Positions 1 to 51,901 of a stretch of 51,901 bases of DNA are shown piece after piece. Where the stretch lies: positions 1 to 51,901 of the forward strand of contig JABSRN010000105.1 of the NCBI GenBank assembly GCA_013214025.1, read 5' to 3'. How positions within the stretch are numbered: the stretch's first letter is position 1; each line of letters starts with the position of its first letter. The position numbers and the translations under genes were made by a program. The notes beneath the pieces are model-generated. The model saw only the letters and a list, made by a program, of their open reading frames with translations. It had not been told where the DNA came from and did no database searches. The DNA is from Polyangiaceae bacterium. Lineage in GTDB: Bacteria > Myxococcota_A > Polyangia > Polyangiales > Polyangiaceae.

Positions 1-65
1 CCCTCCAGGCACTCCGCGATCAACTGAACCCGCTCATCCACTGCTTGTGTTTCTTTCCAGGGCAA
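1..65 (-). CDS. IS481-like transposase, N-terminal fragment
   Basis: Only the first 21 codons are in the window. They read LPWKETQAVDERVQ and onward, matching the characteristic N-terminus (MPWKE..., DER) of IS481-type DDE transposases that precedes the helix-turn-helix and rve integrase core. The start is TTG at 65, read as Met; GGAGG lies six bases upstream at 72-76 on the minus strand, which supports this codon. The catalytic core would lie to the left of the window. The family call rests on a short motif plus the repeat structure of the adjacent end. Confidence 0.6.
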   Translation of the reverse strand, partial: MPWKETQAVDERVQLIAECLE

Positions 66-139
66 CCGACACCTCCGCTTCAACACGAAAGTGTCACCCA
101 TGTTTCTGGGCTATCTGTTACCTATGTTACCGGTCTGTA
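1..139 (-). mobile_element. End of an IS481-family insertion sequence (partial, continues left of window)
   Basis: The minus strand begins an IS481-like transposase at 65 (separate entry). Between that start and about 139 lie two related direct repeats typical of the ends of this family: 93-109 (GTCACCCATGTTTCTGG) and 117-133 (GTTACCTATGTTACCGG), 13 of 17 bases identical. I place the outer tip near 139 by eye; the exact terminal inverted repeat and target duplication cannot be set because the other end is outside the window. The element lies about 40 bp downstream of the hybrid kinase stop codon and does not interrupt it. Confidence 0.55.
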
Positions 140-178
140 CCTGGACTGGGCGATCATGATGCGTGGAATACGCAGCAA

Positions 179-2944
179 TTACTGGGGGGGGCCCGGGGCG
201 GGCAGGGATTCGCCCAACGCGGCGGCGATGGGGCGAATCTTGTCTAGTGCCTGTTCTCGCGCGGCGACCTCCAGTTCCGCGCCGAGTTGCGTCAACTGGG
301 GAAACCCGTAGCTGCTGCCGGAACCTTTCAGATTGTGTCCCATTTTTTGTACTGAGCTAAAATCTCCGCGCTCTGCTGTGTCGATGATGCATGCGATTTC
401 TGCGCGTCGGCGTTCCACATATGCTGGAATCAGGTCCCTGATGTCCTCGTCGACCAGACTTGATTGAATGGAAGATGGTGGTGGCCGATCCGGTTCGACG
501 GCGTTGTCGTCGGGCCCCAGCCCCTGGAGGAGGGTCGTCGGTCCCACCAGCGTTTTCTCGAGTAGGTTCAGTAGTGGCTCTCGTCGTACCGGCTTGACCA
601 AGAATCCGTCGCAACCGACCTCCCTCGCAGTCTGCCGGCTGTGGGCATCGTCGCGACCTGTCATCATGATTATGGGGATGCCTGCCGTTTGCGGGTTGCT
701 CTGCAGCCGTTCCGCCACGGTCCAGCCTGAAACGTCAGGTAGTTCGACGTCGAGCAAGATCAGCGAGACCCCTCCAGCCTGAGCGATGGCCACCGCAGCG
801 TTACCGGAATCAGCGGTGCGAACGCGATATTCCCCGGATGTCCGTATCATTCGGTCGACGAGCAATCGCCCATCGGAGAAGTCATCAACGACTAGAATGA
901 GCGGTAACTGACCGAGCCAAGAACGCACCGTGTCGAGTAGGAGCTGACGGCTGATCGGTTTAGTTAGATAGTCATCCATTCCGACTTGGAAGCAGCGGTC
1001 CTGGTAACCCTTCAGGGCGTGCGCAGTGAGAGCGACGATAGGGATGGGCTCGGCGCGCTCGTCCTGTTCGCGTTCTCGAACCAATTCGGCGAAGCGTAGC
1101 CCGTCCATTTTTGGCATCTCGACGTCCGTGAGAATCATGTTGATCTCCTCGTTCCTGAGAAGATTCAAAGCCATACCGGCGCTTGGTGCTGGCAACACTC
1201 GGTAACCGCCACGTTCTAGGACTCGCGACACGAAGAACCTGTTGTCTTCGTTGTCTTCGACGACGAGTATTTTTTGCCCGACGCCCAAGGCGCTCAGCTT
1301 GGGAGCTGGAGATAGGCTCTTCGCGAAGGTATTCTGCTCGGAGCGTGCGAGTAATGTGTTGCTCAGGATATTGCCCAGTGCTTCTAGTCGGATTGGTTTG
1401 GCGAGACACTCCGCGTGGGAGGCACTCAGGTCGATTCCGCTCCCGACGCTACCAAGGGGCACCAACCGAACCGTTCGGACGCCGAATTGAGATGCGAGTC
1501 GTCTGGCGACCGACTGTTGCTCAGGGGTATCATCGAAGATCGTGCAATCCACTAGCATCAATTTGATGCGTTCCGCATTCAGTCGATCGCGGGCGTCCAT
1601 GAGGCAGGCAACCCGTTCGACCCTCAGCCCCCAAAGCTCAAGAGTTTGGTGTAGGTATTCCACGCTTCTGGTGGAGGGGCCGACCAACAACACGGCCGCG
1701 CCCGGGCAGGCCCAAGTCGGCACTGTCCGGGGGGGCTCGGCGATGGGCAGGTCAACGGTTACGGTGATCTCGGTTCCGCGTCCCGGGGTCGAGTCGATGG
1801 CGATGTCCCCCCCCATCATTTCCAACAGGGATCGGGTGATGTGGAGGCCGAGACCTGTCCCGCCGTATTCTCGTTGTACGGACTCGCTGGCTTGCACGAA
1901 ACGTTCGAATATTCGCTCGAGCTGATCGGCCGGGATACCGATGCCCGAATCAGAGACGGAAATTTTTAGCCGCCAGAGGTTTTCGCGTGGTTCGCCCGAT
2001 ACGCGCACCGCCACATAGCCCGTGCTGGTGAATTTAATAGCGTTTGAAATAAGGTTGAGGACGATCTGCTTTATCCTGCAGGAATCGCCCAAGAGTCGGC
2101 GAGGAAGTGCGGGGTGCCGGAAAGAAGCTAAGTCGAGGGACTTGGCTTCGGCTTTGACACACATTGCTTCGGTGACGTCTTCGACGACGGTGCCGGGGTC
2201 GAACGCGATGGATTCCAGCGCGAGCTGGCCGGATTCGATTTTGGAAACGTCGAGGATGTCTCCGATGAGGCCTAATAGGAGTTCCGAGCTGCTTTGGATC
2301 GACCGGAGATAGCGAAGTTGTTCGGGGCAGAGGTTCGTCAGGGATAGGAGGTCCGACATTCCCAATACCGCATTGAGTGGCGTTCTAATCTCGTGGCTCA
2401 TCACTGCGAGAAATTCGGATTTAGTTTGATTGGCGGTCTCGGCTTCATCCTTCGCCGCCTTGAGCTTCTGGGCGAGAGACTCGGCGTCGCGTAGCGAGGC
2501 CTGCGAAGTCTCCAAGAGCAGTAGGTATTCTGCGATAGGGTCGTGGATCGCGAAGTCCTGTAACGATAACGCCAGCTGTTCCAATTGCTCAACATCGCGT
2601 ACCCAAGGCGAGCCGAAAAAGCCGTACTGTGTTCCCAGCCTGCGGAATTCCCCGCGTAAGACCAGCTTAGTGGACCGCGCGTCTATCACGCAGAGTTGTC
2701 GGAGCGGCGGTGCCCATGTGTCCATTTCAGCCGCCACCCCCCGTCGCACGTGGAAAAGGTCGTCGAAGTGTATGCCGATTCGTAGTGTGGGGACGGCGCG
2801 GAGCAGGCTCGGTCCTACGTTCGTGACAAATCCCGATTCGTCGAGCACGAGATAGAATGGGAATAGCGCACTCCACTCTTCGCGGCCCAAGGTTGGGCAA
2901 GACAGCCTACTCGGTGTAGGAGATGTGGAACACATCGTTCCCAT
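179..2944 (-). CDS. H-NOX-associated hybrid sensor histidine kinase (HNOBA-HisKA-HATPase-REC-REC-REC-HPt)
   Basis: A 921-residue soluble multi-domain kinase. Residues about 25-135 look like the HNOBA domain that docks on H-NOX proteins ([11 protein letters not shown]). A coiled linker (145-175) leads to HisKA with phospho-acceptor His184 ([10 protein letters not shown]), then HATPase_c with N box near 300 and G boxes DSGIGI (332-337) and GTGLGL (362-367). Three receiver-like domains follow: about 416-535 is degenerate, without the usual aspartate pocket; 557-680 is canonical with Asp607 (LTDVEMP); 682-800 has Asp732. A C-terminal HPt domain carries His870 (GHNLKGSG). No membrane segment was seen, so sensing is probably by the partner. 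The first codon overlaps the H-NOX gene by 38 bases, implying coupled translation. Expected role: NO-bound H-NOX alters autophosphorylation, and the HPt relays phosphate to free-standing receivers. Confidence 0.93.
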
Positions 2945-3455
2945 TGTCTGCGGAACCTTTCAGTTCGACCCGGACGTTGATTTCGGTGCCGTACAACTCG
3001 GCGAGCCCTTCCAGGAGCCCAACTACAAATAGGGTCAGTCCGTCTCGATGCGAAATGTAGTGTAGCGCGACTTCGTTAGGACCCGTTTGTTTGCATTGGA
3101 ATGAAGGAGGCTTCAGATCTGGAAATGTTAGAGCCACTCGACCGTGGAGGTCATTAAGGTTGTGGAGGCATTCGACGAAGCTCCGACCAGTTCGGGCGAT
3201 GAGCTCTCCGTAGCCCTCCTTTGCGGTGTACTTGATCCAGTATTGCCCGAAGGCTCGGAGAATCTCGGATGGCGCTAGATTTAACTCCTTGCTCGCAGCA
3301 GAGACGAGATCGTACGTGATATGATCGGGATACTGGCTCATGCAGACGAAGTTATCGTTGTCCAACTCGGCACGCTGGCTCACCGCCGTCCACTTCGCCT
3401 CCCCGAATTGGGTGATGACGAGGTCTCTAACGGCTCTGTTGACTAGTCCGTACAT
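2907..3455 (-). CDS. H-NOX haem nitric-oxide sensor protein
   Basis: A 182-residue protein matching the full length of bacterial H-NOX domains (HNOB). It starts [13 protein letters not shown]. The proximal haem ligand is predicted to be His104 in [12 protein letters not shown], and the haem-propionate motif YxSxR is present at 133-137 (YISHR). In this family NO binding breaks the Fe-His bond and changes the activity of a partner kinase or cyclase. The gene precedes and overlaps its hybrid kinase by 38 bases, the standard arrangement. AAGGA about eight bases before the ATG is a plausible ribosome site. I did not find a distal-pocket tyrosine by motif, so NO rather than O2 sensing is inferred from family habit. 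Confidence 0.95.
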
Positions 3456-3482
3456 CGATTGGTTCCTTCATGCACTGTGAAC

Positions 3483-3498
3483 TGCAAAAAGGGGACCG
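3483..3498 (-). promoter_or_regulatory. Candidate sigma-54 (-24/-12) promoter of H-NOX operon
   Basis: The minus strand reads CGGTCCCCTTTTTGCA, with GG and GC separated by exactly ten bases and a perfect TTGCA -12 box (8 of 11 consensus positions). The predicted start of transcription near 3472 leaves a 17-base leader that contains the AAGGA ribosome site. Found by eye, not by a weight matrix. Confidence 0.4.
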
Positions 3499-3646
3499 TC
3501 GGGACGACATGCCGAAATTTGGGGGTTCTTGAGCTGTGTCGGGTGATGTTGCCTCAAATTGGTCTGGCGTCTCAGGGTGGCCGTTCTCAAGTTGCGACGA
3601 ATGCGACATTACGCCGAAGCGGGCCTGGGTACTAAGCGTTTAGAGT

Positions 3647-3662
3647 CGGCACACCGCGTGCA
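3647..3662 (+). promoter_or_regulatory. Candidate sigma-54 promoter before the diguanylate cyclase
   Basis: CGGCACACCGCGTGCA matches 9 of 11 positions of the -24/-12 consensus with correct GG-N10-GC spacing. Predicted transcription start near 3673 is only about seven bases ahead of the ATG at 3680, so the transcript would be nearly leaderless; this weakens the call. Confidence 0.3.
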
Positions 3663-3679
3663 AGGGGGTGGCGGGCAGC

Positions 3680-4627
3680 ATGAACATTCTTTTTTGTGAT
3701 GACGATCCCGAGCAACGCGAGTTGTTTCTACGTCGATTAGAGAATCTGGGGCACACCATCGTTGTCGCGGATGGGGGGAGGGAAGCATGGTGTCACCTGC
3801 GTTCCCGAGTGTTCGACGTGGTGATCACCGATTGGTGGATGCCTGGCATGGATGGTTTGGAGCTCAGTCGACGGATTCGGCGGCGTGGCGATGGATATAC
3901 ATATGTGATCATCCACACCGCTCGGACCTCGCAACTGGGAATCGGTGCTGCGATGCGGGCAGGTGCCGACGACTTCATCCCGAAGCCGATTAGTTCGGGA
4001 GATCTGGCGGATCGTCTAATCGCAGCGGAACGCGTCTGTACCGTTTACCGTGGTCTTCGAGAAAGGGAGCAGGAGTTGCTTCGGCTCAATCGAATGATCG
4101 AGAGACAGGCGAGAACCGACGTTCTGACGGGTATATCGAACCGCACGCAGCTCGCGGAGGACTTTGCGGTTCTCGGGTCTTCGGCTGACAGATACCAAAC
4201 TCCATACGCCATCGTGATGTGCGACGTCGACGCGTTCAAGGCGTACAACGACCACTATGGGCATATTCTGGGCGATCGGGCCTTGCGACGGGTGGCCCAG
4301 ACCATTGCGGGAGAAGTTCGAGCGAGCGACTCCCTGTATCGATACGGCGGAGAGGAGTTTTTGGCTGTTCTCGCGGAGCAAGATGAGCTTTCGGCTCGCC
4401 GTGTTGCCGAGCGCATCGTTGCCGCCGTGGCGGCTTTGGGCGAGGAACATCGGATCAGCCCTTACGGGGTCGTGACAGTGAGCGCCGGGGTCGCAGCGCA
4501 TGTGATTGGAACTGACCCATGGGACACCGTCGCGTCGGCTGATAGCGCGTTGTTCGCAGCAAAAGATGGTGGTCGAAATCAGGTATGTGGTTTCTCTAGG
4601 GGGGGACTGGGAGAGAAACTTGCCTAG
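3680..4627 (+). CDS. Response regulator with GGDEF output (diguanylate cyclase)
   Basis: A receiver domain (residues 1-115; acidic pocket FCDDDP, phospho-acceptor Asp51 in ITDWWMPGMDG, KP at 102-103) is joined by a short coil to a GGDEF domain (about 145-305). The active-site loop is GGEEF at 223-227, and an RxxD inhibitory I-site lies five residues ahead (RASD, 214-217), so product feedback is expected. It should make cyclic di-GMP when phosphorylated. I chose ATG 3680 because the receiver fold begins at once (MNILFCDDD); an in-frame GTG at 3668 would add four residues. It is divergent from H-NOX/kinase and is a likely phospho-transfer target of that kinase's HPt domain. No PilZ or EAL protein was seen in the window. 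Confidence 0.92.
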   Translation: MNILFCDDDPEQRELFLRRLENLGHTIVVADGGREAWCHLRSRVFDVVITDWWMPGMDGLELSRRIRRRGDGYTYVIIHTARTSQLGIGAAMRAGADDFIPKPISSGDLADRLIAAERVCTVYRGLREREQELLRLNRMIERQARTDVLTGISNRTQLAEDFAVLGSSADRYQTPYAIVMCDVDAFKAYNDHYGHILGDRALRRVAQTIAGEVRASDSLYRYGGEEFLAVLAEQDELSARRVAERIVAAVAALGEEHRISPYGVVTVSAGVAAHVIGTDPWDTVASADSALFAAKDGGRNQVCGFSRGGLGEKLA

Positions 4628-4758
4628 ACCTTTCCGGTCTTCTCTGTCTTCTCCCATACTGGGCTAACTCTCTGCATCTCCTCGATGAATCCAGCGAGAG
4701 TCACGGCGCTCAGCAGGGCGTCGTAGCCCCCGAAGGTGAGCGACACGACGACCTTCAC
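4624..4758 (-). CDS. Small unrecognised protein downstream of ATP-grasp gene; possible HAD-domain remnant
   Basis: A 44-codon frame starts at GTG, 20 bases after the ATP-grasp stop, and ends overlapping the stop of the convergent cyclase gene. Its start, MKVVVSLTFGGYDALLS, has the hydrophobic strand and spacing of a HAD phosphatase N-terminus (usually VFDLDDTLYD), but all catalytic aspartates are missing. ATP-grasp enzymes of this type are often followed by a HAD phosphatase, so this could be a worn remnant. It could equally be a chance frame. No strong ribosome site was seen. Confidence 0.25.
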   Translation of the reverse strand: MKVVVSLTFGGYDALLSAVTLAGFIEEMQRVSPVWEKTEKTGKV

Positions 4759-4777
4759 AATCCGCACGGGGCGTTTG

Positions 4778-5788
4778 TCAGCACGCGTCGAGGAGAGGGT
4801 GTTCGTGCAGTGGACGGACGGATTCTCGCGCTTGGGCATCGCCAAAGACTGTTTCGACGGATACGAAGCGCTGGCCCAGATACCTGACCATCGCCAGTTC
4901 CCGGTACGGGGTCAGTTTCTTGCGGTCGAAAGTGCCGAACAGCAGGTCTAGCGCGTGTTTGGGCATGTCGATTCCGGAGGCGACTGTGAGAGCCATGGAA
5001 CCCGGAAAGCGGGGATTGATTTCAAACAGTCTCGCGGTGCCGAACTTGTCGCGGCGGAACTGGACGTTTGACACGTAAGGGAGGGTGAGTTCTGCCACGA
5101 TGGTTCGGGCGTACAGTTCGAGCTGCTGGTCCTTTACTGTGCGGGATGTCACGCTGATACCAGAATCGATGCGTGACCTTTCCTTCGGGACCGTCGCGAG
5201 CGGTTGCCCACGGGTGCTGGCCAAAACGTCAACCGAGTATTCGGTGCCCGGCAGATATTCGCAGATTAGCATTGAGCCGTCAGTCGGCAAGTCGGCCAGT
5301 TCTCTCTGGGACTCAACGCGCCGAACGCCGCTTCCACGCCGCGGCTTTGCGATTACGGGGAACTCCCAATCGTCGAAGTCGATTGGGTTGTGGAATAGAG
5401 CGAACCGTGGAGTGGGCAAAATGTGTCGCGCGTATTGTAGGAGGAGAAACTTGTCCAAGCACGTTCGCAACCTATCCACGGGACTGTTGAGGATAAGAGT
5501 GCCGGCATCCGAGAATGTTCGGTGCTCGAGCGCAAGAGGAATGAGTTCCGCGTCAACAGTCGGAATGAGGACATCGATCCGATGTTTCTGGCATTCGCTC
5601 CAAACAATCCGGGCGAATTCTGGAGCGTCACCTTTGGGAAGCAGTAGCCGCCGATGGCTCGGCACTGAGTAGAGTCCCGAAGCCAGACGATCCGCATCGC
5701 CGGCGTAAATGGCATAGGACGATAGACTGTTCATCACAGCGATGGCGGATGGGCCGCCTGCGCCAGTTACGAGAATGCGAGGTGTCAT
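4778..5788 (-). CDS. ATP-grasp domain carboxylate-amine ligase (carbamoyl-phosphate-synthase-like)
   Basis: A 336-residue protein. It has an N-terminal pre-ATP-grasp Rossmann-like part (MTPRILVTGAGGPSAIAVMN, then YAGDADRLASGLYS) and a central ATP-grasp fold. In the latter FPVIAKPRRGSG (about 144-155) is the ATP-binding loop, ICEYLPGTEYSVDVL a core strand, and LFEINPRFPGS the Mg-binding strand near the C-terminus. The family ligates a carboxyl group to an amine or thiol with ATP; the substrate cannot be read from the sequence. GGAG seven bases before the ATG supports the start. It lies among regulators beside an exopolysaccharide cluster, where such ligases can add amino acids to sugar acids; that link is inference. 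Confidence 0.85.
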   Translation of the reverse strand: MTPRILVTGAGGPSAIAVMNSLSSYAIYAGDADRLASGLYSVPSHRRLLLPKGDAPEFARIVWSECQKHRIDVLIPTVDAELIPLALEHRTFSDAGTLILNSPVDRLRTCLDKFLLLQYARHILPTPRFALFHNPIDFDDWEFPVIAKPRRGSGVRRVESQRELADLPTDGSMLICEYLPGTEYSVDVLASTRGQPLATVPKERSRIDSGISVTSRTVKDQQLELYARTIVAELTLPYVSNVQFRRDKFGTARLFEINPRFPGSMALTVASGIDMPKHALDLLFGTFDRKKLTPYRELAMVRYLGQRFVSVETVFGDAQARESVRPLHEHPLLDAC

Positions 5789-5963
5789 GCTGTTGCTCCG
5801 AGAGCTGGCGATTCAAGATGTGTGCCGCGCTGTCGTGCGCCCGCGCACCCTTGGAGTATGCGCTCTCAGGGTGAGATGCCTCAAGTCGAGACAGAGCGGT
5901 CGGCGCTAAGGTCTCAATCCTGGACGGCCGGGGACCTGCCCCAGGGAAACGCGCCATCGGTGT

Positions 5964-5979
5964 TGGCGCGCGCATTGCA
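5964..5979 (+). promoter_or_regulatory. Candidate sigma-54 promoter before receiver/PIG-L gene
   Basis: TGGCGCGCGCATTGCA matches 10 of 11 consensus positions with GG-N10-GC spacing, the best site in the window. Predicted start near 5990, followed at once by AGGAG (5992-5996) and ATG 6002. Confidence 0.45.
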
Positions 5980-6001
5980 CCGGTTGGGCCCAGGAGTCTG
6001 C

Positions 6002-6514
6002 ATGTCACACTATGAAACGTTGAATTTCCCCGGTCGAGTGCTTGTCGTCGAGGATGACCCGATGATCATCGCCTTGTTCCAACGCTGGTTCAGTTGGCAT
6101 CACGAACTCGAGCTGGTTGGGGCAAGCGGCGCTCAGGAAGCTCTGCGTCTCTGGCGAGAAAGCGACTTCGATCTGCTGCTGACGGACATCGAACTGGACG
6201 GAATGAACGGGGTAGAATTGGCGATCGAGGCGCGACGAGAGCGGCCGGATGCTGCGATCGCATTGATGACAGCACATGCCTCAGTCGATTACGCAACTCA
6301 AGCGGTCAGGGCTACCGTGAACGACTTCATCGAGAAGCCGCTCGACAAGGTTGATATCTGCGGTCGCGTACTGGCCCTGGTTGCCGAGGTCCAAAAACGT
6401 CGGGCGGGTGCAGGACGGACCGTACTTGCGGCAGGGGCGCACCCGGATGACGTTGAACCACGTTGGAACGAGAACAGCTGTGCCATCACCCACGTTTCCT
6501 GCTGCTCAAAGTGA
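6002..6514 (+). CDS. Receiver-domain protein ending at the start of a PIG-L (LmbE-like) deacetylase domain; probably truncated
   Basis: The start is ATG 6002, with AGGAG five bases ahead. A complete receiver domain follows (VLVVEDDPM; phospho-acceptor Asp in LLTDIELDGMNG; FIEKPL). After a short linker the protein reads GRTVLAAGAHPDDVE, the signature zinc-site start (HPDD) of PIG-L/LmbE N-acetylglucosamine deacetylases. The expected GCGGT continuation is absent and the frame runs into a stop about 20 residues later. I could not restore a PIG-L domain in the other forward frames. It is therefore probably a receiver-PIG-L fusion whose catalytic part has been lost or scrambled; the receiver alone may still be made. 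Deacetylation of an amino sugar would fit the neighbouring polysaccharide genes. Confidence 0.75.
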   Translation: MSHYETLNFPGRVLVVEDDPMIIALFQRWFSWHHELELVGASGAQEALRLWRESDFDLLLTDIELDGMNGVELAIEARRERPDAAIALMTAHASVDYATQAVRATVNDFIEKPLDKVDICGRVLALVAEVQKRRAGAGRTVLAAGAHPDDVEPRWNENSCAITHVSCCSK

Positions 6515-6881
6515 TACTGGAGGCCTACATCGTTCATGGTATCCGCCTGATCATCTGCAGCGACGCCGGATCTTGTACCCCCGACAAACTCCCAGTGACT
6601 GGTCAGTTTTCTAGCTAGTTGGAAGATGCCCCGATGTTCCTTCTCGGGGACCAGAGATAGGTGGTCGCAAGCTCCGAGCCAAGTTTCGCGGTCGATGTTC
6701 GACATTACCAGCAGCTGGTTCCGCTGATGGTGCGCTGCGGTGGGTGGCGCCTGAGCAGAGTCGGATGCGTTCATGTCATGGCGGATCAATACGCGGATGT
6801 CCGGCGTCCAGAAGCAACCGTCCGATAATGTGAGCGTTGTGCTCTCGGTCGGAGCGCCGCCTGTGACGCCCGCTCCGGTCG
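6515..6881. other. Stretch without a supportable gene, between truncated receiver gene and TPR pseudogene
   Basis: Forward frames carry frequent stops. A minus-strand frame (about 6298-6789) is open but overlaps the receiver gene and shows no family motif. The stretch is best read as decayed DNA left from the PIG-L domain and from the 3' side of the TPR gene. Confidence 0.5.
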
Positions 6882-7525
6882 TTACGGTACACGGCGTGCC
6901 GCTGTTGACGAGCGGAGTCCATCCAGCGCTTCGGCGCGAGCGCTATCGAGTTCCAACACGTGCAAGAGAGCGGGCCTTGCACGTGATCTTCTGAGGCGTT
7001 GGTGGAGATGTGCCAGTTCAACCAACGTCTCGATGTCGCCCGGATCGTCTTGGACGAGCCGATTGAGGGCGTTCAATGCCGTGGAATAGCCTCCGTGCCC
7101 CCGTGCTGCCCTGGCCTGCCCCAGCCGGGCATCGCGGTCGTCCGGGGCCAACTGTAGCGCCGCACGGTAGTGTTGCGCGGCCTTGTCGAAATGACCCATG
7201 AGGCAGTAGGTTGCGCCCATCGCTAGCTAGCTAGCTGGCTGGGCAGCGAGTTCGGCTTCTGTTGCAGGGCCCGCTGTAGATGAAGGATTGCGGCGCCGAA
7301 CAGCCGACGAGCGAGGAAACGCTGCGTTGCAGATGACTTGTCGGGCTGGCTGGGGTTTTGGAGCTGGGTTGTGACGCGGAGAGAGCCGTGGGGCGTTCTG
7401 GAGCGCCGATTTGGACCACATTCGGGGGGGAGGTGGTCACTCCAACCATAAGAAGTGATTCGAGCGTGGCGGCGGTCTCGCTGGGCCGTATACTCAAGAG
7501 TCGTGCCAGAGCGGGGAGGGCTCAC
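6882..7525 (-). pseudogene. TPR-repeat protein, frameshifted within an AGCT microsatellite
   Basis: Two minus-strand frames together encode tetratricopeptide repeats. Upstream (to 7223): AILHLQRALQQKPNS and a stop. Downstream (from 7220): MGATYCLMGHFDKAA, YRAALQLAPDDRDAR, then further repeats to LELDSARAEALDGL. The two parts abut at (AGCT)3AGC on the minus strand (about 7223-7237). Deleting two 4-bp units (8 bases) joins them in frame and gives SQLAMGATYCL, exactly the spacing of a continuous TPR helix pair. The present copy number causes a stop. The true N-terminus is unclear: the 60 residues before the first repeat have no motif. TPR proteins are scaffolds; partner unknown. Confidence 0.6.
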
Positions 7526-7582
7526 GCGTACTGAACGTCGTGGTGCCGGAGCAATGGCGGTCTCAGTGGACTCACCGTGAGA

Positions 7583-7598
7583 TGGCTCGGTTGCTGCA
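7583..7598 (+). promoter_or_regulatory. Candidate sigma-54 promoter before the NtrC-type activator
   Basis: TGGCTCGGTTGCTGCA matches 9 of 11 consensus positions with GG-N10-GC spacing. Predicted start near 7609 leaves a 26-base leader to ATG 7635. It suggests that the activator gene could be autoregulated. Confidence 0.4.
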
Positions 7599-7634
7599 TT
7601 AAAGTTGTCTCACTTCAAGCCGTTCTGACTCAGT

Positions 7635-9068
7635 ATGAGCTACCCACAGTCCCTAGATGATAATTCTCGTTGCGCGGTCGGCGCCGTTGCGGTTTTAGAC
7701 GATGATCCGATGACTCGGCGTTTGATCCGTCGATGGCTGGAGACGTCGGGCTATTCAGTGATCGAGTATGAGCGAGGGGCGGAAGCCCTGGAGTACACGG
7801 GGCCGCCCCTTGCTGCAGCCTGCATTGACCTGGGACTGGATGACATGTCTGGAATGGATGTCTTGGAACACCTGCGTGCACGAGATCCGGACCTGCCGCT
7901 GATAGTTGTGAGTGCGCAGTCGGGGTTGGAGACCGCCGTTGAGGCAATGAGAGCGGGCGCCTACGACTATTTGGTAAAGCCGTTGGAACGCGAGCGACTA
8001 GCGCTGGTGATCGGCCGCGCCGTTGAGAAGCGCTCCTTAACAGCTGATGTTCAGCGACTGCAAGGGCAATTGGACAGCAGGCGCGTCCTCGGCTCCGTCG
8101 TCGGCGAGAGCGGTCCAATGCGAGAGCTGGCAAGTCAGGTCGAGCGGATTCTGGAAAGCGACGTAAACGTGTGCGTGTTTGGTGAGAGCGGCACGGGCAA
8201 GGAGCTCGTCGCCCGCGCGATTCACGATGGTGGGCAGCGAAGTGCCCGGCCGTTTGTAGCGATTAACTGCGCTGCGATACCCGAGTCCCTCCAAGAGTCC
8301 GAGTTGTTTGGGCATGAGCGTGGGGCGTTCACTGGCGCGACCGGGATGCATCGGGGCCGTTTTGAACAGGCCGAAGGCGGCACGCTATTCTTAGACGAAC
8401 TGGGCGAAATGAGCACTTCGACGCAGGCTAGCCTTCTACGCACACTTCAGGAGAAAACGATCCGAAGAGTCGGGGCTGCCGCCGAAGTCCCGGTTGACGT
8501 GCGTATCGTTTGCGCCACTCACCAGGATCTGAGAAATGAGGTGGAGGAGGGGAATTTTCGTGAAGATCTCTACTTCCGTTTAGTAGTGTATCCGCTACAG
8601 CTAGCCCCACTTCGTGAGCGACTCGAAGATATTCCACTACTCACAGGGCATTTCATGAGGAGTTTGGCAGATGATGTTGGCCGTCCGGTGTCGAGAATTA
8701 CTTCGGAGGCTCTCGAAGCATTGTCCCGATATTCGTGGCCCGGAAACGTGCGGGAGCTTCAGAACGTCGTGCACCGCTCGATGTTGTCCAGCGATGGCGA
8801 GGTGATTGTAGCAGGCGATCTGCCGCCGGATATTCAGCGATTGGCATTGCCCTCGCTGCCGGCATCAGCCCAGTATGCCATGCCGACCACTCCTCCCGGT
8901 ATGGAACCAGAAGTTGTCGTTCCACTTCGAGAACTGGAGCGTCGCGCGATTCATTCAGCGTTGAGTCAGACTGGCGGTAGCGTGAGTGAGGCGGCGAGGC
9001 TGTTAGGAATTGGACGGGCGACGCTGTATCGGCGACTGGCGAAGTTCGAAACTACGGGGGCTGCCTGA
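7635..9068 (+). CDS. NtrC-family sigma-54-dependent response regulator
   Basis: 477 residues with the full NtrC architecture. Receiver: acidic cluster LDDDP at 21-25, phospho-acceptor Asp65 (CIDLGLDDMSG), lysine in LVKPLE. AAA+ domain (about 150-390): Walker A GESGTGKE, sigma-54-contacting GAFTGA loop, Walker B GTLFLDELGEM, and the R-finger region near FREDLYFRL. C-terminal Fis-type helix-turn-helix: GSVSEAARLLGIGRATLYRRL. When phosphorylated it should oligomerise at enhancer sites and open sigma-54 promoters with ATP. It sits between the NO-signalling genes and the polysaccharide cluster, both of which have candidate -24/-12 promoters, making it the natural activator of both. No ribosome site of note precedes the ATG. 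Confidence 0.95.
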   Translation: MSYPQSLDDNSRCAVGAVAVLDDDPMTRRLIRRWLETSGYSVIEYERGAEALEYTGPPLAAACIDLGLDDMSGMDVLEHLRARDPDLPLIVVSAQSGLETAVEAMRAGAYDYLVKPLERERLALVIGRAVEKRSLTADVQRLQGQLDSRRVLGSVVGESGPMRELASQVERILESDVNVCVFGESGTGKELVARAIHDGGQRSARPFVAINCAAIPESLQESELFGHERGAFTGATGMHRGRFEQAEGGTLFLDELGEMSTSTQASLLRTLQEKTIRRVGAAAEVPVDVRIVCATHQDLRNEVEEGNFREDLYFRLVVYPLQLAPLRERLEDIPLLTGHFMRSLADDVGRPVSRITSEALEALSRYSWPGNVRELQNVVHRSMLSSDGEVIVAGDLPPDIQRLALPSLPASAQYAMPTTPPGMEPEVVVPLRELERRAIHSALSQTGGSVSEAARLLGIGRATLYRRLAKFETTGAA

Positions 9069-9084
9069 AGTTTTTCAGGCAGCC
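9059..9084 (+). terminator. Perfect 11-bp hairpin at the end of the activator gene
   Basis: GGCTGCCTGAA, a GTTT loop, then TTCAGGCAGCC. The stop codon (9066-9068) lies in the left arm. No T-run follows, so it may stop or slow transcription only with help, or protect the 3' end of the mRNA. Confidence 0.6.
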
Positions 9085-9492
9085 GGACCGATTGGCGTCG
9101 CTGTCTTTAGCTCAGTGGCCGGTGGCACCGATTCCTGTGGAATGTTCGGAAGTGGAGTGGAAGTCACGGAGCTGTGGGCGGGGGAGTCCTCAGCTCCGGT
9201 GACATCCACTCAGGCAGCGCTCAGTCAATTGACAGTCTCTACGGCGTTTGCGCGTAGGGAACCAACGAAGCTCGTTCTTCGGCGTGACCGACGGCAGTTC
9301 GCCGACGGTGGCGACTACGACGGGCCCATGGTGATGGCGGTTCTCCGAGTTGCGCTCGGAGAACACACTGACAATCGCAAGAACACCAAACTAATAATTC
9401 TATCACATACTCCTTCCGCTGATTTGACAGTGAGCAAGAATGGTGCCGCGAACCTGGAGTGGATGTTTGTGTCGAGCAGGCACGGTTCGGCG
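9085..9492. other. Intergenic stretch with no supportable gene
   Basis: One forward frame stays open from inside the activator gene to 9567, but it has no ribosome site, no recognisable motif and overlaps the 3' end of the next, convergent gene. I treat it as non-coding. A locally AT-richer patch (about 9383-9415) is visible. Confidence 0.4.
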
Positions 9493-10713
9493 CTAACGCG
9501 GAAGCGAAACCTTACGGTAATCTCGAAGTGGGACGACTGTTGGGATGTTCGTCTCAGTTTCGGATGACGCTGCCCAGTCTGCTTGCTCGCGCATCAAGCG
9601 ATAGTAGTCGGTGATACTGGAAGCTTCGACATCAGGGGTGTAGTTGCAAATTAGGCTGGAATACGAGTCGGCGTGCTCGGTCGAATAACCATGCATCCCA
9701 GCCAAAGGTTTTGTTCCCATATGGGAAGGGCAGAGTAACACGCCCGGATTGAGCAGATAGATGCCGTTACCAAATCGGCTATCGCCCCAGTAGGTTCCTT
9801 CCCGTCGATGATCAGCTTCGGTCACCCACGAGCCGTCGTTGCCGTCGGACAGAATCGTTCGGATCTGATGTTCCGCACGCGGCGTATGGAACCAAAATCG
9901 CAACATCGTTGAATCGAAGATTGCGGTGTAGTCGATGCCGACTTTCATCCCAGACTGTTCGATTCTTGGCATGAGATTTACGAGACGCGTCACGGTGCAC
10001 ATTCCGTGGTCTGAGAAGAGGGCGAACCGCACTTCGTCGTAGTGTCCTTCGGCTAGCCGAAGGATGTCCTGGACTTTGGTGTGGTAAGCGCCAAGTAGCT
10101 TATCGACTTGCGGAGATTCTTTGCCGAAATCATGCAAGACGGCATCCAGATGCGCGGTGTACATGAACGCAAACTGTGTTCGCCCGCTACAAATCGCACG
10201 TCGGAGAGAGTCGAAGTTATGGTCGTCAGGGCAACGCCAGTCAGAAACATGGTAGCGAATTGACCGCTCAGTGAGATAATCAAAAATTGATTCGCTGTCT
10301 GAGATACCGCCGGGTTGAAAGATGTCCCTCTTTTCCGTGTAGTCAAAGCGCTGCAGCGTATCGAATGGGATGTTGTAGATCTGAAAGTATCCTGTGTACC
10401 CATAAGCCTTGGCCAGCGCCTTGGACAGTGCACTTCGAATTCTCCCTCGGTCGACTATCGAACTGGGAAGAGCGCCCAACGCGCGGAGTGGCCGGAAGGG
10501 GCTGGTCGCTGGCGAATAGAAGAATGTAGACCAATGCCCATTCTCATTCGGAAGTTTTCCAGTGAGAATGGCGGGGACACATGCGGATGAGTACCCGAAT
10601 ACGGACTTGACCCGTCGTCTATAGGTCAGGTCGTTCAGAAACCAGGGGCGAGATCGGATCACTTCCCAACCGCAGGCATCTACGAACATCGATATCGAAA
10701 GCCGTTTTGTCAT
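9493..10713 (-). CDS. Alkaline-phosphatase-superfamily enzyme (type I phosphodiesterase / nucleotide pyrophosphatase-like)
   Basis: About 406 residues from ATG 10713, chosen because GAGGAG stands five bases ahead; an in-frame ATG at 10779 would add 22 residues without homologous character. The two-metal site of the superfamily is visible: an Asp in ISMFVDACGWEV, HLDAVLHDFG (Asp and His), LFSDHGM (Asp-His), and GMHGYSTEH (His). The usual Thr/Ser nucleophile position appears to be Ala or Cys after VD, so the nucleophile may differ. No signal peptide was seen. Members hydrolyse phosphodiesters or transfer phospho-groups such as phosphoethanolamine. It is divergent from the first glycosyltransferase, so a role in modifying the polysaccharide or its precursor is inferred. 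Confidence 0.8.
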   Translation of the reverse strand: MTKRLSISMFVDACGWEVIRSRPWFLNDLTYRRRVKSVFGYSSACVPAILTGKLPNENGHWSTFFYSPATSPFRPLRALGALPSSIVDRGRIRSALSKALAKAYGYTGYFQIYNIPFDTLQRFDYTEKRDIFQPGGISDSESIFDYLTERSIRYHVSDWRCPDDHNFDSLRRAICSGRTQFAFMYTAHLDAVLHDFGKESPQVDKLLGAYHTKVQDILRLAEGHYDEVRFALFSDHGMCTVTRLVNLMPRIEQSGMKVGIDYTAIFDSTMLRFWFHTPRAEHQIRTILSDGNDGSWVTEADHRREGTYWGDSRFGNGIYLLNPGVLLCPSHMGTKPLAGMHGYSTEHADSYSSLICNYTPDVEASSITDYYRLMREQADWAASSETETNIPTVVPLRDYRKVSLPR

Positions 10714-10740
10714 ATTCACTCCTCGCCGCAGCGCGGCCGT

Positions 10741-10756
10741 TGGCGTGAATGGTGCA
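10741..10756 (+). promoter_or_regulatory. Candidate sigma-54 promoter of the first polysaccharide operon
   Basis: TGGCGTGAATGGTGCA, GG-N10-GC, 8 of 11 consensus positions. Predicted start near 10767 leaves about 41 bases to GTG 10808, with GGAGG around 10790 in the leader. Confidence 0.35.
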
Positions 10757-10807
10757 AGGGGTATTCCAGTTGCCGGCACGCCGTATGTCGGAGGACCGGA
10801 GCGCTGA

Positions 10808-11956
10808 GTGCATATTGTGTGGGTAAACGAGAAGGCCGACTTCGTCGGGGGGGCTGAGCGTTATGTCGCGTCGACGGCCAGCCACCTTCGGGAGCGCGGT
10901 CACCAATGCACGTTGTTGTATCGAGCGGGAACTTGGGTAGCACCCAAATTCGCTCGGAACTTCGACGGCATGTTTCCCATGGTGGACGTCGGTCGCCAAC
11001 TTCGCGAGCTCGGCCCCGATGTGATTTATGTTCATCAGCTCCGCGGTGTCGATGCGTTACGCCCATTCGCAGAGTCATCATATCCAGTCGTTCGATTCAT
11101 CCATGACCATCGGTTGATGTGCTTAAGGGAGCACAAGATCACGACGATTGGGAAACGGACATGTTCTCGTGTGGTCGGGGCGGGCTGCTACGCCTGTCTG
11201 GGTTTCGTGACTCGTGGTGAGAAATCGCCAATTCGTTTCCGTGGCTTGTCAGCATTGCGAAACGAACTCAGTATGAATCACGGCCTACGTCGGATCTTGG
11301 TGGGCTCGGAGTACATGCGGCAGCACGTGCTGCAGCACGGGTTTTTGCCGGCGAGAGTGAGAATGATTCCCTTGTATGTAGATCCGATGCCGGTGCCAGC
11401 GGTAGCGCGCGAGCCGAATCAGCTGTTGTTCGTAGGCAGTCTGCTTCGGGGCAAAGGGCTCGACGTGCTGCTGCGTGCACTGACGGCCTTGCCCGATGTG
11501 GTTCGCCTCGATGTGCTGGGAGAAGGCTCGCAAGGGGGAGTATTTAAGCGCACAGTAAGCTCTCTCGGCTTGAGCGCGCGGGTCAGATTTTTAGGTCGCC
11601 GCGAACCCTCGGAGGTGCGTGAACGGATGGCGCGATGCAGCTGCGTAGTGATCCCGTCGCGGGAGCCAGAGAGTTTTAGTTTCGTGGGCCCAGAAGCCCT
11701 GTTGGCGGAGGCTCCGGTCGTCGCGAGCCGTGTTGGCGGGACCGGGGAGTGGCTGCACGACAATGTGACGGCGTTCGCGGTCGAGCCCGGATGTTACCGA
11801 GCGTTGGCGCGCGCGATTCGGAAGGTGTTGGCGAACGAGGAGAACGCAGCGAGCAGTGCTCGAGCCGGCCGGGATCTTGTTGTTTCTCGGTTCAGCCGGC
11901 GAGCTCACCTGGATGGACTGATTCAGCAGCTTAGTTTCGCGGGTGCCGCGGCATGA
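10808..11956 (+). CDS. Glycosyltransferase family 4 (GT-B fold)
   Basis: 382 residues from GTG. The N-terminal domain opens HIVWVNEKADFVGGAERYVA, the usual GGAE acceptor-side start. The C-terminal GT-1 domain has LLFVGSLLRGKGLDVLLRAL and the E-x7-E nucleotide-sugar site in REPESFSFVGPEALLAEAPVV, then ASRVGGTGEWL. It should transfer a sugar from a nucleotide donor with retention of configuration, in the cytoplasm, to a lipid-linked glycan. The cysteine cluster CSRVVGAGCYAC (about 118-129) is seen in some family members. First gene of an operon whose four genes overlap by four bases each. Confidence 0.9.
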   Translation: MHIVWVNEKADFVGGAERYVASTASHLRERGHQCTLLYRAGTWVAPKFARNFDGMFPMVDVGRQLRELGPDVIYVHQLRGVDALRPFAESSYPVVRFIHDHRLMCLREHKITTIGKRTCSRVVGAGCYACLGFVTRGEKSPIRFRGLSALRNELSMNHGLRRILVGSEYMRQHVLQHGFLPARVRMIPLYVDPMPVPAVAREPNQLLFVGSLLRGKGLDVLLRALTALPDVVRLDVLGEGSQGGVFKRTVSSLGLSARVRFLGRREPSEVRERMARCSCVVIPSREPESFSFVGPEALLAEAPVVASRVGGTGEWLHDNVTAFAVEPGCYRALARAIRKVLANEENAASSARAGRDLVVSRFSRRAHLDGLIQQLSFAGAAA

Positions 11957-13173
11957 TGGCCGAACGGTGGGGCCGCCTGACAATCGACGGTGGTGAACAT
12001 GTAGAGGGAGTCTTGAGAACGTACCTCTCACAGATTGCGGCAGTGGTTGAGTCTGTGGTGCCCCGTTCCCAGTGTCGAGCAGTGATTCTATTGGGCGGAT
12101 ATGGGCGTGGGGAAGGTGGTGTACATGTTGAAGCAGGGCGGGAACGGCCCCATAACAATCTTGATATTTTGGTCGTGACCCGGGGGCTGTTGGCGCTAGA
12201 CCTCGCGGGAGTCAAGCGCCGCGTTGATGCCGCGATCGCGGTGGTTTCCCGTGACTGGATCGTAGCAGTCGATGTCGGCGTAATTTCGGCGTTGCGTCTA
12301 CAGATGAGTGCCTGTTCCGTCATGTGGTACGATATGCGGTTCGGTCACAAGATACTGTTGGGCGAAGCGGATTATGTTCGCGGGTTGTCCCGTTTTACAT
12401 TGGATGGGGTCAACCCTGTCGATTTTCGGAACTTGTTGGTGAACCGCGGGACGCTGCTATTGATCAACGAAATGCTCCTCGGCAGTGATGAGACGGAGGA
12501 TATGCGCCGAACGGTTGTTCGCCACGGTGTGAAAGCGATCATCGGATACGGGGATGCGTTCCTTTTCTTCGCTGGGCAGTACCATTGGAGTTATCGTGTT
12601 CGGCGTGCCCGAATGGCGTCTCAGACGCAGCTGTCGCCGGAGTTTCGTGAACTCTACGAGGGCGCCATGCAGTTTCGGTTTCGGCCTGACTATTCGTTTT
12701 ACGCTGATACCGACTTGAGAGCGTGGAATTGCTCATTGCTCGCGCGGCTTGAGCCCGTTCACCTGAAGGTCGAAGCCGCGCTTCTGAAGCGGCCCGGTCT
12801 AACGTGGGAGCAGTACTCCCGATTCCCTCGACGGAACGCGCTGGCCGGCGGCTGGCTGAGCTATCGGGCGAAGTTGATGCGGCTAGTGGGATTGCTGCGA
12901 CGGCGCGGCTTTCACGCCGGCGTACTTCCGCGCAAAGCCAGATGGCATGAGTGGTGTACCAGGCGAGAGGTTCTGTCGTTCGTGTTTCCGCTTGTTGCGT
13001 ACGGGCTTGCAAGCAACTACCGCCGCGTCATTGATGGGGCGGTTGACTGCGATTCCATTGACCGGCAGGGGGTTCGCGATGCTTACCTGGACGCCTGGGC
13101 TAGAGACGGTGACCACAACTACTGTCGAGCCAGGTTCGGGGACCAACTCCCGGCTGTCGTGGGGGACGCTTGA
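11953..13173 (+). CDS. Nucleotidyltransferase-fold protein of unknown substrate
   Basis: 406 residues, ATG overlapping the previous stop (ATGA). Near residue 45 it has LLGGYGRGEGG and then NNLDILVV. This is the G-G/S helix and aspartate strand of the DNA-polymerase-beta nucleotidyltransferase superfamily; a further Asp follows in IVAVDVGVIS. The canonical second acidic residue of the D-x-D/E pair is replaced by Leu (DIL), so activity is uncertain. The remaining 250 residues are rich in aromatic and basic residues and are not recognised. Its place between glycosyltransferase and deacetylase genes suggests that it decorates or activates a sugar, but nothing in the sequence fixes this. Confidence 0.6.
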   Translation: MMAERWGRLTIDGGEHVEGVLRTYLSQIAAVVESVVPRSQCRAVILLGGYGRGEGGVHVEAGRERPHNNLDILVVTRGLLALDLAGVKRRVDAAIAVVSRDWIVAVDVGVISALRLQMSACSVMWYDMRFGHKILLGEADYVRGLSRFTLDGVNPVDFRNLLVNRGTLLLINEMLLGSDETEDMRRTVVRHGVKAIIGYGDAFLFFAGQYHWSYRVRRARMASQTQLSPEFRELYEGAMQFRFRPDYSFYADTDLRAWNCSLLARLEPVHLKVEAALLKRPGLTWEQYSRFPRRNALAGGWLSYRAKLMRLVGLLRRRGFHAGVLPRKARWHEWCTRREVLSFVFPLVAYGLASNYRRVIDGAVDCDSIDRQGVRDAYLDAWARDGDHNYCRARFGDQLPAVVGDA

Positions 13174-14021
13174 TCTGTCTTACTGGAGATTTGCATCATT
13201 CGGCCCTCCGTACGGGCAACCAGCGGCACTGCGACGTCACTGAATTACGGACGGCTCAACTGTATATGAACCTGTTAACGGAGCGGGGTATCAAGGTGAC
13301 CTTGTTCGCGTCCGGCCGTTGCTTCACCGAGGAATGGCGTGAACTCCGTCCTATCGCGAACCACCCTTTGGTCGAGCTCGGGGGGCATAACTTCAGCTGC
13401 CTGACCCCGGCTATCGTGCATCGCATAAGCGGTGCCTTGGTGGGTAGCTACAACGGTCCCGCGTGGTTGCAGCGCGTTGATGTAGAGTTGACCAAGGCGG
13501 CGTATCGTTGGCGCATGGGACAGGAGATGAGACTGTGGCGAAACCATATGTACAAGCACGGGCCATACACCGATCGTGTGTTGTCGGATGCGGGGGTTCA
13601 TCTTTGTTCTGACGGGGTGAAACGGAGCTGTGTTGGCCCCACGCTCGCTCCCGGTGGGTTGCTTAACTGGCCGCTCAACATCATACCGGACCATGAGCAC
13701 ATTTATCACGCCGAACGGACCCCCGAGTGGGTGGAGAACTGGCAGCGGCGCTACCACTGGTGCGACGATTTCGGAGCTCAGTCGTATCCAATTGCCGACT
13801 GGACGGATCTAGTATTGAGCCAGCTGCGGGCGAACGAGGCGCGGGGCGTCGTGTCGAACATGATCATCCACCCTATCACGATGTATCTGAGTGACCGCTT
13901 CGCGTCTTTCGGGCGGATCGCAGACTATCTTGCAACTCGGCACACCGAGCACCTCGGCGCAGCGGCGAGGTCGGCAACGGTTGTCCCAAAAGTTTCTCCA
14001 ACAGTTAAGGCATCCGCATGA
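13170..14021 (+). CDS. Polysaccharide deacetylase-like (NodB-fold) protein
   Basis: 283 residues from TTG, overlapping the previous stop (TTGA) with GGGGGA shortly before. The start ICLTGDLHHSAL gives the first NodB strand with its catalytic aspartate, GIKVTLFASGRC the second strand, and VELGGHNFSC the third with the metal histidine. Later parts (MIIHPITMYLSDRFASF) resemble the end of the barrel with its conserved His. It probably removes acetyl groups from amino sugars of the nascent polysaccharide. The first motif is TGD rather than TFDD, so this is a divergent member and the reaction is inferred. Confidence 0.7.
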   Translation: MICLTGDLHHSALRTGNQRHCDVTELRTAQLYMNLLTERGIKVTLFASGRCFTEEWRELRPIANHPLVELGGHNFSCLTPAIVHRISGALVGSYNGPAWLQRVDVELTKAAYRWRMGQEMRLWRNHMYKHGPYTDRVLSDAGVHLCSDGVKRSCVGPTLAPGGLLNWPLNIIPDHEHIYHAERTPEWVENWQRRYHWCDDFGAQSYPIADWTDLVLSQLRANEARGVVSNMIIHPITMYLSDRFASFGRIADYLATRHTEHLGAAARSATVVPKVSPTVKASA

Positions 14022-14953
14022 AAGTCAGCGTTGTGATGCGGAGCAAGAATTGTGATTGGGTGATTGGTGAGGCATTGGCGGCTCTCCGTTCTCAGACCGT
14101 GAGTGATTTTGAGCTGTTGGTCGTAGATTCAGGCTCGACCGATAGGAGTCTGGAGTTGTCTGAAGCGTATTCCGCGCGAGTCTTGGAGATCCCTCCGGAC
14201 GACTACCATCCAGGAAATGTATTGAACCGGGCCATGGCGGAAACGACAGGCGACGTTGTCGTCTTTCAGAATGCGGACGCCGTACCCCTGTCCCCGAATA
14301 GCCTCGCGAATTTGTTGGCGGCATTTGATGGTGGGAATGTTGCGGCGGCTTTCGGCCGGCAGTTGCCTCGCCCCGACGCGGAACTCTGGGTTTCTCGCGA
14401 GTATAAGGCTAGTTTTCCAGATTCAAACCGGCCGGCGCCGTGGATTGTCTTGTCGTTTCCATTCGCGGCAGTTCGACGTAGCGCATGGCTTGAGCACCCC
14501 TTCTATTCCGACTGCTGGGGATCTGAGGACACGGAGTGGGGCGCTTGGGCTCTACGTGCCGGTTGGCGGGTGAAGTACGTCCCGAACGCGATCGTCATGC
14601 ACTCTCACAACTATTCGTTGCGGCAGATTTGGGGGCGCAGGTTCATTGAGGGGGAAGCGGATGCCTACGTTTGCGGGGGGCGGCCCAACATTCGAACTAG
14701 TGTTCGAAGCGGAGTTGCCGCGTGTTGGAAGGATGTGAAGTTGAGTCTCCAACTTGGTTCGGTCCGTGCCCTCTGTTTGTCGCCAGTTCGTCGCATCGTC
14801 GGAGAGTGGGGGGAGTATCGGGGTCGAAAACTCGGTACAGACCGGCTGTTGAAGGGTTGCAAAGACTCTCGAAACGGGCAGCGCGTGGTAATGGCAAATC
14901 ATGAATCTGTTGTGACGCATAACGATAGCGATGCCGCGGCAAGGACTCAGTAA
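14018..14953 (+). CDS. Glycosyltransferase family 2, rhamnosyltransferase-like
   Basis: 311 residues, ATG overlapping the preceding TGA. Classic GT-A start: MKVSVVMRSKNCDWVIGEAL, VVDSGSTDRSLE for the nucleotide pocket, and FQNADAVPLS as the metal-binding aspartate strand. WGSEDTEWGAWALRAGW is the conserved ED catalytic-base motif, followed by MHSHNYSLRQIWGRRFIEGEAD. The overall pattern resembles inverting rhamnosyltransferases. Last gene of the overlapping four-gene operon begun at 10808; the C-terminal 60 residues are variable. Confidence 0.9.
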   Translation: MKVSVVMRSKNCDWVIGEALAALRSQTVSDFELLVVDSGSTDRSLELSEAYSARVLEIPPDDYHPGNVLNRAMAETTGDVVVFQNADAVPLSPNSLANLLAAFDGGNVAAAFGRQLPRPDAELWVSREYKASFPDSNRPAPWIVLSFPFAAVRRSAWLEHPFYSDCWGSEDTEWGAWALRAGWRVKYVPNAIVMHSHNYSLRQIWGRRFIEGEADAYVCGGRPNIRTSVRSGVAACWKDVKLSLQLGSVRALCLSPVRRIVGEWGEYRGRKLGTDRLLKGCKDSRNGQRVVMANHESVVTHNDSDAAARTQ

Positions 14954-15353
14954 ACATTTCTCAGCTGAGTCATCCGGAGTGTCCATTCAAGAGAGCTGTG
15001 CGCCGGAACAAGTGCGAAGACTGCGAGGCGTACTGTTCGCAGGGAATTGGATTCAGCGCGGTGTCGAAGAATGGGAAGGCCCTAGGGGCGTCGCCTGTAA
15101 TGTCCGCGTCGGACCCGATATGTTGCGAATCGACCAACCAGCGCTGCAGTGAGCGCAAGCCGAGCGATTGCTGCCCACTTCATTCTTTATCTGCCACGGG
15201 TGGTCTAATGTAAGGTCGAGGCGGGCGGTCCTCCGTTTGAGGTCCGTCGGAGGTGGTTTCGGATCCAGCATAGGGATGCTGCGGCGTCTCATGTTGGGAA
15301 TTATGAGCCGGCTCGGCGGGGGGGGCGTACGGTAGCGACGAGGACGCACGCGT
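14954..15353. other. Intergenic stretch between two glycosyltransferase genes
   Basis: Short forward frames exist (for example about 14931-15152) but none shows a family motif or a convincing ribosome site. The right end holds the candidate promoter at 15354. Otherwise I see only G-rich low-complexity sequence around 15310-15330. Confidence 0.4.
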
Positions 15354-15369
15354 TGGCTTCAGACTTGCT
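15354..15369 (+). promoter_or_regulatory. Candidate sigma-54 promoter before glycosyltransferase gene
   Basis: TGGCTTCAGACTTGCT, with perfect TTGCT -12 box and GG-N10-GC spacing, 9 of 11 positions. Predicted transcription start near 15380 falls at the ATG 15381, which would make a leaderless message, unless the start codon lies further in. Confidence 0.4.
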
Positions 15370-15380
15370 GGGTGGAGGAG

Positions 15381-16604
15381 ATGCTCAATGTTGCACATGT
15401 GCTCAGAAAATTTGATTCAGACCAGTGGGGAGGCACCGAGACCCATGTGGTTGAGATAAGTCGTCGGCTGACAGCGCTGGGGTCGGGTCAGACCATTCAC
15501 GCTCCCCTTGGCCCCACGGGCAACGGCCCGCCCGGGGTGCCTGTCATGAGATACCGCGCGTTCTGTCCGTTTCTCGGTTCGCCCGAAAGTATCCGAAAGC
15601 TGTACTCGCGTGGAGGGAATATAGCGTCTTTCGATGAGGCGGCCTGTCTCTTTCGCGATCGAAGTATTTCGTTGGCACACACGCATACTCTAGGGCGCAT
15701 CGGCGGTGCGGTTCGGAGCGCAATGCGTTGGAGTGGTCGCCCTTACGTTGTCTCCGTTCACGGCCCATTGCTGGCGGCTCGAGAATACGTCCGATCGGAT
15801 ACGCACGAGCTACTGCGGGACGTCTGGGACCTGGGACGACCGGTCGGGGCTCTGTTTGGCGCCAGACGCGTCCTGAGTGACGCCAACCGAGTGATCTGTT
15901 TCAACGATGCTGAATTGAACGCGCTGCAGCAGCGCGTGGGCAGGCGCGCGGTTCGAATGGATCACGGCGTTGACCATAAGCGTTGGTCATCCGGGAGTTT
16001 GGAGCGCGCAAAGTTGCGATGGCCGCAGTTCGGTCCACATCCGGTGGTCACCTTGGTGGGCCGGTTTTCGAAGCAGAAGAATCAGTTGCTCGCGGTTCGG
16101 GCATTCGCGTTGGGAGCCCCGCCGGAGTACCGGCTCGTATTTGCGGGAGGAATCGGTGAACCACGGTATCGGGATCAAGTCATTCGTGAGGCCCGTTCCC
16201 TCGGCATCGCCGGGCGAGTTCATGTGCTGTCGAATGTTGAACCGGGGGATATGCCGGATCTATATGCCCGCACCCAGTTTTGCATTTTGCCGTCACGGCA
16301 CGAGGCGTTTGGCCTAGTCGTGCTGGAAGCGTGGGCGGCGGGAACGCCGGTGGTGTTCTCCCGCGCCGGGGGGCTGAACGATTTGGGTGCTCTCTTGCGC
16401 GACGACACTGCAACCGTCAAAGCCGACGATCCGGAAACCTGGGGTGCTGTGATGGCTCTACTTTGTCAGGACGGGTTACGCCGTCGGCGGCTCGCAAAGG
16501 AGGGGGGAGAGTGGGTTAGTAAGCGCTTTGATTGGGAAGTAATATCGCGGCAATTGCAGCGCCTCTACGAAGATGTTGTCGAAGAAGTCTCGTCAGCGGC
16601 CTAG
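15381..16604 (+). CDS. Glycosyltransferase family 4
   Basis: 407 residues. MLNVAHVLRKFDSDQWGGTETH is a typical start with GGTE; WSGRPYVVSVHGPLLA is the N-domain. The C-domain has VTLVGRFSKQKNQLLAVRAF, then LPSRHEAFGLVVLEAWAAGTPVVF with the E-x7-E site, and SRAGGLNDL. A GTG at 15372 would add three residues, but GGAGGAG abuts the ATG, so the ribosome-site evidence is ambiguous; I prefer ATG because homologous starts look like MLNVAHVL. It transfers a sugar in the cytoplasm as part of polysaccharide assembly. It is separated from the previous operon by about 430 bp. Confidence 0.9.
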   Translation: MLNVAHVLRKFDSDQWGGTETHVVEISRRLTALGSGQTIHAPLGPTGNGPPGVPVMRYRAFCPFLGSPESIRKLYSRGGNIASFDEAACLFRDRSISLAHTHTLGRIGGAVRSAMRWSGRPYVVSVHGPLLAAREYVRSDTHELLRDVWDLGRPVGALFGARRVLSDANRVICFNDAELNALQQRVGRRAVRMDHGVDHKRWSSGSLERAKLRWPQFGPHPVVTLVGRFSKQKNQLLAVRAFALGAPPEYRLVFAGGIGEPRYRDQVIREARSLGIAGRVHVLSNVEPGDMPDLYARTQFCILPSRHEAFGLVVLEAWAAGTPVVFSRAGGLNDLGALLRDDTATVKADDPETWGAVMALLCQDGLRRRRLAKEGGEWVSKRFDWEVISRQLQRLYEDVVEEVSSAA

Positions 16605-16757
16605 GTGGTCGCTTTGATGGCTCGGAACAGGCTGCTCGGTGGCATGGTGGCATGGTGGGCAGTCTTGGCGGTTGCGTGTTCATTACTGGGTTTGGCGTTG
16701 CCTGTGCGGGGCTGGCTGCTCTGCGTGATTCGTGGGACGCTGGGCAGGGCGGGCTAG
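16605..16757 (+). CDS. Small hydrophobic membrane peptide
   Basis: A 46-codon frame from ATG 16617 (or 50 from GTG 16605, directly after the glycosyltransferase stop) ends at TAG 16755-16757, overlapping the stop of the convergent export gene by four bases. After MARNRLLGGM there is one membrane segment, VAWWAVLAVACSLLGLAL, then a basic tail. Nothing in it is recognised. Reasons to accept it: it directly follows its neighbour, has a clear basic-hydrophobic-basic pattern and uses similar codons. No ribosome site of strength is visible, so translation would depend on coupling. Confidence 0.35.
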   Translation: MVALMARNRLLGGMVAWWAVLAVACSLLGLALPVRGWLLCVIRGTLGRAG

Positions 16758-17749
16758 TTCTTCATCACGCTCGACGTAACCGCTAAGCCCATCAGCGCCG
16801 TGGTCAAACTAGGTGTCAATTCGGCTGCGCTTGCGGTCCAGTGACGGGTCACGAATACGACGTCTCCCGGTGCGAGTTCGATGTCGGGGCCGTCTCCGTC
16901 CAAAAGTTGGGCCAGGCTTGCTGTGTAGATCTTGGGGGATGTGAGATTTCCGCGAATGATTCGGATATCGCCGTTGTCTGCCTTGCCCGAAGGTCCACCG
17001 GCTCGGGCGAGGGCCTCGGTCAGGCGCATTCCTCTCTGGAACACCAGGCTTTTTGGCAACTGAACCTCACCGATGACGCTGATACGCCGATTGTTCGTTC
17101 GGGGTACAAATAGAATGTCTCCCGGCCTAAGATAGATATTGTGTTTGAGGTCCCCGCGCATCGCGTCGGGGATGCTGACTGACAACGCTTTTCCCTCTCG
17201 GACGAGTCGGGCACCAAGCAGGTCGGCGTCGGGAACCGACTGGCCGTCTTCCATATACATGAGCGGCGCACCACCCCCGTGGACAAATAGTTCAACGAGT
17301 CGCGCACCCGGTCGAATTACGTAGGTTCCGGGTTGCTGGACGCGTCCCACAATAGTGGCCAGGTGTCCTTTGGCCTCCACCAGTTGGAGAGCGATTCGAG
17401 AGTGATGACTGTACTGGCGGTAGCCGGATTCGATTGCGGCTCGGGCCGACTCCAAATCGCAACCAGCTATGAGTAGCGGGCCAATGAGCGGTAGGTGGAT
17501 GTGTCCGTCTTCGCGAACGGTGATTGTTCCCAATTCTTGGGATTCCGCCCCCAGCAGTTTCACTCTGAGTATGTCTCCTGCCAATAATTCGAACGGTTGT
17601 ATCCGATCGTCTGAGAGGCCTTCAAGAGGGACGAGCGCCGCAACGAAATTTGGCGGTGGCGTCGATGGTGCTGGCGGGAGTCCGCTGCTGCACGCGACTT
17701 GCCATATCAAAAGAATAAAGGGGGCGAAGAGACAACGTAGTGACCGCAT
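16754..17749 (-). CDS. Wza-type polysaccharide export lipoprotein (Poly_export, SLBB)
   Basis: 331 residues from ATG 17749. MRSLRCLFAPFILLIWQVAC is a lipoprotein signal with lipid Cys20. The Poly_export domain begins LLAGDILRVKLLG and runs through VREDGHIHLPLIGPL. SLBB-like domains follow: VGRVQQPGTYVIRPGARLVELF, then VIGEVQLPKSLVF with LTEALARAGGPS. Each ends in a P/LGDxxFVxR strand (RPGDILFVPR, APGDVVFVTR). It should form the outer-membrane channel for capsule or exopolysaccharide with the Wzz-like protein encoded divergently. No Shine-Dalgarno sequence precedes the ATG, which lies inside the 49-bp palindrome. An in-frame ATG at 17773 is also in the palindrome. Confidence 0.92.
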   Translation of the reverse strand: MRSLRCLFAPFILLIWQVACSSGLPPAPSTPPPNFVAALVPLEGLSDDRIQPFELLAGDILRVKLLGAESQELGTITVREDGHIHLPLIGPLLIAGCDLESARAAIESGYRQYSHHSRIALQLVEAKGHLATIVGRVQQPGTYVIRPGARLVELFVHGGGAPLMYMEDGQSVPDADLLGARLVREGKALSVSIPDAMRGDLKHNIYLRPGDILFVPRTNNRRISVIGEVQLPKSLVFQRGMRLTEALARAGGPSGKADNGDIRIIRGNLTSPKIYTASLAQLLDGDGPDIELAPGDVVFVTRHWTASAAELTPSLTTALMGLAVTSSVMKN

Positions 17750-17793
17750 GTCTGACTGATTGGCATGGTCCATGCCAATCAGTCAGACATGCG
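17745..17793. promoter_or_regulatory. 49-bp palindrome spanning both start codons of divergent export and STAS genes
   Basis: Two perfect 24-base arms (17745-17768 and 17770-17793) flank one unpaired base (17769). Each arm contains the start codon of one divergent gene near its outer edge (ATG 17749 minus, ATG 17789 plus). The two proteins would therefore share their first residues even with the upstream alternative starts at 17773 and 17765. The centre contains TGGCATGGTCCATGCC, a GG-N10-GC sigma-54-like element readable on both strands. There is no T-run as expected of a terminator. It could be an operator, a symmetric promoter or a cruciform. Confidence 0.75.
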
Positions 17794-18217
17794 ACTACTC
17801 AAACAGTCTGAACCGCCCCAAGCCACCGACCGCGCCTCGGGTATTTTCGTTACGGGTGATGCGCCCGTCTCCGGCCGGCGTCCCGACGCCGAAAGGGGGA
17901 GACTTCGGGTATTTTGTGTCGATTCGTCACAGTTGGGTCCACGCCTCGGAAACGAAATACTGCGGTGGGCCGCTCTGGAGGTGGCGTATGTTCCGGCTGT
18001 TTTGGTCGTTGACTGTTCCAGCGTGTCTACGTTTGAGCCAGCTGGGTTGCGTTGTCTGTCGCGTCTTGAGACTTTCTGTACCCCTACGTGTCAGGTTGTT
18101 CTGACGGCTCTCTGCCCCGCGCTGGAGCGTGCTGTCCGGAACTTAGTACTTCACGACACGATACATGTTTTTGATTCCCGCGACATTGCGGAACTGTGCC
18201 TTGGTCGTGGTCCGTGA
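17789..18217 (+). CDS. STAS-domain protein in polysaccharide operon
   Basis: 142 residues. After a 45-residue variable N-terminus the fold reads RLRVFCVDSSQL, VAYVPAVLVVDCSSVSTFEPAGLRCL, CQVVLTALCPALERAVRNL and IHVFDSRDIAELCL: the strand-helix pattern of STAS (anti-sigma-antagonist-like) domains. The usual phospho-serine motif DSSGL is replaced by FEPAGL, so the classical phosphorylation switch is absent. Role unknown; such domains act as protein-docking modules. ATG 17789 lies in the palindrome with no ribosome site; ATG 17765 is an in-frame alternative. The stop overlaps the next gene (GTGA). Confidence 0.7.
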   Translation: MRLLKQSEPPQATDRASGIFVTGDAPVSGRRPDAERGRLRVFCVDSSQLGPRLGNEILRWAALEVAYVPAVLVVDCSSVSTFEPAGLRCLSRLETFCTPTCQVVLTALCPALERAVRNLVLHDTIHVFDSRDIAELCLGRGP

Positions 18218-20043
18218 TCGAGCCGGAGCATCAATTGCCGGGAGCGCCTGCCATCGCAGAGCGTCCAGGTACGCCTGTTGAGCTTCGCCGCATCGGACTC
18301 GCGCTCCTCGACTCGCAAGTCTGGATCGCTATCGCTACCGTGTTAGGTGGGGGGCTGAGTTTTTTCGGTTCGAAGTATCTGCTCAGTGTCCAATACCGGG
18401 CGGATTGCGTCGTTGAGTGGAAGCCGATTGGCGGCAACGTCGAGGAAACAGGGGGTCGTACTTTGGTGGAGAGTGTGAAGTTGCCGACGAATTTGGCAGC
18501 TGTGCGTACACGTTTGGACCTCCCGGTGACCTTGACTGCGCTTGGCGCGGCTGTGGAGGTTAGTTCGGCTAAAAAGAGTCGATTGATTTCAATTAGCGCA
18601 GTACAGCCCGATGCCGAATCGAGTCAGTCACTCGCGAATGCCGTGGCAGGGCAGTTTGTTACCAGTCGCGACATGTTGAGGAGGGTAGTCCTGGAGCGCC
18701 ATGTCTCAATCGTACAAGATGATGCGAGGAGGGCTGGCGAGGTCGTCGGTCTCGCGCGCGCCGAATTGGATCGTTTCAGAAGAGTGCATCATCTATTGGA
18801 CTTTCGTCTGGAGCGTGAAAAGACGATGAACAGGTCTGTGCGCGCCTCGAACGAGGCAGAAATGGCAATGGCCGTTGCTTCCGGGGAGACCGCGCGTCAG
18901 CGGGCATTGGCGAAGGTGGCGAAGGGGCTAACTCAGCGGGTGGTTCAGAACGAAATCGAGACAGATCTACTCGGCCGAAAGCTAGATGAAGCTCGAGCGA
19001 ATTTGTTGGAGGCCCGCGCCAGCCACACGGATGCGCACCCAGTCGTGGAGGGTTTGAGCGCAAAAGTGCAGAAGTTGGAGGTTGGGTCGCTGGGAGCATC
19101 TCCTACCACCATGCAAAGAACCTGGGGCATCAACACTCAGTGGACCCACGTGCAAAGTGAAATAACCGGAAGCGAAGCCAGCCGGGATGCGGCGAATGCG
19201 CGGCGAAACGTCTTGGACGCGAGTGCGGGATCGGCCGCCGAGCGACTGCGATGGCTGAAAGAGATTGAGCCCGAGTACGAGGCGTTGAGCTTGCGCCTAA
19301 AGTCTTTGGAAGCTCACCACGAAGTTCTCATTCGTGACCTGGCTCAAGCTGTTGACGCGGCTGCGCACGCCAACAGTGGGTTAAGCGTCGTTTCTCCTGC
19401 TGAGCGCCCGACGAATCCGAGCCATTCGTCGAAACGGCTCGCGTTTACAGCAAGCGTGGTCGGCAGTTTTGTTTTGGGAATTTTGATTGTACTGGCTAGG
19501 TGCCTTCGTCGTGGCGCCTGCTACGTCGCCGCAGAATTCGCCTATTGGTCGAATATGCCCGTGTTGGGAGCGACGGGTTGGCCGGCGTTGGCTCTGCCAT
19601 TGAAAACGGTGGTCGAGCCGCTACTGAGTCAGGCGGCTGGCATCCACCGGCTGCTGCTGGTTCCGGGATCCGCGGTAGATGTCGGTGCAACGCAGCGCCT
19701 GGCACGAGGGCTACGGTCTCATCTCGCCAGGCGCACGGTGGTTGGAAAGCCGGAGATCCGCGTGGGCGCGATCGCCGATGTTGTCCACACACTGCCGAAG
19801 CTCCGAAATCAAGTACGGGAGGCCAATATCATTGTGGTGGTCGCGACATCGGGCGCCCACAATGCTTTCTCGCTTCTAGGTTTGCGGGATCGCCTTGGGG
19901 CTCAGCAGGCTGTCGCGGTGTTGGTCGTCGGTGTTGGCGTGGAGCTTGCAATGTGTGTGGACCGGGTTGGCGAGGTCGATGAATTTTGGTCGGGCGTGTC
20001 TGGCACGGTGCCAGTCAAGGGAGCGGCGACATCGGAGGGGTAG
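18214..20043 (+). CDS. Wzz/GumC-type chain-length determinant (polysaccharide co-polymerase) with degenerate C-terminal domain
   Basis: About 609 residues from GTG 18214, which overlaps the STAS stop; GTG 18196 is an alternative. A first membrane segment (VWIAIATVLGGGLSFFGSKYLL) leads into a long periplasmic coiled-coil region (about 130-385, with EYEALSLRLKSLEAHHEVLIRDL). A second segment follows (LAFTASVVGSFVLGILIVLA). The cytoplasmic 190 residues have the strand-helix pattern of a BY-kinase P-loop domain, but I find no Walker A and no tyrosine tail, so kinase activity is not expected. It should set chain length and contact the export channel encoded divergently. Confidence 0.8.
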   Translation: MIEPEHQLPGAPAIAERPGTPVELRRIGLALLDSQVWIAIATVLGGGLSFFGSKYLLSVQYRADCVVEWKPIGGNVEETGGRTLVESVKLPTNLAAVRTRLDLPVTLTALGAAVEVSSAKKSRLISISAVQPDAESSQSLANAVAGQFVTSRDMLRRVVLERHVSIVQDDARRAGEVVGLARAELDRFRRVHHLLDFRLEREKTMNRSVRASNEAEMAMAVASGETARQRALAKVAKGLTQRVVQNEIETDLLGRKLDEARANLLEARASHTDAHPVVEGLSAKVQKLEVGSLGASPTTMQRTWGINTQWTHVQSEITGSEASRDAANARRNVLDASAGSAAERLRWLKEIEPEYEALSLRLKSLEAHHEVLIRDLAQAVDAAAHANSGLSVVSPAERPTNPSHSSKRLAFTASVVGSFVLGILIVLARCLRRGACYVAAEFAYWSNMPVLGATGWPALALPLKTVVEPLLSQAAGIHRLLLVPGSAVDVGATQRLARGLRSHLARRTVVGKPEIRVGAIADVVHTLPKLRNQVREANIIVVVATSGAHNAFSLLGLRDRLGAQQAVAVLVVGVGVELAMCVDRVGEVDEFWSGVSGTVPVKGAATSEG

Positions 20044-20047
20044 CAGG

Positions 20048-20770
20048 ATGAATGGACTAGCAACGGTCACAGAACACGAATTCACGGGGGAGCGGACGAG
20101 GAGCTTGTCGGTCGGTCTAACACCTCCGGACAGGAGCCTCTTGGCGCGCCTCTGGGTGCTGGACAGGCGTGCGGGCGTACGGCGTGCGGTAGACTTGTTC
20201 GCAGCGGCCGCCGGGTTGCTGGTGCTCGCCCCGCTGCTGGTGCTCGCGGCTGCGGCGGTCAAGCTCACGAGCAAGGGCCCCTTGTTTTACGGCCATGAGC
20301 GTTTAGGTCAGCATGGTCGAGCATTTCGGATGTTGAAGTTCCGAAGCATGTTTGTCGATTCCGACCAACAGAAGTCCCGTCTTGTCGCTGAATGTATGGA
20401 CGCTGTGAGTGGTGTGCGCTTCAAGCTTAAGAAGGACCCGCGGATCACGACAGTGGGTCGCATACTCAGGAAGTTTAGCATCGACGAACTCCCACAGTTA
20501 TTCAACGTTTTCGTCGGCGACATGACACTGATCGGGCCGCGGCCCCCCGTGCGCGAAGAAGTCTGTCTCTACGATGCTCGCGCCATGCGTAGACTCGAAG
20601 TCCCACAGGGGCTGACGTGCTGGTGGCAAGTGAAGGGCCGTAGTGATCTGAGCTTCGAGCAGCAGGTGGCTCTGGACCTCGACTACATCGACCGAGCGAC
20701 TGCAGTGGATCAGCTGAAAATATTATTGGCGACAGTTCCCGCAGTTCTGTTTGGACGGGGCGCGTACTAA
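20048..20770 (+). CDS. Polyprenyl-phosphate sugar-1-phosphate transferase (priming transferase, Bac_transf)
   Basis: 240 residues; GGAGGGG ends about five bases before ATG 20048. A membrane re-entrant helix (LFAAAAGLLVLAPLLVLAAAAVKLTS) is followed by the catalytic signatures GPLFYGHERLGQHGRAFRML, then KFRSM, RKFSIDELPQLFNVFVGDM, LIGPRPPVREE, CWWQVKGRSDLSFEQQV and DLDYID. These are the small phosphoglycosyltransferase family (WbaP or PssY-like C-terminal domain). It moves sugar-1-phosphate from a nucleotide donor to undecaprenyl phosphate at the inner membrane, the first step of repeat-unit assembly. It lacks the N-terminal four-helix domain of the long forms. Confidence 0.94.
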   Translation: MNGLATVTEHEFTGERTRSLSVGLTPPDRSLLARLWVLDRRAGVRRAVDLFAAAAGLLVLAPLLVLAAAAVKLTSKGPLFYGHERLGQHGRAFRMLKFRSMFVDSDQQKSRLVAECMDAVSGVRFKLKKDPRITTVGRILRKFSIDELPQLFNVFVGDMTLIGPRPPVREEVCLYDARAMRRLEVPQGLTCWWQVKGRSDLSFEQQVALDLDYIDRATAVDQLKILLATVPAVLFGRGAY

Positions 20771-20772
20771 CG

Positions 20773-22107
20773 ATGAGGGCTGCGATTTATCAACTGGGGT
20801 CGGGGGAGCGCCCCGCGTTGCTCGGAGTTGCCGGGCGCCCCGTCATCGCGCGGCAGCTCCAGTGGCTTCGCGATTGCGGCGTCGTTGAAGTCGCCGTCGA
20901 AATTTGTGCCGATGCAGAGTGTCTCAGCTTGGCGCGCTGGTTGGAGTCGCGTGCGCTCGGTCTCGCCGTCAAGTTTGTGTTGACGAACGTTCCAATTGGT
21001 CCAGAGCAGCTGATGGATCGTGCCGGCTGGAGGGGGGAGAGAGTTTTGACCATCGGTGCCGATTGCGTGCTTGGAATTGTGCCGAAGGAGATCCTCACGC
21101 TAGCGAACGGGCCGGTACGTGTGTCCCCATGGGTAGAGCCTGTTGGCGGAGTGTTGACCGCGTCTGCGTATGTCTACGACGAGTCGAGCGGGGAGGCGGG
21201 TTCAGATGTGGTGACAAGCGGCTGGGGAGCGTCGATTCGTAATGCTCTCTCGGCGCACCAGCTCGGGCGGGTGGTGTTGTCCGGTGCGTTGATTGGTTGG
21301 CTACCCAATGCCTGGCGCATGCCGATTCACGCAGCGGAAACATCTCCTGGAGTGTGGGTGGCTGCCAGCGCAGTCGTCGCGGAGGGGGCAGAGCTCGTCA
21401 GCCCCGTCTTCGTGGGCCCCGACTGTTATGTCGCGGCGGATGCGACAGTCGGCCCGGGCGTGGTTTTGGAGGAACGAAGTGTCGTCCAAGCACGCTGCGA
21501 TGTGCGGGATTGTGTATTGCTGGCCCGCACCATATTGGCACCAGCGCAGCGTGTGTGGGGATTTGTCCTTGGGGCCGATTCCCTGACACGGCTTCGTCCG
21601 GCGGCTGCGTGTCGTACACCCCCGGAATTGCTCGTCGGGATTCGCAGCGAATCCCGCTTGCGCTTCCGACTGGCAGGCCGCATCGCGGCGGTATGCATGG
21701 TTGCGTTGTTGGCGTGGCTGGCGATGCCGATTGCGCTCGCCGAGGCGCTCCGCGGACGGGCTGTGTGGAGGCGACGCTCGCCTGTATATCTGCCGTTGTT
21801 GGCATCAAAGGTCGGGTTGCTCGCGTTGAGCGGGCGCCTTTGTGGAGTGATTGCCGGTGACAGAAGTTTGGTCGGTCTGCGACATCGCTTCCGTGACAGT
21901 GCTGTGTCGGACGCGTTGCAATCTCAAGCGGCGCTGGCCCCGCTCGGCGCGCTTTGGATCGACCGAGGTCTAGTGGATTCGGCGGCTACGGCTGTGGAGC
22001 GTGCTCGGGACCTCGCTTGGTACGCGACCTTTAAGAGTGTGGCGGTGGACTTCGGATTGTTGCGACGGTCGATATTTTCGGCGGAGGAGCGGGGCAGGGA
22101 CGCATGA
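20773..22107 (+). CDS. Degenerate sugar-nucleotidyltransferase / left-handed beta-helix protein fused to a degenerate priming-transferase half
   Basis: 444 residues, two bases after the preceding stop. Residues 1-170 follow a nucleotidyltransferase fold, but the signature GGxGTRL...PKPL is worn to LGSGERPALLGVAGRPVI. Residues about 185-265 are a hexapeptide beta-helix (VVAEGAELVSPVFVGPDCYV). A hydrophobic helix (VCMVALLAWLAMPIALAEAL) precedes a part resembling the end of sugar-phosphate transferases: GVIAGDRSLVGLRHRF and DLAWYATFKSVAVDFGLL match VFVGDMTLIGPRPP and DLDYIDRATAVDQLKILL of the gene just upstream. The catalytic middle (FRSM, DELPQ) is missing. Probably a non-enzymatic or regulatory partner of the priming enzyme; that is inference. 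Confidence 0.65.
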   Translation: MRAAIYQLGSGERPALLGVAGRPVIARQLQWLRDCGVVEVAVEICADAECLSLARWLESRALGLAVKFVLTNVPIGPEQLMDRAGWRGERVLTIGADCVLGIVPKEILTLANGPVRVSPWVEPVGGVLTASAYVYDESSGEAGSDVVTSGWGASIRNALSAHQLGRVVLSGALIGWLPNAWRMPIHAAETSPGVWVAASAVVAEGAELVSPVFVGPDCYVAADATVGPGVVLEERSVVQARCDVRDCVLLARTILAPAQRVWGFVLGADSLTRLRPAAACRTPPELLVGIRSESRLRFRLAGRIAAVCMVALLAWLAMPIALAEALRGRAVWRRRSPVYLPLLASKVGLLALSGRLCGVIAGDRSLVGLRHRFRDSAVSDALQSQAALAPLGALWIDRGLVDSAATAVERARDLAWYATFKSVAVDFGLLRRSIFSAEERGRDA

Positions 22108-22679
22108 TAGAGGTCTTTCGGTCTCGGCGCGCCCGGCGTGTTCGCCGAGCGATATTGCGGCTGCGCGCCGACCTCCATGCTGTCGATGGGTCTGGGGGGG
22201 GCGGCGAGTGCATTAATTGGCCAGTCGTGCTTTTGGAGCAGAGCGCGTGGGTGCTTGTCTTGCTCCGCTCCGGAGATGCTTTGTTCGAACTGACTGGGCG
22301 AACCTTCGGAACTCGTCGATTGTTGCGCGGAATGTTTAGTATCGATATTTGGACTTATGGGATTGGTGGCGGGCTACGAATGCCGCACCCGTTCAATATT
22401 GTGATTGGTGAGGGAGTCGAGCTAGGTCGTCGCTGTCTTGTCTTGCACAACACTACGGTCCAACGAGGTGCGGGGACGATCGTGTCGAGCGATTGCGTGC
22501 TAGGCGCCGGAGCGACCGTTCTCGCAGGGTCCGTTATCCAACGGCGAAGCATTGTTGGGGCGGGGGCTGTCGTTCACGGTGCAGTGCCTGAGGGGAGCGT
22601 CGTGATGGCGCCGGGGCCCATCATCCAGAGGAAAAGAAATGAATATCAAAAAAATCGCGATCGGGCTTGGCGGAACTGA
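22104..22679 (+). CDS. Serine-acetyltransferase-like (CysE/LbH) O-acetyltransferase
   Basis: 191 residues, ATG overlapping the previous stop. A helical N-terminal part precedes a left-handed beta-helix: IDIWTYGIGGGLRMPHPFNIVI, then LVLHNTTVQRG, with SSDCVLGAGATVLAGSVIQ and VGAGAVVHGAVPEGSVV. The His in LRMPHP and the VLHNTT segment match catalytic features of CysE-type acetyltransferases, which in polysaccharide clusters act on sugars rather than serine. The 3' end overlaps the next gene by 41 bases. Confidence 0.85.
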   Translation: MIEVFRSRRARRVRRAILRLRADLHAVDGSGGGGECINWPVVLLEQSAWVLVLLRSGDALFELTGRTFGTRRLLRGMFSIDIWTYGIGGGLRMPHPFNIVIGEGVELGRRCLVLHNTTVQRGAGTIVSSDCVLGAGATVLAGSVIQRRSIVGAGAVVHGAVPEGSVVMAPGPIIQRKRNEYQKNRDRAWRN

Positions 22680-23784
22680 CCTCGGTCGTTCGGGAATTGG
22701 TCGGTACGTGCGCTCTGTGCTGCCCGGGTTGCTCGACGAACTCCGGGGCAGAGGTATTGAACTCGTCGCCATCGGCACTCAGGCGGAGTTGGATGCGTAC
22801 CGTAACGATTTGCGGGGGGTCACGCAGTTTCGGTTAGCGGACGTGTTTGAAAGCCCGGTGGCGAGCGCATTTTATTATCTCGCATTCGTCGGACGAACGG
22901 CGAAACGGCTCGGGGCGAATGTGCTGCTTCTGCCAGCGGCGAACCGCCGGGGTCCACTCTGGTCGGGGATTCCGACCGTGGGCGTGGTGCACGACTTTGC
23001 CCAGGGTCATATCGCCTACAAATACGATCCTGCCCGGATGTTCTATGCTCGCCACGTCTTGACCTCAATTTTGCGCAGCCAGACACGGCTCATAGCGGTT
23101 AGTCGGGCCACCAAGGCGGATGTCGAACACGGCATCGGAGTGGCGGCAGACGTCCGCGTCGTGCCGGCGGGCGTGGACATTGCGAGGTTCGCTCCTGTCA
23201 GCGGGGGCGTTGCCGAGCAACTGCGGACCGACTACGGGCTGGAACGCGAATACATTCTGTATTTGTCGCGACTGGAGCTCCCGGCGAAAAATCACCTCCG
23301 CCTTCTAAAGGCGTTTCAGAGGAGTCGCTTGGGCGAGACGCATGATCTGGTCATTGCCGGAGAAGACTGCGGCGGGGCTGCTGCGATCCGCCGGGAGATT
23401 GGAGCGTTGGGGTTAGAGAATGTGAAGTTGTTGGGGTATATACCCGACGAGCGTGTGCCCGCCCTTGTCGGAGCCGCTGATGTGGTGACGATGATGGGGC
23501 TGCGGGAGGGGTTCGGATTGCCAGTGTTAGAAGCTCTCGCATCTGGGCGCCCGGTGGTGGCGTCGAGGACGGGCGCCATTCCTGAGGTTGCGGGGAGCCT
23601 AGGAGTCCTTTGCGACCCGCTTAACGTCGGGGCGATTAGCGACGCGCTAACGAGAGCGGTGGAGGATGACGAATATCGTGGTCACGTCGAGCGAAATGCC
23701 CGTCTTTACGCCTCCCGTTGGCAGTGGCGGTCCACATCCCGGGCGCTCGCGGATCAGTGCGTGGCGGTGGGTGCCGTTGCGTGA
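22639..23784 (+). CDS. Glycosyltransferase family 4
   Basis: 381 residues; AGAGGAAAAGAA precedes the ATG. N-domain: IAIGLGGTDLGRSGIGRYV, IPTVGVVHDFAQ, LIAVSRATKADVEHGIG. C-domain: YILYLSRLELPAKNHLRLLKAF, then LREGFGLPVLEALASGRPVVASRTG with the E-x7-E donor site, and IPEVAGSLGVLCDP. It resembles mannosyl- or rhamnosyl-transferases of the WbaZ/RfaB type; donor and acceptor unknown. The start lies 41 bases inside the acetyltransferase gene. Confidence 0.92.
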   Translation: MNIKKIAIGLGGTDLGRSGIGRYVRSVLPGLLDELRGRGIELVAIGTQAELDAYRNDLRGVTQFRLADVFESPVASAFYYLAFVGRTAKRLGANVLLLPAANRRGPLWSGIPTVGVVHDFAQGHIAYKYDPARMFYARHVLTSILRSQTRLIAVSRATKADVEHGIGVAADVRVVPAGVDIARFAPVSGGVAEQLRTDYGLEREYILYLSRLELPAKNHLRLLKAFQRSRLGETHDLVIAGEDCGGAAAIRREIGALGLENVKLLGYIPDERVPALVGAADVVTMMGLREGFGLPVLEALASGRPVVASRTGAIPEVAGSLGVLCDPLNVGAISDALTRAVEDDEYRGHVERNARLYASRWQWRSTSRALADQCVAVGAVA

Positions 23785-24773
23785 TGGCCCCTCATCTTGT
23801 GTCGCCCGAACGGATGGCAAGTGTGTTCGTTATTTCGGGCCGTGTCGATTGTAAGACGCGAGCGCAAGCGCTAGAGCGAATTGTCGAGCCGCCGGGCAGG
23901 TTCGGAAGAATGATACACTTTGCACACGCTCACTGCCTTAACGTCGCTCGTCGCAATGAATCGCTGCGCGGTCATCTTGCTGCCGCGGATGATGTGTTTC
24001 CCGACGGCGCGGGTCTTCGCCTTGCTGGACGATTGCTGGGGTTTTCTGTTCCCGCAAACCTTAACGGGACTGATCTGCTTCCGGATTTATGTTCGTCCGC
24101 TGCAGTGCGTGGAATCCCGCTATGCTTGGTTGGCGCGGCTCCAGGGGTCGCGGCCGCATGTGCTCAGCGCCTAAAGAAGGTGCATGCGGGTCTAGCAGTG
24201 CCTATTGTCGTCGATGGATTTCGGAGTCACGACGAGTATTTGAATATAGCGGAGCAGATTCGGGATCTGGGCCGGTGCATCGTGCTGGTCGGCATGGGAA
24301 CGCCGCTCCAGGAGCGTTGGGCCTGGCGATACCTAGGTGGCGCTCCCGGGACGACGGTCGTTACCGTTGGCGGCCTGTTTGACTTTTTTTCGGGCCGTGT
24401 TCCACGCGCTCCCCAGTTTTTGAGATCCGCGGGTTTGGAATGGACTTATCGATTATGGCAAGAGCCTCGTAGGATGGCCCGTCGCTATCTCGCTGGGAAT
24501 CCACTTTTCGTGTTGCGAGTATTGAAGCAACGCATAGAGTCCGGAGGCGCGGGCAGCGCGACTAACGAATTGGATAGGATCCCTCATCGGAACACTACAC
24601 ATTCGCCGACGCTAGTCCGCGGAGCGGCAGGGCCAGGAGGGTCACTGAATATCGATAGATCGGGGGCCTCAGCGTCTCCCGCCGATCGTAACGGCTCAGC
24701 CCATTGTGGGCTAGCACAGCGTCGGATATTCCGGACCGGCACGTCCGATTGCGAGGACGGTGACATGAGCTAG
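23784..24773 (+). CDS. WecG/TagA/CpsF family glycosyltransferase (GT26)
   Basis: 329 residues from ATG 23784, sharing one base with the previous stop (TGATG). Family signatures: IHFAHAHCLNVARRNESLRGHLAAAD, FPDGAGLRLAGRLLG, LNGTDLLPDL, PLCLVGAAPGVA, then IVLVGMGTPLQERWA, TVVTVGGLFDFFSGRVPRAP and LEWTYRLWQEPRRMARRYL. These enzymes add N-acetylmannosaminuronic acid or a related sugar to a lipid-linked acceptor at the membrane face. About 75 C-terminal residues after LKQRIESGG are non-conserved, low in motif content and may be disordered. Last gene of the run starting at 17789. Confidence 0.92.
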   Translation: MAPHLVSPERMASVFVISGRVDCKTRAQALERIVEPPGRFGRMIHFAHAHCLNVARRNESLRGHLAAADDVFPDGAGLRLAGRLLGFSVPANLNGTDLLPDLCSSAAVRGIPLCLVGAAPGVAAACAQRLKKVHAGLAVPIVVDGFRSHDEYLNIAEQIRDLGRCIVLVGMGTPLQERWAWRYLGGAPGTTVVTVGGLFDFFSGRVPRAPQFLRSAGLEWTYRLWQEPRRMARRYLAGNPLFVLRVLKQRIESGGAGSATNELDRIPHRNTTHSPTLVRGAAGPGGSLNIDRSGASASPADRNGSAHCGLAQRRIFRTGTSDCEDGDMS

Positions 24774-24824
24774 AATATTGTGGGGGGTCGGGGGCGAACG
24801 CGCAGCTCTCATAGCCCACAATGG
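24701..24824 (+). repeat. Separated 13-bp inverted repeat ahead of the CBS gene
   Basis: CCATTGTGGGCTA (24701-24713) pairs with TAGCCCACAATGG (24812-24824). The left copy can instead fold on itself (AGCCCA-TTG-TGGGCT, 24698-24712). The right copy ends where the GGAAAA ribosome site of the CBS gene begins, so the two pairings could compete. Confidence 0.4.
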
Positions 24825-24836
24825 AAAAGCATCGTC

Positions 24837-25313
24837 ATGAGCACCGCAACGTTACGCCAATCGTACCCGCCGCCTAGCCAGTACGTTCCCGTGATTCGGG
24901 TGCACGAGCTGCTTTCAGAGAAAGGCGACAAGGCGTGTTCGATAGATCCGAGTGCGACGGTATACGACGCGGTCGAGTTGATGGCGGATGAGCGCGTCGG
25001 AGCGCTTCTGGTGATGGTGGACGGTGTGTTGAAGGGCATCGTGAGCGAGCGGGACTATGCGCGCAAGGTGATCCTCGATGGCCGAGCTTCGTCGGAAACC
25101 CTCGTCTACGAAATCATGACGAGTTATCTGATTACCGCGTCGCCCGAGATGGAGGCTAGAGAATGCCTCGCGCTGATGACTGACAACGATATTCGACATC
25201 TGCCGGTGCTCAATTCGAGCGAAGAGGTCGTCGGCTTGTTGTCTGTGCGCGATGTCGCGAGTGCGATCATGCTGCAGCAGAATCGGCTCATCGAAGCGCT
25301 TGAAGCTCGATAA
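24837..25313 (+). CDS. CBS-pair domain protein
   Basis: 158 residues from ATG 24837. Two CBS motifs make up nearly the whole protein: DKACSIDPSATVYDAVELMADERVGALLVM with GIVSERDYARKV, and YEIMTSYLITASPEMEARECLALMTDNDIRHLPV with GLLSVRDVASAI. The arrangement is like the stand-alone YrpB/hypoxic-response-type CBS proteins that bind adenosyl nucleotides and relay energy state. It stands apart from the polysaccharide run by 63 bp and is convergent with the Ser/Thr kinase. Binding ligand not determinable from sequence. Confidence 0.9.
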   Translation: MSTATLRQSYPPPSQYVPVIRVHELLSEKGDKACSIDPSATVYDAVELMADERVGALLVMVDGVLKGIVSERDYARKVILDGRASSETLVYEIMTSYLITASPEMEARECLALMTDNDIRHLPVLNSSEEVVGLLSVRDVASAIMLQQNRLIEALEAR

Positions 25314-25339
25314 GCGCCTGTCCACACTGATAACCGCCC

Positions 25340-26665
25340 CTAGGAACGTCGGTGATTCCCTGGATTGGAGTTTCTGGCTTCGGCTTCTTTCGCGTCCTCG
25401 GCGGTAGTATCGACGACCCGCACTCGATCGCGGTCGGCCGACGTCTGTTGCTCCTCATCGAGATCGCCCTCTCGGCGCAGTTGCTGGATCCATCGCTCGC
25501 GCGCGTCGCCGAGGGAAGCGGAGCCCTGTTTGCCCGCGAGACGCAGGGTGGTGGCGGCGCCTCGTAAATTGGGAGTGGTAACGGCCGCCATGAGAGTGAG
25601 CAGGGTTGGAAGGATGACCTGCAGAAAGACGACGACCGTGATCTGAGCGATGGTCATGCCGACTTGGATGCCCACGATAAATAGGGTGCGAACGAGCCCC
25701 GGTAACAGCTCCAATCGCGCGTCCGAGTTACCGTAGGCGCGGGATTTCCGGTGGTGCCAGCTCAGCCAGCCCCGCCTTCGCCGCAATTGGCTGCGGGGGC
25801 GAGCGCCGTCCGGGTCGCCGGGTGATTCTTGCCGAGGCGGATCGGCGGGGGAACTGCGGTGAGAAGGCGCTGATTTCAGTTCGCCCTCGATCAGTGGAAG
25901 TATCCGTGCGGCACGCTCGTCGGGGTTGGGGGCCAGCATCTGTATGAGCACTTGAACCAGCCATTTCGGGACGCCGCTGCCGAGGGATGCCGTCACGTCA
26001 ATGGCCAAGCCCCTGTGGGGCAGGTCTTCGGGCTCGGTGTTCGTCAATAGCGACAAGGCGGTCGCACCGACCGAGTACACGTCGCTAACGGGGAGGGCGC
26101 GGCCCTGGAACTGTTCCGGGGCCATATAACCGAAGGTGCCGACTACGGTGCTGCCCCCGGCGGGTTTGAGGCTCGCGCGTACGGCGCCAAAGTCGATGAG
26201 TGCGTGGCGACCGTCGGCGCGAAGAAATACGTTGGACGGTTTGATATCTCGATGAATTACCGGCACGGGCCGGTTGTGCAAGTAATCAAGGATGATTGCG
26301 GCGTCCGCCAAAAACCGCAGGCACTGGCCGACGCCAAATGCTTGGCTGCGGCGCCACTCGGATAGCGGTGTGCCCTCGAGTTTTTCCATCACCAAGTACA
26401 GGCAGCCGCCCTCATCGAAATGGCCAAGGTGTGCGGGGAGCAGCTCGTGATCCAAGGTCGCGAGCACCTCTGCTTCTCTTTGGGCGAGCTCGACCGACTT
26501 CCAAGACTCAGCTCCCTTGATTTGGAAGCGTTTGATGGCGACCAGTTTGCCGTCGCGTTTGTCTACCGCTTCAAAGGTCGTGCCCTGGGACCCGTCGCCG
26601 ATGACGCGGCCGAGAGCGTAGCGGTCTCCGCCGACGTGCTGTTGAGGATCGGGCATGGTGGGCAC
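25340..26665 (-). CDS. Eukaryote-type Ser/Thr protein kinase with membrane-spanning C-terminus
   Basis: 441 residues. Kinase domain about 17-280: glycine loop VIGDGSQGTTFEAV, VAIK lysine, catalytic loop HRDIKPSNV, metal loop IDFGAV, activation segment TVVGTFGYMAPEQF and SVGATALSLL. A Pro/Ser/Arg-rich linker follows. A strongly hydrophobic stretch near 325-375 (LVRTLFIVGIQVGMTIAQITVV, then FLQVILPTLLTLMAAV) gives one or two membrane segments, and a charged tail ends the protein. Such kinases are abundant in myxobacteria. It lies six bases upstream-adjacent to a lipoprotein gene on the same strand, so the two may be co-transcribed. Confidence 0.93.
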   Translation of the reverse strand: MPTMPDPQQHVGGDRYALGRVIGDGSQGTTFEAVDKRDGKLVAIKRFQIKGAESWKSVELAQREAEVLATLDHELLPAHLGHFDEGGCLYLVMEKLEGTPLSEWRRSQAFGVGQCLRFLADAAIILDYLHNRPVPVIHRDIKPSNVFLRADGRHALIDFGAVRASLKPAGGSTVVGTFGYMAPEQFQGRALPVSDVYSVGATALSLLTNTEPEDLPHRGLAIDVTASLGSGVPKWLVQVLIQMLAPNPDERAARILPLIEGELKSAPSHRSSPADPPRQESPGDPDGARPRSQLRRRRGWLSWHHRKSRAYGNSDARLELLPGLVRTLFIVGIQVGMTIAQITVVVFLQVILPTLLTLMAAVTTPNLRGAATTLRLAGKQGSASLGDARERWIQQLRREGDLDEEQQTSADRDRVRVVDTTAEDAKEAEARNSNPGNHRRS

Positions 26666-26670
26666 AGCGG

Positions 26671-27312
26671 CTAGTTGTCGGCTGCGCCTTCGGCTATCCA
26701 GCGTGCCAGTATTAAGAATTCGAGTTCACCATTGCAGGCATCCACATGAGCTGCACCCCTAGGCATCGGATCGCCGCAAGGCTCGTCGCCCAGGGCGCCG
26801 GGCTCGGCGTTACAGTCGAGATCCGCGCCGGCTTGGCACCCCGACATCTTCCAGAGCATGAAGCTGTTGGCGGGATCCCCAGATGTGACGATGCTCATTC
26901 GGGGCGTCGTTCGGCTATCGATGTCCACGATCGCGTGATGAAGCCGGGTCGCATCGAGATCCAAACAGTCGGCATCGCCGTCGCAATTGTCCTCGGCGCC
27001 GAGGAACAGCTGGGCTTTGGGCTCGGTGGAGTCGTGACAGGCGCGCTCGGTGCAGCTGCCGTAAAACATTGGCATCAGGTCGCGACGAAGGCTGACGGGC
27101 TCGCTACCGCCCGTATCGCCCGTGTTCGTGGTGCTGGAGGTGTTTCCAGCGAGCAATTGGGAGTAGTCGACGGGGCAGGTGGTGAGTGCACTGCGTTCAC
27201 ATGCGGCGTCCACAGCTGGAGTGACGGGGGCTGAGTCGCAGCTGGCGGCGGGCAGAAGCGCGCAGATAGCGATGTAATACCCAGCAGTCCGAAATAATTT
27301 TTGCGACACCAA
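26671..27312 (-). CDS. Secreted lipoprotein with degenerate cytochrome c-like motif
   Basis: 213 residues. Signal peptide with lipobox: IAICALLPAASC, lipid Cys near 25. A Ser/Thr/Gly-rich spacer (NTSSTTNTGDTGG) is followed by a domain containing GSCTERACHD, a CX4CH sequence resembling the haem motif of myxobacterial outer-surface proteins (normally CXXCH). It ends MPRGAAHVDACNGELEFLILARWIAEGA, the methionine-to-tail pattern of small cytochrome c-like domains (MP...WI..GA). Whether haem is attached cannot be told. Function unknown. Encoded just upstream of the Ser/Thr kinase. Confidence 0.7.
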   Translation of the reverse strand: MVSQKLFRTAGYYIAICALLPAASCDSAPVTPAVDAACERSALTTCPVDYSQLLAGNTSSTTNTGDTGGSEPVSLRRDLMPMFYGSCTERACHDSTEPKAQLFLGAEDNCDGDADCLDLDATRLHHAIVDIDSRTTPRMSIVTSGDPANSFMLWKMSGCQAGADLDCNAEPGALGDEPCGDPMPRGAAHVDACNGELEFLILARWIAEGAADN

Positions 27313-27421
27313 TTCTCCTAGCCTAGGGTAGGAAACTTAGGCAAGGCGCCGCTCTGGAGCAAGCTCTACCGGAACGGAGCGGGGGCTTGCCTGGTGGCGG
27401 GAGTCCTGGCATGCCGGTGAG

Positions 27422-28090
27422 GTGTTACCCTGGGAGTTGCTCGACACTGCCACCACTCCCGACGGCGAAGGGGCACTCACGCTGAATCGCCGCGGCGACG
27501 AGTACGCCATCCGCATCGATGGACGGGAGCTAATGAGCAGCCGGCTGCACGGTTCCGAAGAGAGCCTTGCGGAGCTGGGCTGCGCTGCGGTGGGCAAATC
27601 AGCATGTCGAGTGCTCGTCGGTGGCCTCGGCATGGGTTTCACATTGGCCGCCTGTAATCAAGTGCTCAACGATCAGGCTCATATCGAGGTGGCCGAGCTC
27701 TTGCCCGCGGTGGTGTCTTGGAATCACGGCGAGCTCGGTCTGCTCGCGGGTTACCCCTTGAACGACCCGCGTGTCACGGTTCACGCCATCGACGTGCGCG
27801 GGATGATTGAGGCAGCGGAGGGACTCTACGACGTCATCTTGCTCGATGTAGACAATGGTCCTGAGGGTCTGACCCAAAAGAGCAATAGTTGGCTCTACCG
27901 ACCCAAAGGGTTGCGGCGCTGCCACCAAGCGCTCACCCCGCACGGCGTGCTCGCTGTGTGGTCGGTACATCCTGACGATGCGTTTGCGGTCCGTCTAGAA
28001 GCGCAAGGCTTCGAGGTGAGCACGCACCGAGTCGGAGCTCGAGGCGGCCGTCGTGGGACTCAACATACGATCTGGATCGCTCGTCGGTGA
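27422..28090 (+). CDS. Spermidine-synthase-like methyltransferase-fold protein
   Basis: 222 residues from GTG. LPWELLDTATTPDGEGALTL is followed by a beta strand pair like the N-terminal hairpin of spermidine synthases. RVLVGGLGMGFTLAA is the glycine loop of the Rossmann fold, HIEVAELLPAVVSW the acidic strand, and YDVILLDVDNGPEGLT the catalytic-loop region. The usual polyamine-binding aspartate pair is not clear (DVDN rather than D-x-x-D), so the substrate may not be a polyamine. Stand-alone gene, convergent with the oxygenase gene 36 bp downstream. Confidence 0.75.
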   Translation: MLPWELLDTATTPDGEGALTLNRRGDEYAIRIDGRELMSSRLHGSEESLAELGCAAVGKSACRVLVGGLGMGFTLAACNQVLNDQAHIEVAELLPAVVSWNHGELGLLAGYPLNDPRVTVHAIDVRGMIEAAEGLYDVILLDVDNGPEGLTQKSNSWLYRPKGLRRCHQALTPHGVLAVWSVHPDDAFAVRLEAQGFEVSTHRVGARGGRRGTQHTIWIARR

Positions 28091-28126
28091 TTGGCGCGTC
28101 GGTGGTTGGTGGGGCGTAGGAGTCGT

Positions 28127-29074
28127 TCATAAGATGGCATGACAAAAGTCTTGGAGACGATCTGGGGCGGTCCGCTTCGCTAGCGGCATGACGCTCACCA
28201 TGCGCTCCCAGTAATCGATATCGTAGTCTTCCAAGTATAGCTGGCCTGCCCATTGAGCGAGGGCAACCGCCAGTGTGGTTTCTTGAAGAAAGTCATCGCT
28301 ACGGTCGAGATCCGGGAGAGCACTGGCGAGCGCTGTTTCATAGCCGGCGGCAACGATATCGGGCGGGTAACCCCACCGCATCAACGCCATCGCCACGACG
28401 GACGCGCGGTAGCTGACTTGTTCGGGGTATTGTTGTTCGGCGCGTTCGGCAATGACCTGCACGGCCCTGGGAAGGTCGGAGAACTTCATGTTCTTGAAGA
28501 CGGCAGCAATGTGGTCTCCAAGGTGTTCGTTGTTGCCGACGTGCCAAAAGTTGAACACAACGCTGCGGCGTGAGTTTGTCGTCGGCGTCACCGAGTGATG
28601 GGAGCCGGGTCGCATGACGAAGCCGAAAGCGGTGTTGAAATCCGGCGGGAATTCGTGGGAGCTCGTGGCGTCGTCCTCGTTCGGATGGACTAGCAGCACC
28701 CCCCCGTCTGTGGGGCACCAATCGCGGTTGAGTTGCACAACCAGGCGGACCGCCTCAAAGCCTACGAGAGGTCGATCGCTGTGTGCGCCCACCCGTTGTC
28801 CGGGGGCCATGAGTTGCGCTGTCACGGCGACGTGGGGCCGCAGCTCCAGGTCGGTCAGCTTCGAGACTTTCCGGGTGAGCTGTGTTAGCAGTCGCGGGGC
28901 TACCTTGTCGCTAACATCGCAATTGCTCACTTCGTAAAACGAGCTGTCGTGGTCGTGCCAGGGCAGGCTCAGACCGAATATCGCTTCCAGCTCGGAACAA
29001 GTCGCCGGCGGCAGCGCGTTCCCCGACACGAAGAACGGAAACGGCGAGGATATCTGGCGCAGCTTATCGAGCAA
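28127..29074 (-). CDS. 2-oxoglutarate/Fe(II)-dependent oxygenase
   Basis: 315 residues. The double-stranded beta-helix core has the iron triad HSD (GAHSDRPLVGFEAVRLVVQL) and a distal His in GSHHSVTPTTNSRR, where the following Arg would hold 2-oxoglutarate, then SVVFNFWHVG. The pattern is that of prolyl-hydroxylase-like 2OG-FeII_Oxy_3 enzymes. The C-terminal 110 residues are helical and not assigned (ALMRWGYPPDIVAAGYETAL). It hydroxylates or desaturates an unknown substrate, possibly a peptide. Single gene; no recognisable precursor-peptide gene lies alongside. Confidence 0.85.
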   Translation of the reverse strand: MLDKLRQISSPFPFFVSGNALPPATCSELEAIFGLSLPWHDHDSSFYEVSNCDVSDKVAPRLLTQLTRKVSKLTDLELRPHVAVTAQLMAPGQRVGAHSDRPLVGFEAVRLVVQLNRDWCPTDGGVLLVHPNEDDATSSHEFPPDFNTAFGFVMRPGSHHSVTPTTNSRRSVVFNFWHVGNNEHLGDHIAAVFKNMKFSDLPRAVQVIAERAEQQYPEQVSYRASVVAMALMRWGYPPDIVAAGYETALASALPDLDRSDDFLQETTLAVALAQWAGQLYLEDYDIDYWERMVSVMPLAKRTAPDRLQDFCHAIL

Positions 29075-29171
29075 GGGGGGATCTCTCCCGTCACCGTAGC
29101 AGAAGCGCCGCGTAGTAGCAGAAGCGCGCTGTCCTGGCAGCGCCGTGTCTGCTGGATCAGTGCGTCACCAA

Positions 29172-29209
29172 CACGTCAGATCCGGGCGATGAACGCGCGA
29201 TCTGACGTG
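29172..29209. terminator. 11-bp hairpin downstream of lipoprotein gene
   Basis: CACGTCAGATC (29172-29182) and GATCTGACGTG (29199-29209) with a 16-base loop. It lies 14 bases beyond the stop of the minus-strand lipoprotein gene, so it probably ends that transcript. No T-run. Confidence 0.45.
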
Positions 29210-29222
29210 CAGTGACGGGCTA

Positions 29223-30002
29223 CTATCGAATTGTCTCGTCGAACTCGTGCGAGCTGATGCAGCGAGTTTCGCCGTTAGTGATAGCCAGGCTGGTGTCGTC
29301 GTCAATCTCGAAGAATGTCGCGGCCGTGAGGCTACCGGTGAAAGTATCGCCGGTGCGACCCATGGCGGATATATCGAGAGTACCCGTGTCGAGCTGGAAG
29401 GTCTTGGCACAGCTGGTGCTACCGCCGTCGGCCTCGAACGTGCAACCGGTGAAAAGGAACACGCAGGTTTCGCAATCGTCGTAGTTTTCGCCCACCAGTT
29501 GCATTGGCGAGTAGTCTACGGGATCATCGCTGGCGCCGCTCATCAGCTCCTCGCTACCGGCATCTCCTGACTTGTCGCCAGCATCGCCAGCATCGCCAGC
29601 ATCGCCAGCGTCGCCGTCGCCGCCGTCAGTGTCGGAACTCGCGCCATAACGGAATTCCATCAACAGACCATCGTAGGTGTCGCCGAGGTCGTTGTCGGCG
29701 TAGTAGGTGAGGACGTCGGCACCGAAGTCCGCATCCGTAAATGCGTCCACCGACAGACAACCATCGCCGCTGTCGACGACATTAGCTGCCGCGTCGCTGC
29801 CGCCGCTATCGGTACCAGCCTCGGTAGTGCCCCCAGTCCCACCGGTGGCTCCGGCTTCGGTAGTGCCTGTGCCACCGCTGCCACCCGTGTTGCCGCCATC
29901 GTCCGTTTGTCCGCGCTTGTCTACCACTGTGCACGCGAGCGAGGCTGCTACACAGACACCCGTAATCAACAGTGCGTTTATGTCCCGTCTAAGCTGAGTC
30001 AT
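29223..30002 (-). CDS. Gly/Thr/Asp-rich lipoprotein of unknown function
   Basis: 259 residues. Lipoprotein signal INALLITGVCVAASLAC. Long acidic and Gly/Thr-rich linkers (GGTGGTTEAG; later GDAGDAGDAGD) surround two modest domains. Several Cys are present (CETCVFLFTGCTF, SCAK, TRCISS), probably paired in the periplasm or at the cell surface. FLFTGCTFEADGGSTSCAKTF with a following beta-rich part suggests a small secreted beta-sandwich. No family recognised; typical of the surface lipoproteins of myxobacteria. Confidence 0.75.
   Translation of the reverse strand: MTQLRRDINALLITGVCVAASLACTVVDKRGQTDDGGNTGGSGGTGTTEAGATGGTGGTTEAGTDSGGSDAAANVVDSGDGCLSVDAFTDADFGADVLTYYADNDLGDTYDGLLMEFRYGASSDTDGGDGDAGDAGDAGDAGDKSGDAGSEELMSGASDDPVDYSPMQLVGENYDDCETCVFLFTGCTFEADGGSTSCAKTFQLDTGTLDISAMGRTGDTFTGSLTAATFFEIDDDTSLAITNGETRCISSHEFDETIR
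29581..29616 (-). repeat. 9-bp in-frame tandem repeat in lipoprotein gene
   Basis: Four units (GCATCGCCA three times, then one variant) encode the repeating Gly-Asp-Ala of the protein linker. The unit is a multiple of three, so copy changes only alter linker length. Confidence 0.8.
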
Positions 30003-30167
30003 TTAGTCTCCTTGGGCGCCACGTTTCGGCGGGGTCCTTCCCGCGGGGCAGCGCTCTCGCAGGGTACGACGGAGGGCCTCGGCGATTCATTCGAATCCGT
30101 ACAAATAGGGGAGAGTGCGGTGGGAGAATGTTCGATGTCGCTTTCTAACAAGCGGCACTTTGGCGGC

Positions 30168-31283
30168 CTATTTTTCGGCTTTCCCCCCCTCAGTTGGGTA
30201 TTTGCGCTTGCGCCATTCCTTGAGGCCTTCTTTTAGGATCGTGACCTTTTCAAAGCCGTTCTTCTTGAGCGCAGCAGCGAGCTTGGTGGATTCGGCCGTC
30301 GGGCACGAACAGTAAGCGATCAACCACGCGTCCCTCGGCAGTTCATCGAAATAAGGTTCGGGATCGTAGAAAGGCACGCTGACCGCGCCGGGGATGTGTT
30401 CGCGGGTGAACGCAGAGGGCGCTCGGGCGTCGAGCAATACCATTTTTGCGCCCCGCTCTATCTCGGGTTTGATGACGTCGATGGATGTTCGGCCGGGGTG
30501 CACGAGGAAGCCTTTGGGATCGGGACCGTCGGGGTTCATGGGTACTTCGCCCAGCGGCAGTGGTGGAACTTTGGCGTGTTTATGCTTCTTCTCTTTCGGC
30601 CGGGGGTTTTCCCAGTCGCGAAGTAGCGCGACTAGGTCCTCGATGCCGGCGGGCCCCAAAGTGTTCCAGAAGCCCGGCATGCCGGCGCCGCTGCGTCCCT
30701 GGGCGATGGCGTGGCGCAAGAAGCCGTTGTCGACTCGCTTGAGTAGTTCGGGGTTGCCGATGCCGACGTTGGCCCCGCCGACGCCTCGCTTGCCGTGACA
30801 GTCCACGCAGTTGTTGGTGTACAGAGCTTGTCCCCGATCGATGGAGCCCGTGCTCTTGTTGTTGTTGAGTCGACGCGCCTCGCTTGGCTTCCATTTACGG
30901 AGATAGGCGATGATGGCGTCGACCTCGGCCGGCGGCAGGGGACCCCCACGTTTTATCGACCAGGCGGACATCGTGGTATCGGTCCGGCCCTCGCTGATGG
31001 CGTGTCTCAACAGCTCGTCGCTGACGCTTGCCTGAAATTCCGGGTGCCCAAGAGCCGGTGCTTTGTCCGCGGCGTATCCTTCGCCCTCCATCCCATGGCA
31101 GACGGAGCACATTCGTTCGTAGCGTTCCTGACCGATGGGGGGTTGCCGTGATTCCGATTCCGTCGTCTTCTTGCAGCCGGGGATAATGACGGTACCCACC
31201 AGTAGCCAAGCTGTCGCGAACAGTAGCTTTTTGGGCGATGTGGCCGGCACGTCGGCGGACTGTGCCGCGCCGGGACGCATCAA
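30168..31283 (-). CDS. Di-haem cytochrome c fused to a rhodanese domain, lipoprotein
   Basis: 371 residues. A lipoprotein-type signal (LLVGTVIIPGC) is followed by two class I cytochrome c domains. The first has CSVCHGMEGEGY with distal Met in TMSAW, the second CVDCHGKRGVGG with Met in GMPGFWNTLG. After a Lys/Pro-rich linker (RPKEKKHKHAKVPP) a rhodanese-like domain follows (about 270-365): MVLLDARAPSAFTREHIPGA and AYCSCPTAES, where the loop holds two cysteines. It is exported and should transfer electrons, perhaps in sulfur chemistry. The start is ATG 31283 or the next codon; the 18 residues before the signal are unusually long. Confidence 0.88.
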   Translation of the reverse strand: MMRPGAAQSADVPATSPKKLLFATAWLLVGTVIIPGCKKTTESESRQPPIGQERYERMCSVCHGMEGEGYAADKAPALGHPEFQASVSDELLRHAISEGRTDTTMSAWSIKRGGPLPPAEVDAIIAYLRKWKPSEARRLNNNKSTGSIDRGQALYTNNCVDCHGKRGVGGANVGIGNPELLKRVDNGFLRHAIAQGRSGAGMPGFWNTLGPAGIEDLVALLRDWENPRPKEKKHKHAKVPPLPLGEVPMNPDGPDPKGFLVHPGRTSIDVIKPEIERGAKMVLLDARAPSAFTREHIPGAVSVPFYDPEPYFDELPRDAWLIAYCSCPTAESTKLAAALKKNGFEKVTILKEGLKEWRKRKYPTEGGKAEK

Positions 31284-31306
31284 TCAAGCGGTCCGTGTCG
31301 CTAAGA

Positions 31307-31329
31307 GCAGATCCTTAGAAAGGATCTGC
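31307..31329. terminator. Perfect 10-bp hairpin between RNA ligase-like and cytochrome genes
   Basis: GCAGATCCTT, loop AGA, AAGGATCTGC. It lies 108 bases after the phosphodiesterase stop and 24 bases before the cytochrome gene start (minus strand), so it may end the upstream transcript or regulate the next one. No T-run. Confidence 0.5.
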
Positions 31330-31436
31330 GACCGTCGTACATTGTGAGCAGCGATCAGAAAGCTCCGTGATGAGCAGCACCGGCTTGCCCTGGCTGGCCT
31401 TGGTCATGCTGGTGCTGCGGGGTTTTGGGAGCTGTT

Positions 31437-31997
31437 CTAGCCGCGAATACTGCTTTCGTCGGCGATTCGGAATAGCTGAGACTCCCGCGTCGGGTGCCAG
31501 GTATACAGAGCGATACGCGAAAGTGGTAACACGGGCTGCCCGAGATCGAGCCCATCGGCCCAGCGTAGTGCTTCGGCGCGTTGCTCGCGGGTGGCTCGCC
31601 GGTGCAGGCGAGCCAGGGTGACGTGGGGGAGTACCGGCCGAGTTTCAGCTGGGCGTTTGGCTGCTTCGAGCATGCGCGCGCGAAGATCGAACATGATATT
31701 GCGAAGCTCTGGGGTATCGTCGATTACGAGTGCGCTCAGCGCCGTGAAGCGTTGCGGATTGCCCATGGGCCGCACCGGTCCGAGAGTGATGTGTCCACGA
31801 CGCACCGGCCAAACAGAGGCGAGGGCGAAGGCTTTGTGGGCTTGGCTTTCTGTCACCGCTCCAAGAAAAGCCAGAGTCATGTGCCGGTCGATATCTTCGA
31901 AAGCTCGGACTTTGGCCGGAGGTGAAGGTATATGCGCGAAGCAAGGAGCTGTGTTGACAGGAAAGGCGATGAACCAGTTCGGCGTGGTCTCAGCCAT
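31437..31997 (-). CDS. thpR: RNA 2',3'-cyclic phosphodiesterase (2'-5' RNA ligase family)
   Basis: 186 residues, usual length for the family. Both catalytic HxTx motifs are present: HMTLAFLG near 39 and HVTLARLHRR near 125. It starts MAETTPNWFIAFPV, the first strand of the 2H phosphoesterase fold. It opens 2',3'-cyclic phosphates on RNA or, in some members, joins tRNA halves. Single gene. Confidence 0.9.
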   Translation of the reverse strand: MAETTPNWFIAFPVNTAPCFAHIPSPPAKVRAFEDIDRHMTLAFLGAVTESQAHKAFALASVWPVRRGHITLGPVRPMGNPQRFTALSALVIDDTPELRNIMFDLRARMLEAAKRPAETRPVLPHVTLARLHRRATREQRAEALRWADGLDLGQPVLPLSRIALYTWHPTRESQLFRIADESSIRG

Positions 31998-32158
31998 CGC
32001 ACCGGCTCCGGTTTATGCGGTGGTTATAATTTGGCATTGGTGTTGTGGTTCAGCTTTTTGCTCGCACACCAATCGCCGCTCAGCACGGGTGGCATGGCTT
32101 TCGGGGTGTTCGCGTCCTGTGCTATCTCAAGCTCAGTAGCTTTGCTCAGGAGTCAAGA

Positions 32159-32797
32159 ATGATAAAGCGAATCCGGTTTGCAATTCCAACCTTGGTGGCT
32201 TTGACGGCTTCCGCATACTCGATTTCCGCCAGCGCCGCATTGCCGGGACATGGCGGCAACTTGGTGTTCGGAGCCGAAAGACTGCTCGGGCTGCAACACG
32301 TGAGCGTGAACGAGGAGCGCCCCAATCAGCCCGATCGCGAATACGACTACAACGAGTTTACCCTCGGCTGGTCGCCCACAGGCTCGGCACTGACGGCCCC
32401 CCGCTTCGGATTTGATGCGTTTCTCAACAACGGCTTGAGCTTGGGAGTCTCTGGAGGGTACTTCAGCTTCGACGACAACGACAGAGACGACGATCGGTCG
32501 GGAGTTCTCTTCGCTCCTCGAGTTGGATATCTCTGGGATTTCACTGATAGCATTGGCTTCTGGCTGCGTGGTGGGCTGGGCTACTATTCTTTCGGGCGCG
32601 AGTACCATTTGAGCGGCATGGCGCTCGGAGGCGAAGGCGCATTTGTCTTCGCTCCGTCATCCAACTTCGCGTTCATGGTCGGCCCGTTCTTCGACGCAAC
32701 CGTGTTTGGGGAGCAGGAGCACCAGGCCGGCGATACTGACGAGCACTACCGCGTATTCGGCGTCTCTGGCGGTATCATGGGTTGGGTAGACGATTAG
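32159..32797 (+). CDS. Small outer-membrane beta-barrel-like protein
   Basis: 212 residues from ATG 32159, with AGGAG six bases ahead. Sec signal peptide IPTLVALTASAYSISASA. The mature part alternates polar and aromatic residues in short strands (GVSGGYFSFDDND, FAPRVGYLWDF, GFWLRGGLGYYSFG, NFAFMVGPFFDATVF), the pattern of an eight-stranded barrel. It ends with GGIMGWVDD rather than the usual terminal aromatic. Function unknown. Confidence 0.75.
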   Translation: MIKRIRFAIPTLVALTASAYSISASAALPGHGGNLVFGAERLLGLQHVSVNEERPNQPDREYDYNEFTLGWSPTGSALTAPRFGFDAFLNNGLSLGVSGGYFSFDDNDRDDDRSGVLFAPRVGYLWDFTDSIGFWLRGGLGYYSFGREYHLSGMALGGEGAFVFAPSSNFAFMVGPFFDATVFGEQEHQAGDTDEHYRVFGVSGGIMGWVDD

Positions 32798-33869
32798 GCG
32801 ACTCTGCGCGGGGCGGGGGGGAGCTGGCTCGTGCGCTCGGTGCTTAGGGAAAAGGTCTCGACGAGTCGCCGAAGTTGTTGCCCCTGACCCGCAAGATCGG
32901 TGACGCAGCCCGCGGTTTCTTCACGGGTGGCCGCGTAGCGATTCACTTGTTCGGTTATGGAGCCCTCCCGCTTGGTGACTAGCCGGATGTTATCCGTCTG
33001 GTCACCGACGCCGTCCGCGACTTGGTCAGTATCGGTGCCGATCTGTCGGATCTGCGCGACGATTTGTTCGAAGTTCTGACCTAGCACATCGTCCAGAGTG
33101 TCTAGGGCGTCGTTGAAGGCGTGTTAGACCCGCTTGAATGGCCCAGAGCTCGCGTTGGAGATACGCGCCGACCAGTCGCGCGCAGCGAGTCTTTCGAGCC
33201 CTCGTTGGGTCTCCTCAACGGGGGCATCGATGGCTTTCATCGTCGAACTCATGTCTCTCCACGCGCTCGCGGCAGGCTCCCCCCAGGTGGTGAGTACGAC
33301 CGCGAGCTCCGATGTGTCCGTCGTCGAGAGCCCGCGACATCCTACGACTTTCGTCTCGGTCCGCTTTGAGCGCGCTTCGCTTCGTTCAGGTCTCTGCAGA
33401 AGGCGTCGTTGGTGGGAAGAGCGTCGCTGGTCGTTTCCGCCCTCGCCTCCGACTGAATGGCGCCAGCGACCTGGTTGAGATGAGCTTGCAGAAGGCGGAA
33501 GCCAGGTTGGGCGTTGGCGAAGTCATCAGCTGCGTTCGGTGAGAAGGTCGCCGGGAATTCGCCGACGCGCATTCGTTGGACGGCCGTGGACAACTCCTCC
33601 AACGGCTCTGATACCTGACGGCGCAGCCAACTGAGTTGTAAAGCGATCAGCGGACTGGATTTGTTCCCCCCGCCAGGATTCGCGGCGCCGGTGAGAACCG
33701 CCTGGTAAACCACGGCAGCGAGCCCGGTGCCCGACAGGGGCGCGGTCGGGGCGATCTGATGCTGACGGGCCGGTTCTGGGTGCTGAGGCTGAGCGCCCAC
33801 GCCCGGTTTTTCCGGTAGTTGTTCAGACGGTAGGCAGGCTGAACAAAGCGTGCCAGCATGGCCGCTCAT
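32794..33869 (-). pseudogene. Methyl-accepting chemotaxis-type receptor, decayed
   Basis: Minus-strand pieces together trace an MCP. Around 33342-33720 a HAMP region is seen (WLRRQVSEPLEELSTAVQRM). About 33123-33240 reads APVEETQRGLERLAARDWSA and ends FKRV, then an in-frame TAA at 33124-33126. The same frame resumes HAFNDALDTLDDVLG and runs to the C-terminus with typical receptor-tail residues (ATREETAG, GQQLRRLVETF). At least one frameshift near 33300 and the stop break it. The conserved hairpin tip that contacts CheA/CheW is absent, so a stretch has also been deleted. The gene ends overlapping the barrel gene stop; thyA begins inside its 5' end. Confidence 0.7.
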
Positions 33870-34662
33870 GCGCCCTTACCTCGACCTGCTGCAAGACATT
33901 CTCGAAAACGGCGCGGTCAAAACCGACCGCACGGGTACCGGGACACGAAGCCTTTTCGGTCGTCAATTACGCTTCGATCTTAGCGACGGGTTTCCCTGCA
34001 TCACCACCAAGAAACTTCACCTGCGTTCGATCACCATCGAGTTGCTCTGGTTTCTCAACGGCGACACCAACGTCAAATTCCTGAACGATAATTCCGTCAG
34101 CATCTGGGACGAATGGGCGGACGACAACGGTGATCTCGGTCCTGTGTACGGACATCAGTGGCGTTCGTGGCCGACCCCGGACGGCGGTCAAATCGACCAA
34201 GTCTCCAAGCTGGTCGATCAGATCCGAAAGAACCCCGATTCGCGTCGGCTCATCGTTAGTGCGTGGAACGTGGCGGATATCGAGAAGATGGCCCTGCCGC
34301 CCTGCCATTGTCTGTTTCAGTATTATGTGGCGGACGGCAAGCTGTCTTGCCAGCTGTATCAGCGCAGCGCGGATTTTTTCCTGGGCGTTCCGTTCAACAT
34401 CGCTTCCTATGCGCTGATGACGCAAATGTTGGCGCAAGTCACGGGTCTGCAGGTGGGGGAGTTCGTTCACACCTTTGGCGACGTGCACCTGTACTCAAAT
34501 CATATCGAGCAAGCCAAACTGCAGCTATCCCGGGATCCGCGCCCGCTCCCCACGATGAAACTGAATCCAGACGTAAAGTCCATTTTCGACTTCCATCATG
34601 AAGACTTTGAGCTCAGCGGCTACGAGCCTCACCCCCACATCAAGGCGCCGGTCGCTATATGA
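33868..34662 (+). CDS. thyA: Thymidylate synthase
   Basis: 264 residues from ATG 33868 ([15 protein letters not shown]), exactly the length of the Escherichia coli enzyme. Signatures: [12 protein letters not shown] (folate/phosphate loop), [26 protein letters not shown], catalytic Cys in [25 protein letters not shown] and the C-terminal KAPVAI. It makes dTMP from dUMP and methylene-tetrahydrofolate. The next gene, dihydrofolate reductase, overlaps its stop by four bases and recycles the dihydrofolate produced. Confidence 0.98.
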
Positions 34663-35153
34663 TCGTCTCGCTTATTTGTGCGATGGCGGAGAACCGAGTC
34701 ATCGGACGCGACAACACCATCCCGTGGCGCTTGTCCGGGGATCTAAAGCATTTCAAGGCAACCACGCTGGGTCACCATGTGATCATGGGCCGCAAAACCT
34801 TCGAGTCTTTACGCAAGCCATTGCCGGAACGGACCAATGTCGTGGTCTCGCGTAACCCAAACTACGACAAGCCGGGGGCGGTAGCGCAACCGTCGTTGGA
34901 GGCGGCACTCTCCTTGGCGCAGGCGGCAGGGGACACGGAGGCCTTCATCGCGGGTGGTGCTCAAATATACGCAACCGGGCTGGCTCTGGCCGATCGGATC
35001 TGGCTGACGCGAGTTGCCGCGACCGTTAGCGGCGATACGCTATTTCCGGAGTTTCCAACGGAGTCTTGGTCTCTCACCACGAAGTCGGAACATTCTGCCG
35101 ACGAGAAAAACGAGTTTGACTACGTCGTGTGTCTCTACGACCGGGTGCGTTGA
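34659..35153 (+). CDS. folA: Dihydrofolate reductase
   Basis: 164 residues. [25 protein letters not shown] is the substrate-site start, then [22 protein letters not shown] (NADPH) and [13 protein letters not shown]. It regenerates tetrahydrofolate with NADPH. ATG overlaps the thyA stop (ATGA), giving the common thyA-folA pair. Confidence 0.98.
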
Positions 35154-35210
35154 GCGCTAATAATCGTTTTATCCGGAACGGGAACCGCCGCCAGCGAGTT
35201 AACATAGTAT

Positions 35211-36944
35211 ATGGGCGAGGCAACAACGCAGACAGCCACACGCCGCGGTCTGATGCTGCCGGCAGGGTTGTACCCGGGGATCGTCTGGGTCCTGTGGCTG
35301 TCTATCGCTTGTTCTCGCGATCCAGGGCCGAAGCCTGAGGCGAGGCAGAGTCCCAGCGGAGCCACATCCACCGGTCAGCTAGAAACGAGCCCATCATCGA
35401 AGGCGAGCGCTTTGCAGCCCCGCGACGGCGTCGTAGCGGACGTGTGGCCCTTGGATGTGGATGCCGGCGTGAGCCGGCCCGGGGCACCGATATTCGAATC
35501 GCACCGAACCGAAATCCTCGCGCGGGCGAAGTCAGTCCCGGTATTTTTTGCTTCCGCTCCTGCCTACGCGCCGACTGACGACACCCGGGTTGAACACTGG
35601 CGAGCGCTCCTCGAGAACGCCAAGACGCCGTCCCACATCTTGTATCGAAAATATGGCGCCATCCGAAAGGTTCGGGGCGTGGCCCGAGCCGTATTGTTGC
35701 GTCAGGGCTACCTCTTCGCCAATAACCCCAGCGTTGCTTTCGCTTTGGCGAACGTCGTGCGCTTGGAGCACCTATTTCGAGAAGGCGAGATATTTCTCCA
35801 ACGCGGGAGCGAAACCCTCCGCTTGAAGCGACGCAAGCAGGGCGACTACGTTTACACTTCCGGTCCTCAACAAGGCAAACGCGCGAGTATTTGGTTGCTG
35901 GACAGAGTGGCACTGACTCGTGAAGAGTTGGCGGAGCCGCTGCACATGGACTTTGCGCCATTGGCTAGGCAGCTGGGGTTTGAGCGAGCCCGGGTCTTGG
36001 ATATTCGAGAACACAAGGTACTCGCTGACCTTCGATACTCAGGCCTTTGGGTTAGGACGGCGTTGAGACGCAACGGGCCGCTGGTAGAGCTCATCGGCGA
36101 AGAGTTGAGTACGGAAGAGCGAGCGATCGTGGATGATGCGCGCCGTTTGAACGAACGGGTTCAGCGGGTGCGCACGGCGTTCCGCGGGCAAATTCGAACG
36201 ATGATTGACGAACGACTGCCCTTCGACGAGCCCAAGACCGAGGAGGGGCAACAGGATGGCAAGCTACGTCAGCACTGGGGCTGGGCTTATCGCTACGGTC
36301 GGACTCGCTACGAATTCAACGAAGACCGCTATCGAGTGTTCGACTTGTCCGGGCGCCCCTGGGTCCCTCAGGTCTGTATCGATTACATCACAGACACTTT
36401 CGAACGCATGAGTGGCACATGGTACGGCGATCGCGGCGAGCCGCGGGAACGACAGATCGGACGGCTAGATTTCGATAATTTCGACATGGCCAATCGGCGC
36501 AGTGTCGAGAGTTTCGCCGAAGCCGCCCGGTCACGACCGGAGTCCTTCGATATTTACGAGGTGCCGAAGGAACGCCAAGTGCCGTTGCGCCGTCGCAAAA
36601 AGTTCTTCGCGACCCTCGCGGAGGATAGGGAACATTTTCAGGTGGGGGACGTCGTGATTATCCTCGGCTACCGGGACGACGAGAAGCTGCACTACCACTC
36701 GTTTTTTGTTTACGAGTCGGATCCCATGACCGCGATGCCGACCTTGTTGTCGAGTAACGCCGGTCATCCACGAATCCGCAGCTGGGACAACGAGATGATG
36801 AACGCGCCCCGGCGGTCGATTCGGCGTCGTATCCGTCCAAAGTTGGCGTGGCTGGAGTCGATTGTTACGCCCCAGGAGCCGGTGGGCCAGCTGGCATCGG
36901 CGGAGCGAGAGGGCTCCGCTGCCTCCCAGGATTCGGCCAACTAG
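35211..36944 (+). CDS. Large lipoprotein of unknown function, possible cysteine-hydrolase fold
   Basis: 577 residues. Signal LYPGIVWVLWLSIACSRD gives a lipid Cys; a Ser/Pro-rich linker follows to about 70. The rest is soluble and charged. The middle has LLDRVALTREELAEPLHMDF. Near 395 VCIDYITDTFERMSGTWY, and near 495 HYHSFFVYESDP, hold a Cys and a His placed as in NlpC/P60- or CHAP-type hydrolases, but I cannot confirm the fold. The end reads AGHPRIRSWDNEMMNAPRRS, followed by a basic stretch. An ATG at 35253 is an alternative start. Position between folA and hom gives no functional hint. Confidence 0.75.
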   Translation: MGEATTQTATRRGLMLPAGLYPGIVWVLWLSIACSRDPGPKPEARQSPSGATSTGQLETSPSSKASALQPRDGVVADVWPLDVDAGVSRPGAPIFESHRTEILARAKSVPVFFASAPAYAPTDDTRVEHWRALLENAKTPSHILYRKYGAIRKVRGVARAVLLRQGYLFANNPSVAFALANVVRLEHLFREGEIFLQRGSETLRLKRRKQGDYVYTSGPQQGKRASIWLLDRVALTREELAEPLHMDFAPLARQLGFERARVLDIREHKVLADLRYSGLWVRTALRRNGPLVELIGEELSTEERAIVDDARRLNERVQRVRTAFRGQIRTMIDERLPFDEPKTEEGQQDGKLRQHWGWAYRYGRTRYEFNEDRYRVFDLSGRPWVPQVCIDYITDTFERMSGTWYGDRGEPRERQIGRLDFDNFDMANRRSVESFAEAARSRPESFDIYEVPKERQVPLRRRKKFFATLAEDREHFQVGDVVIILGYRDDEKLHYHSFFVYESDPMTAMPTLLSSNAGHPRIRSWDNEMMNAPRRSIRRRIRPKLAWLESIVTPQEPVGQLASAEREGSAASQDSAN

Positions 36945-37027
36945 CCAATTAGCCGGGGAAAGTGTGGCAAGATGCGCCCCCCGGGGGCGTGCATGCTATG
37001 GCAACGCCACCGTTTTCGGAGGTTTTG

Positions 37028-38335
37028 GTGACTGAAGCTAGGCAATCTATTCGCGTCGGCCTGTTGGGCTGCGGCACCGTCGGTGGTGGCGTCATCCGAC
37101 TGATCGAGCGCAATCGCGAGTCCATCACGGCCCGAGTCGGAGCCCCGGTGGAAGTGGCCCATGTATTGGTCCGCGACGCATCCCGCGAGCGGGTGTCTGA
37201 ATGCAAACCTGAGTGGGTCACGACCGATCCTGAGGTGGTGTTCGGCGACGATAGCGTCGATGTCTATGTGGAGGTTATGGGCGGCGAAGAGCCGGCCAAG
37301 TCTTACGTAGAGCGCGCGATGTCCCTGGGTCGCGGAGTTGTCTCGGCCAACAAGTATCTATTGGCCCTGCACGGTCCCGCGCTGCTGCAGAAGGCTGCCG
37401 ACAACAACGTGGATCTGGCCTTTGAGGCGTCGGTGGGTGGTGGCATTCCGGTCATTCGTACGCTCCGTGAAGCGCTGACAAGCGACTCCGTAGATAGCGT
37501 TCACGCGATCTTGAACGGGACTTGTAACTACATCCTCACGCGCATGCGAAACGAGGGCATTGCCTTCGAGCCGATCCTCAAGGACGCTCAAAATCTCGGT
37601 TACGCCGAAGCTGAGCCCAGCTTGGACGTCGACGGTCACGACGCCGCGCAAAAATTGGTTGTGCTCAGTATGCTGGCCTTCGGAGCCAGCGTGAATGTGG
37701 AGGATGTGCACGTAGAAGGCATCCGAGACGTCGATGATATCGACTTCGCCTTTGCCGAGCGATTCGGACTCACCATCAAGCACCTGGCCATCGGTCACGA
37801 GCGGGGCGACAAGATTGAGTTGCGGGTGCACCCGGCTCTGATCAGCAAGGAGTCGGTGCTCGGTAACGTGAACGACGTGCTGAACGGAGCATACATCCAG
37901 GGCCGCGCTCTCGGCCCGTGCCTGATAGTGGGCAGGGGAGCCGGAGAGATGCCCACCGCCGTCAGCGTGGTGTCCGATTTGGTGGACGTAGCTCGCGGGA
38001 AGATTTCGGGTCGTCCGGGTCTGGCAACCAAGGTCATCCGTCCCGTACCGCGTGCGCTGGTTCCGATGTCAGAGGTGGAGACGAAGTACTACCTCCGTTT
38101 CGAGGTTGCCGATGAATCCGGGGTCCTCGGAATGATCACCGGCGCCCTCGGGGACGAAGGCGTGAGCATTTCCCAGGTGATGCAAGAAGGGCGAGGAGCG
38201 AATGGCGAAAGCGTGCCTGTGCTGATCATCACGCACCCGGCGGCCCAGGGCGCCATTGATCGGGCGCTCGCGAAAATCTCTCAGAGCGGCTCGATGAAAA
38301 AGGCGCCGCGTCTGATTCGGATAGAGGATCTCTAA
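37028..38335 (+). CDS. hom: Homoserine dehydrogenase
   Basis: 435 residues from GTG 37028; GGAGG five bases ahead fixes this start over the longer frame from 36962. NAD(P) loop VGLLGCGTVGGGV, then VSANKYLLALHG, the catalytic region FEASVGGGIPVIRTL and LNGTCNYILTRM, YAEAEPSLDVDGHDAAQKL, and a C-terminal ACT domain (YYLRFEVADESGVLGMI). It reduces aspartate semialdehyde to homoserine for Thr/Met synthesis; the ACT domain usually gives feedback inhibition by threonine. Confidence 0.97.
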   Translation: MTEARQSIRVGLLGCGTVGGGVIRLIERNRESITARVGAPVEVAHVLVRDASRERVSECKPEWVTTDPEVVFGDDSVDVYVEVMGGEEPAKSYVERAMSLGRGVVSANKYLLALHGPALLQKAADNNVDLAFEASVGGGIPVIRTLREALTSDSVDSVHAILNGTCNYILTRMRNEGIAFEPILKDAQNLGYAEAEPSLDVDGHDAAQKLVVLSMLAFGASVNVEDVHVEGIRDVDDIDFAFAERFGLTIKHLAIGHERGDKIELRVHPALISKESVLGNVNDVLNGAYIQGRALGPCLIVGRGAGEMPTAVSVVSDLVDVARGKISGRPGLATKVIRPVPRALVPMSEVETKYYLRFEVADESGVLGMITGALGDEGVSISQVMQEGRGANGESVPVLIITHPAAQGAIDRALAKISQSGSMKKAPRLIRIEDL

Positions 38336-38341
38336 GGGGTG

Positions 38342-39184
38342 ATGTCCGCCGACGGTCAAGCTCAGCGACCCATCGGAATTTTTGACTCTGGACTCGGCGG
38401 CTTGACCGTCGTTCAAGCGATTCGTCGCGATCTGCCTTCGGAGCACGTTACCTATCTGGGCGACACGGCGCGTGTTCCCTACGGCACGCGATCGCCGGAT
38501 ACGGTGGTGCGATACGCTCGGGCCTGCGCCCGCGCCCTGACCCGTCGCCAGATCAAGGCGCTCGTTGTCGCCTGCAATACGGTGAGTGCTGTCGCTCTCG
38601 ATTTACTCAGCGCGGAGCTGGACGTGCCGGTCATGGGGGTCATCGAACCCGGGGCAGTGGCGGCGGTACAAGCGGCTGAGGAGTTGGGCTGCGAACGTAT
38701 TGGCGTACTCGGGACCGCGAGCACCATCAGTTCCGGCGCGTACCCCGCGGCGGTGGCACGGCTGTCGACTCGGATCGAGGTTATTTGTGAGCCCGCTCCC
38801 TTGTTGGTTCCGTTGGCTGAGGAGGGCTGGACCGACGGGCAGGTTCCGGAGCTCGCGGCGGAGCGCTACCTGCGCCCCCTGGTCGACGCGAACGCTCGGG
38901 TAATAGTCTTGGGGTGCACCCATTATCCGCTGCTGCATGATGTCATCGAGAGCGTCGCGCGCCGTTTAGCCGGACGGGAGATCACCATTGTGGACAGCGC
39001 GAAAGCGACCGCCACATCGTTAGGTGGGCTGTTGAGTGCAAAGGGACTGGCGCAGAGTGAGCCGGGGCCGGGCTCGGCGGAGCTGACGGTGACGGATGTT
39101 CCGAAGAGTTTCGCTGCGGTGGCGGGTCGGTTTTTGGGCGCTGAGGTGCCTAAAGTGCGGCAAATCGACCTGACGACGGCTTAG
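38342..39184 (+). CDS. murI: Glutamate racemase
   Basis: 280 residues. IGIFDSGLGGLTVV and YLGDTARVPYG open the domain. The two catalytic cysteines are in VVACNTVSAVAL and VLGCTHYPLL. It makes D-glutamate for peptidoglycan. ATG 38342 is preferred; GTG 38339 gives one more residue. It follows hom by six bases and may share its transcript. Confidence 0.97.
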   Translation: MSADGQAQRPIGIFDSGLGGLTVVQAIRRDLPSEHVTYLGDTARVPYGTRSPDTVVRYARACARALTRRQIKALVVACNTVSAVALDLLSAELDVPVMGVIEPGAVAAVQAAEELGCERIGVLGTASTISSGAYPAAVARLSTRIEVICEPAPLLVPLAEEGWTDGQVPELAAERYLRPLVDANARVIVLGCTHYPLLHDVIESVARRLAGREITIVDSAKATATSLGGLLSAKGLAQSEPGPGSAELTVTDVPKSFAAVAGRFLGAEVPKVRQIDLTTA

Positions 39185-39480
39185 ACTGACCCATTACGTT
39201 GCTGGCGTGCCAGGAGAGCCCTTTCAACGAGCCACCTGACGATGAACCCCCGAAAGAATCCCAAGATGGGAGCCGAATAGGGAAGCTCAGCCTGGAGTCG
39301 GCCGTATGCTGATTGCGCTCACGGGCATCTCTAGGCCCCGGGTGTTATGCTTGTATTTCTGCACTCCAGCGACATCCTTTTCCTGCGCACTTCTGTTGCC
39401 ACGCCCATGGGCATGGCGCACAGCATTTGATTCACTCCGTTCCGATGGCCTGTGTTAGCAGCGGTTGTCCGGAAACCAGT
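39185..39480. other. Intergenic stretch after murI
   Basis: No gene is supported. The reading frame of the following gene stays open upstream to 39313, but that part lacks protein character and precedes the obvious signal peptide. Confidence 0.4.
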
Positions 39481-40119
39481 ATGCCCCAGTCCCCCCCTTT
39501 GCATCGACCTCGTTCACTTGCCACACGACTCGCGGCGATACTGGTAGGCATCGCCCTATTGACGGTGGGCGCTCCAGCCCACTCCAAGTTGTCAGCCGTA
39601 GCCAAGAGGCTCATTCGGTCGGGCAAGACTGAGCAATACACCATCCACTCGATCGCCCATAAAATCCCTGGGGGAGCTGCCCGACGAATCGTTCACGCGC
39701 CCCTCGACGTCGTGAAGAAAGTAGTCACCAAGTTCGGTACCTATGCCGCAGTGGATTCAAGATTTCGTCGAAGTCGAATCGTCGGCAGAACCAAGGGAAG
39801 CACAGACGTTTATCTTCAGATTGCCATCATGAGTGGCGTGAAGAAGCTCTGGTCCTTACTTCGATTTCGCGAGTACAAAAGCGCGGGGAGGGTGAGGATC
39901 GAGGGCACCCAGCGCCGTGGCAACATGGACGTATTCGAGGTCACTTGGAGCCTGACGAAGGTGGACGCCAAGCGGACCTTGTTGCGGCTGGAGCTGGTGA
40001 TGGATCCGAGTTTCTTTTTGCCGGCTGAAATGATGCACCAGGAGATGCTCGTCGCCGCCGAGACGATGGTTACCCGCTTGTCGCGCAAGGCCCAAGAGCG
40101 AGCCAAACGGAAGCGCTGA
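39481..40119 (+). CDS. Secreted START/SRPBCC-like protein
   Basis: 212 residues from ATG 39481, just ahead of a Sec signal (LATRLAAILVGIALLTVGAPAHS). The mature part reads HAPLDVVKKVVTKFGTYAAV, then RIVGRTKGSTDVYLQIAIM, DVFEVTWSLTKVDAKRTLLRLELVMDP and ends in a basic tail. This helix-grip pattern is that of periplasmic SRPBCC/START proteins binding lipids or other hydrophobic ligands. No catalytic motif. Convergent with pyrB. Confidence 0.7.
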   Translation: MPQSPPLHRPRSLATRLAAILVGIALLTVGAPAHSKLSAVAKRLIRSGKTEQYTIHSIAHKIPGGAARRIVHAPLDVVKKVVTKFGTYAAVDSRFRRSRIVGRTKGSTDVYLQIAIMSGVKKLWSLLRFREYKSAGRVRIEGTQRRGNMDVFEVTWSLTKVDAKRTLLRLELVMDPSFFLPAEMMHQEMLVAAETMVTRLSRKAQERAKRKR

Positions 40120-40130
40120 GCTGACGCGCC

Positions 40131-41075
40131 TCAGGTGGCGTGAAGATCGGCGCCCGCTTCGGCTGCTGTCATGTAGAGCACGGCCATGCGGATAGCGACA
40201 CCGGCTTCCACCTGATCGAGCACGAGACTTCGGTCGCAATCGGCGACGTCGTCGGCAATCTCGACTCCGCGGTTCATGGGCCCCGGGTGCATGACGAGGG
40301 CGTCGGGGGCGGCAAGGTTCAGTCGGTCCACCGTCAGCCCGAATACGCGAGAATATTCCCGCAGAGTCGAGAAAGAGGCGCCACCGAGACGCTCCTGTTG
40401 GATGCGGAGCATCATCACTACGTCGGCGCCTTCGATGGCTGGCTCCAAGCGATCGTAGCTCTTGCAGCCGAGAGCATCGACGAATCGGGGGAGCAAAGTT
40501 CGCGGTCCCGCGAGGCGAACCTCGGCGCCGAGAGTCGGAAACAGCAGCGCGTTAGACCGGGCCACCCGGCTGTGAGCAATGTCCCCGCAGATGGCGATTT
40601 TTAGGCCCTTGAGCGAGCCCCGTTTCCCGCGGATCGAGAAGGCGTCGAGCAACGCCTGGGTCGGGTGTTCGTGCATACCGTCGCCAGCGTTGACGACAGC
40701 CGCCCGGGTGCGTTCGGCGAGATAGTGAGCCGCGCCGGAGGCATTGTGGCGGACGACAATGACGTCCGGGTGCATGGCGTCCAAAGTCGCGACGGTATCT
40801 CGCAGCGTCTCGCCCTTGCTGGTGCTGCTGCTTGAGAGGCTCATGTTGACCACGTCCGCCCCCAGTCGTTTGCCAGCGAGCTCGAAGGACGTGCGTGTCC
40901 GTGTGGACGCCTCAAAAAACAAATTGATGACGGTCTTACCCCGGAGAGTGGGAACCTTCTTGATGGGCCGCCGCGTGACTTCCAAGAAAGCATCGGCCGT
41001 TTCGAAGATCGATTCCGCGCGTTCACAGCTCAGGTCGCGAGTTCCCAGCAGGTGGCGTAGGGTGGCGGCAGTCAT
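40131..41075 (-). CDS. pyrB: Aspartate carbamoyltransferase catalytic subunit
   Basis: 314 residues. Carbamoyl-phosphate loop [20 protein letters not shown], loop [11 protein letters not shown] (80s loop), [32 protein letters not shown] and [13 protein letters not shown]. It forms carbamoyl-aspartate in pyrimidine synthesis. The ATG overlaps the stop of pyrR by four bases; no pyrC or pyrI follows in the window. Confidence 0.98.
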
Positions 41076-41641
41076 GGTGTCGGGGGGGGCACCGAGGGTG
41101 CGGTTCGGGGTTGGACTACCATGGACAGGCCTTTGTCATCACTCACGAGATCGATGCGCTCATCTTCGGCGATTTCTGCCTGCCGGACGAAGTAGTCGGG
41201 TTGAATCGGTAACTCTCGTCCGTCGCGGTCGATGAGCACTGCCAAACGAATCGATTTCGGTCGGCCGTAGTCCATCAACGCATCGATAGCTGCCCGGGTG
41301 GTACGACCGGTGTAGGAGACGTCATCGACCAAAACGAGGTGTCGCCCTTCAAGGCTGACCGGGACCTCGCTGGGGCCGATGCGGGGGTTGGGCAGCGCGG
41401 TGGCGACATCATCGCGGTACAGCGTGATGTCCACGCTGCCGGTGGGAACCTCAACGGACTCCAGCTGCCGGAGCCAGTATTGTAGGCGTGCCGCGATGGG
41501 GATGCCGCTGCGACGGACGCCGATGAGCACTAACTCGTGAACGCCGCCGTGGCGTTCCACGAGTTCCCCCGCGATCCGTCGTAGCCCACGGTCTACGTGG
41601 TCCGGGCTTAGGAGCACGCGCATGGCTGCCGGCTTTAGCAC
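41072..41641 (-). CDS. pyrR: PyrR: pyrimidine operon regulator / uracil phosphoribosyltransferase
   Basis: 189 residues, with GTG 41641 or ATG 41623 as start. [29 protein letters not shown] and the PRPP loop [20 protein letters not shown] are diagnostic, with [20 protein letters not shown] at the end. In Bacillus it binds pyr mRNA in response to UMP; in many Proteobacteria it acts as the phosphoribosyltransferase only. I could not find a PyrR-binding loop upstream. Translationally coupled to pyrB. Confidence 0.95.
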
Positions 41642-41756
41642 GAGTCGGCCAGGGGAATGGGGAACAATTGTGCCCGAACAGCCGGGGGCGGGGCCGATCT
41701 AGCGGGATTTCCCCCTAAAATGGGGTTGGTATCGCCTAGGACGTCGGGCTTTCGCG

Positions 41757-41808
41757 AATGTGGGCTGCGGATGTGGTCTGCGGATGTGGGCTGCAGATGT
41801 GGGCTGCA
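41757..41808. repeat. Four 13-bp tandem repeats
   Basis: Units GATGTGGGCTGCA/G with one or two changes, at 41757, 41770, 41783 and 41796. They sit directly after the rhomboid-like gene stop and upstream of pyrR on the same strand. Sequence is non-coding here. Confidence 0.8.
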
Positions 41809-41816
41809 GAGCGCAG

Positions 41817-42632
41817 TCAGTTCATCCAGCGACCGTCGGGGCCGCGGTCGTTCTCGACGTCGTCCCGCCCGCCCTTGATCACACTGAGTCCAGAACGGGC
41901 AACACGTGCCGTACGGTCTGCCTGGAGTCGCGAGGCTTCTTTCTCGAGTCGTGACTTCTTGAGTCGGAGAGCTAGCCGGCGCAGCGGCGATGGCGACGGC
42001 GCTCCGAACAGAAATCCCGCGGCGATGCCACCGAAGGGGGCGAGCAGGCCGGCGGGAGTTACGGAGGTTGTGATGACCATCAAGACGCTTATACCGATCA
42101 CGAAGTAGACCAGGCCGTTGGAACTGACCGGTAGAACGAACATTAGGCGGACGGTTTGTCCCTTGAAATTTAGGGCGAAAGCGATCGCGATGGCTTCTAG
42201 CATCGGGATGGCGCCAAACCAGTAGGCGCCAACCAACTTGTGACCCACCGATGCCGGGAGCAGAAGCACCAAGACGAGCTGACACAGGTAGGCGAAGAGC
42301 GCGGAGCCGGTTAAGAACTGGAGCAGTTTTTTCGGGCCCCATTGTGCTTCAAGGCTTGGCGTGAGGAAGTACAGGCCGAGCAGTACGCTAAAGATATGGC
42401 CGATGCCGCCGGGATCGTGCAGTAGCGGCGCAGTGAAGAGGCGCCAGATTTGCCCCTCCAGAATCAGCGCTGTGCTTCCGCACAACAGCGTGAATATTTC
42501 CGGGGATGCGCCCGCCCAGTTCACCCCGACGGAGAACATCAGCCAGATGCCGAACAGAACCGCCATCACCGCTGACACGGCGCGGCTTGGTTTCCCCAGA
42601 CCCCCGGCGCCCGGGCCACTCATCTGCGTCAT
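41817..42632 (-). CDS. Rhomboid-like integral membrane protein
   Basis: 271 residues with about six hydrophobic segments. GQIWRLFTAPLLHDPGGIGHIF, then GLYFLTPSLEAQWG, matches the rhomboid/derlin WR loop and second helix. The position of the rhomboid active-site serine (GxSG) reads GAYWFGAIPM, so it is predicted to be a non-catalytic pseudorhomboid. The C-terminal 65 residues are a charged cytoplasmic tail. Followed by the 13-bp repeats and pyrR on the same strand. Confidence 0.75.
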   Translation of the reverse strand: MTQMSGPGAGGLGKPSRAVSAVMAVLFGIWLMFSVGVNWAGASPEIFTLLCGSTALILEGQIWRLFTAPLLHDPGGIGHIFSVLLGLYFLTPSLEAQWGPKKLLQFLTGSALFAYLCQLVLVLLLPASVGHKLVGAYWFGAIPMLEAIAIAFALNFKGQTVRLMFVLPVSSNGLVYFVIGISVLMVITTSVTPAGLLAPFGGIAAGFLFGAPSPSPLRRLALRLKKSRLEKEASRLQADRTARVARSGLSVIKGGRDDVENDRGPDGRWMN

Positions 42633-42733
42633 GTACTGTAGGTAGCTAGAGAGGGCTCTTGTCGCAAGGAATCCCTGAATGAGGTAGACAGTTTAAGGGG
42701 TTTTGCCTGATGTTCTGATCCGCGAATTCCGCG

Positions 42734-43408
42734 TCAGTCGTCGTCGGCGCGCTCCTGTAATGGCTCACAGCTTCGAACTGTCACGATTTGGCCATAGCCA
42801 GCGCAGCAGCCATTGGTGGGATCATCGAGAGCGAGGCTTGGCTCCGACGCGCCGGAATCCACTTCGATGAGCTGTCCGCAGTGGGTGACCCAGCGAGGAA
42901 ACACTGTTTCGCCCGTCAGCGGGTCGACCATAATTCGGCTGCCTGTGCCCAGCGGGATCATGTCCGTGCGGTCGTAAGCATCGATTTCGACGTTGTACGG
43001 AATTCCGGGCCGGATGAACGCGAAATTGGCGTCTCGATTACAGGAAATGGGGGCACTGCTCGGGTGCTCGATGCTCACGATCACCCGTTCGGTGCCGGCG
43101 TCGGTGCCGCTGTCCCGATCGACAGCGCCTACGTTGGTTATCGTCGCGACGTAGCGCTGGACGCCATTCTCGTTGCAACTCAGATCGCCGAGGAACGAGC
43201 TGGGCTGCACTCGGAGGAAGCCATCGCTGACGCCGCTGCCGCCGCTGGATAGCGAGGTGCTACAGCCGCTTGCGCCTAGGGTGAGGGCAAAAGATAACAC
43301 TGCGAGTGTCGCAAGCGTCGCGACTCGCACGGTCAGGCCCGAGCGGCCATGCTCCCGGCGCGGACCTGCTGAAAGTCGGGGTGAGTCGCAGCGCTGACGA
43401 ACGGCCAT
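42734..43408 (-). CDS. Lipoprotein of unknown function
   Basis: 224 residues from ATG, or about 198 from an in-frame GTG at 43330. Signal RVATLATLAVLSFALTLGASGC gives the lipid Cys. The mature part has several Cys (DLSCNENGVQRY, ISCNRDANF, WVTHCGQLI, NGCCAGYGQI) and beta-rich segments such as YVATITNVGAVDR. No family recognised. First of three lipoprotein genes in a row on this strand when read from the right edge leftward it is the last. Confidence 0.7.
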   Translation of the reverse strand: MAVRQRCDSPRLSAGPRREHGRSGLTVRVATLATLAVLSFALTLGASGCSTSLSSGGSGVSDGFLRVQPSSFLGDLSCNENGVQRYVATITNVGAVDRDSGTDAGTERVIVSIEHPSSAPISCNRDANFAFIRPGIPYNVEIDAYDRTDMIPLGTGSRIMVDPLTGETVFPRWVTHCGQLIEVDSGASEPSLALDDPTNGCCAGYGQIVTVRSCEPLQERADDD

Positions 43409-43426
43409 CGCGCAACGGCTTAACCT

Positions 43427-43972
43427 TTAGTCGATGGGGATGAAAGCCCGCTTTTCCGCTGCGGGCTCGAAGCCAGACAGGCGATCTCCCCGAAGCTGAA
43501 AGCGCCCGACAAGCTGCGGAACCAGCTGAACGGCACCCAACACGCCGGCCGGTTTACACGTCCGAGGTATCTCGACTTCACCGCGGGTGATCTGGACGGC
43601 GGCTTCCCCTGTACTGCGGCGGCCGTATGCGAGGGCCACTGTCGCCTCGGTGTTGCCGGTGCAAGTGACCTCTCCGCCTGCTCGGAGTTTGTACTTTTGA
43701 TTGACCTCGATCGTCTCGGTCGCGGTGTCCTCGCCGCGCTTGAGCGTGATCACGGACACCGTCGTCTCCACGGTGTGGGCAAAAGGACTGGGCTCAGTCT
43801 GAAATACGCTGGCTTCGGAGCGGGACTCCCAGACGGCGCCGATTCGTAGGATCTCGTCGTCCGGTCCTTCTTCAACAACCGGCGGCAGGGCTTTCTTCGC
43901 CTCGCCGCCGCAACTGAGGAGAGTCACCAAGCTCAGGCCGAGTACCGCGCTCAACCGGGAGAGTGCGCTCAA
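43427..43972 (-). CDS. Lipoprotein of unknown function
   Basis: About 181 residues from TTG 43972, which overlaps the stop of the upstream lipoprotein gene (TTGA); the frame is open further upstream but overlaps that gene. Signal LSAVLGLSLVTLLSC. The mature protein contains VEEGPDDEILRIGAVWESRSE and VSVITLKRGEDTATETIEVN, beta-rich, then PRTCKPAGVLGAVQL. Two Cys. Unrecognised. Coupled to the upstream lipoprotein gene. Confidence 0.65.
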   Translation of the reverse strand: MSALSRLSAVLGLSLVTLLSCGGEAKKALPPVVEEGPDDEILRIGAVWESRSEASVFQTEPSPFAHTVETTVSVITLKRGEDTATETIEVNQKYKLRAGGEVTCTGNTEATVALAYGRRSTGEAAVQITRGEVEIPRTCKPAGVLGAVQLVPQLVGRFQLRGDRLSGFEPAAEKRAFIPID

Positions 43973-43980
43973 CCGGGAGA
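43947..43980 (-). repeat. 18-bp direct duplication at junction of two lipoprotein genes
   Basis: GCGCTCAACCGGGAGA occurs at 43947-43962 and 43965-43980. It spans the stop of one gene and the TTG start of the next, and duplicates part of the signal peptide n-region. Confidence 0.7.
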
Positions 43981-44388
43981 AGGAGCGCCCGAGTCCGAGC
44001 TGGCTCCGGAGTCGGCGGGCGAGCCGCTGTCGGTCTCCGTTGGAGTCTCGGTTTCGTTGGGCGTCAGAAATGAGCATTCGGCTAGGTCCAGTCGAGTGAG
44101 TTTGTCACAGTTTGCCGTATCATTGACCGCTTCCACGCACTCGTCCACGTCCGCTTGATCCGGTGCAGCTTCGAGAGCGATTCCGTGTAGGCAATGGTCC
44201 CGTGCGTAGCGCTCACAGGGGTCGAGCTCGGATTGTTCGATTTGGTCACAATTAACCCGCGCCTGGCAGCGAGCCAGCTCAATGGACCGGCACGCTTCGA
44301 CGCCGACGGCATCGGTTTCGCAACCGGCGGTAGCGCACAGCCCGATGAGAACTGCGCCGAATCCGGCATTCAGTTGGAATAGTCGCAT
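43969..44388 (-). CDS. Cysteine-rich lipoprotein of unknown function
   Basis: 139 residues from ATG 44388. Signal LFQLNAGFGAVLIGLCATAGC. Eight or so Cys lie in a regular helical pattern (ACRSIELARCQARVNC, DPCERYARDHCLHG, DECVEAVNDTANCDKL). This is like small myxobacterial secreted proteins with paired Cys spaced about 10-14 residues. A Ser/Asp/Gly-rich tail ends the protein. Confidence 0.75.
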   Translation of the reverse strand: MRLFQLNAGFGAVLIGLCATAGCETDAVGVEACRSIELARCQARVNCDQIEQSELDPCERYARDHCLHGIALEAAPDQADVDECVEAVNDTANCDKLTRLDLAECSFLTPNETETPTETDSGSPADSGASSDSGAPSPG

Positions 44389-44507
44389 CTCGGGCAGCGG
44401 TAGCACGGGACTTGGAAGCTCGGCGAGTTTCTTACATATGAGCGTCTGGCAGCGGGTCTGGCTGCTAGCAAATTGCCCGGTAGCTCTGCGGCGGGCAAGG
44501 TGCCCAT

Positions 44508-45389
44508 GTGTTTGCAACACTCGTCCTCAGCGCCGGCCTTGGCACCCGATTGCGCCCACTCAGCCTCGAGCTGCCCAAGCCGCTCGTGCCGATTGGGGAC
44601 GCGCCCATGCTGCAACAAATTGCCCGGCAGCTGGCCAGCTACGGCTGTGAGCGGGCAGTGGTAAACACCCATCATCTCGCCGGGGAGTTTGCAAGCAGAT
44701 TCCAGAATTTAGCCGTACCATTTCAAGTCAGGAATGAGCCTGAAATTCTGGGTACTGCAGGGGGCATTCGTAACGTGGCCGATTGGTTAGGCGACGGGCC
44801 ATCGCTGGTGTGGAACGGAGACATCCTCGCAGACATTGACGCGGAGCTGCTGCTAGCTGGCGCGGACGACGGCCAGCTGTGTTTGGCGGTCGCGCCGGTC
44901 GTGAGCGGTAGCGGGACGGTTGGTCTTGACGGGTCGGGGGCGATTGTCCGATTGCGGGGAGAGGTGTTTGGTTATGAGGTGAGCGCGGCCGACTATGTGG
45001 GGATCGTCGCCGTCGGTCGAGGCTGCGCGGAGGCGTTACCCGTCCAGGGCTGTCTGATCGGCGACTACTGTTTGCCCCTCTTGCGGTCCGGCGGCAGGAT
45101 TGCGACCCGTTCCGTTGTGCGCCGCTGGCGCGATGTCGGGAATCTTTACGCCTATTTGGCAGCCAATCTGGCTTGGCTGGAGTCCCGGGACGAGTCGTAC
45201 TGGCTGGGTGAGGGAGCCAGCGTGGCTTCAGCGGTCGAGCTCAGCCGTGTGGTGGTGGGAGCGGGAGCCAAAATTCGTGGTAGTGGGCGGGTTCGGGATT
45301 GCGTTTTGTGGCCCGGTAGCGTCTGCGAAGCTCCCTTGGAAAGCGCTGTTGTGACACCGCGAAGCGGGGTTGTGCCCGTCGGGGAATGA
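44508..45389 (+). CDS. Sugar-phosphate nucleotidyltransferase (MurU-like)
   Basis: 293 residues from GTG. VLSAGLGTRLRPLSLELPKPLVPIG is the full nucleotide-binding and lysine motif, then EPEILGTAGGIRNVADW and VWNGDILADID (metal Asp). The size, lack of a long beta-helix and the closing short hexapeptide segment match MurNAc-1-P uridylyltransferase or mannose-1-P guanylyltransferase relatives. Exact nucleotide and sugar uncertain. Unlike the gene at 20773 its active site is intact. Confidence 0.85.
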   Translation: MFATLVLSAGLGTRLRPLSLELPKPLVPIGDAPMLQQIARQLASYGCERAVVNTHHLAGEFASRFQNLAVPFQVRNEPEILGTAGGIRNVADWLGDGPSLVWNGDILADIDAELLLAGADDGQLCLAVAPVVSGSGTVGLDGSGAIVRLRGEVFGYEVSAADYVGIVAVGRGCAEALPVQGCLIGDYCLPLLRSGGRIATRSVVRRWRDVGNLYAYLAANLAWLESRDESYWLGEGASVASAVELSRVVVGAGAKIRGSGRVRDCVLWPGSVCEAPLESAVVTPRSGVVPVGE

Positions 45390-45409
45390 TGGTCTAGCGG
45401 CCCCATCGC

Positions 45410-46696
45410 GTGTCGCTAATTTGTAGAGAAATTTGCGTCCCCGCCGATCCGCTTCAGCTGGCGCGACGGCTGGAGGGACAGCCGGGCTTGTCCTTTCTTT
45501 GGGGAAAAGGTCGCGGTGCTGCGTCGTATCTGGCGGTTCGGCCCGCGCAAATTTCCTCCGAGCTGGATCCCGATCCGGCGTTACCCCTTTCCCGTTCCGC
45601 CCACGCGATGGGCGGGGTGCCGCGCTGGATCGGTATCGTGCCCTACGAATGTCGTCGGCAAGATCTAGAACAACAACCCGGTAGGTCGTGGAGCGATGGG
45701 CGGGAGGCACCTCACGTCAGCTCGCCCGTTTGGCAGCGCTACGGTGCTGTTGCGCGGATTGCCGATCGAGTCCATGTGGTGGGTGACGACGCCGCTGCCG
45801 TGAGCGAGCTGGTGCGGCTGTTGTCGCGGCCCACGCCGCTTGATCGTCCGTCAGCGAGCTTGCGACAGCGCGGCCGACCTGAGGCGGACGCAGTGCATCA
45901 GGCTCGGATTGAGCAAGCGTTGGAATCCATAGCCGCCGGCGAGCTGTACCAAGTCAATCTAGCGAGGCGTTTAGATTTCAGCCTATCAGGGTCGCAGCTC
46001 TCCTTTCTCGAAGATCTGAGTCGGCGAGGCGATGCTGCCTACGGAGCTTTGCTGGAACTGCCGAAGCTATCGGTGATCAGCAACTCGCCGGAGTTGTTGT
46101 TGTCGCTCGGTTCGGATGCTTCGCTGAAGACCGTACCCATCAAAGGAACTCGCCCGCGGGGGGCTGACGCTGCCGCAGATCGCGCGTTGGCCGAAGAGCT
46201 CGAGCGCGATCCCAAGGAACGCGCCGAGCTCGCGATGGTTGTCGATGTGGAGCGTAACGACCTAGGGCGAATCGCTGAGATCGGCTCCGTCAGGGTGGTT
46301 GGCAAACCCCAGGTGAGCACCCATCGCGCCGTTCATCATCGCGGATGCGCGATCTCCGCGAGGCTTCGCAAGGGTGTCAGTCGCAGCGAGCTGTTGCGGG
46401 CGATGCTGCCAAGCGGAAGTGTGACCGGCGCGCCAAAACGCCGTGCGATGGAACGAATTGCCGAGCTCGAAGCGGCGCGCCGTGGCCTCTACACCGGTGG
46501 CATCGGTTACCTCGGTCACGACGGCGGACTCACCTTGTCGATGGCCATCCGTACCTGCACCGTCAACAACGGTGAGGCGCATTACTTTGCAGGCGGTGGC
46601 ATCGTTATAGATAGCGATGCTCTTGCGGAAGTGCGCGAGACGAACTGGAAGGCGCTGCAGCTCGCGGCGCTCACAAACCCTGAGGATCGCAAGTGA
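45410..46696 (+). CDS. pabB: Aminodeoxychorismate synthase component I (PabB-like)
   Basis: 428 residues from GTG. The chorismate-binding domain has IAAGELYQVNLARR, the PIKGTRPRG loop, ELAMVVDVERNDLGRI, SGSVTGAPKRRAMERI and HYFAGGGIVIDSD. These signatures favour PabB over TrpE (PIKGT with the catalytic Lys). It makes 4-amino-4-deoxychorismate for folate with a glutaminase partner not seen here. Twenty bases after the nucleotidyltransferase gene. Confidence 0.88.
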   Translation: MSLICREICVPADPLQLARRLEGQPGLSFLWGKGRGAASYLAVRPAQISSELDPDPALPLSRSAHAMGGVPRWIGIVPYECRRQDLEQQPGRSWSDGREAPHVSSPVWQRYGAVARIADRVHVVGDDAAAVSELVRLLSRPTPLDRPSASLRQRGRPEADAVHQARIEQALESIAAGELYQVNLARRLDFSLSGSQLSFLEDLSRRGDAAYGALLELPKLSVISNSPELLLSLGSDASLKTVPIKGTRPRGADAAADRALAEELERDPKERAELAMVVDVERNDLGRIAEIGSVRVVGKPQVSTHRAVHHRGCAISARLRKGVSRSELLRAMLPSGSVTGAPKRRAMERIAELEAARRGLYTGGIGYLGHDGGLTLSMAIRTCTVNNGEAHYFAGGGIVIDSDALAEVRETNWKALQLAALTNPEDRK

Positions 46697-46754
46697 AGGC
46701 GGTCAAAAGTTGGCCGGGAAGCCGCGCTAGCTGTAGCGAAAGGACTGAGTATCT

Positions 46755-48572
46755 ATGGGCTTAGAGGAGCAACTACGACGGAACACCCAAGAGGCCTTGG
46801 CGCTTCTTTCGGCGCGTGGGGAGTTGGACCTGGAGCTGGCGGGAGTTCGCTTCAACGTGGATCCGCCCAAACGCGGCGTGGACGCGGACGCTGCGACCAA
46901 TGTGGCGATGGTGTTGGCGAAACGCGCCGGCAAGAAGCCTCGAGAGCTGGCCGAACAAATTGCGGAGCTCTTGCGCGAGTCCGAGCAGATCAGCGCAGTG
47001 GATGTCGCCGGACCGGGTTTCATCAATGTGCGTTTCGCGCCTGCGGCCTTTGAACAGATCTTGAGCGACGTGCTCGAGCAGGGGCGAGGCTACGGACACA
47101 AGGCTGCGGCGACTGGCGAGCGCATTCTGGTCGAGTTCGTCAGCGCCAACCCGACGGGGCCGTTGTTGATCAGTCATGGTCGCGGCGCGGTTCTGGGGGA
47201 CGTGGTCGCGCGACTGCTGGAAGCCACCGGTCACCGGGTCACGCGTGAGTACTACGTCAACGATTACGGTAATCAAGTTCGGCTTTTGGGGCACAGCGTT
47301 CGATGCGCTGCCAAAGATGAAGGCCCCCCCGAGGGGGGCTATGGCGGTTACTACGTCAAGGAAATGGGCGAGTGGCTGTTAGCCAACCGCCCCGACATGC
47401 TCGCCGCGGCTGACGCTGAGACGGAAGCTGGCGAGGCCAGCGCAGCGCTGCTCCGCCTCTGCGTGACCTTGATGTTGGACGGCGTGCCGGGAGCCCAAGA
47501 CCGTGGCATCCGTCGGGTGCTGACGGATCTCGGTATCGAGTTCGATGTCTGGACCAGCGAGGAAGGCTTGCATCGCTGGGGTCGGGTGCAAAAAACCCTG
47601 GATCTGCTGAAAGCGCGCGGTCGATTGCGCACCGAGGACGACGGCGCCGTGAGTTTCGTCACCGGCGACGAAGACGACAAGGACCGCATCGTTCAGAAGC
47701 GGGATGGCGTCATGACGTATTTCGCCAGCGACATCGCCTATCACGAGGACAAATTCCGACGCGGATTCACTCGGCTGATCGACGTTTGGGGCGCGGACCA
47801 CCACGGCTACGTCGCGCGCGTGAAAAGCGCGATCGAAGCGGTGGATCAAGAGCCCGAGAAATTCGAGGTGATGCTCTTTCAGCTCGTCAACCTGCTTCGG
47901 GACGGCAAGTCCTTCAAGATGGGCAAGCGACTCGGCAATCTGATTACGATTCAGGAAGTCACCGAAGAGATTGACGAAGCGGTCGGCCACGCTCACGCCG
48001 GTCGAGACGCGCTTCGCTACTTCTATCTGGCGCGCCGGGTTGATACGCCCATCGACCTGGATGTTGAGCTGGCGAAAAAACAGAAGAGCGACAATCCGGT
48101 TTTCTACATTCAGTATGGGCACGCTCGCCTTTGCGCGATTCAGCGCCGCGCCAAGGAAAAGTTCGGACTGGAGACGCCGCGATACAGCGACGCACTGGCG
48201 GCCAAGGTTTCTCACCCGCTAGAGCGAGCACTATTGGCGCAACTCGGGCGCTTTCCCGGCATCGTCAGCGAAGCGGCGGAGACTCGGGAGCCCACCAAGC
48301 TCGTGTTCTTTCTGCGCGACATCGCGCAGGCCTTTCAGAGCTACTACACCCAGCTCCGCAACGACGGGGATGCGATCCTCCCTCTCGCGCGGGATATGAC
48401 GGACGGTTGGGAAGATAAATGGGATCGCGACAAGACCTTGGGGCGTTTGCTCTGGGTCGAAGGGGTTCGCAGCGTGTACAGCTGCGGGCTGGAGCTGTTG
48501 GGCATTCAAGCGCCGGAACAAATGGCTCGTGAGACGGCGACAGAAGGGGACGAAGCGGCCCCAGAGGAATAA
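46755..48572 (+). CDS. argS: Arginyl-tRNA synthetase with altered HIGH motif
   Basis: 605 residues, normal for the enzyme. The N-terminal Add-1 domain is followed by FVSANPTGPLLISHGRGAVLGD, where the class I HIGH motif (usually HVGH) reads LISH. YYVNDYGNQVRLLG, IVQKRDGVMTYFASDIAY, VWGADHHGYVARV and the KMSK-type FKMGKRLGN follow, then the anticodon-binding domain. It charges tRNA-Arg. Loss of the first histidine is unusual and must be tolerated or be a lineage trait. No close ribosome site; ATG 46755 fits homologous starts. Confidence 0.95.
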   Translation: MGLEEQLRRNTQEALALLSARGELDLELAGVRFNVDPPKRGVDADAATNVAMVLAKRAGKKPRELAEQIAELLRESEQISAVDVAGPGFINVRFAPAAFEQILSDVLEQGRGYGHKAAATGERILVEFVSANPTGPLLISHGRGAVLGDVVARLLEATGHRVTREYYVNDYGNQVRLLGHSVRCAAKDEGPPEGGYGGYYVKEMGEWLLANRPDMLAAADAETEAGEASAALLRLCVTLMLDGVPGAQDRGIRRVLTDLGIEFDVWTSEEGLHRWGRVQKTLDLLKARGRLRTEDDGAVSFVTGDEDDKDRIVQKRDGVMTYFASDIAYHEDKFRRGFTRLIDVWGADHHGYVARVKSAIEAVDQEPEKFEVMLFQLVNLLRDGKSFKMGKRLGNLITIQEVTEEIDEAVGHAHAGRDALRYFYLARRVDTPIDLDVELAKKQKSDNPVFYIQYGHARLCAIQRRAKEKFGLETPRYSDALAAKVSHPLERALLAQLGRFPGIVSEAAETREPTKLVFFLRDIAQAFQSYYTQLRNDGDAILPLARDMTDGWEDKWDRDKTLGRLLWVEGVRSVYSCGLELLGIQAPEQMARETATEGDEAAPEE

Positions 48573-48575
48573 GTG

Positions 48576-49403
48576 ATGACCACAATCAATCTACGCAATC
48601 TCGATCAAATTCAGGAACTGGACGAAGCCAAAGGCAGTTCGCGGCTCGGTGCCTTGGTGTTGGCGTCTATCGCCGGCGGTGCGCTGGTTGCGGCAGGTGT
48701 GATGACGTCTACCAGCGCGGCTCCTCCCGCGCGCTCCCAGGATGATCCCTTGGCCGCTCTGGTGGCTGAGAGCCAGAGCGAGGGCGATACTCCCGAAGAG
48801 ATGGGAGGTACAAAACTCACTTTTCCAGCGACCTTGAGTGATTCTGCGTTGCCCACAACGGCCTTGGCCGCCGTGAAAAGCGCAGACGGAAAACTGATTC
48901 GAGCGGAACCCGTCAAACAAGCGAAGGCAGGCCCGCCGTCAGCCGCCGACAGTCTCCCGGTGGTCCCGCTCCCGGTTGGAACCCTGCTCGCGGCGACCCG
49001 GGTCACCCAGCAGCCCAGCGATGAGTTGGCCCTTCTCGCGAAGGACCGCGCCGAGCCAGCGGGCGCGGCGGACACAGCGGCGCCCGTCGGGGCCGAGGGC
49101 GGATATCAAATCCAGGTAGCGAGCTTCTCCAATCAAGTGGAGGCAGACAAATTCGTACTAGAGCTGCGTAAACGCGGACACCGGGCCTACCGCCAGGCGG
49201 CTTATGTACCGGACCGAGGCTTGTGGCATCGGGTGCGCATTGGTCCATTTAAGAACAAGTACAAGGCCAAGCGGTACAAGCGTGATTTCGAAAAAACCGA
49301 GAGGATGACGAGCTTTGTTGTCGATCCGGATCGCGTGAAGCGCCAGAAAACGGTCCGAGCGGCAAAGCTGGCGGCCCGCATGAAAAAATACGGTCGCCCC
49401 TAG
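48576..49403 (+). CDS. SPOR-domain membrane-anchored cell-envelope protein
   Basis: 275 residues from ATG 48576 (GTG 48573 possible); GAGG lies in the argS 3' end. One membrane anchor (LGALVLASIAGGALVAAGVMTS), a long Ala/Pro-rich periplasmic linker, and a C-terminal SPOR domain (GGYQIQVASFSNQVEADKFVLELRKRG with WHRVRIGPFKNKYKAKRY). SPOR domains bind denuded glycan at the division site. Coupled to argS. Confidence 0.88.
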   Translation: MTTINLRNLDQIQELDEAKGSSRLGALVLASIAGGALVAAGVMTSTSAAPPARSQDDPLAALVAESQSEGDTPEEMGGTKLTFPATLSDSALPTTALAAVKSADGKLIRAEPVKQAKAGPPSAADSLPVVPLPVGTLLAATRVTQQPSDELALLAKDRAEPAGAADTAAPVGAEGGYQIQVASFSNQVEADKFVLELRKRGHRAYRQAAYVPDRGLWHRVRIGPFKNKYKAKRYKRDFEKTERMTSFVVDPDRVKRQKTVRAAKLAARMKKYGRP

Positions 49404-49409
49404 GGGGCG
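49395..49409 (+). terminator. Short GC hairpin with stop codon in the loop
   Basis: CGCCCC, loop TAG (the stop codon of the SPOR gene), GGGGCG. Only six base pairs and no T-run, so a weak terminator candidate. Confidence 0.3.
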
Positions 49410-49564
49410 GCGCGTCGCCCGCGCGCAAACAGTGTCGCAGGGCTGACTTTCGAAATATCGGCGAGAGCCTGCAGTCAGCTCGTGGCTCTGCAGGGGCGTC
49501 CGCACACATCGACGATTAATGGGTTGAGAGGACGGCTGCATTTTCTATTGGCGGCCCCCATAGG

Positions 49565-50648
49565 GTGCGGGCTCGCCGGTTGGCGAAGAAGAGCGAAGAA
49601 GAGCGAAGAAGAGCGAAGAAGAGCGAAGAAGAGCGAAGAAGAGTCCTGTTCGTTGATGACGAACAAGCCATCATCAGTGCCCTCCGGGTGTGCCTTCGGT
49701 TTCAACGGCGGCGCTGGGATATGGATTTCGCGCTGGGCGGGCAAGCGGCGATGGATATGGTCGGAACAACGCATCTCGACGCGGTGGTTTCGGACATGGC
49801 TATGCCGGGGTCGACGGTGTCGAGCTGTTTGAGTTCCTACTGACAAGCACCCGAAGACACGGCGCATCATGCTGTCAGAGGCTCTGGTCGAGAAATCAGC
49901 GGTTCGCGGCGTCGAGGTGACGACCAAGCTCTGGCACCTGACGAACTCGGCTCACTTCGGGATGAGCGCCCGAATCTTGAGCGTGGGACATGCTGTTCGA
50001 TTCATAGGACCGGAGACGGTTCGTGCCTTGCCCCTCCAGGCCGGCACGCTTCGCGCGTTTGAGGCGAAAGGCGAGCTGAAAAAGTTCCCCGTTCAAAGTT
50101 TTGAAGAGCATTCGGTGCGGGGGGCGAACGTCACCAAGCAGCTGTGTGGTGACTCCAGTGATTTCACAGCGGGGCTCATGCACGACCTGGGCAAGCTCGC
50201 TATGGCGGTTTGGTCACCCGGGGCTTGGGCGCGTGCGGAGGAGTTCGCAGGCGCTTGGGACCTCTCCGAACAAAAAGTCGACCAGAAAGTTTTCGGAATG
50301 ACCCATTCGGCGGTGGGCGCGCAAGTGATTCGGACCTGGGGATTGCCCGATGAAATGTCAGCTGTGCTGGCGTTTCATCACGATCTGGCGGGGTTCCTCC
50401 AAGAGGGGGAGCCCAGCGTTGCCGGCGCGGTGTTCCGGGCGGAGGCGTTGGTCGAGGGCGGATGTCATTCACCGGGCATTAAGCGCGTGCAGAAAATCAC
50501 CGATATGGACGAGTTCAACAAGTACATCGTCGAGGCTGCGGAGAGCTCCGAAGAGTCCGCCCGCACCTACTTGCGCTGCAAAGAGCCTCCGTCGAGTACC
50601 AGCCCCGATGCCGTCCGTGCTGGGCGAATTTTCCCAGCAGAACGGTGA
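49565..50648 (+). pseudogene. Receiver-HDOD regulator broken by two frameshifts
   Basis: The first frame encodes a charged N-terminus from the 10-bp repeat, then a receiver domain (RRVLFVDDEQAII to VVSDMAMPG). At about 49809 one base is missing: the second frame continues VDGVELFEFLLT. At about 49850 another base is missing: the third frame continues KHPKTRRIMLSEALVEKS into an HDOD domain (TTKLWHLTNSAHFG, LMHDLGKLAMAV, FHHDLAGFL) to 50648. HDOD proteins act in signalling without a confirmed enzymatic role. The 3' part could still be read from ATG 49869. Both lesions are single-base losses in short runs (GGGG, CC), so read error is possible. Confidence 0.8.
49583..49642 (+). repeat. Six 10-bp tandem repeats at the head of the receiver-HDOD gene
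   Basis: GCGAAGAAGA repeated six times without a mismatch. The unit is not a multiple of three, so gain or loss of a copy changes the reading frame upstream of the receiver domain. In the present frame three units give the 10-residue repeat AKKSEEERRR. Confidence 0.9.
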
Positions 50649-50782
50649 CCCCTGCCGCTACAAGGATGCCGGGTCGATATTCGATCCTCGACTCATGATC
50701 CCAGGGGCAATTCGATGCTTTAGCGTTCTATTCCGAAAAGAGTGCGTTTTTTGTCGCGTTTTTGTCTGAGGGAGCGGGTGCC

Positions 50783-50809
50783 TTGACATGGGTGTGAGGG
50801 TGATATGCT
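50783..50809 (+). promoter_or_regulatory. Candidate housekeeping-type promoter before lipoprotein gene
   Basis: Perfect TTGACA at 50783-50788 and TATGCT at 50804-50809, with a spacer of 15, shorter than the usual 17. Predicted start lies at or near the GTG 50816, implying a leaderless message. Confidence 0.3.
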
Positions 50810-50815
50810 CCCGCC

Positions 50816-51553
50816 GTGTCTACCTTTCTTGATTTATCCGGCCTTCGCCCCGTCCAACTGAGCGCCCAGTGCCTCGGATTTGGTGCGGCGCTTATTTTTT
50901 CGCTGACGAGCTGCTCCGATGCCGCCGAACTCACTGCTGCTGAGCAACCCACTGGACTAGGTGGCGGTGATGATGGCAGTGGTGGGACCAGTGCTGGCGG
51001 CAGCGGCACGAGCACTGGTGGCGGAACGTCACCCACTGGCGGCGATTCTGGACCGTCTGGTGGCTCCGGTACGTCGATCGCCGGCAGCTCCGGCACGGGA
51101 GGTTCGCCCACTGGTGGCGGCGACAGAAGTGGCGGAGAGGGCGAGACTGCCTGCGGCAGCGCCGTGTGTACGCGTGGCGAGGTATGCTGTGTCGTCGGAG
51201 CGAGTGCGACCTGCGGCGGTTCCGATTGCGATTATATCGCCGTCTGCGATGGAGCGGAGGACTGCAGCGCGGGGGTTTGTTACATCAAAATTGCCATGAT
51301 CGGCGGCGCGATTAGAGAGTCGTTTTGTAACGATGGACGCGCCGGCAACGACATAGAAGTCGGCTGCAGCGGAATTAACAATTGCCCCGGTACGACGTTG
51401 TGCTGCGGCGGCGGCAGCCCGACCGAGTTGACGGGCACTAGTTGTCAGTCGAGCTGCGGCGGCGACATGACCATGTGCACGAGCGACGACGAGTGCGAGA
51501 GCGGTCGATGCTCCCCGCTATCATTTTACCCGGCGTTGTCGTCGTGTCTCTAG
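50816..51553 (+). CDS. Gly/Ser-linker, cysteine-rich lipoprotein
   Basis: 245 residues from GTG. Signal CLGFGAALIFSLTSC. A 70-residue low-complexity linker of Gly/Ser/Thr (TSAGGSGTSTGGG) precedes a Cys-rich domain (CGSAVCTRGEVCCVVG, CDYIAVCDGAEDC, NNCPGTTLCCGGG, CTSDDECESGRCS). The pattern is typical of myxobacterial surface lipoproteins (EGF/TIL-like paired Cys). Function unknown. Its end overlaps the next lipoprotein gene. Confidence 0.8.
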   Translation: MSTFLDLSGLRPVQLSAQCLGFGAALIFSLTSCSDAAELTAAEQPTGLGGGDDGSGGTSAGGSGTSTGGGTSPTGGDSGPSGGSGTSIAGSSGTGGSPTGGGDRSGGEGETACGSAVCTRGEVCCVVGASATCGGSDCDYIAVCDGAEDCSAGVCYIKIAMIGGAIRESFCNDGRAGNDIEVGCSGINNCPGTTLCCGGGSPTELTGTSCQSSCGGDMTMCTSDDECESGRCSPLSFYPALSSCL

Positions 51554-51901
51554 GCAAGGGCGCTCCTCGGACGCGCTGGTTGCGGCTACCGGCGGCGGTG
51601 CTGCTCAGCGGAGCGGCGGCTATCGCGTGTGCGAGCAGCGAGACCCCCGCGCCGATCAAGAAGAGCGGCGGCACTGGCGGTAGCGGTTCCGCCACAGGTG
51701 GCGGCACTGGTACTGGCGGCGATCCCGGCGGCTTCGCCGGGCGGACTACCTTTGCAGCCGCAAGTTTCGGCGGAACCCCGAGCTTCGCGGGAGCCTCAAG
51801 CACCGGCGGAGCCCCGAGCACGGCAGGCTCGTCGAGCACCGGCGGCTCTTCTAGCCACGGTCCGGACACCGGCGCTGTCGTATCCGATTCCTCCGTCGAG
51901 G
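51544..51901 (+). CDS. Lipoprotein with Gly/Thr/Ser linker, 3' truncated by window edge
   Basis: 119 codons from GTG 51544 (an in-frame ATG at 51508 lies inside the previous gene). Signal RLPAAVLLSGAAAIAC, then IKKSGGTGGSGSATGGG and a Ser/Gly/Ala-rich stretch (PSFAGASSTGGAPSTAGSSS) to the edge. The folded domain is not in the window. It overlaps the preceding, related lipoprotein gene by ten bases, suggesting a tandem pair. The opposite strand is open but Pro-rich and is the antisense of the Gly linker. Confidence 0.7.
   Translation, partial: MSLGKGAPRTRWLRLPAAVLLSGAAAIACASSETPAPIKKSGGTGGSGSATGGGTGTGGDPGGFAGRTTFAAASFGGTPSFAGASSTGGAPSTAGSSSTGGSSSHGPDTGAVVSDSSVE

Follow-up and report, generated by a model that had tools for sequence, protein, structure and literature searches.

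A 49-bp palindrome between divergent wza and STAS genes of a Polyangiaceae bacterium: a putative symmetric two-way sigma-54 promoter

Two-way promoters and sigma-54 at polysaccharide loci

Promoters that serve two divergent genes have been described before. The bidirectional sigma-70 promoters of E. coli have a pseudo-symmetric core on which the polymerase takes two exclusive orientations, giving divergent RNAs (PMC12825309). Sigma-54 has been linked to exopolysaccharide genes generally (PMC3162934), and in the class Myxococcia sigma-54 regulation is predicted to be enriched for the polysaccharide export proteins of COG1596 (PMC12316311). The same paper states that M. xanthus does not survive deletion of rpoN. 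Binding between divergent genes is also known for sigma-54. In E. coli, 19 of the 61 intergenic peaks of the RpoN holoenzyme lie between divergent units, and the divergent sgrST-setA and sgrR are both RpoN- and NtrC-dependent (PMC8743547). As for perfect stems, a template switch is able to make one in a single event (PMC8794818).

The palindrome described here resembles the E. coli sigma-70 promoters in having a core that can be read in either orientation, however, the symmetry there lies in the -10 element (PMC12825309) and here it would span the whole -24/-12 pair of sigma-54. The type of regulation would be the same as that of the sigma-54 polysaccharide export promoters, but a shared symmetric core or a near-leaderless start is not mentioned in the accessible portions of PMC12316311 and PMC3162934. 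Divergence is likewise shared with the RpoN operons of E. coli, for which one symmetric core serving both directions is not described in the part of PMC8743547 consulted. The perfect stem is like that of template-switch hairpins (PMC8794818), but the stem at this locus spans a putative promoter and two start codons. A sigma-54 core that is symmetric and works both ways was not described in the literature searched, which included few subscription journals, and this is weak evidence of absence. Two-way promoters are already known; what would be new here is one that uses sigma-54.

The palindrome, its core and the genes around it

The window, meaning the whole stretch of DNA that was analysed, is a contig of 51,901 bp from a draft genome of 5.77 Mb in 184 contigs. 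This genome is referred to as G000, other G numbers denote the genomes of relatives, and L numbers denote the loci examined. The initial annotation had reported a 49-bp palindrome of two 24-bp arms around a single base, and this proved exact: the arms at 17745-17768 and 17770-17793 are perfect inverted copies with one T between them (Table 1). The length of the palindrome is far beyond chance. When the 1.82 Mb read from this genome was simulated once with an order-2 Markov model, no perfect arm of 15 bp or longer appeared, and the next-longest inverted repeat of the window, among those listed with a spacing of up to 60, has 17 bp at 82%. The 24-bp arm occurs once in the 5.77-Mb genome when up to 3 mismatches are allowed. 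A possible extension of the arms beyond a 3-nt bulge (GTAGT/ACTAC) was dropped (p=0.30).

Both start codons lie in the outer arms, as had been claimed. The A of the wza ATG is at 17749 on the minus strand, the STAS ATG begins at 17789 on the plus strand, 39 bases separate the two codons and each arm ends five bases inside its gene. The signal peptide of the wza product, MRSLRCLFAPFILLIWQVAC, starts within the left arm. The STAS assignment in this genome is weak by Pfam (E 1.1e-4, 22.3 bits, slightly below the cut-off of 22.6); the genes at the same position in G132, G133 and G134 encode clear STAS proteins. The Wzz-like protein had no Pfam match at 1e-3.

Table 1. Features of the window discussed in the text (the predicted +1 is defined in the text)
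Feature	Position	Strand	Basis or remark
Perfect palindrome, 49 bp, 24-bp arms and central T	17745..17793	.	Inverted-repeat search
Sigma-54-like box TGGCATGGTCCATGCC, STAS-facing	17761..17776	+	9/12 with both GG and GC present, +1 predicted at 17787
Same core on the other strand, wza-facing	17762..17777	-	9/12, predicted +1 at 17751
wza-like outer-membrane polysaccharide export lipoprotein, start MRSLRCLF	16754..17749	-	Poly_export, SLBB; alignments of relatives
STAS-domain protein, start MRLLKQ	17789..18217	+	Pfam STAS; homologues adjoin wza in G084 and G133
Wzz-like chain-length/co-polymerase protein	18196..20043	+	Name inferred from gene order; overlaps the STAS end
NtrC-type activator (response regulator, Sigma54_activat, HTH_8)	7635..9068	+	Own sigma-54-like box at 7583, 10/12
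Sigma-54-like box ahead of response regulator gene at 6002	5964..5979	+	11/12, predicted +1 12 nt before the gene
Sigma-54-like box ahead of glycosyltransferase ATG 15381	15354..15369	+	9/12, +1 predicted a single nt ahead of the ATG

The sigma-54 consensus TGGCACG-N4-TTGCW (-24/-12) is the basis of all box scores given here. The predicted +1 is placed twelve bases beyond the C of the GC, and the leader is the number of nucleotides from there to the ATG. The TGGC-N8-TGCC at the centre of the palindrome reads alike on both strands, as the initial annotation had noted, and both strands carry GG at -24 and GC at -12 with N10 between them. TGGCA and TGCCA are reverse complements standing at sigma-54 spacing, so that each of them is the -24 element in one direction and the -12 element in the opposite one. 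The two boxes form one core with divergent starts correctly placed both ways, and the predicted +1 lies two nt ahead of the ATG on either side of the palindrome. Inspection by eye found no Shine-Dalgarno-like run ahead of the wza or the STAS ATG, which had also been pointed out; with predicted starts 2 nt before the ATGs, ribosome sites are not expected. Taken by itself, the match of 9/12 is weak. Matches of at least 9/12 number 97 in the window against 83 expected, and 6 of 100 shuffles reach 97.

The RpoN DNA-binding domain is encoded in the genome (E 1.6e-64), and the window holds a gene for an NtrC-type activator, which by its proximity may be the enhancer-binding protein for the palindrome promoter. 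Genes for a response regulator and a GGDEF protein, together with an H-NOX/histidine-kinase pair, lie beside the activator gene. The stretch from 179 to 9068 encodes a hybrid histidine kinase with Hpt, an H-NOX protein, a GGDEF response regulator, an ATP-grasp protein, a response regulator and the NtrC-type activator. The position of this signalling cluster beside the exopolysaccharide (EPS) genes suggests that nitric oxide or redox state may feed into EPS control.

Boxes of at least 9/12 precede 9 of the 21 genes of the EPS region (2.9-25 kb), both palindrome genes included. The mean for 1000 permutations was 0.97 with a maximum of 5, so that none reached 9; this test accepted leaders from -2 to 45 with or without GG/GC and used a gene list and alternative starts chosen by the analyst. 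At a threshold of 10 the number falls to 2 of 21 genes, which 9 of the 1000 permutations matched. In this genome, boxes at leaders 1-8 were found for 8 of 1429 predicted starts. This equals the null rate, therefore near-leaderless sigma-54 starts are no general habit of this genome. Three 11/12 boxes elsewhere in the genome precede ORFs by 2-3 nt, and apparent signal peptides are present in at least two of these ORFs.

Box placement at the wza loci of relatives

A class-wide search for wza gave a match at 1e-20 in 94 of 317 genomes, and 30 loci were analysed (L204-L233, the present one included). Ten of them carry a box of at least 9/12 with its predicted +1 1-5 nt before an in-frame wza ATG, a leader window that was picked after the first cases had been seen. 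These are the loci of G084, G000, G128, G133, G056, G142, G134, G132, G178 and G242. Three (G000, G084 and G133) were known before the 30-locus test, the box of G128 had been listed earlier without its distance, and six are new. No such box at leader 1-5 was found at the other 20 loci. When the consensus was permuted 500 times, 410 permutations gave no locus at this threshold, 70 gave one, 19 gave two and a single one gave five. At 10/12 or better the count is 7 of 30 loci, and the same 500 permutations gave none in 489 cases, one in nine, two in one and three in one. The null rate per ATG with GG/GC intact, at least 9/12 and leaders 1-8, was 0.0019 at 40 loci of this genome (19306 ATGs) and 0.0026 in G019 and G022 together (9800 ATGs). 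The core of this genome, with 9/12, is among the weakest boxes of the wza set. The position of a sigma-54-type box thus appears to be conserved ahead of orthologous wza in part of the relatives.

Boxes that face the partner gene were found as well. In G133, which belongs to another family, 10/12 boxes face both wza (leader 5) and STAS (leader 6). G084 has a wza-facing box of 9/12 at leader 3 and a degenerate STAS-facing box of 10/12 at leader 2, with GG in place of GC at -12, given a STAS start that was the analyst's choice among several. Over the 32 nt ahead of the STAS ATG, 17 of 32 positions are identical in G000 and G084, a value equalled by 15 of 9813 random ATGs. An unanchored alignment of the gaps in these two genomes reached at best the 95% point of the null, and the start-anchored comparison is therefore used alone and as suggestive. 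The partner-box search covered eight of the ten box-bearing loci (those other than G000 and G084) and required intact GG and GC. At five of the eight the divergent gene has such a box, with a leader of 2-6; the partners are glycosyltransferases in G128, where the start is GTG, and in G056, and STAS proteins in G133, G134 and G132. The remaining three loci had no partner box at a leader of 6 or less. In G142 a box lies 15 nt ahead of the GTG of a more distant divergent ORF, and in G178 and G242 no partner box was seen at leaders 0-15. A further observation comes from three genomes of one genus, where a second gene near wza (L210 3460, L214 585 and L215 3380) encodes a protein start like [MV]KW[IV]AFFGA and is likewise preceded, at a distance of 3-8 nt, by a sigma-54-like box.

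The two boxes of G056 overlap almost fully, with TGGCACGCCCCGTGCC on one strand and CGGCACGGGGCGTGCC on the other, shifted by one base. The ATGs of wza (1486) and the glycosyltransferase (1447) have 38 bases between them, and the leaders are 1 and 2. This core is a short dyad common to both genes, without long arms, which means that a shared core can exist without the long palindrome. The shared cores of G000 and G056 would be independent of one another, as they occur in different families and with different partner genes. The symmetric 17-mer core is not over-represented in the 317 genomes: 25 sites in 22 genomes were found, against about 67 (a hand count) in the backward-read control. For 23 of the 25 sites the surroundings were examined, and 8 have the ATG of an ORF of at least 100 aa at leader 1-8 on one side or more; for positions drawn at random from G019 and G022, counting both strands, the corresponding figure is 6.7%. 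The present locus is the only one of the 23 with an ATG on both sides (null 0.075%). In other genomes, symmetric sigma-54-like 17-mer cores were observed 2 nt before the starts of lipoprotein-like ORFs (L237, L250 and L252).

The long arms behave differently from the boxes. A wza alignment search found 15 loci (a scan of contigs with a single wza protein found none) in MAGs that carry the labels Polyangia, Polyangiaceae, Myxococcales, Myxococcota, Sandaracinaceae or Deltaproteobacteria, which makes Polyangia the probable class of the present genome. The distant L164 and L165 were set aside, leaving 13 myxobacterial or delta-proteobacterial loci (L151-L163) which overlap the G-numbered genomes (L151 and G084, for example), so that the two sets are not independent. 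Relative to wza, a wzz-like gene is divergent at six of the 13, runs in the same direction at one and was not found within the available DNA at six. A comparable inverted repeat within 700 bp around the wza start was found at none of the 13; the nearest cases are L162, which has an imperfect hairpin but no divergent orientation of wzz, and L152, which has a 10-bp repeat around a loop of 18 nt. G084 keeps the divergent order of wza on the minus and STAS and wzz on the plus strand around a gap of 174 bp with no palindrome. The initial annotation had stated that its reading would fail if relatives kept the gene pair and lacked the element. For the long palindrome this is what was found, but boxes at the same distance are kept in 10 of 30 loci. 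The 24-bp arms are absent from the relatives examined and probably arose later, by inverted duplication. The upstream likeness to G084 is suggestive of the STAS side being perhaps the older arm.

A two-way promoter and competing explanations

The palindrome is likely to be a sigma-54 promoter that is symmetric and works both ways, with wza on its left and STAS-wzz on its right. This reading rests on comparative placement, and the two-way promoter suggested at the outset is supported by the boxes of the relatives, the core of G056 and the clustering of boxes in the EPS region. A single sigma-54 holoenzyme at a time would occupy the core, facing either way, and occupancy in one direction would shut out the other. 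Sigma-54 polymerase requires an ATP-driven activator, and here an enhancer-binding protein, possibly the NtrC-type protein, would open the complex. Its binding place may be within either flanking gene; sigma-54 enhancers are able to act from either side. The RNAs would start 2 nt before each ATG and be nearly leaderless. As both genes need the same distance from core to ATG, an inverted copy running from the centre of the core through the start codon yields a palindrome of exactly this kind. A short inverted duplication or template switch may have copied this stretch to the other side, and the copy would have given both genes an identical promoter, leader and first codons.

The same kind of event could also have happened without consequence, in which case the palindrome would be a mutational by-product of template switching at a divergent pair and would in itself have no function in regulation. 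Long perfect repeats of unrelated sequence do occur elsewhere in this genome, also in coding DNA. Perfect inverted repeats with arms of at least 16 and loops of up to 10 number 16 (two of them overlapping within one repeat) in the 1.82 Mb read, about a third of the genome, and the longest palindromes differ in sequence. The same criteria gave 3 repeats over 0.40 Mb of pSymB, 5 over 0.25 Mb of a Cupriavidus megaplasmid, none in 0.40 Mb of G019 and G022, 1 in 0.07 Mb of L152, L153 and L155-L163, none in 0.15 Mb of other relative loci and none in 0.05 Mb of E. coli. A genome-wide excess of palindromes was rejected, since pSymB and Cupriavidus show the density to be ordinary. Loss of SbcD as a cause does not discriminate: the own genome has a weak match, the cut-off is passed by 22 of 108 family genomes, and G019 and G022 fall below it yet have no long palindromes in the stretches read. 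The 35 repeats with arms of at least 13 in this genome include 16 within coding DNA and 8 located between divergent genes, classes which are approximate because the gene caller was rough, chose late starts and missed STAS. A 56-bp perfect palindrome with no spacer (L035 19191-19246, C47:99191-99246 of G000) is located inside an N-acetylmuramoyl-L-alanine amidase gene, between its N-terminal part and AMIN/Amidase_3 with the frame intact, and a 57-bp inverted repeat with 25-bp perfect arms and a 7-nt loop lies within a predicted ORF (L122 14613-14669). As a class, then, such palindromes are not exceptional, and it is the centre and the position that matter. The amidase palindrome, the ending of complementarity with the perfect arms in most long repeats, as at this locus, and the gene pair kept in relatives without the palindrome all fit a by-product. 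It leaves unexplained, however, the central sigma-54 box at an ATG distance which recurs in relatives, and as a whole it is an unlikely account. As an account of the long arms alone it is compatible with the two-way promoter.

A perfect dyad between divergent genes would also suit an operator through which a dimeric or tetrameric transcription factor controls both genes, and G142 and G056 have dyad cores at wza as well. However, the 19-mer core has just four other sites in the genome, all with 3 mismatches (control 1), and what the asymmetric versions of relatives retain is a left-hand TGGCAYG and a right-hand YGC, which is the sigma-54 pattern and not a dyad. An operator is improbable. A repeat family or regulon was rejected on the same four sites and the uniqueness of the arm. 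The spacing TGGCAT-N0-30-ATGCCA occurs at 7 places, the same frequency as the control. The core 20-mer had no exact match in viral contigs, the surrounding 701 bp had none in a plasmid collection, and no Rfam family was found in the window. An assembly or library artefact, a fold-back or wrong join, could be suspected in a draft of 184 contigs with a gap of 39 bp here, against 174 bp in G084, but both reading frames and the sigma-54 spacing are intact, G084 has the same gene order and G056 has a 38-bp gap around one core, so that an artefact is very improbable.

The strong folding (RNA -47.3 kcal/mol, z -9.2; DNA -31.3, z -10.8) could be taken to mean a cruciform or RNA-hairpin switch that masks both start codons, one of the ideas put forward at first. 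An RNA hairpin, however, needs a transcript that begins outside the palindrome, the relatives examined do not conserve the arms, no terminator was found at the locus, and nothing positive was found beyond the foldability that any palindrome has; the chance of such a switch is close to nil. The terminator reading had been disfavoured from the beginning, and the search for a hairpin followed by a T run returned no site in 17300-18300, so that an intrinsic terminator was rejected. A self-inverting control element, also proposed at first, is excluded by geometry, because inversion around a one-base spacer alters a single base (T to A).

Returning to the two-way promoter, a wider history can be proposed for the polysaccharide export loci of the class. 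Separate divergent sigma-54-type boxes, the starting state of such a history, are seen in G128, G132, G133 and G134. Two divergent promoters of this kind may have collapsed at least twice, in G000 and G056, into one symmetric core in which -24 and -12 exchange their functions. The nearly leaderless expression of wza and of its divergent partner would then be either coupled or mutually exclusive. We lean slightly towards this history.

If the two-way reading is true, an activator-driven polymerase can also use one core for two genes, and this opens the question of how an enhancer-bound activator picks the orientation of the closed complex. It would link a myxobacterial exopolysaccharide locus with a nearby NtrC-type activator, and it suggests that some sigma-54 transcripts may have very short leaders.
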